From the NCBI RefSeq assembly GCF_001898575.1, contig NZ_MKUD01000045.1:265382-329381 (forward strand): a stretch of DNA of 64,000 bases, in the 5' to 3' direction. Under the pieces are notes generated by a model. The model was not told the origin of the DNA. It saw nothing but the letters and a program-made list of their open reading frames with translations, and did no database searches. Source of the stretch: Spirosoma sp. 48-14. GTDB taxonomy: Bacteria > Bacteroidota > Bacteroidia > Cytophagales > Spirosomataceae. The translations under genes and the position numbers were made by a program. The stretch's first letter is position 1; the number at the start of each line of letters is the position of its first letter. Positions 1-64,000 of this stretch are shown piece by piece.

Positions 1-1
1 C

Positions 2-214
2 CGCAAGTTTGCCGCCGACGATCGACGGAAGGTTTTCATTATACCCAACACGGAAACGATCATGGCGTTGCTGGAACCCCTTTACCGAGACTTCCGCAGC
101 CAGTCGCAACAGCTTCTGGCTTCCTTTTCGGACGAGGAGCGTGCCATCATTGACACCTATTTTACAAAAGCGATTGCCCTGATGAATGAAATGATTGACT
201 TGTTGAATGATTGA
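2..214 (+). CDS. C-terminal end of a probable MarR-family transcriptional regulator (truncated by window edge)
   Basis: Frame 2 reads RKFAADDRRKVFIIPNTETIMALLEPLYRDFRSQSQQLLASFSDEERAIIDTYFTKAIALMNEMIDLLND*; resembles the C-terminal dimerisation helices of MarR proteins. Confidence 0.55.
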   Translation, partial: RKFAADDRRKVFIIPNTETIMALLEPLYRDFRSQSQQLLASFSDEERAIIDTYFTKAIALMNEMIDLLND

Positions 215-296
215 CTTGTCGATTGACAGAGTGAAACATATACAGTATTCCATACAACCATTCAACAATTCAACCATTCAATCATTCGACCCTTAC

Positions 297-2924
297 ATGA
301 ACCATTACACCATTGATTTTCAACATATAGACAGAACAAAGCTCAACGTTGTCGGGGGCAAAGGGGCTAACCTGGGAGAGTTGTCTCGGATGCCGGGCAT
401 AAACGTACCCGCAGGCTTTTGCATAACGACGGAAGCCTATAACGAGCTTGTGGCACAGAACGAAACTGCCCATTCACTGCTCAGCCAACTGGCGCTTCTA
501 TCCATCGACAAGCGGAATGAGATCAGTGCACTCAGCGCCCAACTCCGCGCGGCTATTGAAGCCATTCCCATTCCCCAGGCTCTGGCCGGAGCGATTACGG
601 AACACCTCAAAACGTATGGTGAACAGGAGGCTTATGCGGTACGGTCCAGCGCCACCGCCGAGGATTTGCCTACCGCTTCCTTTGCCGGTCAGCAGGATAC
701 GTATCTTAATATCATTGGTGCGGAAGCCATTCTACGGCATATGAGTAAATGCTGGGCATCGCTGTTCACCGAGCGGGCCGTAACCTACCGCATTCAGCAT
801 GGCTTCGACCACCGCAACATCCGGCTGGCGGTGGTGGTTCAGAAGATGGTTTTTCCGCAGACAGCGGGCATTCTGTTTACGGCCGATCCGGTTTCGGGTA
901 ATCGTAAGATCGTATCCATCGACGCCAGTTTCGGACTTGGTGAAGCCTTGGTCGCGGGTCTGGTCAATGCTGATACGTATAAAGTGCGTAATGGCGAAGT
1001 GATCGAGAAAAAAATCCCGGCTAAGAAACTGGCTATTTATGCTGCCGAAAAGGGGGGCACAATCGAAAAAGCCGTTGAAGCAGAGCAACAATACCAGTCA
1101 GCGCTAACGGACGAGCAGGTTTTGCAGTTAGAACGCATCGGCCGTACAGTTGAAGCCCATTTCGGCCAGTCGCAGGACATCGAATGGTGTCTAGTAGACC
1201 AGTCGGTTTACGTTGTCCAGAGTCGGCCCATCACGACTTTGTTTCCCCTCCCGGAAGTGGCTGATAAAGCCCCCCATGTGTATGTATCGGTTGGACACCA
1301 GCAAATGATGACCGATGCCATGAAGCCGTTAGGCATAGCTATGTGGCAACTGACGGCGGGCCGACCGATGCCCACGGCGGGTGGACGGATTTTCGTGGAT
1401 GTGGCCGATGATCTGGCATCGCCTGTCAAACGACACATGCTGGTTAATGTATTAGGCAAATCGGACCCGCTTATCAGAGACGCGTTTATGACCCTGCTGG
1501 AGCGTGGCGATTTCATCAAATCGGTGCCAGAGCAGCCGGAAGCGGTTCCAGCCCAAAGTCCTCCAGGCCCACCGCCCGTCGATTACCAAACCCTGGCCGA
1601 CTACGATCCGGCTATTGTTTCGGAATTGATCGGTCGCAGTGAAACAGCCATAGCGGAACTAAAACAGGCGATTCAATCAAAATCGGGCACAGACCTGATC
1701 GATTTTATTCAGGAAACAACCCAACAGTCGAAACGAGGTGCGGCTGATTCGCAAAGTTTCGGGGTTATCATGACAGGCATGAACGCGGCCTCCTGGCTCA
1801 ACGAACATATGGAGATGTGGTTGGGTGAAAAAGCCGTAGCCGACACACTGACGCAATCGGTGCCGAACAATATCACATCCGAAATGGGACTGGCCTTGCT
1901 GGATGTGGCCGATGCCATTCGCCCTTATCCTGACGTAATTGCCTATTTACAACGGGGTAACCTTGCGCAGGAACAAGACGCTCATTTCCTGGATGAGCTG
2001 GCTACGGTGGCCGGTGGACCAGAAGCCCGTAACGCCATCAACATTTTTCTGACCAGATACGGCATGCGATGTGCCGGAGAAATCGACATTACGAGACCCC
2101 GATGGAGCGAAAAACCGGCTACGCTTATCCCGCTGATTCTAAGCAACATCAAAAACTTTGAACCGGGCGAAAGTAGTCGGCGGTTTGAGCGGGGGTTGCG
2201 GGAAGCGATGGCCAAAAAACAGGAGATTCTGGCCCGGCTGAAGCAATTACCGGATGGCGACGAGAAAGTGAACGAAACGAGCCGCATGATCGACCTGGTT
2301 CGTAACCTGGCCGGGTATCGGGAGTATCCTAAATACGGCATCGTCAGTCGCTATTTCGTTTTTAAACAGGCGCTGTTAAAAGAAGCCGGGCGACTCGTGC
2401 AGGCGGGCGTTCTTCACGAAAAAGAAGACCTGTTTTACCTCAGATTGGACGAACTCCGCGAAGTCATCCGCACCCATACGCTGGGCTATGACCTGATCAA
2501 TCAGCGAAAAGACGACTACAAACGCTTTGAAAAACTAACACCTCCACGGGTGATGACATCCGACGGTGAAATCATTACGGGTCAGTACAAACGCGACAAT
2601 CTCCCGGCCGATGCTATTGTCGGATTACCCGTTTCGGCGGGCGTGATTGAGGGACGGGCGCGGGTCATTCTGAAGATGGAAGATGCCGAGCTGGAAGAAG
2701 GCGATATTCTCGTCACGCCCTTTACCGACCCGAGCTGGACACCCCTGTTTGTCGCCATCAAAGGGCTGGTTACTGAAGTCGGTGGCCTGATGACCCACGG
2801 AGCCGTTATAGCCCGTGAGTATGGCTTACCCGCCGTTGTGGGCATCGATCAGGCAACGAAGTTGATCAAAGATGAGCAACGAATCCGGCTAAACGGCACC
2901 GAGGGGTATATTGAAATCCTGTAA
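297..2924 (+). CDS. rph: Rifamycin-inactivating phosphotransferase-like PEP-synthase family protein
   Basis: N-term VVGGKGANLGELSRMPGINVPAGFCITTEAYN, AVRSSATAEDLPTASFAGQQDTYLNIIG, VAHQQMMTDAMKPLG-like VGHQQMMTDAMKPLG, and C-term swivelling-His motif GGLMTHGAVIAREYGLPAVVG. Start set at internal Met (297). Confidence 0.85.
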   Translation: MNHYTIDFQHIDRTKLNVVGGKGANLGELSRMPGINVPAGFCITTEAYNELVAQNETAHSLLSQLALLSIDKRNEISALSAQLRAAIEAIPIPQALAGAITEHLKTYGEQEAYAVRSSATAEDLPTASFAGQQDTYLNIIGAEAILRHMSKCWASLFTERAVTYRIQHGFDHRNIRLAVVVQKMVFPQTAGILFTADPVSGNRKIVSIDASFGLGEALVAGLVNADTYKVRNGEVIEKKIPAKKLAIYAAEKGGTIEKAVEAEQQYQSALTDEQVLQLERIGRTVEAHFGQSQDIEWCLVDQSVYVVQSRPITTLFPLPEVADKAPHVYVSVGHQQMMTDAMKPLGIAMWQLTAGRPMPTAGGRIFVDVADDLASPVKRHMLVNVLGKSDPLIRDAFMTLLERGDFIKSVPEQPEAVPAQSPPGPPPVDYQTLADYDPAIVSELIGRSETAIAELKQAIQSKSGTDLIDFIQETTQQSKRGAADSQSFGVIMTGMNAASWLNEHMEMWLGEKAVADTLTQSVPNNITSEMGLALLDVADAIRPYPDVIAYLQRGNLAQEQDAHFLDELATVAGGPEARNAINIFLTRYGMRCAGEIDITRPRWSEKPATLIPLILSNIKNFEPGESSRRFERGLREAMAKKQEILARLKQLPDGDEKVNETSRMIDLVRNLAGYREYPKYGIVSRYFVFKQALLKEAGRLVQAGVLHEKEDLFYLRLDELREVIRTHTLGYDLINQRKDDYKRFEKLTPPRVMTSDGEIITGQYKRDNLPADAIVGLPVSAGVIEGRARVILKMEDAELEEGDILVTPFTDPSWTPLFVAIKGLVTEVGGLMTHGAVIAREYGLPAVVGIDQATKLIKDEQRIRLNGTEGYIEIL

Positions 2925-2985
2925 GCCGGAGAGGGTATAAGTCTTTTTGAAAGCTGAACCTGTTTTAATTTTTTTGCGATAGACG

Positions 2986-3072
2986 TTTTTGTCATTGCGA
3001 CGCAGGAGCAATCTTCGGACACTCATAAAAGCTACTATTCCGAAGATTGCTCCTGCGTCGCAATGACAAAAA
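2986..3072. repeat. Long perfect inverted repeat (34-bp arms) forming an intergenic hairpin
   Basis: tttttgtcattgcgacgcaggagcaatcttcgga (2986-3019) is the exact reverse complement of 3039-3072. Confidence 0.9.
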
Positions 3073-3311
3073 ACACACTTGCTGTAGCCCAGTTTCAGAA
3101 AGTTAATCCAGGTTCGCTGTTAAAACCTTCCATAATCAAATCATAATGAATGTTTTTATCTTCCCGGCGGACCGGTCGGGATGAAAAAAAGACATTGATA
3201 AAACGTTTCTCCCATTTAGCCTGCTTTTGCAGCTTCTTATCCAAAAACGCGTCCTTGTATCGTGTCATTGGCTGGTAACGGCTGATAATACGATACAACG
3301 AATCGTCAATC

Positions 3312-5066
3312 ATGCGAATAATCCGTAAACGCCTTCTTTACCTCTCGCTTCTGTTTTTATCGTCCTTCATCAGCATTGCCCAACAAACAGTCAGCACAAA
3401 AGCCAATGACGCAACCAGCCCATACGACATTCAGGATAACGTATTGATTACTACCCAGGATGGAGCCAGCATATCGGCAATGGTTGTCCGAAAGAAAGGC
3501 GTAACCGAGCCCCTGCCCGTCGTCCTACAGTTTACGATTTATGTACGGGATAAAGGACGAGACATGAAGTCGTTGAAAGAGTCGGCCGACCGGGGGTATG
3601 TGGGCGTCATTGCCTATACCCGCGGAAAACGGTTTAGTCCCAACGCCATCTATCCGTATGAACATGAAGCAACCGACACCTACGACGTAATCGACTGGAT
3701 TAGCCGACAGCCCTGGTGCAACGGCAGCGTCGGTATGTTTGGCGGCAGCTATAACGGTTTCTCGCAATGGGCAGCCTGCAAAAAACTACACCCTGCCCTT
3801 AAAACCATCGTACCGTATGTAGCCAACCGGCCGGGCATGGGGTTGCCGATGGAGAACAACGTATTCGTCAATCCTAATTACGAATGGTCGTTCTATGTAG
3901 GCAACAACAAATACCTCGACACCCTGGTCGGCAATGACCGGAAGCGGTTCCGAAAAATGATGTTCGACTGGTGGCAAAGTGGTGTGGCTTACAACAGGAT
4001 GGATAGCCTCGACGGAACGCCCAACAAGTGGTTTCAGCGCTGGATCAGCCACCCCAACTTCGACCGCTACTGGCAGAAAATGGCACCCTACGAACGTGAT
4101 TTTGCCAGCATAAACATCCCCATTCTGGCTTTCGACGGCTACTATAACGACTCCCAGAATTCGAGTCTGTATTACCTGCGGGAGCTTCAGAAGTATGCCC
4201 CCCAAACACCCTGTTACCTGGTCATTGGTCCTTACGGCCATTTTGGAACACAGATTGGTGGCGAGCGCGTAATCAATGGCTATTCGGTCGATTCGGTTGC
4301 GTTGTTCGACATCAAAAAAATAACCTATCAGTGGTTCGACCACATCCTGAAACAGGGACCAAAGCCTGAAATGCTGGCCGATAAAATCAATTACGAAGTG
4401 ATGGGTGCCAATAGCTGGCGTAGTGCGCCTTCGCTCGACAAGATGCACAATGCCTACTTAACCTTTTACCTGACCGACCAGAAAACAGGCGATTTTTATG
4501 CCTTACGCCCTACGAAGCCCGCTAAAACAGGCTATTTGTCGCAGCAGGTTGATTTCGCAGACCGGCAAACCAGCACTAACAACTACTACCCCGACCCCAT
4601 TTCGCGGAAAGAGATCGACACCAGCAATGGGTTTGTTTTCATCAGCGAACCGTTGTCGGAGTCGATGCTCATCAATGGCTCCTTTCTGGCCCAACTGAAT
4701 ATCAGCATCAACAAAAAGGATGTAGACCTTGGCGTTACACTTTACGAACTGACTCCGGCTGGCGATTACTTTCACCTGTCGTATTACATCGGTCGGGCGA
4801 GTTATGCAAACGACATCACCAAACGAACCTTGCTGACACCTAATGCCCAAACGACCATTGACGTATCAAACACGCACCTGGTCAGTAAACAACTGAGCAA
4901 AGGCAGTCGGCTGGTGGTGGCGATCAACGTCAACAAAAATCCCTTTTCGCAACTGAACTATGGGACCGGCAACGACGTAAGCACGGAGTCCATACACGAT
5001 GCCAAAGAGCCGCTACGAATAAACTGGTACACGAACAGCTACATCCGCATACCAGTCTGGCGATGA
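3312..5066 (+). CDS. CocE/NonD family hydrolase (X-Pro dipeptidyl-peptidase-like), secreted
   Basis: Signal peptide MRIIRKRLLYLSLLFLSSFISIAQ; nucleophile motif GMFGGSYNGFSQW; C-terminal jelly-roll region. Confidence 0.85.
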   Translation: MRIIRKRLLYLSLLFLSSFISIAQQTVSTKANDATSPYDIQDNVLITTQDGASISAMVVRKKGVTEPLPVVLQFTIYVRDKGRDMKSLKESADRGYVGVIAYTRGKRFSPNAIYPYEHEATDTYDVIDWISRQPWCNGSVGMFGGSYNGFSQWAACKKLHPALKTIVPYVANRPGMGLPMENNVFVNPNYEWSFYVGNNKYLDTLVGNDRKRFRKMMFDWWQSGVAYNRMDSLDGTPNKWFQRWISHPNFDRYWQKMAPYERDFASINIPILAFDGYYNDSQNSSLYYLRELQKYAPQTPCYLVIGPYGHFGTQIGGERVINGYSVDSVALFDIKKITYQWFDHILKQGPKPEMLADKINYEVMGANSWRSAPSLDKMHNAYLTFYLTDQKTGDFYALRPTKPAKTGYLSQQVDFADRQTSTNNYYPDPISRKEIDTSNGFVFISEPLSESMLINGSFLAQLNISINKKDVDLGVTLYELTPAGDYFHLSYYIGRASYANDITKRTLLTPNAQTTIDVSNTHLVSKQLSKGSRLVVAINVNKNPFSQLNYGTGNDVSTESIHDAKEPLRINWYTNSYIRIPVWR

Positions 5067-5090
5067 TGTTCGTCTGCGCGAATGGCGACT

Positions 5091-6518
5091 TTACCGCCAC
5101 CCGCCACCCAAAGATCGGTAGACGTCGACCATGGCACTAAGCCGCTGTCGTTTGATATCGGCTACGGCCAGCTCGGCCTGAAGGGCATTGCTCTGGGCCG
5201 TGATGACTTCCAGATAGGTTGCCATTCCACTTTTGAACAGTAGTTTGGCATTGTTGATGGCCCCCTGCAAGGTTTGGGCACGTGCCGTGGCAATCCGTTC
5301 CTGCTCCTGTACTTTCTCGTGCCGCACCAGCGCGTTCGATACGTCGGTGACGGCCGTATTCAAACTCTGCCGAAACTGAACCAATGCGGCCTCCCGCTGA
5401 ATCTGACTCACTTCCAGTTGGGTTCGAAGCTGACGACGCTGGAATATGGGTTGTACCAGACCAGCCGCCAGGTTATAGAACAGGGAGTTGGGTAGTGCAA
5501 ACCAGTTGCTGGCCTGAAAGGAATTTAGACCAGCACTACCGGTGATAGTCAGAGCGGGATACAGACTCGCTTCGGCCACACCAGCCCGGGCATTGGCAGC
5601 CACCAGGCTCAATTCACTCACCCGAACATCGGGTCGGTTGGCCAGCAACTGGGCCGGTACGCCCGTCAGCAACGTATCCGCCACCGGGTAGGTGGCGAGT
5701 CGGCTGCTACGGGCAATGGTGCCGGGCCAGTCGCCCAGTAGTTGCCGGATTCCGTTCTGTTCAATCGCCAGCGCCTGTTCCAGCTGCGACCGAAGCAGAT
5801 CGGCATTCTGACGCTGGGCTTCGGCCTGTTGCACCGCCAATTCGGTTACGTCGCCCGACTGTTTCTGAAGTCGGATCAGCCGCACAATGGAATCCCCCAG
5901 GGCAACGTTCCGCTTTGCAATCTCCAGTTGAGCGTCGAGCAGCAAGACGTTGAAGTAGCCCGTTGCTACGCTGGCTACCAGATTCGTACGCACCGCTTTG
6001 GCCGCTTCTTCGGTTTGCAGGAATTGGGCCCGTGTGGCTTCATTCTGCCGCCGGATGCGTCCCCAGATGTCGGCCTCCCAGGATAACGCCAGGTTGGCCG
6101 AGTAGTCTTCCAGATGCCGGGTACCAATAAAATTTTCCAGGCTCAGACCGTTCAGGCTGTTACGCGAGGGCGTAACGGTCGATGCAGCTACTTGCCCGTT
6201 GACGGCAGGTAACAGCGCATAGCGTGTCTGCCGAACATAGGCCTGATTTTCCTCGATTCGTTTGATAGCTACCTGTAAATCGAAGTTGTTCGTCAGCGCC
6301 GTGCTGATCAGGTTCTGCAAGTCGGTATCCCGAAAAAACTGCCGCCAAGGCATCAGCGCTACGCTGGACGTGTCGACCAATGGGCGCTCTGCGTATTGTT
6401 CCGGTAGCTGAACGGTCGGGCGTCGGTAGTTCTGCCCTACTTTACAGCCCGAAACGAGCAGGGTAAGTATGAGTATGCCAATGAAAAGGCGAGACGACGA
6501 AAAATAAGGTCGTGTCAT
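5091..6518 (-). CDS. RND efflux outer membrane lipoprotein (NodT/TolC family)
   Basis: Lipobox LLVSGC, KVGQNYRRPTVQLPEQY, SWEADIWGRIRRQNEATRAQ; adjacent to RND pump. Confidence 0.93.
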   Translation of the reverse strand: MTRPYFSSSRLFIGILILTLLVSGCKVGQNYRRPTVQLPEQYAERPLVDTSSVALMPWRQFFRDTDLQNLISTALTNNFDLQVAIKRIEENQAYVRQTRYALLPAVNGQVAASTVTPSRNSLNGLSLENFIGTRHLEDYSANLALSWEADIWGRIRRQNEATRAQFLQTEEAAKAVRTNLVASVATGYFNVLLLDAQLEIAKRNVALGDSIVRLIRLQKQSGDVTELAVQQAEAQRQNADLLRSQLEQALAIEQNGIRQLLGDWPGTIARSSRLATYPVADTLLTGVPAQLLANRPDVRVSELSLVAANARAGVAEASLYPALTITGSAGLNSFQASNWFALPNSLFYNLAAGLVQPIFQRRQLRTQLEVSQIQREAALVQFRQSLNTAVTDVSNALVRHEKVQEQERIATARAQTLQGAINNAKLLFKSGMATYLEVITAQSNALQAELAVADIKRQRLSAMVDVYRSLGGGWR

Positions 6519-6521
6519 GAT

Positions 6522-9500
6522 TTAATTACGAGTTATGGGGTGGCTGGCGAAGGCTTCTTCGGCCAGCGCTTTGCGTTCTTCGGGCGTTTTAGGCCGTTTG
6601 ATCTTCTCCTGAATCCCCTGAAAAATGACAAACAGCACAGGAATGATAAACAGCCCCAGCAGAACGCCGGTCAGCATTCCCCCCGCCGTACCGATGCTAA
6701 TTGAGTGATTTCCCTTGGCCGATGCGCCCGTGGCTCCCATCAGCGGAATCAGACCGACGATAAACGCAAACGAAGTCATCAGAATCGGGCGTAGCCGTAG
6801 CCGGGCCGCATCGAGCGCCGATGCCAGCAGACCCATCCCCGCCTGTCGGCGCTGGGTGGCGTATTCAACAATCAGAATCGCATTTTTCGCCAGCAACCCA
6901 ATAAGCATAATCAGACCGACCTGCACGTAAATGTTGTTGTCGATACCTGCCAGATTGATAAACAGGAACACGCCCAGAATCCCCGTCGGAATGGAGAGCA
7001 GCACCGCCCAGGGCAATACGTAGCTTTCGTACTGAGCCGCCAGCAGAAAATAGACAAAGACCAGGCTAAGCCCGAAAATCAGACTCGACTGACCACCAGC
7101 CGCAATTTCTTCCCGCGTCATGCCCGTCCACTCGTAGGTGTAGCCCACGGGTAGTTTGGTCTTCGCCACTTCCTCCACCGCCCGGATGGCATCGCCCGTG
7201 CTGTAGCCCGGCTTAGCCTGTCCGTTGATGGCCACCGAAGTGAAGAGGTTGTTACGGGTGATGGCTTCGGGTCCGTATACGCGTTTCAACCTAGCCACCG
7301 TCGTCATGGGGACCATCTGACCAACGGAGTTTTTCACGTAAATACTGTTCAGCGACGCCGGATCGGCCCGATACGGCGCGTCGGCCTGGGCAATAACGCG
7401 GTAGAATTTACCAAATCGGTTGAAGTCCGACGCGAACGAACTACCGTAGTATACCTGCATCGTTTGCAGAATATCATTGGTCGAAATGCCGAGCTGCTTG
7501 GCTTTCTTCACGTCCAGTTCCAGTTCGAACTGGGGCGTCTGCGTGTCGAAGGTCGTGAAAGCAGCTGCGATTTCGGGGCGTTTTTGCAGTTCTTCGATGA
7601 AGGCATTGGCCGTCGCGCTGAGCTTGTCGAGCTTACCGCCAGTCCGATCCTGCAACAGCAATTCAAACCCATCCACGTTACTGAAACCCGGCACCGTAGG
7701 CATGGTAAACACATCGACCCGGCCTTCTTCCACACCCGCTACCTGCCTGCTCACCGTATCGACCACCTGCTGCAACTCTTTCACGGCACCCCGCTCTTCA
7801 TACGGTTTCATCTTGACGAATCCGGCCGCATAGGACGGACTTGCCGAGTTGGCGATCATGTTGAATCCGCTGATTTCAATATGCTGCTCAACGGCCTGCG
7901 TTTTGTGCAGAATCCCTTCAATTTTATCGGCCACTTTCTGCGTTCGCTGTAGGGATGCCCCCGCCGGAAGCTTCAGCGAATACGCGATGAACCCCTGATC
8001 TTCGGAAGGAATAAAACCCGTAGGCGTGGTCCGCATCAGGAAAACGGTTAGGGCCGTTACCAGCGCCAATCCGCTTAACCCAACCCATTTATTCTGAATC
8101 AGAAACCGCAGGCTACCCACGTATTTGTTTGTCAGCGATGCAAAACCCGCGTTGAAGGCATCGAAGAAGCGGTTCAGAAATCCTTTTTTCGGATGATGCG
8201 TATCGTCGCCATGCGGATTTTTCAGCAGTAGGGCGCATAAAGCCGGACTCAGCGTTAGCGCATTGACCGCCGAAATCAGAATGGCGATGGCTAGCGTGAA
8301 TGCAAACTGCTGGTAGAAAACCCCTGCCGGACCGTTCATAAACCCGACTGGCACGAACACGGCGGCCATGACCAGCGTAATAGAGACGATAGCTCCCGAA
8401 ATTTCCTGCATGGACTGGAGCGTGGCCGACCGGGCCGACTGCCGACTCTTTTCCATTTTGGCGTGAACCGCTTCAACCACGACAATCGCATCATCGACCA
8501 CAATCCCAATGGCCAGCACCAGCGCGAAGAGCGTCAGCAGGTTGATCGTAAAGCCGAACAGTTGCATGAAAAAGAACGTACCGATAATGGCCACCGGCAC
8601 CGCAATGGCCGGAATGAGCGTTGAACGGAAGTCCTGCAAAAACAGAAACACCACGATGAACACCAGAATAAACGCTTCGATCAGTGTGTGCGTCACCTGG
8701 TCGATGGATTCGTCCAGAAACGTTTTGGTGCTATAGCCAATGGTGTAGTTGATCCCTTTAGGAAACGCCCCGGCGGCTTTGTCCATGATTGCCAGAATAG
8801 CCACCTGGATGTCGTTGGCATTCGATCCCGCCATCTGGTTGATGGCGATTCCGACACTGGGTTTCCCATTCACCCTGGTATCACCACTGTACGTAAACGA
8901 CCCAAATTCAATCCGTGCTACGTCCTTGAGCTGCACCATCGACCCATCGGCGTTGGCTTTCAGGATAATGTTTTCGTACTGCTCCGGCTGGTTGAGTTTA
9001 CCCTTGTATTTAATGACGTACTCAAAAGCTTCCTCACTTTTCTCCCCGATTTTACCGGGGGCTGCTTCCAGATTCTGCTCCCGAATGGCGCCAATAACCT
9101 CCTGGGGCGACAAACCGAGCGCCACCAGCCGATCTGGCTTTAGCCAGATTCGCATGGAGTAATCCTTCACACCGAAGACCATCACCTGCCCTACCCCATT
9201 CACCCGCTGTAACTCTGGAATCAGGTTAATTTTGGCATAGTTCTGCAAAAACGTTTCGTCATAAACGGCCGCATTGCTGTTCAGGTTGAGGATCATGATC
9301 ATGCTGTTCTGCTGTTTCTGCGTCGAAATACCAGCCTGAATCACTTCGGTAGGCAGCAGACTCGTCGCTTTGGCAACCCGGTTCTGCACGTTTACAGCAG
9401 CCAGGTCGGGGTTGGTGCCCAGCTTGAAATAAATGTTGATCGCCACCGACCCATCGTTACCCGACGACGACGTCATATAGGTCATGTTTTCGACCCCGTT

Positions 9501-9707
9501 GATAGCCTCTTCGAGCGGTGTCGCCACGGAGCGGGCCACCACTTCGGCATTGGCACCGGGATACGATGCGGCTACCTGCACACTGGGTGGGGCGATTTCG
9601 GGAAACTGCGTGACGGGTAGTGTCACCAGAGAAATCCCTCCCAGAATGACCAGCAATATGGAAATAACTGTGGCCAGAACCGGGCGTTCGATGAATAATT
9701 TAAGCAT
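6522..9707 (-). CDS. RND efflux permease (HAE1/AcrB-like)
   Basis: 1061 aa; MLKLFIERPVLATVISILLVILGGISLVTLPVTQFPEIAPPSVQV; GIVVDDAIVVVEAV; GLLAKNAILIVEYA. Confidence 0.96.
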   Translation of the reverse strand: MLKLFIERPVLATVISILLVILGGISLVTLPVTQFPEIAPPSVQVAASYPGANAEVVARSVATPLEEAINGVENMTYMTSSSGNDGSVAINIYFKLGTNPDLAAVNVQNRVAKATSLLPTEVIQAGISTQKQQNSMIMILNLNSNAAVYDETFLQNYAKINLIPELQRVNGVGQVMVFGVKDYSMRIWLKPDRLVALGLSPQEVIGAIREQNLEAAPGKIGEKSEEAFEYVIKYKGKLNQPEQYENIILKANADGSMVQLKDVARIEFGSFTYSGDTRVNGKPSVGIAINQMAGSNANDIQVAILAIMDKAAGAFPKGINYTIGYSTKTFLDESIDQVTHTLIEAFILVFIVVFLFLQDFRSTLIPAIAVPVAIIGTFFFMQLFGFTINLLTLFALVLAIGIVVDDAIVVVEAVHAKMEKSRQSARSATLQSMQEISGAIVSITLVMAAVFVPVGFMNGPAGVFYQQFAFTLAIAILISAVNALTLSPALCALLLKNPHGDDTHHPKKGFLNRFFDAFNAGFASLTNKYVGSLRFLIQNKWVGLSGLALVTALTVFLMRTTPTGFIPSEDQGFIAYSLKLPAGASLQRTQKVADKIEGILHKTQAVEQHIEISGFNMIANSASPSYAAGFVKMKPYEERGAVKELQQVVDTVSRQVAGVEEGRVDVFTMPTVPGFSNVDGFELLLQDRTGGKLDKLSATANAFIEELQKRPEIAAAFTTFDTQTPQFELELDVKKAKQLGISTNDILQTMQVYYGSSFASDFNRFGKFYRVIAQADAPYRADPASLNSIYVKNSVGQMVPMTTVARLKRVYGPEAITRNNLFTSVAINGQAKPGYSTGDAIRAVEEVAKTKLPVGYTYEWTGMTREEIAAGGQSSLIFGLSLVFVYFLLAAQYESYVLPWAVLLSIPTGILGVFLFINLAGIDNNIYVQVGLIMLIGLLAKNAILIVEYATQRRQAGMGLLASALDAARLRLRPILMTSFAFIVGLIPLMGATGASAKGNHSISIGTAGGMLTGVLLGLFIIPVLFVIFQGIQEKIKRPKTPEERKALAEEAFASHPITRN

Positions 9708-9769
9708 AGTTTTACCAGAAACGGGCCAATTAGATCAGGTTGATCAGCCCGATGAATGGATCTGAATTC

Positions 9770-10939
9770 TTACAGTGAACGACTGACCAGACTATCGCTG
9801 GCAATCAGTCGGGGCGTGATAGCATCGCCATCGCGAAGTCGATCGATTCCCTCCCGCACAATGCGCTCGCCCGGCCGAATCCCGTTGTCGATCAGGTAGA
9901 AATTGCCGCTCTTCCCGGCAATCTGGAGCGGTTTGCTCACCACCTTGTTACTGTCGGCAACGGCAAACACAAACACACGGTCCTGCCGCTCGAAGGTTGC
10001 TTCCTGTGGTACGACCACCGCCGACGGGTGTTGCTCGGGAATGCGGACACGACCCGTAATGCCCGACCGCAGAAGACCCTGCGCATTCGGAAACACGGCG
10101 CGGAAGCTAATGGCCCCCATCGTTTTGTCGAACTGCCCGGATACCATTTCGATCCGGCCTTTCTGTCCGTAGGCTTTGCCGTCGGCCAGCACCAGCTCAA
10201 CCGGGGGCAACTTCCGAATCTTATCGGCCAGACTTCCGCCCGCAGCCTGCCGGGTAAACCGCAGGAAATCAACTTCGCCCATCGAGAAATACGCGTAGAT
10301 GTCGTGAACATCCGACACCGTCGTCAGGGGCAGCGCTTCCGAACGCCCTACCAGGCTCCCCGCTTTATAGGGCAACCGACCAATAAACCCACTGGCTGGC
10401 GACGTAATGAGTGTGCGGTTCAGGTTAACATTGGCGTTCCCCACCATCGAGCGGGCCTGTTCGACATTGGCTTTCGCAGCCGCATAGGCCGACTGCGCGG
10501 CTTTGAGCTGCACATCCGACACAACGTTGTTTTCGACCAGGGGGGTCAGCCGGGCCACTTCCAGCGCGGCTTTATCCAGATTAGCCTTGGCCGCCAGTAA
10601 GGTGGCATCGGCATTGCCAACCTGCTGCTGGTAGGTGCGGGTATCGATGCGGAACAGAGGCTGGCCTTTCCGAACGGCAGCACCTTCATCGACGTATATT
10701 TTTTCCAGATACCCTTCCACCTGTGGCCGGATATCGACATTAACGCGCCCTTCCAGCGTAGCCGAAAATTCCTGATACGTCGTTACCGAGGCCGTTCTGA
10801 CCTGCACGACTGGCAGGGTCGGAATCTGCGTGGGAGCTGACGTTTCATTCGTTGAGGAACCACAACCAAACTGGCTCATAACCAGTATCAACGCCAGATA
10901 ACGCGACGATTGCTTGTGGATAGTTTTAGTAACTTTCAT
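9770..10939 (-). CDS. RND efflux periplasmic adaptor (MexA/AcrA-like membrane fusion protein)
   Basis: Lipobox QFGC; VRTASVTTYQEFSATLEGRVNVDIRPQVEGYLEKIYVDEGAAVRKGQPLFRID; first gene of the efflux operon. Confidence 0.95.
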   Translation of the reverse strand: MKVTKTIHKQSSRYLALILVMSQFGCGSSTNETSAPTQIPTLPVVQVRTASVTTYQEFSATLEGRVNVDIRPQVEGYLEKIYVDEGAAVRKGQPLFRIDTRTYQQQVGNADATLLAAKANLDKAALEVARLTPLVENNVVSDVQLKAAQSAYAAAKANVEQARSMVGNANVNLNRTLITSPASGFIGRLPYKAGSLVGRSEALPLTTVSDVHDIYAYFSMGEVDFLRFTRQAAGGSLADKIRKLPPVELVLADGKAYGQKGRIEMVSGQFDKTMGAISFRAVFPNAQGLLRSGITGRVRIPEQHPSAVVVPQEATFERQDRVFVFAVADSNKVVSKPLQIAGKSGNFYLIDNGIRPGERIVREGIDRLRDGDAITPRLIASDSLVSRSL

Positions 10940-11178
10940 CAGATTGTAAAACAGTGGTTGATGGGTGGTTTTTGATAGGCTGTCAAAAACTACCCGTCAA
11001 CTGGGAACAGCAATTTGGCCTGAACTATTCCAGCCACATTAAAAATTAATTAAATCACAACCCACGCTTACTGTAGGTCGGCGGGGATCTAGTCCATAAA
11101 TGACTGATCATCTGAGAACAAAATACGCTCCTATCTTCGTGATAAAACGACTAAAAATGACCAACCTCTTTTTTTCGA

Positions 11179-11197
11179 TGACCAATTCGGTTGGTCA
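11179..11197. promoter_or_regulatory. Palindromic candidate operator TGACCAA-ttcgg-TTGGTCA
   Basis: Perfect 7-bp arms between the efflux operon and arsR; TetR-like operator geometry. Confidence 0.4.
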
Positions 11198-11339
11198 CTT
11201 TGGCCTGAAAACTGGATTATTGTCGTTGAAGCTCCCGAGGAAACCGGCAGAAATCTTCCTTACGACTTAACGTATCAACCGTTGCCCCTGACAACCCAGC
11301 AGATAGCCGAGGAACAAACGCAAAATCGTTACCCAACTA

Positions 11340-11389
11340 TTTGTGTAGTCAAATAACTACATGTATATTTGTAGTCAAATAGCTACACG
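11340..11389 (+). promoter_or_regulatory. Bacteroidota-type promoter with two overlapping candidate ArsR operators
   Basis: TTTG (11340-11343), 20-nt spacer, TATATTTG (11364-11371); two near-identical imperfect palindromes gtagtcaaataactac (11345-11360) and gtagtcaaatagctac (11371-11386) end 3 nt before the ATG at 11390. Confidence 0.65.
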
Positions 11390-11713
11390 ATGAATTTACG
11401 ACGAGATGTATTTCAGGCCATAGCCGACCCGACCCGACGGGCAATCCTGCTGCTGGTAGCCTCGCAGGCGATGACAGCCGGTGCCATTGCCGCCAACTTC
11501 GATACGGCCCGGCCAACCGTTTCCAAACACCTGCACATTCTTACCGAATGTGAATTACTGCGTCAGGAGCAGGCAGGGCGGGAAATCTACTACCATTTAA
11601 ATCCCAAAAAGATGAAAGAAATAGCGGATTTTATCGAGCCGTTCCGCCAGATGTGGGATGATCGATTCAACAAACTGGAAGCCATCATGAAGAACTATCA
11701 AGCCAACCAATAG
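11390..11713 (+). CDS. ArsR-family winged-helix transcriptional regulator
   Basis: [54 protein letters not shown]. Confidence 0.93.
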
Positions 11714-11720
11714 AAACCAC

Positions 11721-12197
11721 ATGGAGCCAAAAACCAAAGTCCATGCCGAAGCAGGCAAACAGGAGTTAGTGATCACACGGGAGTTTGACCTGCCGCTCGA
11801 ACTAGTATTTAAAGCGCATGTAGAACCCGACCTGGTGGAGCAATGGATGGGGACGAAAGTGCTGAAACTGGAACCTAAAAAACACGGTAGCTGGCAATTC
11901 GAAACCACTGACCCCATAGGGAATAAACACGGCTTCAACGGAGTTTTTCACGAGTTTGTCCCGAACCGGAAAATCACCCGAACCTTCGAAATGGAGAGTG
12001 CCCCCTTTGGCGCTCAGCTTGAGTTTCTGGCGTTTGACGAACTCTCACCGACTACCAGCCAACTAACGATGCATGTCATATACCGATCCGTCGGGATCAG
12101 AGATCAGGTATTACAACTGCCCTTTGCCAAAGGCATCAATATGGCTCACAATCGCTTACAGGACACCGTAAACAAGTTGATCACTAACTCCTTATGA
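11721..12197 (+). CDS. SRPBCC/AHSA1 domain protein
   Basis: ELVITREFDLPLELVFKAHVEPDLVEQWMG...; couples with upstream arsR as commonly seen. Confidence 0.9.
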   Translation: MEPKTKVHAEAGKQELVITREFDLPLELVFKAHVEPDLVEQWMGTKVLKLEPKKHGSWQFETTDPIGNKHGFNGVFHEFVPNRKITRTFEMESAPFGAQLEFLAFDELSPTTSQLTMHVIYRSVGIRDQVLQLPFAKGINMAHNRLQDTVNKLITNSL

Positions 12198-12757
12198 ACA
12201 ATAAACAGCAATTATCGCCCGATCAGCAGACTGAACTCCTCAATACGTTAAACGTGCGTTTTGCAAAAAATAGTAATCGTCATACAGGCCTTGATTGGAC
12301 AGCCGTACTGGCAAAGCTGGAAGCAGCTCCCGAAAAACTTTGGTCGCTGTATGAAATGGAGCGTACGGGTGGTGAGCCAGATGTGGTCGGTCAGGATACG
12401 GGCACGGGTGAGTACATTTTTTTCGATTGTTCGCCCGAAACCCCTAAAGGTCGCCGGAGTGTTTGCTTTGATCGGGAAGCACTGGACTCCAGAAAAGAAA
12501 ACAAACCAGCCAACACCGCTCTGGATATGGCGGTGGAAATGGGCGTTGAACTGTTGACAGAAGAGCAGTATCGGCTGCTACAGACACTCGGAAAGTTCGA
12601 CCTGAAAACATCGAGCTGGATCGCTACCCCTCCGGCCATCCGAAAACTGGGCGGAGCACTCTTTTGCGACCGTCGCTACGATACGGTTTTTGTGTACCAC
12701 AATGGCGCCGAATCCTATTATGGCGTTCGGGGTTTCCGGGGCTCGCTTCGGGTTTAG
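12194..12757 (+). CDS. DUF4256 domain-containing protein
   Basis: ELLNTLNVRFAKNSNRHTGLDWTAVLAKLEAAPEKLWSLYEMERTGGEPDVVG; 4-nt overlap with upstream CDS. Confidence 0.85.
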   Translation: MNNKQQLSPDQQTELLNTLNVRFAKNSNRHTGLDWTAVLAKLEAAPEKLWSLYEMERTGGEPDVVGQDTGTGEYIFFDCSPETPKGRRSVCFDREALDSRKENKPANTALDMAVEMGVELLTEEQYRLLQTLGKFDLKTSSWIATPPAIRKLGGALFCDRRYDTVFVYHNGAESYYGVRGFRGSLRV

Positions 12758-12766
12758 GGCTTAATT

Positions 12767-12837
12767 AAACCGCAAGGACGCTAAAGCCGCTAAGAAGTAT
12801 CATAACTCTCTTTGCGTCTATAGAGTCCTTGCGGTTT
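12767..12837. terminator. Intergenic inverted repeat, candidate terminator
   Basis: aaaccgcaaggac (12767-12779) / gtccttgcggttt (12825-12837). Confidence 0.5.
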
Positions 12838-12863
12838 TAGAAACCAAGTTTATATTTCTTCCA

Positions 12864-13154
12864 CTAACTCCCGGCAATCGGGCTTCCGAAAATACCGACG
12901 GCCAGTTCGATCCAGATCAGCACCAGCGCCAGCAGAATGGCACCGCAGAGGGCAAGTCGGTATTCGCGTTTGCGTACCGTTCGCAAAACCAGCTCACACA
13001 TCAACCCAGTACCGAGCAGCAGCGTACCCGCTACGATAAAATCAAAAAGGCTCCAGTTCACCTCATTCGTAAACTGCATGGCAATAAAGGGAATCGATAA
13101 TAGAATAACTACTGCCCCCAAAATCCCGGTAAGTCTTGTGTTCTGAGTGATCAT
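12864..13154 (-). CDS. Small membrane protein, unknown function
   Basis: 96 aa with three hydrophobic helices. Confidence 0.65.
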   Translation of the reverse strand: MITQNTRLTGILGAVVILLSIPFIAMQFTNEVNWSLFDFIVAGTLLLGTGLMCELVLRTVRKREYRLALCGAILLALVLIWIELAVGIFGSPIAGS

Positions 13155-13282
13155 GTCTGTACTGTTTTAAAGTCTGGAAGCAAATTTACCAAAGAACTTT
13201 GTATTACAAAGTAAATAGATAAAAAAATGATTTATCTCTCGCAAGTGTATATACTGTATTCCCATGAGTACACCATTCATAC

Positions 13283-14098
13283 TTACTTAGCATTCGTTAA
13301 CCTTTGCTGTATATCGTTCACAAATTCGACGGAGACGCCTGCAATATCGGCAACTTCCTCAAGTGATAGGGATAGCTTAGTAAGCAGATTTTTTACAACC
13401 CGCTCTTCAGCTTTCTCTTCACCTTTGTCGAATCCACGCAAATAGAGGACATCCCTTTCTTCGCTGATAAACTTGGCAATACTATCCATAGTTGTCTTTA
13501 ATACAAGCTCTAAATTACGTAATTGGGCTAATACCCGCAATTGACTGAAGTATCTCCTCAACGAAAAATCACCTTTAGCTGTTTCTTCAATACGTTCAAT
13601 GATACTTTTCAGAACTGCTTCTGGACTACTAGTGTTAAAATTGGCTAACACGGCTAAAAGGATTTCTTCCGGTTTATTCGCTTTTAGGAAAAGCCGGTAA
13701 TCGATCTGGATAAATGAAATCAGAGGAAAACGGAATCGCAGAACGTCTACATCTAGCTGGGTTGGCATTTGCGGTTGATTTGCTCCAAGAAAGATTACGA
13801 ACTGCCGAACAGCAGTTTTATATTTTCTCACCAGCATAATAAAATATTCAGCCATTCGGTAAACCATCTCTGGCTCATCTACTAGCTGAAATTCGATGTG
13901 AAGTACGAATGTAGTCCCGTGCACATCAGTAATCTTTTTTAGGACATCAGGCTTGCGTTCTTTAGTATGCTGAATATCGTCTGGCAACTCCTCAAGTTCA
14001 ACGGCGGTGATACCAAGAATGGTATCCATCAAACTTGGCAGCACAGCTTCTATATTCTCCCTGAAAATCTTGTCATATTGATTCACCTGCTTAGCCAT
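13283..14098 (-). CDS. Rpn family recombination-promoting nuclease / putative transposase (PD-(D/E)XK)
   Basis: DVHGTTFVLHIEFQLVDEPEMVYRMAEYFIMLVRKY core; length and layout typical of Rpn proteins. Confidence 0.75.
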   Translation of the reverse strand: MAKQVNQYDKIFRENIEAVLPSLMDTILGITAVELEELPDDIQHTKERKPDVLKKITDVHGTTFVLHIEFQLVDEPEMVYRMAEYFIMLVRKYKTAVRQFVIFLGANQPQMPTQLDVDVLRFRFPLISFIQIDYRLFLKANKPEEILLAVLANFNTSSPEAVLKSIIERIEETAKGDFSLRRYFSQLRVLAQLRNLELVLKTTMDSIAKFISEERDVLYLRGFDKGEEKAEERVVKNLLTKLSLSLEEVADIAGVSVEFVNDIQQRLTNAK

Positions 14099-14214
14099 GT
14101 AACAAAAATAACTAAAAAGAATAGTTATTTCCTGAATAACCCGAGATTCGTTTACATGCTAACATGCTATAACCAACGGAGAAAATCGCATAGTTAACAG
14201 TGGATTATTACTAT

Positions 14215-14222
14215 TAATTTTG
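14215..14222 (+). promoter_or_regulatory. Candidate -7 element TAATTTTG
   Basis: Matches the TAnnTTTG Bacteroidota consensus upstream of the GH127 gene. Confidence 0.4.
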
Positions 14223-14244
14223 TCTTTTATGCAATCCGTCTGTC

Positions 14245-16356
14245 ATGAGCGCCTGCCGATTCCTGATCCGATATACGTTACTAGCTACTGCGGTGGCATC
14301 ACTTTCACCCGTGTGGGGCCAAACGAACGCCTTGGTCAATACGTCGAAAAGTTCGTTTGCCCGGCTGGAAAGTACAGACCTCAACGCCGTAAAATGGACA
14401 ACCGGTTTCTGGGCCGACCGCTTTGCCGTTTGTCGCGATTCGATGGTGCCGCATCTGTGGGATACGTATACCAATCCGAACGTAAGTCATGCCTTCCGCA
14501 ATTTTGAAATAGCCGCTGGTCTGGAATCGGGGAACTTCAAAGGGCCATCGTTTCACGACGGGGATTTCTACAAAACGCTGGAGTCGGTGGCGAGTATGTA
14601 TGCACTCACGAAGGATAAAAAGCTGGACGAGCAGATGGATAGGGCCATTGCCGTAATCGCCAAAGCACAGGCCCCCGATGGCTACGTATACACCAAAGCG
14701 ATCATCCAGCAAAAGAAGACCGGCGAATCCACGCTGGGCGAATCCACGCCGGGCGAATCCACGCCGGGCGAATCCACGCTGGGCGAGAAAAAGATGTCCG
14801 ATGGGGCAGCCTTCCGCGATAAGCTTAGCTTTGAAGCCTACAACTTCGGTCATCTGATGACAGCCGCCTGTGTGCATTACCGCGCAACGGGCAAAACCTC
14901 CCTCCTGAACATTGCTAAAAAAGCTACTGATTTTCTGATTGGGTTTTACGATACGGCTACCCCCGAACAGGCCCGCAATGCCATTTGCCCGTCGCATTAT
15001 ATGGGCATTACCGAAATGTACCGGACAACCCACGACCCACGCTACCTGACACTCGCCAAAAAGCTGATCGACATTCGGGGCCTGACCGAAGGCACCGACG
15101 ATAACTCCGACCGGGTTCCGTTTCGGCAAATGAAAAAAGTGATCGGACATGCCGTTCGGGCCAATTACCTGTTTGCCGGAGCCGCCGATGTCTTTGCCGA
15201 AACCGGCGACAGCACGCTACTGGCTACGCTCGATCTGATGTGGAACGATGTCGTAAATCGGAAAATGTATGTAACGGGTGGCTGCGGGGCGCTATACGAC
15301 GGTGTTTCGCCGGAAGGAACGTCGTATAAACCTGATACAGTCCAAAAAATTCATCAGGCTTATGGCAAGGCGTATCAGTTACCCAACCATTCGGCCCATA
15401 ACGAAACCTGCGCCAACATCGGCAACCTGCTCTGGAATTACCGGATGCTTCAGATTACGGGTCAGGCCAAATATGCCGACGTGATGGAACTGGAGTTATA
15501 CAACGCTATCCTGTCGGGCGTAAACCTGGGCGGTACGACGTTTTTCTATACGAATCCGCTCAGTGCGTCAGACGATTATCCCTATCAGCTGCGCTGGATG
15601 GGCGGTCGGCAGTCGTATATCCGACTCTCGAACTGCTGTCCACCAAACACGGTACGGACAATGGCCGAAGTGAGCAGCTATGCCTACAGCATTTCAGATA
15701 AAGGACTGTGGGTAAACCTCTTTGGCGGTAGCCAGTTGACGGCCACACTGAAGGACGGTGCCCCTATTCGCCTGACACAAACGACCAATTACCCCTGGGA
15801 TGGTGTCATTAGCCTTCAACTGGAACAGGCTCCGGCAAAACCCTTCTCTGTTTTTGTCCGGATTCCAGGCTGGTGTCAGGGGGCCACCATCAAGATAAAT
15901 GGCGTAACCGTCTCAACGCCTATCCGTTCGGGCGAATATGCCGAGATCAACCGTGTCTGGAAAGCCGGGGACAAGCTCGACATTAACCTACCGATGCCCG
16001 TAAAACTGATCGAATCGAATCCGCTGGTTGAGGAAAACCGTAATCAGGTAGCCGTTAAGCGTGGCCCCCTCGTCTACTGTCTGGAATCGGTCGACAATCC
16101 AAAAACGAAGTTGACGAGCGTAGCCCTATCGCTGAGAAATACCTTAAAACCTATACCCATCACGATCAAGAATAGTCCGCTGCTGGCACTGGAAGGCGAT
16201 GCCAGCCTTTTGACTGAAAGCAACTGGACTAACCAGCTCTACCGGGAGGTCTCCGAAAAAGCACCGGCCTCCACGCGCGTACGACTGATTCCGTACTACG
16301 CCTGGGCCAACCGGGGCCATTCGGAAATGGAAGTCTGGATTCCGTTTATTCGATAA
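14245..16356 (+). CDS. Glycoside hydrolase family 127 (beta-L-arabinofuranosidase-like)
   Basis: KWTTGFWADRF, GPSFHDGDFYKTLESVASMYA, NETCANIGNLLWNYRML, RLSNCCPPNTVRTMAEVSSYAYS. Confidence 0.9.
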   Translation: MSACRFLIRYTLLATAVASLSPVWGQTNALVNTSKSSFARLESTDLNAVKWTTGFWADRFAVCRDSMVPHLWDTYTNPNVSHAFRNFEIAAGLESGNFKGPSFHDGDFYKTLESVASMYALTKDKKLDEQMDRAIAVIAKAQAPDGYVYTKAIIQQKKTGESTLGESTPGESTPGESTLGEKKMSDGAAFRDKLSFEAYNFGHLMTAACVHYRATGKTSLLNIAKKATDFLIGFYDTATPEQARNAICPSHYMGITEMYRTTHDPRYLTLAKKLIDIRGLTEGTDDNSDRVPFRQMKKVIGHAVRANYLFAGAADVFAETGDSTLLATLDLMWNDVVNRKMYVTGGCGALYDGVSPEGTSYKPDTVQKIHQAYGKAYQLPNHSAHNETCANIGNLLWNYRMLQITGQAKYADVMELELYNAILSGVNLGGTTFFYTNPLSASDDYPYQLRWMGGRQSYIRLSNCCPPNTVRTMAEVSSYAYSISDKGLWVNLFGGSQLTATLKDGAPIRLTQTTNYPWDGVISLQLEQAPAKPFSVFVRIPGWCQGATIKINGVTVSTPIRSGEYAEINRVWKAGDKLDINLPMPVKLIESNPLVEENRNQVAVKRGPLVYCLESVDNPKTKLTSVALSLRNTLKPIPITIKNSPLLALEGDASLLTESNWTNQLYREVSEKAPASTRVRLIPYYAWANRGHSEMEVWIPFIR
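14722..14781 (+). repeat. In-frame 15-bp minisatellite, four units (GEST[L/P])
   Basis: ggcgaatccacgctg / ggcgaatccacgccg / ggcgaatccacgccg / ggcgaatccacgctg, followed by ggcgag. Confidence 0.95.
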
Positions 16357-16429
16357 TCTGAACGGTTCAAAACGCATTCGGGAACATGTTTACGCCTAAA
16401 ATTGCTTCTCTTCTAGATAGCCGTAGCAA

Positions 16430-17113
16430 TTGATGGAGCATGTATTAGACAATCCCGCCTGGAACGCCCTGGTATCGGGCAACAAACACTTAGGTGATGG
16501 TACAGACAACGTAAAGTACTTTATGCCTGAGGTATCGCCGTTCGTTGCCCTGCAAGAAAACACAGCACAGAATCTTCACCTGCTCGATGCGGCAATTCCC
16601 TTTAACAGTCCGATTGGGTTTATTACGACAATTCAATTACCCATTCCTACCCCCTGGACGCTTTTGCAGCGGGTAGATGGCTTACAGATGGTTTACGATT
16701 CCGTTGCCGAAAAGCCCCAAACCAACCTGCCGATCAGACCCTTGACAAGCGCGGATGTTCCCGACATGCTTGCCCTGACTCAGTTAACCCGCCCCGGCCC
16801 CTTCTCAACCCGGACAATCGAATTCGGCCATTATGAAGGAATCTTCGACGAAGATAAACTAGTGGCTATGACCGGACAGCGATTGAATCCGTTCAACTAT
16901 GCTGAAGTCAGTGCCGTCTGTACTCATCCCGACCATCTGGGCAAGGGCTACGCCCGGCAACTGATCTCGAATCAGCTCTACCGAATCCAGCAGAGCGATG
17001 GTGTTCCTTTCCTGCATGTGCGCTCCGATAACAAGCGGGCTATCCAGATTTACGAAGCAATGGGTTTCAAGGTCAGGACTGAAATTTATTTCTGCTTTAT
17101 CAAACGCAGCTAA
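16430..17113 (+). CDS. GNAT family N-acetyltransferase
   Basis: VSAVCTHPDHLGKGYARQLISNQLYRIQ...VRSDNKRAIQIYEAMGFKVRTEIYF. Confidence 0.9.
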   Translation: MMEHVLDNPAWNALVSGNKHLGDGTDNVKYFMPEVSPFVALQENTAQNLHLLDAAIPFNSPIGFITTIQLPIPTPWTLLQRVDGLQMVYDSVAEKPQTNLPIRPLTSADVPDMLALTQLTRPGPFSTRTIEFGHYEGIFDEDKLVAMTGQRLNPFNYAEVSAVCTHPDHLGKGYARQLISNQLYRIQQSDGVPFLHVRSDNKRAIQIYEAMGFKVRTEIYFCFIKRS

Positions 17114-17392
17114 ACGAATAACCAAGTGCTAACTTTTTAGAGCGAAATTCGCCCAGCACTTTGTGTATACATCGTCTCTACCTGGATAAACAGTGCCGAA
17201 TTAACAATAATAAACACGATAGAATACCAAAATCCATAATGGGGCGTAAGTAAATGAGCGGAACTAGTTTAGAGTATGCAGCAAGGACGTTTCTCCATAC
17301 CCTATTCCGCTACTATGCTACAACTTCCAGAAAAAATGATGGAGATGACGAATCTCACCAAAAGAATATCGACTGGCTGTTTGAGTAAGCTG

Positions 17393-17471
17393 TTTTCTGA
17401 CAGGATTTACAGGATGAACAGGATTCTTCTGGGCATATAATCCTGTTCATCCTGTAAATCCTGTCAGAAAA
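17393..17471. repeat. Long perfect inverted repeat (33-bp arms)
   Basis: ttttctgacaggatttacaggatgaacaggatt (17393-17425) / exact reverse complement (17439-17471). Confidence 0.92.
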
Positions 17472-17480
17472 ACGTACTCC

Positions 17481-18275
17481 CTAGGTAGCAATAATCAGCT
17501 CGATTTCGTTGTCGTGAAACACCTGCTTGTGTTTCTCTTCGATACCCGCATCTGTAATAATGTAATCGATCAGCGACAAAGCACCCAGACTGGCGAAAGC
17601 GCTTTTACCGATCTTGGTCGAATCAGCGACTAGATAGGTCGTGTCGGCCGCGTCGATCATCGCTTTTTTGACGACCAGATCACTGATACTCGGATAGGTC
17701 AGACCCGATTTGAGGGAGATACCTGCCGTAGCCAAAAACAACTTCTGCACATTGATTCCCTTGAAGAAATCGGCGGCTTTCTGCCCGGTCAGCGACAAGG
17801 TAGGCGGCTTAAACTCGCCCCCGGTCATAATCACCTCGATACCGGGTTCGGCTCCCAGAATCAGCGCAATATTCAGGGCGTTGGTAATGACTGTCAGGTT
17901 TTTGTAGCCCCGCAGCTTTTTAGCGATCTCGGTCGTTGTCGAACCGGAGTCCAGAATGATGCTGTCGCCACTTTCGATAAACTCCAGGCATTTGTTGGCA
18001 ATGGCTTCTTTCTTATCAATATTCTCCTGGTTGCCGAGCGAAAACGTACGCACCTGATCTTCGACGTTTTTCAGATAAGCACCCCCATGTTCTTTAATGA
18101 CCAGACCGTCTTTTTCCAGTTTCTCCAGGTCCTGACGAATCGTCACTTCGGTCACTTTGAAGATCCGGGCCAGGTCGACCACCTTGGCAGATCCGTCTTC
18201 CTTTAACAGTTCGAGTATTTTATCCCGGCGTTGGTTCGGCAGCATACTGACTTCTTTCATATCGAAAACAATCAA
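17481..18275 (-). CDS. DeoR/GlpR family transcriptional regulator
   Basis: LPNQRRDKILELLKEDGSAKVVDLARIFKVTEVTIRQDLEKLEKDGLVIKEHGGA. True start may be an internal Met (about 18260 or 18245). Confidence 0.92.
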   Translation of the reverse strand: MIVFDMKEVSMLPNQRRDKILELLKEDGSAKVVDLARIFKVTEVTIRQDLEKLEKDGLVIKEHGGAYLKNVEDQVRTFSLGNQENIDKKEAIANKCLEFIESGDSIILDSGSTTTEIAKKLRGYKNLTVITNALNIALILGAEPGIEVIMTGGEFKPPTLSLTGQKAADFFKGINVQKLFLATAGISLKSGLTYPSISDLVVKKAMIDAADTTYLVADSTKIGKSAFASLGALSLIDYIITDAGIEEKHKQVFHDNEIELIIAT

Positions 18276-18490
18276 AAGTAAAGAAAAGAATCATTCCCTT
18301 CGGCAATCTGGTGAGGCCATCGACACAAGCTCAGTGCATTAGTCCTGTTCCTTCGTCTATCAATGAACCATAGCCACCCACTCTAAACCGAAAACGGCTA
18401 ATCGGAACGCATCAGGCACGTTGCTAAAATCATACAAACCGCCGAAAAAATCATACAAGTTACCGGACTGGAAAATCTCATTCTTTGTAC

Positions 18491-19376
18491 ATGCTAAACC
18501 CACTGGTTAAAACCCTGTTTCCTGTATACCTTATGTTGGTCCTCTTTCTGACCTGTGGTTACCCAGGGGAAGCCCAAAAAATCGATTCGCCTAAACTTTC
18601 TGTCTCCCAAAATGGCCGATTTCTGGCCATTGGTACTAACAAACCCTTTTTCTGGTTGGGCGATACGGGCTGGCTGTTGTTTACCCGACTGACGCGCGAC
18701 GAAACCGAACAGTATCTCGAAAACCGAAAGCAGAAAGGCTTCAACGTTGTGCAGGTCATGGTTTTGCATACGCTGGCAGCCGCCAATGTCTATGGCGATT
18801 CGGCCCTCATCAATAAAAACATCGCAACCCCGAAACTCACTGATGGGGCCTCTTTCAGTGACGCGACCCAATACGATTTCTGGGACCATGTTGATTTTGT
18901 AGTCAACAAAGCTGCTGAAAAGGGCATATATATAGCGATGGTGCCGCTTTGGGGCAACAATGTCAAGAGCAAACTGGTCGATCAGCAACGGGCGAAAACC
19001 TTCGCCGAGTTCCTCGCAAAACGCTACCAAAACCGACCGAACATCATCTGGCTAAACGGGGGCGACATCAAAGGCAGCGACTTACTGGAAGTGTGGAAAA
19101 CCATCGGCCAAACCCTCAATCGGATCGACACAACTCACCTGATCACCTTTCATCCACGCGGTCGTTCATCGTCGTCGGAGTGGTTTCATAATGAACCCTG
19201 GATGTCCCGACCAGTCGCTCATCGCCAATCAGGACAATCGGTACGAGTATCTGGTCGCCAGTCGCGGCCCTGATTACGCGCTGGTTTATACGTACACTGG
19301 GCACACCATCAGGCTGAACATGGGCAAACTGCCAGGCAATACGATAGCGGCTTCGTAGTACAGCCCCCACGACGGG
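18491..19376 (+). pseudogene. GH140-like (DUF4038/apiosidase-like) pseudogene with internal deletion, frameshift and nonsense codons
   Basis: N-part intact (PFFWLGDTGWLLFTRLTRDETEQYLENRKQKGFNVVQVM ... NEPW), then a jump to another frame: PDQSLIANQDNRYEYLVASRGPDYALVYTYTGHTIRLNMGKLPGNTIAAS*YSPHDG* (19206 onward). Confidence 0.8.
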
Positions 19377-19399
19377 TAAACAACTGCCATAAGCTCCTG

Positions 19400-19648
19400 C
19401 ACGAAAGAGATGTATCTATTCAGTTCATAAACTGGCTAACGAGGGACTGCATTCACTGATCGCTGGAGCGGTTTATTCCGCTGATGGAACACGAACAGAC
19501 AACGGTAATCATCTGGACACCCGAACTGTTTTACGACGACGTAGCCGACCAGTTCGTGATTAGCTGGGCTTCTACCATTCTCGGCCGATTCAAACGCGGC
19601 CCAACCCCAACGGTCAAAACCTATTATTATCTGTTTCCACGAATTTAA
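19400..19648 (+). pseudogene. Fragment of a GH43-type glycoside hydrolase
   Basis: HERDVSIQFINWLTRDCIH*SLERFIPLMEHEQTTVIIWTPELFYDDVADQFVISWASTILGRF: in-frame stop; matches the INW...PLMEHEPTT..WAPELFYDD pattern of GH43-like propellers. Confidence 0.65.
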
Positions 19649-20104
19649 CCGGAGTCGATGTTCAACAGGCCCTATAGCCGGTGAGTAGACTCATACGATT
19701 CTTACGGCCAATCTGGTTGCTGACCCCAGGCTCCTAAATGAATACCTGGATTACCACGCCACACAGTTTGAGAAATGGTCGAAGGTGTCGGACGGGTTCT
19801 TCAATGCACAGTTTCAGCAGCTGCTGTTATACCGAAACGGTCGGCAACTGATGCTGGTAATCAGCATTCGGAAGCATAAAAGTCTGGATAAACTTAATAC
19901 CAAAACCACCGAAAACAATCCACGTGTCGATGGCTGGAACACCCGCATGAAGAAATACCAAGAAGGCATTTCCGGTACGAGCCCAGGAGAAGTTTGGGTG
20001 TAATTAAAGATACTACCTGAGTAAGGCCTTTATCCGATCCGACAAAGCAAAGACAATAAACTTGCCTATTATTCCGGCCCGACGCTTCAAATCGTAGAAT
20101 TCAG

Positions 20105-20230
20105 GCTGGCAATTTCTACGTTCATGCCAATCACGGTTTTCATAACGACACAACTCCACGTTATGACAATGCAGCAGCTGAGTTAGCCAGGAAACGTACG
20201 ATTGCCTTTTTCAACGCAAAATCAACATAA
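20105..20230 (+). pseudogene. C-terminal fragment of a dienelactone hydrolase-family gene
   Basis: [41 protein letters not shown]; contains the typical DLH HGFHNDT..RYD...A..RTI.FF block with no preceding catalytic domain. Confidence 0.75.
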
Positions 20231-20305
20231 CATTAAGTATAATGATTAAAGCAGGGCTGAAGGCTTTAAAAAGCAACAGCCCTGCTTTAATTAACCATAA
20301 CCCCG

Positions 20306-21691
20306 TTACTTGACGGTTATAGACAGTGTACAGGTCTGCCCGCCAAAACTGAGCGCAAAATTGGCCGTACCCGCTGCTGATGGTGTTCCAGTGATGGTAT
20401 AGACAATAGTCCCATCCCCTTTAGCCAGACTACCTGATACCAAAGTTGCATTCAGGCCTGTCACACCAGTCGATGCGATAGCAGTGCCCGCGGCATACGA
20501 TCCTCCATTGCCACCTATATAGGGCACCGTAGCGGTCGCGGTATAAGCTGTACCACTAACGGCAGAAGCAGAAAGCACGGCTGATCCGCAAGTAAGACCA
20601 GAAACCGCTGGTGATACGGTAGTCGAACCGGGTGAAGTGACAGGTAGAGACACCGTACAGGTCTGTCCGCCAAAACTGATAGCGAAATTGGCCGTACCCG
20701 CGGCTGATGGCGTTCCCGTGATGTTATAGACGATACTTCCATCACCACTGGCCAGTTTACCTGATACCAAGGTCGCATTCAGGCCTGTCACACCGCTTGA
20801 TGCGATGGCAGTGCCTGCGGCATACGCTCCTCCATTGCCACTTGTATAGGGCACCGTAGCGGTAGCGGTGTAAGAAGTGCCGCTAACGGCAGAAGCCGAA
20901 AATACGGCTGATCCGCAGGTAAGGCCAGAAACCGCTGGTGATACGGTAGTCGAACCGGGTGAAGCGACGGGTAGAGACACCGTACAGGTCTGTCCGCCAA
21001 AATTGATAGCAAAATTGGCCGTACCCGCTGCTGATGGCGTTCCCGTGATGTTATAGACAATACTCCCATCCCCTTTGGCCAGATTGCCTGATAGTAAGGT
21101 TGCATTCAGGCCTGTCACACCGCTTGATGCGATGGCAGTGCCCGCGGCATACGATCCTCCATTGCCACCTGTATAGGGCACCGTAACGGTCGCAGTATAA
21201 GAAGTGCCGCTAACGGCAGTAGCAGAAAACGTGGCTGATCCGCAGGTAAGGCCAGAAACAGCTGGTGATACAGTAGTCGAACCGGGTGCAGTGACGGGTA
21301 GAGACAGTGTGCAGGTCTGCCCACCAAAATTGAGCGCAAAATTGGCCGTGCCAGTTCCCGATGGTGTTCCGGTGATAGTATAGACGATACTTCCATCCCC
21401 ATTGGCCAGATTACCTGATACTAAGGTCGCATTCAGACCTGTCACACCGCTTGATGCGATGGCACTGCCCGTGGCATAAGAGGCCCCATTGCCACCCCTA
21501 TAGGGCACCGTAGCGGTAGCGGTGTAAGAAGTACCGCTAACGGCAGAGGCAGAAAACGTGGCTGATCCGCAGGTAAGGCCAGAAATTGACGCCGAACTGG
21601 GCGTTAAGTCAGTGTCTGTTTTTTTGCACGAGATCACCGTCACGAGCCCCAGCAGAAGGGCTATCAAAATTGATAAATACGTGGTTCTCAT
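20306..21691 (-). CDS. Lipoprotein composed of four ~109-aa tandem repeats
   Basis: Lipobox GLVTVISC; repeats ...SGLTCGSATFSASAVSGTSYTATATVPY...FGGQTCT... Confidence 0.85.
   Translation of the reverse strand: MRTTYLSILIALLLGLVTVISCKKTDTDLTPSSASISGLTCGSATFSASAVSGTSYTATATVPYRGGNGASYATGSAIASSGVTGLNATLVSGNLANGDGSIVYTITGTPSGTGTANFALNFGGQTCTLSLPVTAPGSTTVSPAVSGLTCGSATFSATAVSGTSYTATVTVPYTGGNGGSYAAGTAIASSGVTGLNATLLSGNLAKGDGSIVYNITGTPSAAGTANFAINFGGQTCTVSLPVASPGSTTVSPAVSGLTCGSAVFSASAVSGTSYTATATVPYTSGNGGAYAAGTAIASSGVTGLNATLVSGKLASGDGSIVYNITGTPSAAGTANFAISFGGQTCTVSLPVTSPGSTTVSPAVSGLTCGSAVLSASAVSGTAYTATATVPYIGGNGGSYAAGTAIASTGVTGLNATLVSGSLAKGDGTIVYTITGTPSAAGTANFALSFGGQTCTLSITVK
20324..21610. repeat. Four tandem DNA repeats, period 327 bp
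   Basis: The marker ctgatccgca recurs at 20581, 20908, 21235 and 21562 (constant 327-nt spacing). Confidence 0.93.
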
Positions 21692-21961
21692 TTTTACAAT
21701 CTGGTAATATGATTAGTTATTAGTACGATGAGATAAACTCCATTTTGGCAAAAGTGTTAGACACCTTGTTTACCCACTGAGGTGCTTTTGGAGCCTAGGT
21801 AAGTAGACAGCTTGCTTTAGTTTGCGAGATGAGCTGACCCTCTTGTCCCATTAAACCCCTGAATATCATTGACACAACCTCATACGTTTAGCGAACACGT
21901 TCCTCAATCGAGTAGCAGACCGCAACGCAACTAATTCAAGATTGTAGAATGATTTGCTAAG

Positions 21962-21992
21962 AACCTACAAGGTCTTTGAGAGCTTGTAGGTT
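21962..21992. terminator. Hairpin aacctacaag...cttgtaggtt followed by a T-rich stretch
   Basis: 10-bp perfect stem, then tatttttg. Confidence 0.45.
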
Positions 21993-22008
21993 TATTTTTG
22001 TTCTACTT

Positions 22009-22243
22009 ATGAAACGTACCCGTCTTCTGCTCCCTGCACTTTTCTTAGAAAGAAGCCGCTCGTTTTTTTGTCGATTTTCGGGTGAAAGACCCGAAGACTG
22101 GCTGGCTAATCAGCACCCCATCGAACTCACCCGAACATGGTGGACTACTGGCGGGTCCAACGATGGCTCACCAGATCATTCGTGATCTGTTTAAAAACTG
22201 CATAGCAGCCAGCGAACTCTTGAAGACAATGGATGGCAGATAG
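22009..22243 (+). pseudogene. GH95 (alpha-L-fucosidase-like) relic
   Basis: Signal-like MKRTRLLLPALFL then, in another frame, [59 protein letters not shown] (22064-22243). Confidence 0.8.
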
Positions 22244-22386
22244 TAATCTTCGAAGTAACTGAAACTATTCGGTTAAGGCTATGATATATAATTAAAATAC
22301 TTACTTCCTAGAGTACGTATAGGTAAATATTCAGATTGTTAATCTTTTGGGATTGCTCTAGTTACAATTTTTACACCTATTAGCAT

Positions 22387-24297
22387 ATGAAAACAAATAT
22401 ACCACGCTATTACTTCCGAATTTTTAAGGCAAACACGACCATTTTTATTAGCCTATTTTTTCTATTAACTCTTGGGGGGCATTATTATTTAGGTGCTACC
22501 CCTACACACATCCATAACGAAGAAGACAGTATATTACTGAATACACTTACTGATGCTAGCCTATCAAGTGAAATAGGTGTGCTCGAGAATATGCCTCCCG
22601 TTGTTGTAAGTGGAGGGCTAACTTCTCCAATTAAAGTTACAGTAGGTGTTGCCGTTACCATTGCTACTGCCTACGCATTTAATGACCCCGAAGGGCATCC
22701 ATTAACCTACATATCCAGTCCTTTACCGACTGGATTAAGTATTAATGCTGCTACGGGTGTTATCTCGGGGACTCCTACAACTCCTTCATATAAAGCAGGG
22801 ATTACAGTAGGTGCTGTAGACGATGCAGGAGCCACTGCGTACAGTGGCTTTTATATGACTGTTAGCAACCCTTTGCAAAGTGTAATAGCGACACCACAAT
22901 CGGCTACAGTAGGAATACCTTTTTCAACTACAACAGCCTATGCATTTTATGGAGGAGATTTACCTGCCTATAATAAATATAGCTCTTATAGCTTACCCAC
23001 TGGATTAACTATCAACGACATTACAGGAGTTATATCGGGTACGCCTACCACTCGGGGCTTGTTTGGGGTTACTATAGTAGCCCGCGACTTATATGGAGAA
23101 GAATCTTACCAAGGTTTTTATTTAAATATTCAAGGTAATCCATCTATCAACGAACCACCGGGAGTAGTTGGAAGCGGATTGATTTCCCCCCAATCCGTCA
23201 GCATTGGTCAAGGCCTTTCAATTCCTAGTGCCTATGCGTTTACTGACCCGGAAGGACACGCCTTAACGTATTCGTCCAGTAGCCTACCTCAAGGGTTAAC
23301 CTTGAATACTGTTACAGGCGTTATATCCGGTACACTTACTACCATGGGCCGCTTCGGTATTACGATTGGCGCTACAGATGATGGAGGTTCAACAGTATAT
23401 AGTGGCTTTTATCTATTAGCGGGTTTAGATCCATCAGTTAACCTTCCCCCAATAGTGGTTGGCAGTGGTATACAATCGCCACAATCAACTACGCTAGGCA
23501 CAGCCGTTTCAATTCCTACTGCTTATGCATTTTCAGATCCTGAAGGTAGGCCTTTGGTTTATTCTTCCAGCAGCCTCCCTGCCGGCTTGACCCTTAACAC
23601 AAGTACAGGGATTATTTCAGGGACAGCTGTTAATGGGGGCACAGCAGGTATTACGATTGGCGCTACAGATGATGGAGGTTCAACAGTATATAGTGGCTTT
23701 TATTTTAACGTTAATGAGCCTCCTTATGTAGTCGGCACCGGCCTAACTTCTCCTATACGATTAACTTTAGGTGTATCGGTAACTATAGCAACCGCTTACG
23801 CTTTTAATGATCCAGAAGGGGCAACACTACAGTATTCGGCCTCTAACACCATTCCAACCGGATTAAGTATCAATCCGGCTACAGGCGTTATTTCGGGCAC
23901 GCCCACAATCCCTACTCCGCGAGCTGGTGTCACCATAGCTGCTACTGACCCGGAAGGAGCCTCTGCCTATAGTGGTTTTTATATAACGGTGAGTGGCCCT
24001 GAAGGTGGACGCTTAAGTGAGCAGTCGCTCAACGACTTGGGAGATTATTTACAGGTAAAAGTGCTAAGTAACCCTACAACATCCGAACAAATAGAACTGG
24101 AGATTCGAGGAGCTGATGGCCAGCCTGTAATGTTACGTAGTTTTAATGCTCAAGGCACGCTACTCAGCGATTACTCACTTAACAAAGCTGGTTTTGTAGA
24201 ACAGCAACGGATCCATATAGGATCGGTAGCCGGATTGTATTACCTACAGGTCAGTACGGCCAATCAACAAAAGGTTATAAGAGTTTTAAAGAACTAG
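22387..24297 (+). CDS. Secreted protein with repeated putative Ig (He_PIG-like) domains and a C-terminal T9SS-type sorting domain
   Basis: Repeated PPxVVGSGLxSPQ...TAYAFxDPEGxxLxYSSSxLPxGLxxNxxTGVISGTP..AGITIGATDDGGSTVYSGFY; C-term VKVLSNPTTSEQIELEIRGADGQPVMLRSFNAQGTLL...GLYYLQVSTANQQKVIRVLKN. Confidence 0.85.
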   Translation: MKTNIPRYYFRIFKANTTIFISLFFLLTLGGHYYLGATPTHIHNEEDSILLNTLTDASLSSEIGVLENMPPVVVSGGLTSPIKVTVGVAVTIATAYAFNDPEGHPLTYISSPLPTGLSINAATGVISGTPTTPSYKAGITVGAVDDAGATAYSGFYMTVSNPLQSVIATPQSATVGIPFSTTTAYAFYGGDLPAYNKYSSYSLPTGLTINDITGVISGTPTTRGLFGVTIVARDLYGEESYQGFYLNIQGNPSINEPPGVVGSGLISPQSVSIGQGLSIPSAYAFTDPEGHALTYSSSSLPQGLTLNTVTGVISGTLTTMGRFGITIGATDDGGSTVYSGFYLLAGLDPSVNLPPIVVGSGIQSPQSTTLGTAVSIPTAYAFSDPEGRPLVYSSSSLPAGLTLNTSTGIISGTAVNGGTAGITIGATDDGGSTVYSGFYFNVNEPPYVVGTGLTSPIRLTLGVSVTIATAYAFNDPEGATLQYSASNTIPTGLSINPATGVISGTPTIPTPRAGVTIAATDPEGASAYSGFYITVSGPEGGRLSEQSLNDLGDYLQVKVLSNPTTSEQIELEIRGADGQPVMLRSFNAQGTLLSDYSLNKAGFVEQQRIHIGSVAGLYYLQVSTANQQKVIRVLKN

Positions 24298-24451
24298 TTT
24301 ATACTATCTACAGATCGTTATGCCTGATGAATACAAAAACGGTTAACGTTATAAAGCACTAATTGAGAGAGAAATGTAGCAATAGAATCTATCTCGCTCC
24401 AGGCTATTATTAGTTTGAGACAGTTGTCTATTCTGAAGCTGACGCATAAAC

Positions 24452-24484
24452 GTTACCCCCGAAATAATTGATTTCGGGGGTAAC
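24452..24484. terminator. Strong hairpin, candidate bidirectional terminator
   Basis: gttacccccgaaat / atttcgggggtaac, 14-bp perfect stem with 5-nt loop, between convergent genes. Confidence 0.75.
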
Positions 24485-24515
24485 GGCACATTTGTCTTTA
24501 AAATACCAGAATCCT

Positions 24516-25244
24516 CTAAAGCGTTCTCAGCTTAATATTACGGAACCAGACACTCGTATTCCAATCCTGAAGACCAATGCGTCCGCTGTATTTGCCTTTG
24601 CCAACAGGGGCATCTTTCAGCTTACTGGCGGCCATCCGCTTTTTCCAGTCGGCACTGGTCAGGTCGTGTTCCTGCACCACATACCCATTGATCGTGACGG
24701 TCAGTTTATTTTTTTTCAGCATCACCTCCACTTTATTCCAGGTCCCTAGCGGTTGAGGCTCCTGAATACGGACATCAGCGATGCCAAAGAGGTCGCCGGA
24801 GTTGTGCGGATGTTCTACCGCTTTCTGATACAACACATCATCGCCCACCTGCACCTCCAGACCCGTGTTATAGATCTTCTCGTTCTTAGGCGCTTCCTCG
24901 ACGAAGAAAAAGAAACCACTATTGGTGTACTTCTCAATTTTATACTCCGCCTTAAAGGCAAAATCGCCGGATATAACAGCATCAGTGACTAAATCGCCAC
25001 CGTCGCGAACCGTACCAGTTGCCGTTTTGGGCACATCCAGATGCAAAACGCCCTGTTCTACTTTCCAGGAAGACGGCACACCTTTACCATTGTATTTATG
25101 CCAGCCTTTGAGATCCTGGCCATCAAAAAGCAGCTTCCATCCCTCTTTTTTCTCCTGTGCCGACAAGGTATTAAGCGACTGGGCCTGCACACCAGCAAAA
25201 GCCAGCATCAGGAGCAAACTGCAAACAGATCTTTTCAAAAACAT
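24516..25244 (-). CDS. DUF1080 (3-keto-disaccharide hydrolase-like) secreted protein
   Basis: KKEGWKLLFDGQDLKGWHKYNGKG...SGRIGLQDWNTSVWFRNIKLRTL; signal peptide from internal Met at 25244. Confidence 0.92.
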   Translation of the reverse strand: MFLKRSVCSLLLMLAFAGVQAQSLNTLSAQEKKEGWKLLFDGQDLKGWHKYNGKGVPSSWKVEQGVLHLDVPKTATGTVRDGGDLVTDAVISGDFAFKAEYKIEKYTNSGFFFFVEEAPKNEKIYNTGLEVQVGDDVLYQKAVEHPHNSGDLFGIADVRIQEPQPLGTWNKVEVMLKKNKLTVTINGYVVQEHDLTSADWKKRMAASKLKDAPVGKGKYSGRIGLQDWNTSVWFRNIKLRTL

Positions 25245-25451
25245 AGTGATTAGGATTGAATCTACATAAGCCAATCGCCCGACGAAACTCCTCATTCCAC
25301 ACTCGTTTTCACCTCGTCCACCTAACCTACTATACCAGCTGAAACAGGCCATCGAATTATGATTTTGCGGCTAAACTTTACGGACTAAATTATGCCGCAA
25401 ACGACCCATTTATTGCCGTTTTTACCCCCCATTGATCAGCCCGAAAAGCGG

Positions 25452-25459
25452 TAAATTTG
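25452..25459 (+). promoter_or_regulatory. Candidate -7 element TAAATTTG
   Basis: TAnnTTTG consensus, with TTG at 25432-25434, upstream of the doxX-like gene. Confidence 0.45.
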
Positions 25460-25490
25460 ATCTATCAAATCAACCAAACAACAACGACAA

Positions 25491-25961
25491 ATGACACACA
25501 TCCAGATTAACACTACCAATCGGAAAGCCCTTAAAAAGACGAATATCCTATACTGGATACTAACTGGTTTATTTGCATTTGTAATGGCAGGCTCGGCCAT
25601 TCCCAACATCATGGTCAATCCCATGTCGGTGCAGGGGTTTCATGAAATGGGGTATCCAACCTACATCATTCCGTTTCTGGGTTGGGCTAAGTTGCTGGGT
25701 GTGGTGGCGATTCTGGTTCCGGGCTTTCCTAGGCTTAAAGAATGGGCGTATGCCGGACTCATCTTTGATTTGCTGGGGGCTACGTATTCCGTCGCGAATA
25801 GCGGTAAAGAGCTTGTCCAGTGGGCGCCGATTTTTATTTTTGTGGCGCTGGGCTTTGGTTCGTATTATGCCTATCACAAAAAACGGAAAGTTTTGGCACT
25901 CCAGCATCCTGCGGCAACTCAGCGCGATTTCCAACGCAACGACCCTGCTCAGGTAGCCTAA
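25491..25961 (+). CDS. DoxX family membrane protein
   Basis: YWILTGLFAFVMAGSAIPNIMVNPMSVQGFHEMGYPTYIIPFLGWAKLLGVVAILVPGFPRLKEWAYAGLIFDLLGATYS. Confidence 0.88.
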   Translation: MTHIQINTTNRKALKKTNILYWILTGLFAFVMAGSAIPNIMVNPMSVQGFHEMGYPTYIIPFLGWAKLLGVVAILVPGFPRLKEWAYAGLIFDLLGATYSVANSGKELVQWAPIFIFVALGFGSYYAYHKKRKVLALQHPAATQRDFQRNDPAQVA

Positions 25962-25985
25962 GCTCCATATATTTTTCAAGCATGT

Positions 25986-26014
25986 ATGCCCGTAGTCTGA
26001 TTGGCTACGGGCAT
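25986..26014. terminator. Hairpin terminator downstream of doxX-like gene
   Basis: atgcccgtag / ctacgggcat followed by ttctatttt. Confidence 0.65.
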
Positions 26015-26021
26015 TTCTATT

Positions 26022-26491
26022 TTATACAAAGGCAGCAGCCGCATCTTTCAGTACCGGTATCTGATCCTCTTCCGATACGTCAAGCGCGTTGAAATCATCG
26101 CCCGAGCGAACCACATTGTCGATGACATACAAGGGTTGCAGCGTACCGCTGGTTCGCAATGCGTTCCTCCCATTCTTTGCTGGCTTTTCCATGTCTATTC
26201 CAGGTCGCGATATTGCTGCACGATGGTTTGCTGCACATGGGCTGTTTTGTTCACATCGGTCAGGCCCAGCGAAGCCACTATTTTAGCAGCCCGTTCATTC
26301 AATACACGTGTATAGGCAGCTTCTTTTTCCTCGCTCGTCTGCTCCTGTCCTACAGCCAACCCCACGCTTAAGAAGGCAATCAGGGTGCCCAATAAGGTAT
26401 TTTGCAGCCCAGAACGTAGTGCAAAAAACAGGCTTTTCGACGCTGGCTGACCTAACATTCGACAACTGCCTAGCTGAGCAAAATCCTTCAT
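26022..26491 (-). pseudogene. Chimeric relic: DUF3826 gene with internal deletion, joined to a TonB-plug-like fragment
   Basis: EAAYTRVLNERAAKIVASLGLTDVNKTAHVQQTIVQQYRDLE* then, in the next frame, GKASKEWEERIANQR, then, in a third frame, TSGTLQPLYVIDNVVRSGDDFNALDVSEEDQIPVLKDAAAAFV* (26022-26153). Confidence 0.6.
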
Positions 26492-26705
26492 GAGAGAGTC
26501 TGTAGAAACTGGCAAAAACACGGTTAAACAATACTTTTCTATAACACGATACAAAAATAGGCTACGACCAGGGGTAACAACTGTATTTTTTCGCCAATTT
26601 ATTGTAGGAAATTATCATAGAGAAAATGTGAATAATTTGGATTATTTCGTTTAGGTTTGTAATCAGGTTCCCGCCAACCTATGTAATGAAGCGCCTTCTC
26701 TTGCC

Positions 26706-27596
26706 ATGAAACCTCTATTTCGAAAAGTAACGGCCAACCTCGAAACGTCGTACACGGTTCGGCACGACGTTTTACCGCATTTCAAGAACATCTGGCATTA
26801 CCACCCTGAACTCGAACTACACTATATTATCAAGGGCGAAGGGGTGCGGTTTATTGGGGATAAGATCAGCAACTTTTCACCGGGGGAGATTGTGCTGGTC
26901 GGCGAAAACTTACCGCATACCTGGCGAAGCAGTGATGAGTATTTTCAAAACGATCCCGATCTACATATTGAAATCATCGTCATTCACTTTTTGCCCAATT
27001 GCTTGGGTGAGCATCTGCTGAAACTTCCCGAGGCCTACCTGCTGCCCCGGCTTTTTGAAAAGGCAAAAAGTGGTATGGTCATCAATGGAAAAGCGAATAC
27101 CAAACTGGCCGAACTGATGCAGCAGGCCATCGATGCTACGAATCTGGATAAGATTCTGATTTTGTTTTCGATCCTGAAAACACTGGCTGAAACCGAAGAA
27201 TACGAACCGATTGTGAATGGTCAGGCTGCTTTTTACCAATCGAACGAAACCGATACGCTTCGCCTAAACAAAGTGTGCAACTACACGCTTACTAACTACC
27301 GGAAAGACATTACCCTGGATGAAATTTCGTCCATCAGCAACCTGAGTGTCACTTCGTTTTGTCGCTATTTTAAGCTGATGACCAATAAAACGTACTACGA
27401 TTTTCTGATTGAAATACGCATCAGTCATGCCTGCCGGGCACTGATTGACGATAAAATACCGACGGAAGTCATCTGCTTTGACTGCGGCTTCAACAACGTG
27501 TCGAATTTTTACCGCCATTTCAAGAAAGTTACCGGTCTGACACCCCTGGAATACAAGCGTCAGTATTTGAAAAAAGGCCGTATGGCAGTTGCCTAA
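26706..27596 (+). CDS. AraC family transcriptional regulator
   Basis: N-terminal cupin (FKNIWHYHPELELHYIIKGEG); C-terminal HTH ITLDEISSISNLSVTSFCRYFKLMTNKTYYDFLIEIRISHACRAL. Confidence 0.93.
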   Translation: MKPLFRKVTANLETSYTVRHDVLPHFKNIWHYHPELELHYIIKGEGVRFIGDKISNFSPGEIVLVGENLPHTWRSSDEYFQNDPDLHIEIIVIHFLPNCLGEHLLKLPEAYLLPRLFEKAKSGMVINGKANTKLAELMQQAIDATNLDKILILFSILKTLAETEEYEPIVNGQAAFYQSNETDTLRLNKVCNYTLTNYRKDITLDEISSISNLSVTSFCRYFKLMTNKTYYDFLIEIRISHACRALIDDKIPTEVICFDCGFNNVSNFYRHFKKVTGLTPLEYKRQYLKKGRMAVA

Positions 27597-27627
27597 CCTA
27601 ACAAAGCTGCATTTTTTAAACCTATCT

Positions 27628-29202
27628 ATGCCCTCCCTTTTCGTACGAATCGTGCTGTGTTTACTGATTTCGGTACACAGTCTGGCTCAGTCCACAAAAC
27701 CTTCGGGAATAACAACTACATACCGCAATCCGGTTATTCCGGGCGATTTTGCCGATCCATCCATCATTCGCGTTGGGGATACGTATTATGCCGTTGGCAC
27801 CTCGTCGGAATGGGGGCCTGCTTTTCCAATCTATACGTCAAAAGACCTGGTCAACTGGACGTACGTTGGCCCTGTTTTTCATAAACTCCCGTCTTGGACC
27901 ATGGGCAGTTTCTGGGCTCCCGAACTTGTCTATCGGCAGGGCACTTACTATGTTTATTATACAGCCCGCCGAAAGTCGGACAAGCACTCGTTTATAGGCG
28001 TAGCTACGGCCCGCAACCTACGAAGCGGCTTTACCGATCATGGGCTGCTACTGGAATGGACAAGCGAAGCCATTGACCCATTTATCATTGAAGATAAGGG
28101 TAAACCGTATATAACCTGGAAAGCCTACGGCCTCGATAAGGGCAAAGCCATTGAATTGCTGGGCGCGGAATTATCGGCCGATGGCTTAAAAGTAATCGGC
28201 CAGCACTTTTCCTTATTAACGGCTGACCGTTCGGGTTGGGAAGCGGGCGGCATGGAAGGCCAGGCTATTTTCAAACGGGGTATGTATTACTACATGACCT
28301 ATTCAGGGAACACCTGCTGCGGAACTGGCTGTAACTATCAGGTTGGTCTGGCCCGTGCGGTGAACCTGCGAGGCCCTTGGGAGAAATTTTCCGGCAACCC
28401 GGTTTTGGTGAGTGACGACACCTGGAAATGCCCCGGCCATGGAACGGTAGTGACCACGCCCGATAATCGGTATGTCTATCTGCACCATGCGTATAACGGA
28501 ACAGACTTTACGTTTACCGGTCGTCAGGGTGTGTTGAGTGAGCTGGTCTGGAACGACAAAACGCAGTGGCCCACCTTTCGGTATGGTACTACCGTTCCGG
28601 CACAGGCCGAAGCCTTCGGTGGCGCTTCCCAGAAACCTATTTCTCCGCAAACCGTTCACTTTACCAACCCAGGCGCTGCTCTTCCCTGGGTTTGGGATGT
28701 CAGTCAGACCGAACCTCCGACTACGATTCAGGCTGGTCAACTACAGCTTTCTAGCGTATCGACCAGCCCAACGGGAAGTTTTCTGGGGCTGGTCATTCAA
28801 AAAGGTACGTATACGTTTTCGGCCGACATAACTCCGCAGCCCGGTATTCTGCAAAGCATTTGTGTGTATGGCGATGCGAACAATTCGCTAGGTTTTGGCA
28901 TTCGCAACGATTCGCTCGAATTGTGGCAGGTGAAAGACGGCGTTCGACAAGTATTGAAAAACCATCGCTTAACCGAAAACGTATCGGAATCGGACATTAC
29001 CTTGCAGGTACACAGCCATGTTGGGCAATATTATACTTATAGCTGGCAAACCTCCGGTGGAAAGCCGCAACAGATAACGACCAATCCCGTCAACGGCTCC
29101 TTTCTTCCCCGTTGGGACCGTGCCCCCCGTATCGGTATCAGCGTGTCAGGGCCTCCGCATACGCACAGCCTGATTCGGACTGTATCGCTAACCTATCCCT
29201 GA
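27628..29202 (+). CDS. Glycoside hydrolase family 43 (secreted)
   Basis: TYRNPVIPGDFADPSIIRVGDTYYAVGTSSEWGPAFPIYTSKDLVNWTYVGPVF...SFWAPELVYRQGTYYVYYTA. Confidence 0.92.
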   Translation: MPSLFVRIVLCLLISVHSLAQSTKPSGITTTYRNPVIPGDFADPSIIRVGDTYYAVGTSSEWGPAFPIYTSKDLVNWTYVGPVFHKLPSWTMGSFWAPELVYRQGTYYVYYTARRKSDKHSFIGVATARNLRSGFTDHGLLLEWTSEAIDPFIIEDKGKPYITWKAYGLDKGKAIELLGAELSADGLKVIGQHFSLLTADRSGWEAGGMEGQAIFKRGMYYYMTYSGNTCCGTGCNYQVGLARAVNLRGPWEKFSGNPVLVSDDTWKCPGHGTVVTTPDNRYVYLHHAYNGTDFTFTGRQGVLSELVWNDKTQWPTFRYGTTVPAQAEAFGGASQKPISPQTVHFTNPGAALPWVWDVSQTEPPTTIQAGQLQLSSVSTSPTGSFLGLVIQKGTYTFSADITPQPGILQSICVYGDANNSLGFGIRNDSLELWQVKDGVRQVLKNHRLTENVSESDITLQVHSHVGQYYTYSWQTSGGKPQQITTNPVNGSFLPRWDRAPRIGISVSGPPHTHSLIRTVSLTYP

Positions 29203-29495
29203 CATTGATCAATCTCTATACACTATAAAGCACCGTATATATTGTGACAAGGACGAAATACAAAATGCCCCGAAGGAATTTATTTGGTGTTCTTTCAAAA
29301 GAGCGTTTTCCTGAGATTGGATGAAGTTTAACTAGGTAAGACGTCTCTTCTGCTCACTGTCGTTTAATAGAGTGGCTGGCTAAATACATCTATAGCTTAC
29401 TCATCAGTTGGTTGTACTGACATCAAATTCTTTTGTTTTTGACTCCACCAGAATCTGTGTGTGGCATTGCTCAATAAGCTGAAGAATTTACTCGA

Positions 29496-30713
29496 CTAGT
29501 GGCCACTCAATTTAAGGGCATACTTCTTGAGGATGCTTTTAAATTCGGCCATATCAGTAGATGCATTACACAGAAACACAATGCCAACCTCATGGTTGAA
29601 TTCAATCAAACTGGAAACGCCTGGGTCACTACCCGGGTGACCAATAAAACCGTCCGGGTAAAGCTCCCAGAATACCCCGTTATTATACTTAGTTACATCG
29701 TAATTGCCAATTTTATCCCTGTTCGTGAAAAAAGGCCTTACCATTCTTTGCACCATTTTCTTCGGTAAAATACGGGATGAGTTGTTTAGAGACTTAATCA
29801 TTTCTTGCACAAACTGACTTAATTCCCCAGCGGATGTGACCAGTCCACCGTCAGGATAGGTGACTGAAGTGTAAAAAGGAAATGCCAGATCGGCATTATA
29901 GTAGGGTATAGCTCGGCTACGTAGTGTTTTAGGATTGATAAACCAATCGGATTGGCTCATTTTTAAGGGCGCAAAAATGTATTTATGCGTAAAATCCGAA
30001 AAACTCATCTTCGCCTTTGTTTCAATTAAATAGGCTGCCAAGGCGGAGCCAATATTACTGTAGCTATAGTATGTTCCTGGTTTTTGGTTTAAGAAATTAC
30101 GGGTAGAATAGAGGTTTCCCTGGGTGGACAGATAGCTAACCATAAACTCATGTAATGTTGTATCGGTTAAGTCACCGCCCAAATCGGCTTCTTTGATGAG
30201 TGCGATTGAAGATGCGTCTGTATGGTCGGTAATTACGAACCGATAGGTCTTAGCATAAACGCTGTCATTATCAGTAATTCCCGAAGTATGAGTGACTAAG
30301 TGTTTAATACGAATGGTTTCAGCCGGAAAATACGGGTTATAAATGGTAAATGGCAGTAGTTTGTTGATATCCGATTCTAAATTAAAATAGCCCAGTTGAA
30401 TCGCTTTTATTAAGGCTAACGAGATAAACGCCTTACTGACGGAGGCAATGTTGATGGTGGTGTTCAAGTCGAACGGTTTTTGGTTTTTGATATCCGCATA
30501 CCCCAGCGACTTTTGATAAAGTATCCTCTTACTATTTAGAATTGTCACCGCACATCCGGGAATAGCTGATTGTTCAAAACGAGCCGTTAAGTCTCGGTCT
30601 AAACTGTCCAAATACTTGTGCTGTCCTGTTGCTTTTGTAGCTAGTCCTAAAACGGAAACAAATACGAGCAGGATAAAGAGAATTTTAGGTAAACTGGAGG
30701 TTGATCCGTTCAT
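29496..30713 (-). CDS. Serine hydrolase (beta-lactamase class C-like)
   Basis: INIASVSKAFISLALIKAIQLG (SxxK) and YSYSNIGSALAAYLIETKA (YxN). Confidence 0.88.
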   Translation of the reverse strand: MNGSTSSLPKILFILLVFVSVLGLATKATGQHKYLDSLDRDLTARFEQSAIPGCAVTILNSKRILYQKSLGYADIKNQKPFDLNTTINIASVSKAFISLALIKAIQLGYFNLESDINKLLPFTIYNPYFPAETIRIKHLVTHTSGITDNDSVYAKTYRFVITDHTDASSIALIKEADLGGDLTDTTLHEFMVSYLSTQGNLYSTRNFLNQKPGTYYSYSNIGSALAAYLIETKAKMSFSDFTHKYIFAPLKMSQSDWFINPKTLRSRAIPYYNADLAFPFYTSVTYPDGGLVTSAGELSQFVQEMIKSLNNSSRILPKKMVQRMVRPFFTNRDKIGNYDVTKYNNGVFWELYPDGFIGHPGSDPGVSSLIEFNHEVGIVFLCNASTDMAEFKSILKKYALKLSGH

Positions 30714-30944
30714 AGTTCTAGTCAGCTTCAGGCATTTTGACCAAGCAACAATCGGCGAGTTGCTCCCAAGTAGCCAAACGAACATTTAGTTACCCACTAA
30801 CGCTCTTGTTTGCGTGGGTCTACTCTACTGATGCCTAATCTAATCCAAGGGTTGTCGGCTTGAGCGGAGCTTAACAAATTTTAACGGATGATACTTGGGT
30901 AGCTGTACTAACGACTCATTAAAGGCCCGGTTTTACGATATAAA

Positions 30945-30986
30945 AGCGGCTAATGCTCCCGGCTTTAGCCGGGGGATACAGCCGCT
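30945..30986. repeat. IS left-end hairpin
   Basis: agcggct-aatg-ctcccggc-ttta-gccggggg-atac-agccgct; overlaps the tnpA stop codon. Confidence 0.75.
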
Positions 30987-31383
30987 AATTGTTTTTCTGG
31001 TCCTGAATATACCGTTTGATGGTTTCTTCTGAGATATGCCCAACCGATTCAGCATAATACGAACGAGTCCACAAGGTAGGCAATCTGGTACGAAGGCTGA
31101 TATATTCCTGCCTGAGTATTCGGCTTGTATAGCCCTTGATTTGTCCGGCAATGTTGTGTACGCTATCGATTGGCCGGGCCTCTACAAACAAATGTACATG
31201 GTCTGGCATCACTTCCATTTCATGTACCGTCAACCCCATCGCAAACGCTTTTTCCATAATCAGTTCTTTGAGCCTGACTTCAATGTCTGGTATCAGCACC
31301 TTGCGCCGGTATTTGGTACACCAAATAATATGATACTTGAGATTGTGGACAACGTGCGACGAATAAGAATATCTGTCTGCCAT
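30985..31383 (-). CDS. tnpA: IS200/IS605 family transposase TnpA (Y1 HUH)
   Basis: HNLKYHIIWCTKYRRKVL; HUH motif DHVHLFVEARP; catalytic-Tyr region WTRSYYAESVG. Confidence 0.95.
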   Translation of the reverse strand: MADRYSYSSHVVHNLKYHIIWCTKYRRKVLIPDIEVRLKELIMEKAFAMGLTVHEMEVMPDHVHLFVEARPIDSVHNIAGQIKGYTSRILRQEYISLRTRLPTLWTRSYYAESVGHISEETIKRYIQDQKNN

Positions 31384-31434
31384 TTTTATAATTATTTATT
31401 AGGCAAATATATATCTATTTTGTAGATTCGCCTA

Positions 31435-32586
31435 ATGATTCAGGTCAAGACATACCGTTACAAACTGGCCCCTAATTTGTCCCAACAGAGGGCATTAGGC
31501 CAATGGCTTGGTGCGTGTCGATACGTCTATAACCTGTCGTTGTCCTACAAAAAGACCTTATGGGAGCAATATAAAATCAGTATTGGCAAGAACGACATTC
31601 AGAAAGAGTTAGCAAGCATTGCTAAAGATACCGACTGGTTAGGCTGTGTGCATTCTCAAGTGTTGCAGGAAGTCACTGACCGCGTATTCAATGCGTTTGA
31701 TGGTTTCTTTAACCGGGCCGCCGGGCGGCCGGGCAAGGGCTTTCCAAAGTTCGCCCGGAAGGGTCAATATCAGTCGTTTAGCTTTAAACAGGGCGTTAAA
31801 ATCAACAATACCCATGTACAGTTGCCCAAATTCGGCAAGATAAAATACCGCAACAGTCGAGATTGCACGGGAACAATAAAACGGGCAACGGTTCGTGAAT
31901 GTGCTGACGGTTGGTATGTGTGTCTGTGTGTAGAAACGGACATTGAATCACTACCTATCAATCAGAACAGCATTGGTATTGATGTAGGTATCAAATCGCT
32001 TCTTGTTACTTCAGACGGCGAAACGATTGATAACCCCAAACATCTCTACAAAGCGGAGAAAAAGTTAAAGAGACTACAACGAAGCGTTAGCCGCAAAAAG
32101 AAGGGCAGTGCTAACAGGAAGAAAGCGGTAAAAAAGTTAGCGCGTCAGCATCAGAAAGTAGCCAATACCCGGAACGATTTTCAGCATAAAGTAACGACTC
32201 GGCTCATTCGTGAAAACCAAGCGATTGCCTGTGAATCGTTGCAGATTCAAAATATGTTAGCCAATCACAATCTGGCAAAGTCCATCTCGGATGCTGGTTG
32301 GTATAGCCTAACCCAAATGCTTGAGTATAAAGCGAAATGGTATGGTCGAACGTTTGAGAAAGTGTCTGCCCGGCATACTTCGCAAGACTGTTCAGCGTGT
32401 GGCTACCGTAATACCGAACTAACGCTTGCGGTTAGGTTGTGGACGTGTCCGAGTTGTGGCAATATCCACGACCGTGACCAGAATGCGGCCCAGAATATCA
32501 AGAAAAAGGCGGTAGGGCATACCGTGTCAGCTTGGGAAGTATACACGCCGGTTGCGGTGGTAGCCCAAGAATCTCCCGGGCTTTAG
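31435..32586 (+). CDS. tnpB: TnpB family RNA-guided endonuclease (OrfB)
   Basis: RYKLAPNLSQQRALGQWLGACRYVYNLSL; RuvC IGIDVGIKSLLVTSDG, IACESLQIQNM, zinc finger CSACGYRN...CPSCGNIHDRDQNAAQNI. Confidence 0.95.
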   Translation: MIQVKTYRYKLAPNLSQQRALGQWLGACRYVYNLSLSYKKTLWEQYKISIGKNDIQKELASIAKDTDWLGCVHSQVLQEVTDRVFNAFDGFFNRAAGRPGKGFPKFARKGQYQSFSFKQGVKINNTHVQLPKFGKIKYRNSRDCTGTIKRATVRECADGWYVCLCVETDIESLPINQNSIGIDVGIKSLLVTSDGETIDNPKHLYKAEKKLKRLQRSVSRKKKGSANRKKAVKKLARQHQKVANTRNDFQHKVTTRLIRENQAIACESLQIQNMLANHNLAKSISDAGWYSLTQMLEYKAKWYGRTFEKVSARHTSQDCSACGYRNTELTLAVRLWTCPSCGNIHDRDQNAAQNIKKKAVGHTVSAWEVYTPVAVVAQESPGL

Positions 32587-32594
32587 CCGGGAGA
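32572..32594. repeat. IS right-end hairpin
   Basis: tctcccgg-gctttag-ccgggaga; contains the tnpB stop codon in its loop. Confidence 0.75.
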
Positions 32595-32794
32595 GTGTCA
32601 AAAACGTATGATGTTGGTCGTACGTTTGTAAAATGAGATTTGGGTAACCTATAAATGTTAGTTTATAGTGGGACATGAAAAGTCTTTAAATGACAATGCC
32701 CACGACATGACTAAGTAACGACGAAGGACAATATTGTTAACAGCCTCTCTTTCTTAAAGATGCCTTGTGACCATTAAAGAGAAAGGGCAGTAGC

Positions 32795-33742
32795 TTACAA
32801 AACCTCCAACGCCAGTTTATCCTGCAAGCGGGTATAATCGGCCAATAAGCCTTCCACTTGTTTAGCGATTTCGGGCGTAAATGTGCCTACCTCACGACGG
32901 GTATAGGTCGATATGTCGAAGCCACGCAGTTGCAGGAAGTATTTCGACACGGTTGGGTACACGTTATGAATCACATCCATACTGTCGATCAGAAACTGCT
33001 GTACCTCCCCTACTTCCTGCTGTAAATCCGTGTGATTATAATGCTGGCACAACCAGACAATCAGCTCAGGGAAGAAGTTGCCCTGAATGCAGGAAAGTCC
33101 GGCCGAACCGGCCTTGAGCGATTCGACGGCATGAACCATATAAGCATCGTACAACCCGAAACCAGGTCGGTTGGCCAGTCGTATCTTCTCCCGGATCTGA
33201 TCAATGTCCAGGCAGGTATCTTTATGGTAGATCACCCGACCCGTATCGACAAACAGCTTCAACTGCTCAGGCGAAATCAGGCGTTTATACGGTACCGGAC
33301 ACTCGTAAAAGCCAACCGGAACCGTATCCGTTTGATCCAGCAATTGAAAAACGCGGTCGTTGAACACGTCATCCGAATCGGTTTGTTCGGCTAGTAGCCC
33401 CGTAATCAGGATAACGGCATCCGTCCCTTTATCGGCAACCTGCTTCACAAAATCAGCTTGCTGAGCAATAGGTCCACCAAATGTACCCGTAGCCACAACA
33501 GGCACTCGACCATTGGTTACCTTGATGACGTGTTCGATGATCTGAAGCCGCTCCTGCTCGCTCAGTTCAAACATTTCGCTCGACAGGCAATTGGCAAACA
33601 ACCCAGCGGCACCGGCTTGTAAGTATAGCTCCGTCAGTCGGGTAAGCGAGTCGAAATCAATAGCGCCACTGTCCGTGAACGGCGTGAGCATTACAGGGAT
33701 AAAGCCCTTTTGCGAAGTTTTGTTAGTCATTGGTAAATACAC
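32795..33742 (-). CDS. Dihydrodipicolinate synthase (DapA) family protein
   Basis: GFIPVMLTPFTDSGAIDFDSLTRLTELYLQAGAAGLFANCLSSEMFELSEQERLQIIEHVIKVTNGRVPVVATGTFGG. Confidence 0.92.
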   Translation of the reverse strand: MYLPMTNKTSQKGFIPVMLTPFTDSGAIDFDSLTRLTELYLQAGAAGLFANCLSSEMFELSEQERLQIIEHVIKVTNGRVPVVATGTFGGPIAQQADFVKQVADKGTDAVILITGLLAEQTDSDDVFNDRVFQLLDQTDTVPVGFYECPVPYKRLISPEQLKLFVDTGRVIYHKDTCLDIDQIREKIRLANRPGFGLYDAYMVHAVESLKAGSAGLSCIQGNFFPELIVWLCQHYNHTDLQQEVGEVQQFLIDSMDVIHNVYPTVSKYFLQLRGFDISTYTRREVGTFTPEIAKQVEGLLADYTRLQDKLALEVL

Positions 33743-35330
33743 TGGCCTCTTTGGTTTGCTCCGAAGGTCGGCCTTTAAGTTTAGTCAGTACAACACCCAC
33801 CAGGAAAATAGTGAGCGTACCGACGACAATAATCATGTTGCTGTGTAATGGATTGCGAAGGTATCCGTACTCGTCGGGTAGCTTGGGCGAAAACGTCAGC
33901 CAGACAATGACGAGTACCCCGATCACGACGGCTGTCAACGCTTCTGCACTCTTCGTTTGTCGACTGATTAGCCCTAGCAGAAAGAGACCCAGCATACCAG
34001 CCGCAAAAATACCCGATAATGTCCACCAGGTATCCAGAATGCTTTTCACACCGATCATAGCCAGTCCGGCGGTCAAGCCAAATACACCTACCACAACCGT
34101 GGAAATGTGTAACAACCGAAGCTGTTTCTGGCTCGATGGATTCGAATTAATGTACCGCTTGTAAATATCTTCGGTAAAGACGGTGGCCGATGCATTCATC
34201 CCCGAACTGATGGTACTCATCGCTGCCGACAGAATGGCCGAAATAATGAGCCCCATCAGGCCAACTGGCACATTGGTAACCATGAAATTAGGCATCACCT
34301 TATCGCCATAGTCGGCAGGTTGCAGCGTCGATGCCAGTTGGTTCACTTCAGCAGCCGATGCACCGGCTGGTAATCGTTCAAGTGCGACATTATGCCGAAT
34401 GACCTCAAGGAGCTGAGGGTACTGCTGATAATAGCCAAACAGGCAGGCACCAATGATAAAAAACAGCAGCGAAGCCGGTACATACAACCAAACGCAGAGC
34501 CAAAGCGATTTCGACGCTTCTTTCTCCGATGCCGTCGTATGGTAGCGCTGGATGTAGTTCTGGTCCATGCCAAAATTGTTCAGGTTGATGAAGAAGCCAT
34601 AGAACAGCACGACCCAGAATGTCGATTGCGTAAAATCGGGGGAGAGACTACCCAGGCTGAATTTGTCGTGCGCTTTACCGATCTCGATAATGGATGAAAT
34701 GCCCCCCGGCATCGCCTGCACAATGAGGTACATAATCAGCAAAGCCCCAAACGTTTTGATGACGCCCTGCACAACTTCGGTCCAGATCACGGCTTCCATT
34801 CCACCCATCACGGTGTAAATGATGATACAAACGCCCATCACCACCATAATGGTCTGCATCGAATACCCCGTAAGCGCCTGTAAACTCAACGCAATACCCA
34901 GAAAGATCGACCCCATCCGCGCCAGTTGGGTCAGCAGGAAACAGACGACGGCATAAGTTCGCGCCCATGAACCAAACCGATGCTCGAAATGCGTGTAGGC
35001 CGACACTTCGCCCGAACGCCTATAAAACGGAATAAAATACCGGGATGCCACAAAAGCCGCCAGCGGCATGGATAAACTGAATACAAACGAATTCCAGTTA
35101 CCCCCGAAGGCTTTGCCCGGCACACCCAGAAACGTATTGCTGCTCAAGAACGTCGCGTAGATGGATAAGCCAGTAGCCCAGCCCGGTATTAAGCCGGAAG
35201 CGGTCGTAAACTGGTCGGCATTCTTGTTCTTTCGGGAGAAATACACGCCCACCAGCACCATGGCTACGAGGTACACAGCAATAACGCCAAGGTCGATCAG
35301 GGGTAAGTTTTTCATAGTTTTTTCTGGCAT
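33723..35330 (-). CDS. Sodium:solute symporter (SSS family)
   Basis: IDLGVIAVYLVAMVLVGVYFSRKNKNADQFTTASGLIPGWATGLSIYATFLSSNTFLGVPGKAFGGNW. Confidence 0.94.
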   Translation of the reverse strand: MPEKTMKNLPLIDLGVIAVYLVAMVLVGVYFSRKNKNADQFTTASGLIPGWATGLSIYATFLSSNTFLGVPGKAFGGNWNSFVFSLSMPLAAFVASRYFIPFYRRSGEVSAYTHFEHRFGSWARTYAVVCFLLTQLARMGSIFLGIALSLQALTGYSMQTIMVVMGVCIIIYTVMGGMEAVIWTEVVQGVIKTFGALLIMYLIVQAMPGGISSIIEIGKAHDKFSLGSLSPDFTQSTFWVVLFYGFFINLNNFGMDQNYIQRYHTTASEKEASKSLWLCVWLYVPASLLFFIIGACLFGYYQQYPQLLEVIRHNVALERLPAGASAAEVNQLASTLQPADYGDKVMPNFMVTNVPVGLMGLIISAILSAAMSTISSGMNASATVFTEDIYKRYINSNPSSQKQLRLLHISTVVVGVFGLTAGLAMIGVKSILDTWWTLSGIFAAGMLGLFLLGLISRQTKSAEALTAVVIGVLVIVWLTFSPKLPDEYGYLRNPLHSNMIIVVGTLTIFLVGVVLTKLKGRPSEQTKEASVFTND

Positions 35331-35395
35331 CCCAACGCAATCGGAATGGCAAGGTAAGGGTGTCTATTCAAAAATCCTTTCTCAGGCAGGGTCTT

Positions 35396-36964
35396 TTAAA
35401 ACCTTCGGACCGCCACCGGAGCCAGTGTATTGCTTTTAAATACTTGTTTTCCGTTCGAAAGGACTATGAATCCCTTGCCTTTTCCGTAATGCTTCCCGGT
35501 TTTGTCGTACAGAATAGTCAGTATCTTTCCGTGATACAATACGTTGTCCAGACAAAACCAGTCCCATTTGCCCTCAGGAATGAGGGGATGAATTTCCAGA
35601 ACGTTATCTGAACGGGGCTTGAGACCGATCAAATCGTTGATGATCAGATCAGCAAAGCCCGAATGGTTATAGAATTTACTCCGTGGATTGTCGCCTTTCA
35701 ACCATTCTCCGGTCTTCTCGTCCTGATACTCACCCAGATAAATCGCTCCGTTCATTGTATGGGAGCGAGCATATTTCAGCAGTTCATCGTAAAACCCCGA
35801 CTTGTTCATGCGCCCCTGATTTTTATAATCCGTCAGCAGGTTCGACAGTCCTTTCAGCGTTTGTGTAGTCGCAAATGGCCACACCGCCCCATCCCATTCG
35901 CAGCCATGCCCCGACCCATGCGTACGAAATCCTGGATGCCTGCGTTCAGCGGTCGTAATTCCCCAGGGAGCGTCGAAGCCACTTGTATCCGTTAGCTGAT
36001 CCCATTGTCGGGCATAGTCCGATGTATCGTCGGGTAAATTAAAATACCAGGGAATAAAGCCAATGGCCTCACGTGCGTTAGCAAAAGCCCCATTCGGATA
36101 CCTGACCTCGAAAAAATGAGCTTCTTTATTCCACAGGCTATCGAGCGTCAGCTTTTTCAGTTCAGTGGCCTGTTGCTCATACCGACGCTGAAGCGTATCG
36201 TTTTTAACCAGAGCGGCCATGGCTGCCAGAGCTTTGGCATTGCCATACATGTAGCTGTTGATGGTTGGGCGACGATTTTTGTCTTTCCGCGAGCCACTGA
36301 TGGATTCTTCCATCGCATCGCGCACATCGAACTGCCAGAACAGGCCGCTGGGCAACTGTTTTTCCTGCTGCCATTTCCGATAATCGGCATCGAGTGTCAG
36401 CAGGTTTTTCTGAACAAACGGCTTGTCGAGGTTGACCAGATAACGTTTATACACTGCATCATCGACCCAGCTGCTGAATGCGTGAAACCGCTGCACTGTA
36501 TGTTTAGGGTCGACGTACAACCAGAACGAAATATAGTCATCGATGTATTCCGGCGTATGTAGCCAGCGCCCTTCGTAAATATGATGACCAAGGGCGCTGC
36601 TGATGGCATTATACTTTCCCGCATGGTTCATCTTGGTGATGAACTCTGTGAAAATGAACCCTTCCGGTGTTTCTTTCAGGTGCTTCCGAAACGCCCACCA
36701 ACGATAATAGTAGATCGTATTCAGGGCTGAGTCCGGGCAGTCGAACAGGGGGATATTTTTCGACAGCCACTCAAACGACTGATCGTTGGGCACGTAATTT
36801 TTGACAGCCTCCTCCTGATCGACTGTGTTGAAATAGTTGACGTATTGCTTCAGTTTATGAGTTGTCAGCACTTTAGCCGACTGAGCCTCCGCCCAATTGG
36901 CAGTCAGACAGGTCAGTAGCCATAAACAAGGTACGATTAAACAACGTTTATGGAGTGAGTTCAT
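35396..36964 (-). CDS. MGH1-like/GH63-type (alpha/alpha)6 glycoside hydrolase, secreted
   Basis: NTIYYYRWWAFRKHLKETPEGFIFTEF, YMYGNAKALAAMAAL, GHGCEWDGAVWPFATTQTLKGL. Confidence 0.78.
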   Translation of the reverse strand: MNSLHKRCLIVPCLWLLTCLTANWAEAQSAKVLTTHKLKQYVNYFNTVDQEEAVKNYVPNDQSFEWLSKNIPLFDCPDSALNTIYYYRWWAFRKHLKETPEGFIFTEFITKMNHAGKYNAISSALGHHIYEGRWLHTPEYIDDYISFWLYVDPKHTVQRFHAFSSWVDDAVYKRYLVNLDKPFVQKNLLTLDADYRKWQQEKQLPSGLFWQFDVRDAMEESISGSRKDKNRRPTINSYMYGNAKALAAMAALVKNDTLQRRYEQQATELKKLTLDSLWNKEAHFFEVRYPNGAFANAREAIGFIPWYFNLPDDTSDYARQWDQLTDTSGFDAPWGITTAERRHPGFRTHGSGHGCEWDGAVWPFATTQTLKGLSNLLTDYKNQGRMNKSGFYDELLKYARSHTMNGAIYLGEYQDEKTGEWLKGDNPRSKFYNHSGFADLIINDLIGLKPRSDNVLEIHPLIPEGKWDWFCLDNVLYHGKILTILYDKTGKHYGKGKGFIVLSNGKQVFKSNTLAPVAVRRF

Positions 36965-37250
36965 GCACTATAAAGCATATCGAAACGGGCCGTATCGGAA
37001 GAAAATTCAAAATTAATTAGAATAAACCGCTACGGAATATGCTATTTTCACAAGCCATTATAGGATGTTAGCGTGTTTGAGAAACGCATGAGCGAACAGT
37101 TCGTCTGCAATTGTATCGCGGATAGGCAATGGACTAAAGAGAGTTGGAGTCTTAAAAACATATTTTTATTAAGCCGTAAATTAGTTTACAATAAAATTTA
37201 CAGTTTATCAAATTTTGACAATACGATCATTAATGGGACTGTAATGCGTC

Positions 37251-39164
37251 ATGAATAAAGTGGAAATAATAGTAAATATTGCTCTTACCGAAGAATATGA
37301 TAAACCAGCTACTATTGACTTGATCAATAAATATAAAGCTAACTGTATCGAACTTGCTAATGCTGTCATTGATGATCTTGATAATCATGAAGAATTAGAT
37401 CCTTCGATTAAAAAAATTATCATTACTGATAATTACGAAACGGCTGTACAAGAGCAAGCTAATCTATGGAATCTCAGGACATATTATCATACTATAGGCA
37501 GAGGTTATCGCGGTGTTGGTAAAGTCGTCTATAATGAGCAAGAAAATAGACCAGAACGTTATATTTTTATTCCTAGCCACCTAGGAACCGAACAAATTTT
37601 CCCACTTGTTCTATACGGACTTGCCCTTGAGGTTTATTCAACGAGTATATTACCCAAACGGCTTCAATCTATCCGATTAATTAACCTCCCTTGGACTTTT
37701 CATAGCCATATAGAAGCTACTTTGCCAAGGTGGATTAAAACCTATTGGACACGCAGCAAAATTGCGGAGCGATTTGATCGTGAATTATTCGTTTATCGAT
37801 CACCCGACGACTGCTACTCTGCTTTCTCACGTGATCTCAAAAAATTCCTTTTTGAGTATAATTGCTATATAGGTGACGGACAATCAGATAATACGCAAAG
37901 AATAGGTATATTTTGGGAGAAGCTTTTCATGTCAACCGAATTCTTAATTGCAGGATTATTAGAAGCGGCTCCTTACTATGATGGTGATTTACCATTTACA
38001 AATCCCGAGATTGCTCCCATTTTGAATAATATTGTTATAGAAGCAAAAATTCTTACTCAGGCTATATCACATCAAGAGCCATACTCAATTGAAAAGCTCA
38101 AATTAGGTCTACACGAATTCTATAAGCAACTCGGTATAAATATTATAGAGCATCCTTCTGCTATTGAAATTCGTCTGGTAAAGAATCCAAAACGTTACCC
38201 CAAGAGTGATATAGTAGATGTGGAGCCACGTTTCGTCTGCTTCATGGATATTCTTGGCTTTTCGGCAATGGTTGATGAGTACGACCAAGATTCATCATCT
38301 AATGTCCTTCAGAAACTTCAAACTGCTTTCAAAGAAGCTCTCCTAGTATTAACCTCGTATTCACAGTTTCAGAACATAGATGAAGATGAATCGGAAATTG
38401 AACATTTAGAATATCGCGTTTTCTCAGATTGCATTTGTATATCACTACCTTATTTTGACAATGAAGTCAATTACACTACGAATCTAACGCTGCTACTCAC
38501 CTATGCACGAGGACTTCAAACCGCCTTAATGACCAAGGGGGTATTTACACGCGGTGGAATTGCATCTGGCCCATATTATATGGATGATAACATTTTGTTT
38601 TCTAAGGCAATGATCCGAGCATATATTATTGAAAGTAAAGAGGCTATTTATCCAAGAATTGTACTTGATAAAGCTATCATTGAGAAATTAAGTACTTACT
38701 CAGCTACATCGCTATATCTTCAATCAGTCTTAGCCTTACTAGCTAAAGACACTAGTGGCATTATATTTCTCAATCCGTTCAATTCTTCACAGAACTCTGT
38801 TAATCAGTTTAAGCATTCAATGGATAGTATTCAGACTTCACTAAATAATATCGCTGATATAGATGACGGATTTTCCAAAATAGAAGATAGTGTCATCCAA
38901 AATATAAGGGACTGGAGCCTTTCTCTTGTTGAGAATAATATTGATACTGAAGCTGACAAAATGCTTAATGAAGTTATACGAAGAGAAATACAACACCAGC
39001 GTTGGAGGTTAGAAATCCAAAAAAGTGAAGTATCTGTTGATTCTAATGCTTTTAAAAACATTGAAAAATCTTTATCGAAATACAATTGGTTAGAAAGTTT
39101 TATGAATTGGGCTACTGGCACATCTTTGACCAATTCTGCCGAATTTGAGTATTGCAAATTTTAG
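37251..39164 (+). CDS. Unknown 637-aa protein with C-terminal nucleotide-cyclase-like (Pycsar-cyclase-like) domain
   Basis: Residues ~328-500: RFVCFMDILGFSAMVDEY ... YRVFSDCICISLPYF ... GVFTRGGIASGPYYMDDNILFSKAMIRAYIIESKEAIYPRIVLDKAII. Metal-ligand-like Asp at D333 and D393. Visibly AT-rich gene. Confidence 0.7.
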   Translation: MNKVEIIVNIALTEEYDKPATIDLINKYKANCIELANAVIDDLDNHEELDPSIKKIIITDNYETAVQEQANLWNLRTYYHTIGRGYRGVGKVVYNEQENRPERYIFIPSHLGTEQIFPLVLYGLALEVYSTSILPKRLQSIRLINLPWTFHSHIEATLPRWIKTYWTRSKIAERFDRELFVYRSPDDCYSAFSRDLKKFLFEYNCYIGDGQSDNTQRIGIFWEKLFMSTEFLIAGLLEAAPYYDGDLPFTNPEIAPILNNIVIEAKILTQAISHQEPYSIEKLKLGLHEFYKQLGINIIEHPSAIEIRLVKNPKRYPKSDIVDVEPRFVCFMDILGFSAMVDEYDQDSSSNVLQKLQTAFKEALLVLTSYSQFQNIDEDESEIEHLEYRVFSDCICISLPYFDNEVNYTTNLTLLLTYARGLQTALMTKGVFTRGGIASGPYYMDDNILFSKAMIRAYIIESKEAIYPRIVLDKAIIEKLSTYSATSLYLQSVLALLAKDTSGIIFLNPFNSSQNSVNQFKHSMDSIQTSLNNIADIDDGFSKIEDSVIQNIRDWSLSLVENNIDTEADKMLNEVIRREIQHQRWRLEIQKSEVSVDSNAFKNIEKSLSKYNWLESFMNWATGTSLTNSAEFEYCKF

Positions 39165-39292
39165 AAGGCAAAACACTCGTCAGCGACGTAAAACAAACTA
39201 TTAAGCGGCCTTAAAGGTATTTTTTGCGTCATAGACCCGGACCTCAGACATCCGCGATTCAATCGCGGACAAGCTGAAGAGCAGTTTATAGT

Positions 39293-39805
39293 TTATATCT
39301 GCGGGTCCTGCTCGTAGATAGTCCACAACTGCGCTTGCGATGCAGATTTTTTAGCCAGTATAATTCGGGAGTTAACAGACCCTTTACTATCGACGGGCGT
39401 GATGTACAGGTCTGACCCTTTGAGTTTGATACGATAGGTGTCTTTTCCGGCGGAGATAAATTCATATTCCTGGTTGTCCTGTGAAGACACCAGCGGCTGC
39501 TGTTCCAGGTTAGCTCCCTCACATACCTTCCCGCTTTCAGGCTGCAACGTTTTGCTGGTGAACAAATTACGGAGTTGATAGGTATCGCCCTCTACATGCA
39601 CGAAATCCCAGGTAACGCATTTCCAATTCACGGGCGAATAGGCAACGATGGGCGTTCCATCTGCTTTTCGGGCATCCTGAACCCGCAACAACTACCCAGT
39701 CTGAACATTTTTGATAGCATAGTGCCCCCGAATTGACGGCGGAAAGGCACTACCAAGACCCATATACAGGTCGATCAGAAGCAGGAAAATGAGTTTGTTT
39801 TTCAT
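39293..39805 (-). pseudogene. Ricin-type lectin-like small secreted protein interrupted by an in-frame TAG
   Basis: Minus strand: MKNKLIFLLLIDLYMGLGSAFPPSIRGHYAIKNVQTG*LLRVQDARKADGTPIVAYSPVNWKCVTWDF...; TAG at 39692-39694, same frame on both sides. Confidence 0.6.
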
Positions 39806-39820
39806 CTTGAGGAGCGTACC

Positions 39821-39886
39821 GTTTGTGTAACTTTCCGAATCGGCATGGTTTGCACAACGCATAATGCTTCGGAAAGTTACACAAAC
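39821..39886. terminator. 19-bp perfect inverted repeat
   Basis: gtttgtgtaactttccgaa (39821-39839) / ttcggaaagttacacaaac (39868-39886). Confidence 0.7.
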
Positions 39887-39890
39887 TTCG

Positions 39891-40331
39891 CTATTTGGTA
39901 AGCGTCAGATGCTCATTTTCAGCGGGATTACTATTATCCAGCTTGATGGCCGACGAATTGGCATCCATAATGGTCCAGGTCTTACTCAACTTGTCATAAG
40001 GCGTTTTTATACCAAAGCTGAGCGTTACCGTTTTAGAATCGGCGGGTGTCCCATAGTAGCTGTTTCCGCCCCACGACCAGGAACCTACGGTCGTCTGCCC
40101 ACCTTGTGTTGCGGTAGCTTTTCCATCACTGGTGAAATTAATGCTGATGCTTCCCAGCGCTTTCAGTTTATCTTCGGTTCCCTGTACATAAGAACTAATT
40201 ACCCAGGTACCGGGTGCCAGTATCTGAGGAAATGTAGTAGCCGTCGTGGCAGGCGCTACATCATCCGTACTTTTCTTACAACCCACAGTCAACGTCACAA
40301 CCAGCAGCAGAGCAAACAGAATCGGTTTCAT
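39891..40331 (-). CDS. Lipocalin-like lipoprotein
   Basis: Lipobox TLTVGC; APGTWVISSYVQGTEDKLKALGSISINFTSDGKATATQGGQTTVGSWSW. Confidence 0.7.
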   Translation of the reverse strand: MKPILFALLLVVTLTVGCKKSTDDVAPATTATTFPQILAPGTWVISSYVQGTEDKLKALGSISINFTSDGKATATQGGQTTVGSWSWGGNSYYGTPADSKTVTLSFGIKTPYDKLSKTWTIMDANSSAIKLDNSNPAENEHLTLTK

Positions 40332-40427
40332 AGTAGCGTACAATTTTGAGGTGAATGATGCTACTAATACGAAAAAGTAGTGTGGCAGGTTGCGTTGATG
40401 CTACAATCGCGGACGAGCAACGACTCT

Positions 40428-41807
40428 TTAGTTTTCAGGAATGTACCAGAATGGAATCTGATAATACGGCTGGGACTTATTGACCGAATCGGGTACGGTG
40501 ATGCGAAGTAGATTCCGGCCGGCTTTCAACCCACTGGTCATTAAAACGGTAGTCAGTCCGCGCTGCCCGTTGTCGGCACGTTGGGTGAACAGGAAACCCG
40601 GAGCCCGATAGAGCGAGTCATTTACATAGACACCAAAATACGACTCCAGTGATTTCAGATACCAGGCAGCCCGCTTCTCGCGTTTTTCTTTCTTCGACAG
40701 ACTAGCCGGCCATTGAGGTTCTTTGAATCGCTTCGTTAGTTCGCTATCCAGCAGTTTGGGATAACTGACAAACAACCGAATATAGGGCTCACGAATTACG
40801 TCGGACTGGATACGGGCCTGATCGATCAGTTGATCGGCTGTTCGTAAATTATCGAATGCATTTGCATCAACTAGTCGGTTTGGGTCACGCGTCGACATAA
40901 ACGACCGACTATCAAACACGTCGGTTGCATTCCTGACCTGAACAAGTTGGCCTGTCATAAATACGATTTCTATGAGCAAACCCAGACCGATTATCCATAC
41001 ATATCGTTTTTGCAGGATGTTTTGCGGAATCTGGCTGGTGAAGGTAAGGCTGATGTACTGCGCCGGTCGATACAGGCCCAGGAATACAATGGAAAATCCT
41101 TCGCTCATCCGAAAGACAATCGGCGCGAATCGATCGTCATTACGAAACCGAGGTAAATTAAGAATAGTATATACAATGATAAATACTGACACAAGAGTCG
41201 CCAGTGACCAGCCTACTACTGTACGAACGGTTTCATACAGATGATCAGGTACCAGCAGTTGCAGGCTAGCCTCAACCAGGACAAAAATTGCGTAAAAACC
41301 AGTAATGCCAAATAAGAAAAATACCAAACTGAAGGCCAGCGCAAAAACAACATTGCATCGCTTATCCAGCCGGATTATGTAGTCGGATAACGTACCCATT
41401 TCGCCAGCCAATCGTTGCTGGGCATACCGGCTCAGCTTATAGATGCGATCATACCGAATGCCATCTGGATAAACAGCCAGCAGCCCCACGAGCCCAATCC
41501 AGAAAGCCCGCATAACAAAATTGGCCAGAAAAGCGCCAAACAATACGTAACAGGCCCCTTTCATGATCCCAAACATTTCTGCGGGCATCATCTCATGAAT
41601 TAAATCGGCATCGGTCATCAGGTTATACCGATAATAGGTCAGTGCACTTTCCAGTAGATCGGGCAGGCTGAGCGTAGCAAACATAGCGGCTCCTGAAACA
41701 ATTAATTCCAAGTTCCAGCTCTGGGCCGTTAACTCACGAAGCTTATCCTGAATCTCCGGTTCAGCAGACGGTTGGGGTTCTATGGGAGTTTCATCGGGAA
41801 GGGTCAT
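40428..41807 (-). CDS. Multi-pass membrane protein of unknown function
   Basis: Several TM segments (MKGACYVLFGAFLANFVMRAFWIGLVGLLAVYP; VFALAFSLVFFLFGITGFYAIFVLV) plus a soluble C-terminal region. Confidence 0.75.
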   Translation of the reverse strand: MTLPDETPIEPQPSAEPEIQDKLRELTAQSWNLELIVSGAAMFATLSLPDLLESALTYYRYNLMTDADLIHEMMPAEMFGIMKGACYVLFGAFLANFVMRAFWIGLVGLLAVYPDGIRYDRIYKLSRYAQQRLAGEMGTLSDYIIRLDKRCNVVFALAFSLVFFLFGITGFYAIFVLVEASLQLLVPDHLYETVRTVVGWSLATLVSVFIIVYTILNLPRFRNDDRFAPIVFRMSEGFSIVFLGLYRPAQYISLTFTSQIPQNILQKRYVWIIGLGLLIEIVFMTGQLVQVRNATDVFDSRSFMSTRDPNRLVDANAFDNLRTADQLIDQARIQSDVIREPYIRLFVSYPKLLDSELTKRFKEPQWPASLSKKEKREKRAAWYLKSLESYFGVYVNDSLYRAPGFLFTQRADNGQRGLTTVLMTSGLKAGRNLLRITVPDSVNKSQPYYQIPFWYIPEN

Positions 41808-42206
41808 ATTCCTAACACGGTGGTTTATCGGCAAAATAGCGCTTTTCGCCAATTCTTCGCACCGTTGGTTCGCAATTGTATCCTAGTCGAACCATAAAAA
41901 AATAATCCCCTGATTTGTAACCATTCAGACTATCTATCTAATGAATTAGCAATGTCCAGATAACGATCATCTGTTACCCATGAACGATTCGTAGCCTAAG
42001 CTTACGTAAAAGCCTTACGTTCATGAATCTTCAGGAAAAATTCACGGCAACCAATTTCATAAATGAATATTTATCAATATTTGATTACTAAATGTACTTT
42101 TGGAGCGCGTTTAAGGCCTGCCCAAACAGCTTCCTATGACGAAACTATTCAAGCCCGGTCGGTTGCTACTAACCAACACGTGCGGTTTTTCAGAACCGCT
42201 TATACA

Positions 42207-43331
42207 TCATAGCTTTTTCTTCGGAGGGGACGCGACAAACTCTTTATTACTTTTCCCCAAATCGACAGACGTAGCCACGGCAATGCCACGCTGATCGGCT
42301 TTGTTGACAGCACAATAGAAGTGGTATACAATACCTTTATGCTTAACGACGAATGACTTATGGGCGTATAAGTCATCATACGGTCCCGACGGCTCAATCA
42401 GATTAGCCCCCGTCCAGTCGGTCCAGTTGACTAGATCGGTCGATACGGCAAAACGGTTAAATGCCCCCTTTCGATCCTCCCAAAACGCGCCGAAATAGAA
42501 CATAACATACAGGTCACCCATTTTCTGAATCACCGCATCGCCCGTAATTCCGGCCGAATGCATCAGCACGGGTTCTTTATGGAAGCGTTGCCAATTCAGC
42601 ATATCGTCGGAAACGGCCATACCAATCCGCTCATATCCACGGTATTTCGGCACTCCGGTCGTATCGCCGTTGGCATTGTAGTACATCACAAACCGATAGC
42701 CCGTTTTTTTCTGCTGATCCTCAATGATTGTACTTTTGTACAACTTCCGATTCTCCCACCAGCGCGTATCCGGGTCTTTAGCGGTCAATACGGGTTTAGG
42801 ATTCCGTTGCCATTCATGCGCTTTTGTAGGGTCATCTGAAGTATAGGCAATGCCAATCGACAGGTCACCAGCTTCGTACCCTTTGCCATTGCCTCCGATG
42901 TACGACATCCAGTAGTTGCCGTTGTATTTGTTCAGGGCATAACTGCCACCCCATTTCAGGTCCTGCAACGCGTTATAGCCTGCCTTCTGATTAGCGTCCC
43001 AGCGAGTGGTTTTGGTTGTATCCGAAAACGACATAAGCCGACCGAGCGTATCCCAATGCAGCAGGTCGTTGCTTTTGGCCAGCCAGGTTTCGTAGCCGCG
43101 ACCGTCGTAGATCAGGTAAGTCATATACCACTGGTTGCCTTTCTGAAAGATTGTTGGGCAGTCCATTTTATGCTCATTATCGGCGGGGGTCATCACCAGC
43201 CCGTATTTGAATGGGGTTTTCACCTCGTTATACACATGTTGCATCTGCATATCGGATACGCGGCTGATCTGCGCAAACAGCGATGTAGGGAGAAGACAAA
43301 AAAGTACAATTCGGATGTTTAGGAACGTCAT
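42207..43331 (-). CDS. Secreted five-bladed beta-propeller glycosidase (GH43/32/130-like)
   Basis: MDCPTIFQKGNQWYMTYLIYDGRGYETWLAKSNDLLHWD...GDAVIQKMGDLYVMFYFGAFWEDRKGAFNRFAVSTDLVNWTDW. Confidence 0.82.
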   Translation of the reverse strand: MTFLNIRIVLFCLLPTSLFAQISRVSDMQMQHVYNEVKTPFKYGLVMTPADNEHKMDCPTIFQKGNQWYMTYLIYDGRGYETWLAKSNDLLHWDTLGRLMSFSDTTKTTRWDANQKAGYNALQDLKWGGSYALNKYNGNYWMSYIGGNGKGYEAGDLSIGIAYTSDDPTKAHEWQRNPKPVLTAKDPDTRWWENRKLYKSTIIEDQQKKTGYRFVMYYNANGDTTGVPKYRGYERIGMAVSDDMLNWQRFHKEPVLMHSAGITGDAVIQKMGDLYVMFYFGAFWEDRKGAFNRFAVSTDLVNWTDWTGANLIEPSGPYDDLYAHKSFVVKHKGIVYHFYCAVNKADQRGIAVATSVDLGKSNKEFVASPPKKKL

Positions 43332-43857
43332 AGCAGCTTATAGATAAACCACTCAGCCACTTCATTCAGCCGAATGGTTATCCAAGAGTACAAAACTATC
43401 CGTGATAAAGACTATAGGTATCTATAATTTCCCCGAAAGATTGTCTGATGTTAGCGTGTGCAGCATCAGCCTGCCTAAAAAATGCATTTCAAATAGGTCA
43501 TGTTGGCACCGAAGTTATTCCTAACAAACAGAATTTTAAACAATCTGAACATTACCAGCGCCTGGCAAATAGCCATATTGCATATTAATCTCAAAATAAA
43601 TCTAAAAACGCGCCCAATGTCTATATCATTTTCTCGGCAATGTATAGGATATTATCATCCTCTATTAAATTCACGTAATCTCTCTGCTTAAATGCTACAA
43701 TTGTGTTGTTAGTATGCTAAACAAGTTGCGTTTCCTGACCTTAAAACTCCTATCCCTCCTGTATCTCACACGCTTTATCGGGTAAAATGAAGCCTTTCCT
43801 GACTTATGGGTAGTAGGTCTGTATCTTTACATCGACCTGCCTAAACCACCCGTTTAC

Positions 43858-45006
43858 ATGAAACGTGTTCTCTTTTTGTTAGCTGGATCGCTTTTTTTTA
43901 GTAGTATGACGCCTGGATTCTCCACCAACACAACAACTGAGCCTCCCAAAGCCGGTATTGAAAAAACACGCTTCGGTACGTTTCCCGACGGGCGCGAAGC
44001 TGATCTGTTTACGCTTCGGAATGCTACTGGCATGACCGTCAAAATTACCAATTATGGCGGCTATATCGTGTCGATTGCCACGCCTGATAAATCGGGAAAA
44101 CTGGACGACATAACATTGGGGGTTCCTACTTTCGATGATTACATAAAAGGAACACCCAGCTTAGGGCCGATTATTGGCCGGTATGGTAATCGGATTGCCA
44201 ACGGAAAATTTACCCTGGATGGCCAGGAGTATACATTAGCCCAGAACAACAATGGCAACCACATTCATGGTGGGCCTACTGGTTTTGATAAGCGGCTCTG
44301 GAAAGCGACGCCTAAGGATGGGGCCGAACCTGCCGTTGTGCTGGAATACACCGCAAAGGATGGCGAAGAAGGGTATCCAGGGAATCTGGCGGTTACGGTA
44401 ACTTACACGTTACAAAAAGATAACGGTCTTCGGATCGACTACAAAGCGACAACCGATAAACCCACGGTGTTTAACCCAACGAATCACGCGTATTTCAACC
44501 TGAGCGGTATGAAACATGATGTGATGAATCATGTGCTGATGGTAGCCGCCAACAACGTGCTGGCAACCGATCCTAAACAGATTCCGACGGGAGAGATAGT
44601 ACCCGTTGCCGGTACGCCGTTCGACTTTACAAAGCCAACCCCCATCGGCGAACGCATCAACGATACCACCAATATTCAGATCAAATACGGCAAAGGATAT
44701 GACCATTGCTGGGTATTCACCGATCAGTCAAAAAAACTAAAGCTGGGCGCTACGTTATATGACCCTACTACCGGGCGTTTTATGGAAACGTTTACGACTG
44801 AACCGGCAGTACAGGTGTATACGGCTAACAACCTGAACGGCAAACTGCAAAACAAAGATGGAGTGCCACTGAGCCGTCGGTTTGGGGTATGTCTGGAAAC
44901 CCAGCACTTCCCCGATTCGCCTAACCATTCGAATTTCCCCAGTACCGTTCTGCGGCCTGGCCAGACGTTTTCCAGTACAACCGTGTATCGCTTCTCGGTA
45001 AAATGA
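43858..45006 (+). CDS. galM: Aldose 1-epimerase
   Basis: LRNATGMTVKITNYGGYIVSIATPDKSGKLDDITLGVPTFDDY...GPIIGRYGNRIANGKFTLDGQEYTLAQNNNGNHIHGG; NPTNHAYFNLSG. Confidence 0.95.
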   Translation: MKRVLFLLAGSLFFSSMTPGFSTNTTTEPPKAGIEKTRFGTFPDGREADLFTLRNATGMTVKITNYGGYIVSIATPDKSGKLDDITLGVPTFDDYIKGTPSLGPIIGRYGNRIANGKFTLDGQEYTLAQNNNGNHIHGGPTGFDKRLWKATPKDGAEPAVVLEYTAKDGEEGYPGNLAVTVTYTLQKDNGLRIDYKATTDKPTVFNPTNHAYFNLSGMKHDVMNHVLMVAANNVLATDPKQIPTGEIVPVAGTPFDFTKPTPIGERINDTTNIQIKYGKGYDHCWVFTDQSKKLKLGATLYDPTTGRFMETFTTEPAVQVYTANNLNGKLQNKDGVPLSRRFGVCLETQHFPDSPNHSNFPSTVLRPGQTFSSTTVYRFSVK

Positions 45007-45060
45007 CCACAAGCATCAAGCTATTCCCTTTTCTAAAACTTCCTATTTGAAGCTTTTTTG

Positions 45061-45099
45061 GTTCGTGGTGGCAGGCTCTTACAACCTGCCACCACGAAC
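45061..45099. terminator. 15-bp stem hairpin between convergent galM and mtgA
   Basis: gttcgtggtggcagg (45061-45075) / cctgccaccacgaac (45085-45099). Confidence 0.75.
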
Positions 45100-45192
45100 A
45101 GAACCTGCCCTCACCCTACCTGAGCAAAACGCTGTAAGTTGATTAACGCAAACAACTTTTTAGGTTTTAGAAAAGGGAACAGGCTGAGATAA

Positions 45193-46053
45193 TCACAAAT
45201 TCCGAATATACTTCTGCCCACCCAAGTAGCGCATCTGACGGGCAATCTGACGGGTTCTTCGCTGAACGTAATTAGAGGGGTGAGCAATCGAAAACTTACG
45301 CGGATTGGGCAATACGGCCGCTATCCGGGCGGCTTCATCACGCGAAAGAGATGCCGCTGCATGATGGTAAAAGCGTTCTGATGCGGCCTCAACGCCAAAC
45401 GTCATGGGTCCGGTTTCAGCCACATTCAGGTACACTTCCAGAATCCGCTTTTTACCCCAGATTAGCTCAATCAGTACTGTAAAGTAGACTTCAAGCCCTT
45501 TTCGAATGTAGCTGCGCCCGTTCCAGAGAAATACATTTTTGGCGACCTGCTGCGAAATGGTACTGGCTCCCCGTGGGCGTTTGCGGGTTTTGTTTTCTTT
45601 AATTGCATCCTGGATTTCATCGAAATCAAAGCCCCAATGAGTCGGAAACGCCTGATCTTCCGACGATACAACCGCCAATGCCGCTTCCTTGCTGATTTCG
45701 TCGTAGGAACGCCATTTTTTGTAAATATGACTGCTATGGGTGGTACTATCGCCCTCCATCCAGCGCGAAACCATCAGAGGGGTTACCACAACCGGAACGT
45801 ATTTCAAGGAAATAACATAACCCAGCGAACCAAAGAAAATCCATAGGAACGCTTTCAGGCAAAACCAGTACGCACGTTCCAGAAAAGGTCGTTCGCGGAT
45901 AAATTGACGGGTTTGCCCCCAACGCGACGAATCCTGCTGATTCGACCGACGGGAACGGCGGGTTTCCGGTTGTGGACTAGGTTGATTGACTTTAGGTCGT
46001 GGTATTCGGGGACCACTATCACGGAATCTATTGACAGGTTGCTGAGGATTCAT
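45193..46053 (-). CDS. mtgA: Monofunctional biosynthetic peptidoglycan transglycosylase
   Basis: VSSEDQAFPTHWGFDFDEIQDAI...GASTISQQVAKNVFLWNGRSYIRKGLEVYFTVLIELIWGKKRILEVYLNVAETGP. Confidence 0.94.
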   Translation of the reverse strand: MNPQQPVNRFRDSGPRIPRPKVNQPSPQPETRRSRRSNQQDSSRWGQTRQFIRERPFLERAYWFCLKAFLWIFFGSLGYVISLKYVPVVVTPLMVSRWMEGDSTTHSSHIYKKWRSYDEISKEAALAVVSSEDQAFPTHWGFDFDEIQDAIKENKTRKRPRGASTISQQVAKNVFLWNGRSYIRKGLEVYFTVLIELIWGKKRILEVYLNVAETGPMTFGVEAASERFYHHAAASLSRDEAARIAAVLPNPRKFSIAHPSNYVQRRTRQIARQMRYLGGQKYIRNL

Positions 46054-46167
46054 AGGTGTAGGCGCATTCCGCGAAAATACTAGTAAGGCTGGTGGAAACC
46101 CGTTCTTTTTAGCGAATAAAACCAAAATCCCCGAAAAAGCGAGGCCCTACGGCACGACACACTCCCC

Positions 46168-47304
46168 TTACTCCACAAATAAAGTTGCAGCAACCCGATC
46201 GGCAAACAACTTGCCCGCCTGGGTCAGACGCAGCCAATCGCCCTCGCGGATAAGCCAGCCCGATGCGTACATGGCCGACAACTCATCAGCCTGTTGACAG
46301 GTAAAATCCATTCCCAGCAATTTGTTCAATTCAGTTAGTGAGCAGCCCCACTGAGTCCGTAATCCAGTCAGCAGATAGTCGTTTACCTGATCAGCAATGG
46401 TTAGTTCTTCACGTTCAGCAGGGATTTGCCCCTGCTGAATGACAGCGATATAACGTGCATTGTTGGCAATATTGTATTGCCTCGAAAAACCATTGTAGGA
46501 ATGGGCACTAGGACCTACGCCCAGATAGGGCTTACGTTGCCAATAGGCGGTATTATGCCGGGCATATTGAACGACACCTTCCTGATCGGCACGGGCAAAA
46601 TTCGAGATTTCGTAATGTTCGTATCCGGTCTGAATCAATGCCTGAGTCAACTCCTCAAACTGATCGGCAGCCAACGCTTCATCGGCCGGGGGTAGTTTTC
46701 CTTTCTGTTGCCAGCGCCCAAAAGCAGTGTCGGGTTCAATGGTCAGGGCATAAGCCGAGAGATGTGGTATGTTCAAGGCCAGCATCTTTTCCATATCCTG
46801 TTTCCAGCACGATTCATGGCGGTTCGGTATCCCATAAATCAAATCAACACTCAGGTTTTCAAACCCCACTTCTCGGGCCAGTCCAACGCAATTTTCAGCT
46901 TCCGTTGCCGAATGAGCGCGGTTCATCCAGCGAAGTGTTGCCTCGTCAAATGTCTGAATGCCAATACTCAACCGATTTACGTATCGACGGAGCATCGCTA
47001 ATTTTTCGCGACTCAGATCATCCGGATTAGCCTCTAGCGTTATTTCCGCGTTGGGTGCTATGACAAACTGATTGTTGATCGTCTCAAAAAGCTGAGCCAG
47101 TTCATTCTCCGTCAGGATTGAGGGCGTTCCACCACCCAAATAAACCGTTTCCAGAACCGAGGTTGGCAAATACGCTTTCTGAAGGCGGATTTCAGTGCAA
47201 ATGGCCTCAACCAAAGCTGGTTTCAGGCGCATGCTCGTACTAAAATGGAAGTCGCAGTAGTGGCAGGCCTGCTTACAAAACGGTATGTGCAAATAAAGGT
47301 GCAT
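46168..47304 (-). CDS. hemW: Radical SAM family heme chaperone HemW
   Basis: MHLYLHIPFCKQACHYCDFHFS; YLGGGTPSIL; LSIGIQTFDEATLRWMNRAHSA. Confidence 0.95.
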   Translation of the reverse strand: MHLYLHIPFCKQACHYCDFHFSTSMRLKPALVEAICTEIRLQKAYLPTSVLETVYLGGGTPSILTENELAQLFETINNQFVIAPNAEITLEANPDDLSREKLAMLRRYVNRLSIGIQTFDEATLRWMNRAHSATEAENCVGLAREVGFENLSVDLIYGIPNRHESCWKQDMEKMLALNIPHLSAYALTIEPDTAFGRWQQKGKLPPADEALAADQFEELTQALIQTGYEHYEISNFARADQEGVVQYARHNTAYWQRKPYLGVGPSAHSYNGFSRQYNIANNARYIAVIQQGQIPAEREELTIADQVNDYLLTGLRTQWGCSLTELNKLLGMDFTCQQADELSAMYASGWLIREGDWLRLTQAGKLFADRVAATLFVE

Positions 47305-47388
47305 CGCTCTTAGAGACAACAAAACGGGGAGTTGGGTTCAAAAGAGAGAGGAAGAGGGCAATCAGAAACGACAACTTCGCTTCTCCTT

Positions 47389-47841
47389 TTATAACTTTTT
47401 CTCCAGCACAATCGCCAGTCCACGCTTTCCCTGCGTGACGCCAATGATGTCGAAGCCAACGTGTATGTTCAGGCTAAGCATGGAACGCCACTGATTGTAA
47501 GTCTGCGTTCGGATGGTATGGTACTTCTGGGTTCGGCACCACTCGTGTTGCCGGCGCATCAGTTCTGACGCAATACCGTGCCCTCTGAAATCGAGATGAA
47601 CCCCACCGAGCCAGCTATAGTAGTGACCCTTCTTCCGTTCATAGCCCAGTTTACACCCAACAACCCGACCATCAGCCAGGGCTAGTTGCATTTGCAACCC
47701 TGTTCGGGATTGCTGATACGTCAGTTCAGCGAGTAGTTTGGAGCGGGATCGATTGGAAAAAACAACGGTAAGCAGATCGATCAGTGACGACAGGAGAGGT
47801 TCCTGGGGAAGCTCAGAAACGGATGTATACTGTATGTCCAT
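47389..47841 (-). CDS. GNAT family N-acetyltransferase
   Basis: YSWLGGVHLDFRGHGIASELMRRQHEWCRTQKYHTIRTQTYNQWRSMLSLNIHVGFDIIGV. Confidence 0.88.
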   Translation of the reverse strand: MDIQYTSVSELPQEPLLSSLIDLLTVVFSNRSRSKLLAELTYQQSRTGLQMQLALADGRVVGCKLGYERKKGHYYSWLGGVHLDFRGHGIASELMRRQHEWCRTQKYHTIRTQTYNQWRSMLSLNIHVGFDIIGVTQGKRGLAIVLEKKL

Positions 47842-47886
47842 CCGGCGAAGATGGACAAAAGACCCTATCGGGCAAAATCGGCCGGA

Positions 47887-48042
47887 TCAGTCCGGGCACT
47901 TTTTACAGCGTTTGCCCTTCTTATATTTCTTGCAGCATTTCTTCAACACACACTCATAGCCCACAAAAGGGTTGGTCTGAATCAGTGTTTTAGCATCGTT
48001 CGAAGCAAGGGTATAATCAGTAGCCAGCAAATCCGTACTCAT
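47887..48042 (-). CDS. Small Cys/Lys-rich protein (51 aa), not in the supplied ORF track
   Basis: MSTDLLATDYTLASNDAKTLIQTNPFVGYECVLKKCCKKYKKGKRCKKCPD*; 45 nt upstream of the co-oriented GNAT gene. Confidence 0.7.
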   Translation of the reverse strand: MSTDLLATDYTLASNDAKTLIQTNPFVGYECVLKKCCKKYKKGKRCKKCPD

Positions 48043-48123
48043 GAATCATTGTTGTTTTCTGCCACAAAGGTAAGCTTGTTTAGATTTATTACAAATTAAA
48101 ATAATTGATTTCTTTTAAAAGCA

Positions 48124-48155
48124 ATAGCCCGAAGGCGTTGGTGCTTTCGGGCTAT
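48124..48155. terminator. Hairpin atagcccgaa...ttcgggctat downstream of phzF-like gene
   Basis: 10-bp stem (48124-48133 / 48146-48155) 3' of the minus-strand CDS ending at 48191. Confidence 0.6.
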
Positions 48156-48190
48156 GGATTCGTAATTAATGAATTGAAGAGCAGACTATT

Positions 48191-49006
48191 TTAGTGATGA
48201 ATTTCTCCAGTCATATACAACTGTACCTGTCCGGAAATATCGACCCGAACGGGGTTCGTACCATCATCATTGAGTTTACACCGAATGTAGCCCCCTCGCT
48301 TTGACAACTGACGGGCCGATAGCTCCGTTTTCCCTAATCGCTCGGCCCAGTACGGCATAAGCGTCGTATAGGCAGATCCCGTTACCGGATCTTCGTCGAT
48401 ACCTGCCTGTGGACCAAAAAAGCGGGCTACAAAATCAATCCCAGAATCCTCATTGGCGGGTGCGGTCACAATGACTCCCCGCGCGGGTACGGTATTCATT
48501 TCCCGAAAATCAGGTTCCAGCGCTTCGATCTGCTCCTGCGTTTTGTATACCAGCATGTAATCAGTTTTGCCTTTGTAAATTTCCAGCGGTCTTTCCTTTA
48601 CACTACTGATCAAGGCAGGCGGTTGGAGGTTAGCTTTGTGAACCACATCGGCCGGGAAATCGAGCGTTAACCAGCCATCCTCGCTCCGGCACACTTTCAG
48701 CATACCCGATCGGGACGTAAAAAATACCTGATCACCTAGTCCGGTATTTTCCAGGAAAAATAACACATACCCCGTAGCAAGGGTAGCATGCCCGCACAGG
48801 TCGACTTCGATAGTGGGCGTGAACCAGCGAATATGATACGTGTCTTTCTGATCGGTTTTTACATAAAATGCGGTTTCTGCCAGGTTATTTTCCGTCGCGA
48901 TTTGCTGTAGTCGTTCGTCAGGAAGCCAATCGGTCAACGGTATAACAGCCGCTGGATTACCGGCAAACAATTGATCGGTAAACGCGTCAAGTTGATAAAT
49001 ACGCAT
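48191..49006 (-). CDS. PhzF family isomerase
   Basis: MRIYQLDAFTDQLFAGNPAAVIPLTDWLPDERLQQIATENNLAETAFYV; GIDEDPVTGSAYTTLMPYWAERLGK. Confidence 0.95.
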   Translation of the reverse strand: MRIYQLDAFTDQLFAGNPAAVIPLTDWLPDERLQQIATENNLAETAFYVKTDQKDTYHIRWFTPTIEVDLCGHATLATGYVLFFLENTGLGDQVFFTSRSGMLKVCRSEDGWLTLDFPADVVHKANLQPPALISSVKERPLEIYKGKTDYMLVYKTQEQIEALEPDFREMNTVPARGVIVTAPANEDSGIDFVARFFGPQAGIDEDPVTGSAYTTLMPYWAERLGKTELSARQLSKRGGYIRCKLNDDGTNPVRVDISGQVQLYMTGEIHH

Positions 49007-49041
49007 GAGGGTTTAGGGATGTGCCAGGCACTATTAACACG

Positions 49042-49731
49042 TTAGGAATAGTTTTCTGTGGTTTGTAGGGTATCAAATAGGGTTGCCGAAAATTCCGTCA
49101 GTGAAGGTAGAATTACATCGGCTATTGCAAATTTAGGGTCGTTCAACTCAAAGGCTCCGGGCACTGCTATCGTTCGCATTCCTGCACTATGAGCCGATTT
49201 CAGCCCATTGCCTGAATCTTCAAAAGCCAGACAGTCGGCGGGTAATACCCCCAGCTTTCGGGCCGTTCCCAAATATACATCAGGAGCCGGTTTATTACGC
49301 GCTTCCAGCGTAGCCGAATGCCAGAGTGTGAGCGATTGGCGGATACCTAGTCGGTCGACAACCACTTCAATCAGACTCATGGGCGATGCTGAAGCAATGG
49401 CCGTTGGTATGCCCTGATGAGCGAAAAAATTCAGCGTTTCAACAGCCCCCGGCATTGGCTCAGCCATGTGCGCAATTCGCTCATGAACCCCTTCGGTAAT
49501 GGCGTCGGCCAGTTCCTGAAACCCTCGCCCTGGTGCTGCCGGATCAGCCCACGGACGGCGGGCAAACCAGTAATGTACCACATCCAGAATGGGCAATCCG
49601 GTCGTTTGTTTGCACTCTTCGTCGGTCAGGTATAGCCCAACCGTGGCAAATACCTCACGTTCCATAGCTCGCCAGTGGGGTTCCGAATCCACCAGAAGGC
49701 CATCCATATCAAATATTGCTGCCTGTATCAA
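49042..49731 (-). CDS. HAD-superfamily hydrolase (hexitol phosphatase-like, HxpB type)
   Basis: AAIFDMDGLLVDSEPHWRAMEREVFATVGL...AIASASPMSLIEVVVDRLGI...CLAFEDSGNGLKSAHSAGM. Confidence 0.92.
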   Translation of the reverse strand: MIQAAIFDMDGLLVDSEPHWRAMEREVFATVGLYLTDEECKQTTGLPILDVVHYWFARRPWADPAAPGRGFQELADAITEGVHERIAHMAEPMPGAVETLNFFAHQGIPTAIASASPMSLIEVVVDRLGIRQSLTLWHSATLEARNKPAPDVYLGTARKLGVLPADCLAFEDSGNGLKSAHSAGMRTIAVPGAFELNDPKFAIADVILPSLTEFSATLFDTLQTTENYS

Positions 49732-49844
49732 AATAGGTTGTAAGTCATTAAGTGGATGAATAATGTAAAATGAGCAATTAACAATTGAACATCAGTTAGG
49801 GAATCACATTATCCATTGTTCATCTTAAATTATCCATTATTCAT

Positions 49845-50132
49845 TTACACACTCGCCTGACGGAAGGGTTTTATATCGATAGTTTCCCAAACGCCCTGCA
49901 CAATATACGGGTCATTTTGCAAGTAATCATCCAGTCGGTCCTGCGATTCGAGATTTAGCAAAAGCATCGAACCAATCATTTTTCCGTCGGGATCGAGCAG
50001 GGCACCGCCCAAAATGAACTCTCCTTTTTCTTTCAGTTGACGAACGTACTCAAAATGAGCCGGACGGGCGGCCATCCGCCGATCCAGCGCGTCGGGGTCG
50101 GTATGGTCGTATGCGTGAACAACGTATTGCAT
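49845..50132 (-). CDS. YciI family protein
   Basis: MQYVVHAYDHTDPDALDRRMAARPAHFEYVRQLKEKGEFILGGALLDPDGKMIGSMLLLNLES. Confidence 0.92.
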   Translation of the reverse strand: MQYVVHAYDHTDPDALDRRMAARPAHFEYVRQLKEKGEFILGGALLDPDGKMIGSMLLLNLESQDRLDDYLQNDPYIVQGVWETIDIKPFRQASV

Positions 50133-50167
50133 AAGTGTTATGAATGTATTGACCAGCTAGGACTGGA

Positions 50168-50254
50168 TTAAGCTAATGGGTTTGCTGTAAAATAAGCGAT
50201 CGTTAATTCATAGAAGGTCCGGGCATCATCTAACAGGAGTTTTGCTTCTTTCAT
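50168..50254 (-). CDS. 28-aa ORF, possible truncated HEPN-like partner of the MNT gene
   Basis: MKEAKLLLDDARTFYELTIAYFTANPLA*; its ATG overlaps the TGA of the MNT gene (ATGA, 50251-50254). Confidence 0.35.
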   Translation of the reverse strand: MKEAKLLLDDARTFYELTIAYFTANPLA

Positions 50255-50640
50255 ACCAATACTCCTTCTCTGCGAGCATTTTGATACACAGACCCAAACG
50301 ATTGTTGATACCGCTTAACGGAAGCGGGTAAAACCGATACTGCCTTACCATACCGAAGAATAAAATCCATCGTAATATCACTTAATCGGAATAGCTCGGC
50401 ATATGTATTTACGGTTTCGTCGTTCAGTAGTACCATCAGGTCAATGTCCGACTCCTCGTCGTAGTCGCCCCTGGCATACGAACCATACAACACCACATCA
50501 TGCAGACGGTCGCCGTACAGCGTCTGCAGCGAGGTTTTAAACTCCCTCACGATGGGTTCTATGACCGGATTAATGCGCGTTTTCACGCCGAAAAGTAAGC
50601 GATTCGCCCTTTTCTTCCTAATTTCAGGCTTTCCCTTCAT
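50251..50640 (-). CDS. MNT-type nucleotidyltransferase domain protein
   Basis: DVVLYGSYARGDYDEESDIDLMVLL (GS-x9-DxD motif). Real start may be internal. Confidence 0.85.
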   Translation of the reverse strand: MKGKPEIRKKRANRLLFGVKTRINPVIEPIVREFKTSLQTLYGDRLHDVVLYGSYARGDYDEESDIDLMVLLNDETVNTYAELFRLSDITMDFILRYGKAVSVLPASVKRYQQSFGSVYQNARREGVLV

Positions 50641-50659
50641 CTGCTTACGCTATTTTTTC

Positions 50660-53092
50660 ATGAAACACCTCTTTTACTGGCCACTCACACTTCTTACGGC
50701 ATCGGCGCTTGCCCAATCAGCGCCCAAAGCGTCGGGAACGCCGGAGCTTCCGCAACTCACCGTCGAAACCATTATGCAGGACCCTAAAAATTGGGTCGGC
50801 ACATCCCCTTCCAATCCATTCTGGTCCGAAGACTCGCAGACACTTTACTTTAACTGGAACCCTGAAAAAGCAAAAAGTGATTCGCTCTACAAGGTAACGT
50901 TCACACCAACCACCAAAGGCAAAGTACTGACAGCCTCAAAACCTGTAAAGGTTAGCCCAGCCGAGCGTCGGGCGCTGCCCACGCCACCTGTAGCCGCCTA
51001 CAACCGGGCGTATACCCAACGACTGTTCGAACGGCAGGGCGATTTGTATGTACTCGACGTAAAAACGGGTGCCATCCGGCAACTGACGAATACGGTTGAG
51101 GTCGAAAATGATCCGAACTTTTCAGGAGACGAACAACGGGCGGTCTTCCGTCGTAGCAACAACCTCTTCAGCATCGATCTGAAAACGGGCCAACTGGACC
51201 AGCTAACCGACTTCCGGCCCGGCTCGAAAAAACCCGACCCCAAACCTACCGACGAAGAGAAATTTCTGAAACAGGACGCGTTACGACTTTCGACAGTGCT
51301 GACGGAACGAAAGGAGAAGAAGGACGAAGGCGAACGGATCAGCAAAGCCGACCGTCCTAAACGCCCGAAGGAGATTTACCTGGAAGAACGACAATTACTC
51401 AGCCCGCAACTCAGCCCCGATGGACGGTTTATTACGTATCGGCTTTCCAAAAGTGCGTCGAATGCTAAAACCGCTCAGGTTCCTAATTACGTGACCGAAT
51501 CGGGCTACACCGAAGAAATTGCGGCTCGTACCAAAGTAGGGGCTCCAGCCGCTACGCAGGAGTTTTTTGTTTACGACCGCATAAAAGATACCATACGAAC
51601 TGTCAGCCTGAAAGCGATTCCCGGAATTTATGACCAACCCGCCTATCTGAAAACGACGGCAAAATCCAAAGCCGATACCAGCAGGAAAATACGCCCAGTA
51701 ACCATGACTAGTGTGCTTTGGTCGGATGATGGCAAACTGGCTGTAGTAACCGCCCGGTCGTTTGATAATAAAGATCGCTGGATCATGCGGCTCGACTTGG
51801 AAACCCAGAAACTCACCGTTCTGGATCGGCAGCACGACGATGCCTGGATTGGCGGTCCGGGTATTCAGGGCTTCGGCCCATCGGCTGGTAACATGAACTT
51901 TCTGGCCGACAATCAAACGATCTGGTTCCAGTCGGAAGCAGACGGCTATTCGCACATCTACACGGTTAATATACTGACGGGCGAGAAAAAGCAACTGACA
52001 TCGGGAAAGTTTGAAGTACAGCAGGTGCAGTTATCGAAAGACAAAAAATACTTTTTCCTGCAAACCAACGAAGTCCATCCTGGCGAACAGCATTATTACC
52101 GGATGGCCGTTACGGGTGGTGAACGGGTAAAACTCACCACTATGCCGGGAGCCAACGACGTAACCCTGGCCCCTAATGAAACCCGGATGGCCATTCGCTA
52201 CTCGTCGAGCAATCAGCCCTGGGAGCTTTACGTAACCGATATCAAGGCTGATGTAAAAAAGGGAGATATTGGGAAAGACGCGCTCAAACTGACCGACTCC
52301 CCTACCGCCGATTTCAAAAAATATCCCTGGCGCGAACCGGCACTGGTAACCATTCCCGCCCGCGATGGCCAAACGATTTATGCCCGACTATATAAACCGA
52401 CAAAGCCGAGTGGGAAAGCGGTTGTGTTTGTACATGGCGCAGGGTATTTACAGAATGCGCATAAATGGTGGAGCCAGTATTTCCGCGAATACATGTTCCA
52501 TAACTTACTCACTGACAAGGGGTATACGGTACTGGATATTGACTATCGGGCCAGCGCTGGCTACGGTCGTGACTGGCGAACGGGCATCTATCGGCACATG
52601 GGTGGTAAGGATTTAGATGACCATGTCGATGCAGCCAAATGGCTGGTGCAGAACCATGGTGTGGATGCGAACCGAATTGGGATTTATGGCGGATCGTATG
52701 GCGGGTTTATTACGCTGATGGCGATGTTTACCACACCCGATGTGTTCAAAGCCGGTGCCGCGCTCCGTCCCGTAACCGACTGGGCGGCCTATAACCACGG
52801 GTATACGGCTAACATCCTGAATGAACCCCAATCAGATTCGCTTTCGTATCGCCTGTCGTCGCCCATTAATTTTGCCGAAGGGCTGAAAAACTACCTGCTC
52901 ATCTGCCACGGTATGGTCGATGTAAACGTTCATTTTCAGGACACTGTCCGGCTCATTCAGCGACTAATCGAGCTTCGAAAAGAGAATTGGGAAGTAGCCG
53001 CTTATCCTGTCGAAGATCACGGTTTTGTGGAGCCTACCAGTTGGATGGACGAATACAAGCGTATTCTGAAATTGTTCGAAGAGCGATTATAA
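50660..53092 (+). CDS. S9 family peptidase (DPP IV / prolyl oligopeptidase-like), secreted
   Basis: GIYGGSYGGFITLMAMFTTPDVFKAGAA; ICHGMVDVNVHFQDTVRLIQRLIE; EDHGF. Confidence 0.93.
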   Translation: MKHLFYWPLTLLTASALAQSAPKASGTPELPQLTVETIMQDPKNWVGTSPSNPFWSEDSQTLYFNWNPEKAKSDSLYKVTFTPTTKGKVLTASKPVKVSPAERRALPTPPVAAYNRAYTQRLFERQGDLYVLDVKTGAIRQLTNTVEVENDPNFSGDEQRAVFRRSNNLFSIDLKTGQLDQLTDFRPGSKKPDPKPTDEEKFLKQDALRLSTVLTERKEKKDEGERISKADRPKRPKEIYLEERQLLSPQLSPDGRFITYRLSKSASNAKTAQVPNYVTESGYTEEIAARTKVGAPAATQEFFVYDRIKDTIRTVSLKAIPGIYDQPAYLKTTAKSKADTSRKIRPVTMTSVLWSDDGKLAVVTARSFDNKDRWIMRLDLETQKLTVLDRQHDDAWIGGPGIQGFGPSAGNMNFLADNQTIWFQSEADGYSHIYTVNILTGEKKQLTSGKFEVQQVQLSKDKKYFFLQTNEVHPGEQHYYRMAVTGGERVKLTTMPGANDVTLAPNETRMAIRYSSSNQPWELYVTDIKADVKKGDIGKDALKLTDSPTADFKKYPWREPALVTIPARDGQTIYARLYKPTKPSGKAVVFVHGAGYLQNAHKWWSQYFREYMFHNLLTDKGYTVLDIDYRASAGYGRDWRTGIYRHMGGKDLDDHVDAAKWLVQNHGVDANRIGIYGGSYGGFITLMAMFTTPDVFKAGAALRPVTDWAAYNHGYTANILNEPQSDSLSYRLSSPINFAEGLKNYLLICHGMVDVNVHFQDTVRLIQRLIELRKENWEVAAYPVEDHGFVEPTSWMDEYKRILKLFEERL

Positions 53093-53096
53093 ATTG

Positions 53097-53160
53097 AACC
53101 CATAGACGCAGAGCGCACAGAGGAAATATAAATTTTCTGTGCGCTCTGCGTCTATGGGTT
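53097..53160. terminator. Long perfect inverted repeat (24-bp arms) between convergent genes
   Basis: aacccatagacgcagagcgcacag (53097-53120) / ctgtgcgctctgcgtctatgggtt (53137-53160). Confidence 0.85.
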
Positions 53161-53166
53161 AAATAC

Positions 53167-54660
53167 TTATTTCATCATCCGTTCCAGCATTTTTTTTCCG
53201 TTCTGATTATCAGGATTGAGGGCAACGGATTTCTGGTACATGCTGATGGCTTCTTCTTTTTTCCCGTTCTTCAACAGCGCTTCTCCGAGACTATCGTAGG
53301 CATTCCAGCTATCAGGGTATTGGTTTACGATGAGTTTAAATACTGCCAGCGCTTCCTTCGGTTTTCCCTGACCATTCAGGAGTCGATAACCCCAATCGTT
53401 CAGATCGTTCTCGGTTGGCTGAAAACCCGCATTTGTTCGTTTCAGCTCGGCAAAGGTGGCTGGTGCCTGATCGAAGCCCCGTTTCTCCAGTTGCATACGC
53501 AAAGCCGTAATCGGATCCGACAAAGGGATTGCCGGATTAAAGAAACCAGCCAGTTCATCCACAAACTCCTCGGGATACGAGCCTGCCAGATTCGTCAAAA
53601 CCACAATGGCCAGATCATCATCGGGATACACGCACATAGCCGAACGTCCTCCTCCTGTAATCAGAACAGCATCATGCTTAGGCCGTGGCTTCACCGTCCA
53701 GCCAAGCGCCCACTGAGTAGGGTTTCCGTTATTGTAAGAACCTGGCGTCCAGAGCGTTTTTAAGGCTTCTTTTGTTTTCAGCAATTTGCCCTGTTGCAAT
53801 ACTATAATCCAGCGGGCCATATCTTCGGCAGTACTGTTCATACCCGAAGCGGTTCGGCGCATGGGCGGGAATTCCGCATAATTGGTAATCAGTTTTTCTT
53901 CGCCCAGCGATTTACCGTCCAGACTAGTCACATACCGATACGATTGCACCATACCCGGAATAACATCGCGTGAATCACCAAAAACAGTACCAGGCATATC
54001 GGCTACATCGAACTGACGTTCTTTGAATACCTGGGCAAAGGGTTTGCCCCGAAATTTGTCAATAATTTTACCAAGCAGCAGATAGTTGGTTTGATTGTAG
54101 CTAAACTGCGTTCCGGTTGGAAAATCCATCGGGAAGGTCTGAATTTTAGCAAAAGCCGCTTCTTCTGTGCCAACGCCTTCCAGCCCATATGTGCCGGGAT
54201 TGAGTAGTCGGTTGATGTCGGGCAGACCCGAAACGTGGGTCAATAGCTGACGAATCGTGACGGGTCGCCAGGATTGAGGAAGGCTATCCAGATACCGGGA
54301 TACCGGGGCCGAAAGGTCTATTTTCCCTTCTTCCACAAGTTGCATGATCGCCACACCTGTAAACGCTTTGGTACAGGAGTTGATCGGGAAAATACTTCGA
54401 TTAGTAACAGGTACGTCATCCTGCACATTCGCCATACCATACGACTTCGACAGCACCAGCTTCCCATGCTGAACCACCGCTGCCTGTAGCCCGGTTATCC
54501 GACGTTCGCTTAGTTTTTTCCGCAGAAAGGCATCGACCTCACTGGGTGTTTTGGATGTTCTTTCCTTCGCTGGCCCCTGCTGACCGAAGGTCTGTGCATA
54601 AACCAATACAATTAAATAAGCTGCCCATACAGCCCATGTCTGCTTCCTTTGTACGTGCAT
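53167..54660 (-). CDS. Serine hydrolase (beta-lactamase-like) with C-terminal TPR
   Basis: PINSCTKAFTGVAIMQLVEEGKIDLSAPVSRYLDSLPQSW; C-term tetratricopeptide-like AYDSLGEALLKNGKKEEAISMYQKSVALNPDN. Confidence 0.92.
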   Translation of the reverse strand: MHVQRKQTWAVWAAYLIVLVYAQTFGQQGPAKERTSKTPSEVDAFLRKKLSERRITGLQAAVVQHGKLVLSKSYGMANVQDDVPVTNRSIFPINSCTKAFTGVAIMQLVEEGKIDLSAPVSRYLDSLPQSWRPVTIRQLLTHVSGLPDINRLLNPGTYGLEGVGTEEAAFAKIQTFPMDFPTGTQFSYNQTNYLLLGKIIDKFRGKPFAQVFKERQFDVADMPGTVFGDSRDVIPGMVQSYRYVTSLDGKSLGEEKLITNYAEFPPMRRTASGMNSTAEDMARWIIVLQQGKLLKTKEALKTLWTPGSYNNGNPTQWALGWTVKPRPKHDAVLITGGGRSAMCVYPDDDLAIVVLTNLAGSYPEEFVDELAGFFNPAIPLSDPITALRMQLEKRGFDQAPATFAELKRTNAGFQPTENDLNDWGYRLLNGQGKPKEALAVFKLIVNQYPDSWNAYDSLGEALLKNGKKEEAISMYQKSVALNPDNQNGKKMLERMMK

Positions 54661-54732
54661 AAACGTTCCGTTTCGCTGGAAACTTCAACGAGTCGCGAAG
54701 GTTACAGCGAAACGGAAACCCTGGGAACAGGC

Positions 54733-55959
54733 TTATTTTTTAAAGGCCAGTGCTTTTACCGGCTGAATCCGGTTAATGATAAATGTCGGGAACCAGAGCA
54801 CCAGTGCAATCAGCAAGATGGTTCCGCCATTCAAGGCCAGAATAGTCGGCCAGTCCCACACAATGGGCACGTAATTCATGAAGTAATTTTTAGGGTCGAG
54901 TGGAATCAGTTTGAAGCGGTCCTGTAGGTAGCAAAGCCCCAACCCGACTACGTTGCCGATTAGCAGCCCCCAGCTAACCATGTTGAGCCCAACAAATACA
55001 AACATGCGTCGTATGAGCGGATTAGCGGCTCCCAGCGCTTTCAACAGACCAATCATAGGTGTTCGCTCCATCATCAGCACCAGCAACACCGAAATCATAT
55101 TGAACGAAGCAATGAACGTAATCAGGCTCAGCAGAATAACCATATTTCGGTCGAGCAGAAGCATCCAGTCGAACAAGGGTCGGTATTGGTCGGTTACGCG
55201 CGTCAGGCGCATATCGGGCGACAGGGCTTGAAAAACGTTGGCGGCCGTCTGGTCGAGTCGGGCAAAATCATTAACAAAGATCTCGTAACTACCCACGGAA
55301 TCGGGTCCCCAGCGATTCAGCCGCTGAATGAGCCGGATATCACCCAGGGCAATGGTTTTATCGACTTCTTCCAAGCCGGTATCATAAATACCAACTACAG
55401 TCATTTTTCGGGCACGGGGCGCATTGCCCAGAAAATACAACGGCACACTTTCGCCCACACTTACGCCCAGTTGGTTGGCCATGTACTGACTCAGCAACAG
55501 TTGAGTTGATCCGGAACCGGTATCGGCCCCAACAACGGGTATCTTTCCAGCGACCAGCGATCCCTGAAACAGATTCCAGTCGTAATCCCGACCTACGCCT
55601 TTCAGAATCACCCCACTCAACTCCTCTTTAGTTTTGAGGATACCCGCCTTCAGCGCTACCGCCTGAATATGCCGAACACCCGGAATTTTCGTACTGTCGT
55701 CGTACAGCCTGGAGCGTAGAGGCAGGGCCGTTTCTTCGTACGACATATTATTGGTGAATTTACTCACGCCCAGATGCGCCCCAAACAGAAAAATCTTCTG
55801 CTGAATCGTATGTTTAAACCCATAAAGGACCGCAAAGGCTACAATCAGAATGGCTAACCCCAGCGCAATACTGCCAATGCCGATTCGAGTAACCGTAGCC
55901 GAAAAACTGCCCTCGGGCGCGTGGCGAACCTTACGGGCTAAAAAAACAGGGACGTTCAA
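54733..55959 (-). CDS. ABC transporter permease (LolC/LolE, FtsX-like)
   Basis: FLARKVRHAPEGSFSATVTRIGIGSIALGLAILIVAFAVLYGFKHTIQQKIFLFGAHLGVS; C-terminal four-TM FtsX layout. Confidence 0.9.
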   Translation of the reverse strand: MNVPVFLARKVRHAPEGSFSATVTRIGIGSIALGLAILIVAFAVLYGFKHTIQQKIFLFGAHLGVSKFTNNMSYEETALPLRSRLYDDSTKIPGVRHIQAVALKAGILKTKEELSGVILKGVGRDYDWNLFQGSLVAGKIPVVGADTGSGSTQLLLSQYMANQLGVSVGESVPLYFLGNAPRARKMTVVGIYDTGLEEVDKTIALGDIRLIQRLNRWGPDSVGSYEIFVNDFARLDQTAANVFQALSPDMRLTRVTDQYRPLFDWMLLLDRNMVILLSLITFIASFNMISVLLVLMMERTPMIGLLKALGAANPLIRRMFVFVGLNMVSWGLLIGNVVGLGLCYLQDRFKLIPLDPKNYFMNYVPIVWDWPTILALNGGTILLIALVLWFPTFIINRIQPVKALAFKK

Positions 55960-56119
55960 GTTGAGTGGTTCGCCGTTTGTCGATAATTGTTCATTGTAGG
56001 TCGTATAAAAAAGATGTTTTTAGCCGTGAATCCTACCGATAAACTGACTACTATTGACTAGCGACTGTTATTTTGTTCTACAACGTAAAAGTAAGAGTTT
56101 TACAGTGATTAACTGGCCA

Positions 56120-58327
56120 ATGATTACAATCGATACGACACATCAGCCAATTTGGACAACGAATCGACTACGTACCCATACTCTATCTCTGCTATTGGTG
56201 CTGTCTATGTTGGGGGCACTGACCACGTATGCTCAATCGGTAACCCGAATCGACAGCCTGCCCGCAGATGGATTGTCGCTCGTGAAGGGCTGGCGCTGGC
56301 ATACCGGCGATAACCCGGCCTGGGCTAATACCTCGTTCGATGACAGCCGATGGGATACCATCCGGCCAGGACGTCCGATAACGCGCCTGGACAACGTCAA
56401 AAACCATCCTCTTGGCTGGCTGCGCTATACCTTCACGCTTAATACAGATACGCTGCCTGTTTCTCTGGCAGCTACGCTCAATCAGGCCGGGGCTTCGGAC
56501 ATCTATATAGACGGGTCACGATGGCAACAACTGGGGCGTGTCGGGTCAACCTATCAGACTCAGCGGTCTTATACGCCATCCGATCATGCGATCTACCTTC
56601 TGCCCCCCTTAGCTCCCGGTCGTCATGTACTGGCTGTACGGCTTTCGCAGCTATCGCCCCCCTGGTATTCGCCTAAGTTCCTTTATTTTACCCTGCCTGT
56701 TTTCCGAATTACGTTGTTCGAAGCGCAGCACCTGGCCACGAGTCAGTTTAACCGACTGTATACCCAGGCGCTTGGCAATTACCTGCTGGTCGGTATCTTC
56801 TTCATGCTGGCGGTTATCCACTTTCTTTATTATTACTACCGCCGAAAGCGGGTCAATCTGGTATTCGGGCTAACCATGCTTTCAGGGGCCTTCTGCATTA
56901 CACTAGTCGAATTGCTGGGCCTCATCACTGATCCATCAATTGGCGAATGGCTTATTGTAAGCCAGGGCTTACTCGTATCCCTCTTTATGCTGATGCTCCT
57001 GATCACCTATTACGTCTACCTGGATCAGCCCTTACCCTGGTTTTTAGTCATTGAGGGTATTTTGCTGATTACCCCCCGGTGTATAATGTCCTTATCGTCA
57101 TCCTGGCAAGTCGCCAGCATTTTATCCATTCTGGCCATTACTGGGCTATTTGCCGATGGCATACGGGTCAGCATCAATGCCATTCGGGCCAAACAAATAA
57201 ATGCCCGGTTCATGCTCAGTAGTATTCTTGTCATGCTGGTCATCCTGCTGCTGGGTGGCTTTATAAGCTGGTGGTTATCGATCCACTTCCCAGCTTATAA
57301 TGCAATTTTGTCAGCCATGACGAATCTGCTTTTCTTCCTGACACTACCGATCACATTTGCTATCATACTAGCCCGTGAACATGCCCAGACGAACAAAACG
57401 CTGGAAGAACGACTGGTACAGGTGCAACAGCTATCTGCCGAAAAAGAAAATATTCTGACCCAGCAAAACGAAACCCTCGAACAACAGGTGACCCAGCGCA
57501 CATCTGAACTGACGCAATCGTTGACCGAACTTCGCGAGACACAGCAACAGCTAATTCAACGCGAAAAAATGGCTAGCCTGGGCGAGCTTACAGCGGGTAT
57601 AGCCCACGAAATACAAAACCCTCTCAACTTCGTCAATAACTTTGCCGAGGTATCGGGCGAGTTACTGGTCGAACTTCGGGACGAACAACAAAAAGGGGCG
57701 AACCGCGACCTGACACTGGAAGAAGAACTGCTGGACGATCTGACGGGTAATCTGCAAAAGATTCGGCAACACGGTAGTCGGGCAGCAAGTATTATCAAAG
57801 GCATGCTGGGTCATGCCCGCACCAGTACTGGTCAGCGGGAGCCAACCGACCTGAATACCCTCTGTAACGAATACCTTCGGTTGGCCTATCATGGCCTCCT
57901 GGCAACAGACAAGCAGTTTAACGCCCAACTGGAAACTCATTTCGACCCCAATCTGAAAGAGGTAACTGTAGTGCCTCAGGATATGGGACGCGTACTACTC
58001 AATTTATTCAGCAATGCGTTCCATGCCGTTCGCGAAAAAGCGACTAAGGCTACTGGAGCATACCAGCCAACCGTCGTTGTACGTACGTATCAGGAAGATA
58101 CTGGGATCAGAATCACAATTCATGACAATGGTACGGGCATCCCCGATCAGGTCCGGGCTAAAGTATTCAATCCTTTTTTTACGACCAAACCTACCGGGCA
58201 GGGAACTGGCTTAGGCTTATCACTCAGTTACGACATCGTCACCAAAGGGCATGCTGGCTCGCTAACCTTCGATACGGTCCCCGACCAGGGAACAACATTT
58301 ACCATTTGGCTACCCATCAAACAGTAG
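56120..58327 (+). CDS. Sensor histidine kinase with 7TM-DISM-type sensory domain
   Basis: H-box MASLGELTAGIAHEIQNPLNFVNNFAEVS; N/G boxes NLFSNAFHAV, DNGTGIP, FFTTKPTGQGTGLGLSLSYDI; multi-TM N-terminal half. Confidence 0.94.
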   Translation: MITIDTTHQPIWTTNRLRTHTLSLLLVLSMLGALTTYAQSVTRIDSLPADGLSLVKGWRWHTGDNPAWANTSFDDSRWDTIRPGRPITRLDNVKNHPLGWLRYTFTLNTDTLPVSLAATLNQAGASDIYIDGSRWQQLGRVGSTYQTQRSYTPSDHAIYLLPPLAPGRHVLAVRLSQLSPPWYSPKFLYFTLPVFRITLFEAQHLATSQFNRLYTQALGNYLLVGIFFMLAVIHFLYYYYRRKRVNLVFGLTMLSGAFCITLVELLGLITDPSIGEWLIVSQGLLVSLFMLMLLITYYVYLDQPLPWFLVIEGILLITPRCIMSLSSSWQVASILSILAITGLFADGIRVSINAIRAKQINARFMLSSILVMLVILLLGGFISWWLSIHFPAYNAILSAMTNLLFFLTLPITFAIILAREHAQTNKTLEERLVQVQQLSAEKENILTQQNETLEQQVTQRTSELTQSLTELRETQQQLIQREKMASLGELTAGIAHEIQNPLNFVNNFAEVSGELLVELRDEQQKGANRDLTLEEELLDDLTGNLQKIRQHGSRAASIIKGMLGHARTSTGQREPTDLNTLCNEYLRLAYHGLLATDKQFNAQLETHFDPNLKEVTVVPQDMGRVLLNLFSNAFHAVREKATKATGAYQPTVVVRTYQEDTGIRITIHDNGTGIPDQVRAKVFNPFFTTKPTGQGTGLGLSLSYDIVTKGHAGSLTFDTVPDQGTTFTIWLPIKQ

Positions 58328-58380
58328 CTGGCCGGTTAGTAGCTCCAAGAGCCGCAGACGTTCTAAACATCCTATTTCAC

Positions 58381-58406
58381 GGTGTCGGTTATTAGTAACC
58401 GACACC
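58381..58406. terminator. Hairpin ggtgtcggtta-ttag-taaccgacacc
   Basis: 11-bp perfect stem downstream of the kinase. Confidence 0.6.
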
Positions 58407-58495
58407 ACCGCCAAACCATAGTGCCGCCACTACAGTGTCTAAAGCCTTAATCGCTTTTTGTGGTGAAAATTGAGTTGGTCAAACGAAAAATGCTC

Positions 58496-58503
58496 TAACT
58501 TTG
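58496..58503 (+). promoter_or_regulatory. Candidate -7 element TAACTTTG of guaA
   Basis: TAnnTTTG consensus with TTG at 58475-58477; 18 nt before the ATG at 58522. Confidence 0.5.
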
Positions 58504-58521
58504 CATTTTAGAGACCAATTC

Positions 58522-60054
58522 ATGGCCACCGAACAAATTCTGATTCTGGATTTTGGTTCGCAATACACCCAACTCATTGCCCGCCGGGTGCGCGAACTGA
58601 ACGTTTACTGCGAAATCCATCCGTATAATCACATTCCCACAATCACGGCTGACGTCAAGGGCATTATTCTTTCAGGTAGTCCATCATCCGTTCGTGATAT
58701 CGATGCACCTGAAGTTCATCTGGCAGCTTTTCGGCATAAACTCCCCATTTTAGGGGTATGCTATGGTGCTCAGTTACTGGCGCATACCAGCGGGGGCGAA
58801 GTACAGCCTTCTTCCATTCGCGAATATGGTCGGGCCAAACTCGGTACAGTCGATACCGAAAGTCCACTGCTAAAAGGTATTGACCAGCATTCGCAGGTCT
58901 GGATGTCGCATGCCGACACCATCACCAGCGTTCCCGATAATTTCACCATCATTGCTTCAACCGATACCGTTCGGGTAGCGGCTTTCCATATTGAGGGCGA
59001 GCCTACGTACGGGATTCAGTTCCACCCCGAAGTGACGCACTCGTTACAGGGCAAAACCTTGCTTCACAACTTTGTTGTCGACATTTGCGGCTGTGCCCAG
59101 AACTGGACATCTGAGTCGTTTGTCGAAAGTACAGTAGCCCAGCTAAAGCAAAAGCTAGGGAACGACAAAGTCGTGCTGGGCCTGTCGGGTGGAGTTGACT
59201 CGTCGGTTGCCGCCATGCTGATTCACCAGGCTATTGGCAGCAATCTCTACTGTATTTTTGTCGATAACGGTGTACTGCGGAAAGACGAATTCGAAACGGT
59301 ACTCGAATCGTACAAAACGCTGGGGCTTAACGTGAAAGGCGTCGATGCCAAAGACCGATTCTATACCGCGCTGGAGGGCCTGACCGACCCCGAAGCCAAG
59401 CGGAAAGCCATTGGCAAAACCTTTATTGATGTATTTGACCATGAAGCGCACCTGATTGAAGGGGTTTCGTGGCTGGGACAAGGGACTATTTACCCGGACG
59501 TGATCGAATCCGTATCCGTAAAAGGTCCTTCGGCTACCATCAAATCGCACCATAATGTGGGCGGCCTCCCCGATTTCATGAAGCTCAAAGTCGTGGAACC
59601 GTTAAATACCCTTTTCAAAGACGAAGTGCGGTCCGTTGGTCGAACACTCGGTCTACCCGATTTCATTCTTGGGCGCCACCCATTCCCCGGACCAGGGTTG
59701 GCGATACGGATTCTGGGTGATATCACACCTGAAAAAGTAGCGATTCTGCAACAGGTCGATGCCCTGTTCATCGACGGTCTGAAGCGCGAAGGGCTGTACG
59801 ACAAGGTATGGCAGGCGGGTGCGATTCTGCTGCCAGTTCAATCGGTTGGGGTTATGGGCGATGAGCGTACGTACGAGCGTGTCGTTGCCCTACGGGCTGT
59901 AACCTCTGTCGATGGAATGACCGCCGACTGGGCGCATCTGCCTTACGAATTTCTGGCCGATATATCGAACGAAATCATTAACCGGGTAAAGGGGGTTAAC
60001 CGTGTGGTGTATGATATTTCCTCCAAACCGCCTGCAACCATCGAGTGGGAATAA
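58522..60054 (+). CDS. guaA: GMP synthase (glutamine-hydrolysing)
   Basis: [61 protein letters not shown]-term [25 protein letters not shown]. Confidence 0.98.
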
Positions 60055-60160
60055 ATGGACTAAACCGCCAGGACGCTAAGGCGCAAAGAATAAATGAATG
60101 TTTTTTTGTCTCCTGGCGTCCCTGCTGGTTGGTATCCGGTTCATAATTAACATTTCTCGC

Positions 60161-60188
60161 AAACGCCCGACTTACTGATCGGGCGTTT
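60161..60188. terminator. Intrinsic-terminator-like hairpin after guaA
   Basis: aaacgcccga / tcgggcgttt followed by tatttta. Confidence 0.8.
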
Positions 60189-60241
60189 TATTTTAGAAAA
60201 AATGCATACTTTCGCCCGCAATTCTAACCTTTTGTTTCTGT

Positions 60242-60787
60242 ATGAAAACCTTACAAATGACTCGGGTTCTGGCCCTCACGCTAGCCGGTGTATGTATGAC
60301 TATGATCAGCTTCGCACAAGGCGACAAAGCCAGCCGCCCCAGCCCTCCCGCTACCGCCAGCGGCAAAATTGGAGGAGCAACAATTACCATCAACTATGGC
60401 AGCCCATCGGTGAAAGGAAGAAATGTGTGGGACCCCGCTGGAACGCTGGCCCCATATGGTAAAGTATGGCGGGCCGGTGCCAACGAAGCCACCATCTTCG
60501 AAACCGATAAAGACATCAAAGTAGAAGGTAAAACCTTAGCTGCCGGCAAATACAGCCTGTTTGCCACGCCAGGCGAAAAAGAGTGGAAAATTATTTTCAA
60601 CTCACAAACCGGACAATGGGGCATCAAACGGGGTGGTGAAGCCAACCGCGACCCAGCCAACGACGTGCTGACGGTAGACGTTAAGCCCAAGAAAACGGCC
60701 ATGACCGAAAAACTGGTCTATGAGGTAAATGGCAAGGGGGTTGATCTGAAATGGGATACCGTCGATGTTCCCATCTCGATCAAATAA
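60242..60787 (+). CDS. DUF2911 domain-containing secreted protein
   Basis: GGATITINYGSPSVKGRNVWDPAGTLAPYGKVWRAGANEATIFETDKDIKVEGKTLAAGKYSLFATPGEKEWKIIFN. Confidence 0.95.
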   Translation: MKTLQMTRVLALTLAGVCMTMISFAQGDKASRPSPPATASGKIGGATITINYGSPSVKGRNVWDPAGTLAPYGKVWRAGANEATIFETDKDIKVEGKTLAAGKYSLFATPGEKEWKIIFNSQTGQWGIKRGGEANRDPANDVLTVDVKPKKTAMTEKLVYEVNGKGVDLKWDTVDVPISIK

Positions 60788-60797
60788 CCCTATTACT

Positions 60798-60853
60798 GAC
60801 CTACATGCAGAAAGGACCTGAACAGTTGTTCAGGTCCTTTCTGCATGTAGGTC
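60798..60853. terminator. Perfect 26-bp stem hairpin (4-nt loop) between convergent genes
   Basis: gacctacatgcagaaaggacctgaac (60798-60823) / gttcaggtcctttctgcatgtaggtc (60828-60853). Confidence 0.9.
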
Positions 60854-60869
60854 GATACACGTTCGGCTT

Positions 60870-61220
60870 TTAGTCAATTTTCAGCGCTTCCTGAGCCCGA
60901 TCGATTCCTTCTTCGGCTGAGTTAGCAGCCCTGTCGACGGTGTTGTTGAACGCTCTTTTTGCCTGGCCTGCTTTAGCCTGTCCATCCTCTTTGTATTTGT
61001 CGAATATCTGTTCAGCCTCGTTGGCGTACTGATTGGCAGAATTGCTTGCTTTCCCAACCACTCGGTCGACCTGAGATTTTACCTGATCAACACCATCTTC
61101 CCATTGACGTTGTAAATCGTCCATTCCCTGCGATAGTTTTTCGCGTGTTTCTTTTCCGCTGCGGGGGGCTGTCAGATAACCAATGGCCAGACCTGCTAAT
61201 ACTCCTCTTAGAAAGCTCAT
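60870..61220 (-). CDS. YtxH domain-containing protein
   Basis: MSFLRGVLAGLAIGYLTAPRSGKETREKLSQGMDDLQRQWEDGVDQVKSQVDRV. Confidence 0.92.
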   Translation of the reverse strand: MSFLRGVLAGLAIGYLTAPRSGKETREKLSQGMDDLQRQWEDGVDQVKSQVDRVVGKASNSANQYANEAEQIFDKYKEDGQAKAGQAKRAFNNTVDRAANSAEEGIDRAQEALKID

Positions 61221-61400
61221 ATTCGTGTTTGTTTTCAGTTTTGATTAACGATTGGTGATTCTTTTAAAAAAAGTATGCCATTTCATCTACCTGACCCCTA
61301 ACCAACTGGCTATCAATAACAAATTTCTTTTTCCGCAGGTACAGGCATCCCTAATTACATAAGTTATGAGTATTTTTTTCTACAGGATAGGGCAAACAAA

Positions 61401-61424
61401 GGGCCACTAGTTTCCTAGTGGCCC
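61401..61424. terminator. Hairpin gggccactag-tttc-ctagtggccc downstream of glmM
   Basis: 10-bp perfect GC-rich stem. Confidence 0.7.
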
Positions 61425-61478
61425 GGCAATAAAAGAGAGATATATGCCTGAAAATCGGTCTGACTGCTGCGGTAGTGC

Positions 61479-62891
61479 TTACCGATTCTCAGCGATGACC
61501 TCCCGAATGTCGCTAATGATCTTACCAGCCAGGTAGTCGGCCGTGGCTAGCGTATCTGATTCGGAGTAAATTCGGATAATAGGCTCTGTGTTGGATTTAC
61601 GCAAGTGTACCCACTCTTTATTAAACTCGATTTTCACCCCATCGATAGTATTGATCGGATTTCGGGCATATTTGGCCTGGATGCGATCAAGGACAGCATC
61701 GACGTTTATATCGGGGGTAAGCTCAATCTTATTTTTCGAGATATAATAATTGGGATACGTCCGCCGGAGAATAGAGGCCAGTTTACCCGACTTGGCCAGA
61801 TGGGTCAGGAACAGCGCAACCCCTACCAGTGCATCACGGCCATAATGGAGGTCTGGGTAAATAATGCCCCCATTGCCTTCGCCCCCAATTACAGCGTCTT
61901 TTTCTTTCATCATGTCTACCACGTTCACCTCTCCAACAGCCGATGCAAAATGCTGCCCACTATATTTCTGAGTGACATCCCGCAAAGCGATTGTACTCGA
62001 CATATTCGACACGGTATTGCTCGACCGGGGGCTTCCTGCTGGATTATTTTTCAGGACATAATCTGCAACGGCTACCAGCGTATATTCTTCGCCAAAGGGG
62101 GAACCATCTTCGCAAATCAGGGCCAACCGATCAACATCGGGGTCGACAACAATGCCGAGATCTGCTTTACCTTTCTGCATTTCCTTGATGATATCCCGGA
62201 GATTCTCTGGTAATGGTTCAGGATTATGGGCAAAATTTCCGGTTGGTTCGCAGTGCAGTTTGGTCACCTGTTCGACACCCAAAGCTTCCAGCAACATCGG
62301 AACGGCCAGACCACCCGTTGAGTTAACGGCATCCACCACAATACGGAAGTTCCGGGCGGCAATCGCTTCCTTATCGACTAACGGTAAAGCCAGAATCTGA
62401 TCGATATGTTTCTGAAGCCAGGTCGAATCGGCCCGGTACTGGCCTAACTTTCGTACCTCGGCAAAATCGAACGACTCAGCTTCGGCAATGGCTAAGACCT
62501 CGGCTCCGTCCTGTGCCGAAATAAACTCACCGGCTTCATTGAGTAGTTTAAGGGCGTTCCACTGAATGGGGTTATGGCTGGCGGTTAAGATAATACCTCC
62601 CGAAGCCACTTCGCCAGGTACCGCCAGTTCGACAGTGGGTGTCGTAGATAGGCCCAGGTCAATTACGTTAAGTCCAAGTCCCTGCAAGGTAGCAGCCACC
62701 AATTTAGAAATCATTTCGCCCGACAGCCGACCATCCCGGCCAATGACCACCGTCTGACGGTCGGGGTTACGCTGTCGCAGCCACTGCCCAAAGGCGGCTG
62801 TAAATTTAACTACATCTAAAGGTGTCAGGCCTTCTCCACTTTGTCCTCCAATCGTTCCTCGAATGCCGGAAATAGACTTTATTAATGCCAC
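61479..62891 (-). CDS. glmM: Phosphoglucosamine mutase-family protein
   Basis: SISGIRGTIGGQSGEGLTPLDVVKFTAAFG; GGIILTASHNPIQWNALKLL; DPDVDRLALI; GGEGNGGIIYP; HLRKSNTEPIIRIY. Confidence 0.93.
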   Translation of the reverse strand: MALIKSISGIRGTIGGQSGEGLTPLDVVKFTAAFGQWLRQRNPDRQTVVIGRDGRLSGEMISKLVAATLQGLGLNVIDLGLSTTPTVELAVPGEVASGGIILTASHNPIQWNALKLLNEAGEFISAQDGAEVLAIAEAESFDFAEVRKLGQYRADSTWLQKHIDQILALPLVDKEAIAARNFRIVVDAVNSTGGLAVPMLLEALGVEQVTKLHCEPTGNFAHNPEPLPENLRDIIKEMQKGKADLGIVVDPDVDRLALICEDGSPFGEEYTLVAVADYVLKNNPAGSPRSSNTVSNMSSTIALRDVTQKYSGQHFASAVGEVNVVDMMKEKDAVIGGEGNGGIIYPDLHYGRDALVGVALFLTHLAKSGKLASILRRTYPNYYISKNKIELTPDINVDAVLDRIQAKYARNPINTIDGVKIEFNKEWVHLRKSNTEPIIRIYSESDTLATADYLAGKIISDIREVIAENR

Positions 62892-63059
62892 GTGACGGGT
62901 TGGATAATTGTTTTGGTTAAATTGTAAAAATAGTTGATCGTGGTCAGTCGTCGATTACTTACCATTACTTATTTAATAGTAAGTTGTCAATTTCCGATAA
63001 AGAGCCGGGTTTAGTAGTAACCACGTACCTGTATAAACGAAAGACCCTACGTGACTAGT

Positions 63060-63890
63060 TTAGATGAATGTCAATTCTGATCGTAAAGTAGAATTAGCCC
63101 GTCCCATAAACGTACCGCTGATTGGCGCTGCCAGCTCGGGTTTGGCCGTTGATGTCAGAAAAACATGCCGATTCACAACCAGTGTGCCTTCGGTCGGGTC
63201 GAAACCACGCCAGCCTGCTCCGGGCAGATATGCTTCAGCCCAGGCATGAAGCTGATGCTCCTGCTGAGGGTTTCCCAGCAGATAGCCACTTACAAAGCGG
63301 GAAGCTATTCCTAAACTCCGGCAGGCTGCCATAAACAGGGTCGTATAATCACGACAGGAGCCCTTCCGTTGGCGCAGCGTTTGTTCGGGTGGTAATGGCA
63401 GACCTTCTTCACGAACTTCATAGGTAAATTTCCAGATCGTCTGATTAAGCGCCATCAAAAACGCTGTGGTCTGCCAGTTGGCCTGCGCTGCTAATTCTCT
63501 GGCCCAGCTTTCGACCTGCTCTGTTACACCCAGTTTGTCCAGGTACGGACGCAGTAATTCGTCTTCTGCTTTAGGGTACTGGAAAGGAACCTGCTGGGTA
63601 TCAAAGGGGAACAATACAAAATCGAACGAGTTGAATTCGTCGGATTCCAGTTCCATTTCAACAGTTACCCGCAAATGTGAGGTCAAATGACTGAAGTACA
63701 CGACCTGCTGTACATTACCTTCTACATCCACATTACGGACAATGCGTGCTGGTTCGGGATCAATCTGCAAGGTGTACGCTAGTAGCCGCTGATATGGATA
63801 CATACGCGGATACAGGTACAGCGTTTGTGGTCCTAATGCCACAGGTGCATCGTATGTATACTCAGATTCGTGCCGGACGTGCAGACGCAT
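63060..63890 (-). CDS. Transglutaminase family protein
   Basis: MRLHVRHESEYTYDAPVALGPQTLYLYPRMYPYQRLLAYTLQIDPEP; RKGSCRDYTTLFMAACRSLGIASRFVSGYLLG; HAWAEAYLPGAGWRGFDPTEG. Confidence 0.95.
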   Translation of the reverse strand: MRLHVRHESEYTYDAPVALGPQTLYLYPRMYPYQRLLAYTLQIDPEPARIVRNVDVEGNVQQVVYFSHLTSHLRVTVEMELESDEFNSFDFVLFPFDTQQVPFQYPKAEDELLRPYLDKLGVTEQVESWARELAAQANWQTTAFLMALNQTIWKFTYEVREEGLPLPPEQTLRQRKGSCRDYTTLFMAACRSLGIASRFVSGYLLGNPQQEHQLHAWAEAYLPGAGWRGFDPTEGTLVVNRHVFLTSTAKPELAAPISGTFMGRANSTLRSELTFI

Positions 63891-64000
63891 GGGAATGTAT
63901 ATAGGGTGTATGACGTATCATGTATGATTCTGACGGAGAAAATTTACAGCCTATATCCTACAATTAACCTCATACATTTTTTACGGCGCGAACTTTTTCA

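Follow-up and report, generated by a model that had tools for sequence, protein, structure and literature searches.

What does the 637-aa gene do that lies between a glycoside hydrolase gene and a lectin gene in the window (the whole 64,000-nucleotide stretch of the Spirosoma sp. 48-14 contig that was analysed), and is it a Pycsar-type cyclase gene left behind without its effector? An earlier note on this DNA had described an AT-rich gene fusing an N-terminal module that it could not assign to a Pycsar-like cyclase domain. The length and coordinates given there for the plus-strand frame are exact, and all motifs read from the translation were found again (D333, D393, TRGGIASG with R434-G440, SKAMIRAYIIESKEAIYPRIVL, and K610-YNWLESFMNW). 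The GC content of the ORF is 0.355 versus 0.489 in the remaining window, with a GC3 of 0.287 versus 0.562 in the adjoining glycoside hydrolase gene, and no stretch of that length anywhere in the window is lower in GC. The flanking genes encode an MGH1-like glycoside hydrolase (35396-36964) and a ricin-type lectin (39293-39691), and both lie on the minus strand, not on the plus strand as the note had it. As noted before, there is no TIR or TM effector gene nearby. Sequence searches with all 637 residues gave no match in Pfam, NCBIfam, PADLOC, or the PDB. The features discussed below are compiled in Table 1.

Table 1. Positions in the window of the fusion gene, its domains and conserved residues, and the boundaries of the insert.
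Feature	Position	Strand	Remark
Gene of 637 aa, N-terminal domain plus class III cyclase-like domain	37251..39164	+	homologues L022, L023/L048, L137
Inserted segment of ~2.17 kb, holds the 637-aa gene alone	37084..39250		flanks continuous in related genomes
Degenerate palindromic repeat, 5' edge of insert	37104..37124		3 mismatches to consensus
Palindromic repeat TCCGCGATTCAATCGCGGACA, 3' edge of insert	39251..39271		exact match to consensus
N-terminal domain, residues 1-319, no known family	37251..38207	+	low-confidence model: strands, then helices
Class III nucleotidyl cyclase-like catalytic core, residues ~320-513	38208..38790	+	AlphaFold, Foldseek, HHalign
D333, first metal-binding Asp (Me1), FMDILGF	38247..38249	+	D in 60/61 homologues
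D393, second metal-binding Asp (Me2), VFSDCICIS	38427..38429	+	D in 61/62
RGGIASG strand, R434-G440	38550..38570	+	R434 in 62/64
Helix FSKAMIRAYIIES, residues 450-462	38598..38636	+	counterpart of canonical VNxAxR helix
C-terminal K-x-x-W element, K610 and W613, family hallmark	39078..39110	+	K 61/63, W 54/62

The C-terminal half of the protein is confidently modelled with a class III nucleotidyl cyclase fold. The AlphaFold alignment comprised the full-length Dyadobacter homologue and 22 short relatives, the full-length proteins from Spirosoma linguale and from genome G953 being left out of the AlphaFold alignments. In the resulting model, the catalytic core had pLDDT values of mostly 80-97; D333 ends the first strand, and D393 lies within the hairpin joining two strands. 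The top Foldseek matches to this domain in the PDB were all class III cyclases (E 7e-5 to 5e-4, prob 1.00), with soluble guanylate cyclase 8hbe as the best (E 6.8e-5) and 3et6, 2wz1, and CyaC 1wc1 among the others; PaPycC 6yii was also matched (E 3.9e-4). In agreement, the family profile (64 sequences) was aligned by HHalign with 27 canonical class III domains of the same order at P 1.4e-6 (probability 90). In this alignment, D333 (Me1) and D393 (Me2; canonical GD) fall on the two metal Asp, and RGGI coincides with the RxGI strand. The cyclase-type domain with a metal-Asp pair that the earlier note had read was borne out by all three methods. Chance does not explain the motifs, since D333, D393, and R434 hardly vary among over 60 homologues; other near-fixed columns of the homologue alignment are A457 (60/64), E461 (60/64), and P468 (61/64). 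Matches of the C-domain profile to a designed repeat protein in the PDB were judged spurious, and nothing else was matched in that search.

The canonical transition-state Asn and Arg are replaced by I455 and I459 in helix FSKAMIRAYIIES. Across the family, Asn was found in 2/64 and Arg in 6/64 sequences at these positions; each is present in 25/25 aligned canonical class III domains. Cyclisation is therefore only predicted. Y458, E461, and R469 are candidates for a role in place of the two lost residues. The Pfam model Guanylate_cyc did not match the 637-aa protein, and the best relative remained under the cut-off (E 0.021). The near-complete loss of these two residues would fit a pseudo-cyclase that has lost catalysis and serves as a nucleotide sensor gating the N-terminal domain. 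This is a real rival, which we nevertheless regard as unlikely, as R434 and the two metal Asp hardly vary, in contrast to usual pseudoenzymes. Moreover, the loss is no proof of inactivity, because cyclases linked to PycTM genes mostly replace the Arg as well, commonly by Lys.

The N-terminal module proved as unassignable as the earlier note had found it. It had no match in the PDB, Pfam, NCBIfam, or PADLOC, its pLDDT values in the AlphaFold models were mostly below 60, and a model built from a two-row alignment (mean pLDDT 55.8) gave no significant Foldseek match. Several candidates were discarded: PDB matches of the N-domain profile to CD80 and similar proteins were spurious; a degenerate zinc-peptidase-like fold of residues 1-130, suspected from the order of strands and helices, was supported by no tool result; and weak matches in G1047, G1195, G1028, and G984 were to kinases, a sensor, and a sigma factor and were attributed to chance. 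Genome searches revealed no N-domain without the cyclase-like domain; it was seen solely as a fusion. The N-domains, at 20-25% identity, keep I53, I56, I57, D60, K91, F106, W161, A191, F192, R194, Y203, F221, and W222 invariant and are for this reason under selection.

Comparison with related genomes defined the insert. In G004, the flanks of which are 91% identical, blastn matches stop at 37083 and resume at 39251, the two flanks lying 20 bp apart; the site is empty in G021 too, again with 20 bp between the flanks, and G034 has about 104 bp there. In G032 (contig C1, L124:1521-2763), a different single gene of 326 aa (GC 0.295) occupies the same intergenic site; its product has no PDB match, and its distant relatives are hypothetical proteins on plasmids. 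A REP-like palindrome, TCCGCGATNNNATCGCGGAC, brackets the insertion in the window (37104-37124 and 39249-39271). The repeat at the 3' edge, TCCGCGATTCAATCGCGGACA, has 3 matches in the window versus 0.02 expected, and genome-wide there are 25 matches versus 1 for a control (both strands counted, mostly self-palindromic sites); repeats of this type are found at about 13 genomic sites, and the empty site of G004 keeps one such copy. The different gene in G032 suggests that the intergenic site holding the insert is a recurrent insertion site. About 5 kb upstream of the insertion there is an IS200/IS605-like pair (30985-31383, minus strand, and 31435-32586, plus strand), identified by eye from the translations only as Y1-type transposase-like and TnpB-like ORFs.

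The fusion of the N-domain with the cyclase-like domain was found in four genomes from three genera, and in 3/223 genomes of the host family. Apart from the window, full-length copies are present on the mobilizable plasmid pSLIN01 of S. linguale (Slin_6686), which belongs to the same genus, in Dyadobacter sp. CY326, and in G953, a member of another family of the class. All four genes are AT-rich versus their surroundings. The gene spreads by itself, in an AT-rich cassette that has entered plasmids, islands, and an intergenic repeat site. In the phylogenetic tree, the four full-length proteins group with the short relative L024 with good support (100/99); this is consistent with one fusion and one loss, although the tree allows one to two changes.

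No neighbouring gene is conserved across the four full-length loci, and none of them has an effector gene, either PycTM or PycTIR, beside the fusion. VapBC, XRE, and YoeB were rejected as partners, each adjoining one copy only. Downstream of the S. linguale copy lie genes for a PIN toxin, a UvrD helicase, and a methyltransferase. The G953 copy adjoins a CBASS operon (CD-NTase 2e-160, E2 2e-34, 4TM effector 6e-65) and a type II R-M pair, and genes resembling those of tyrosine recombinases lie a few kb off; this copy is the only one of the four next to named complete defence systems, and the window copy has none. This island (L143, G953:C22:60000-79500) comprises 1550-7633 and 9959-10903 and contains two CD-NTase-type genes. 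Directly upstream of the G953 fusion lies a 314-aa gene that matched nothing and has a possible PD-(D/E)xK motif.

An orphan relic, that is a Pycsar cyclase that has lost the gene for its cognate effector, would account for the class III fold, for PaPycC among the Foldseek matches, and for a short relative followed by a TIR gene (L037). It is nevertheless very improbable: the gene is undamaged and the only one in an insertion with defined ends, and four full-length homologues in different contexts all do without an effector. The suggestion that the gene had been left over from a defence island is likewise unlikely for this copy, which was cleanly inserted as one gene at an intergenic site that is conserved otherwise; the three other full-length homologues lack an effector as well. 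A direct comparison with Pycsar used 25 loci from genomes with short PycTM genes, in nine of which a cyclase adjoined PycTM (in one case with one transposase gene between). These nine cyclases matched the canonical class III model with E values of 2.8e-4 to 2.3e-14, and with the model of the 637-aa protein's family they gave either no match or E values above 0.2. HHalign returned P 0.013 for the family versus the PycTM-linked profile and 2.5e-21 for the PycTM-linked versus the canonical profile, a further point against a relic of Pycsar. The grouping was judged on the PycTM-linked cyclases rather than on experimentally characterised PycC sequences.

The survey of homologue neighbourhoods for TIR or TM effectors, which had also been proposed, gave one locus with a TIR partner among 69 loci of the wider family. 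In this locus (L037:7143-8925, G044), a TIR-domain gene starts ~80 bp after a short cyclase-like gene. Its product matched PADLOC TIR-TM (5.9e-75) and, weakly, Pfam CAP12-PCTIR, and no cyclic-nucleotide-binding domain was found in it; the pair is possibly Pycsar-like with a different receptor.

Residues 324-550 of the C-domain match PHROG 23933 (3.7e-26), and all 24 aligned members of this PHROG match. Relatives of this type are mostly ~250 aa long. They were found on 35 plasmid records from Pseudomonadota, Bacillota, Bdellovibrionota, and Bacteroidota, at 34 viral-contig loci in the short form, and in about 4-5% of the genomes sampled from the order and phylum. At least four phyla are represented among the phages, plasmids, and islands that carry the wider family. 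Short-pattern searches of IMG/VR and GTDB had at first yielded no close relatives. Neither Pfam, NCBIfam, PADLOC, nor PHROGs gives a function for the wider family, and literature searches on it found nothing. Among the 69 distinct loci there is no general partner gene: an operon-like neighbour is absent from 19, a gene with an FRG domain accompanies one, and some short relatives adjoin restriction, R-M, or methylase genes. Two recurrent pairs were observed. At five loci in as many genomes of one lineage (L026, L027, L029, L030, L036), the short cyclase-like gene has a one-base overlap with a Beta_protein (PF14350)-type gene, making the two a candidate two-gene system. At three prophage loci on viral contigs (L079:496-2297, L082:4952-6708, L085:4930-6645), a ParA-type ATPase gene lies directly upstream of or overlaps the short cyclase-like gene, which is another candidate for such a system.

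Short relatives stand singly among prophage structural genes or beside plasmid repABC genes, as would be expected if the gene were selfish or accessory to the phage or plasmid and had no role in defence, acting for example in lysogeny or plasmid regulation. We consider such a role quite improbable for the 637-aa protein, given full-length copies on chromosomes and a plasmid, one of them in a defence island. Lone cargo genes at such prophage sites are, moreover, often immunity genes.

We favour, tentatively and with slightly less than even confidence, the explanation that a single mobile gene encodes a signalling protein, most likely directed against phages or plasmids, in which a cyclase domain is combined with an N-domain acting as effector or sensor. 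A head-to-tail homodimer would probably bind an NTP and two metal ions via D333 and D393 and make a cyclic mononucleotide or a related product upon activation by infection. The messenger, or the nucleotide-bound state of the cyclase, would then most likely act via the fused ~320-aa N-domain as effector, as no effector gene accompanies the fusion in four genomes. Alternatively, the N-domain may be the sensor that triggers the cyclase domain; the data do not separate the two roles.

A cyclic nucleotide could also act via a receptor encoded elsewhere in the host genome, and a PycTM-domain protein is indeed encoded in a 445-aa frame on the same contig (G000:C45:215975-216307). PycTM-domain proteins occur in 83/218 genomes of the phylum, whereas the fusion gene is rare, and a mobile gene would be less likely to rely on one host receptor; we therefore judge a separate host receptor to be rather unlikely.

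Cyclic-nucleotide immunity has so far been described mainly as a synthase with a separate effector. Within the favoured reading, a bolder version is conceivable, if on the doubtful side: a one-gene nucleotide-signalling immune system with messenger synthase and effector or sensor in one polypeptide, representing an unrecognised, widespread branch of cyclase-like defence proteins distinct from Pycsar, CBASS, Thoeris, and Panoptes. Its product may be non-canonical, because the transition-state residues are replaced. A mobile family with a conserved cyclase-like metal site but without a general partner, and with a large fused domain in this case, would either carry the logic of synthase and effector over into one polypeptide chain or show the cyclase fold in a new role, and one function found would annotate many genes of the wider family. 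The most interesting aspect of the locus is this unrecognised wider family together with the partnerless fused architecture.

Among known families, PHROG 23933, a phage protein family of unknown function, covers the cyclase-like domain of the 637-aa protein, but its profile is short (240 positions), lacks the N-terminal domain, and has no recorded function. Class III adenylate/guanylate cyclases (PF00211) share the fold, the two metal Asp, and the RxGI strand with the 637-aa protein, which differs from them in having neither a Pfam match nor the transition-state Asn and Arg. OptS/mCpol of Panoptes has a related palm/ferredoxin-like fold with a metal-Asp pair (PMC12657218); its fold match to the 637-aa protein is only weak (9pd0, Foldseek E 0.068), and no OptE-like partner is conserved in the full-length loci, where the gene is single. 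The class III fold and both metal Asp are common to the Pycsar PycC enzymes. An aromatic residue precedes Me1 by two positions in AnPycC (F60) and EaPycC (F100), and the residue two before Me2 is polar (K104 and Q144, respectively; PMC11224242). The 637-aa protein has F331 two before Me1, a position at which many ordinary class III cyclases also have an aromatic residue, but F391 two before Me2. The location of one homologue in a defence island was taken as a further likeness; the missing PycTM or PycTIR partner is a further difference. Since the PycTM-linked cyclases are unmatched by the family model, with the HHalign value given above and F391 pointing the same way, the protein was not filed as Pycsar. 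The Pycsar label of the earlier note is thus not supported: the domain falls outside the PycTM-linked cyclases, and the absence of an effector is the rule in the family and not the state of a relic. Judged by its sequence, the 637-aa protein shares a superfamily with the Pycsar cyclases and is not a member of Pycsar itself.
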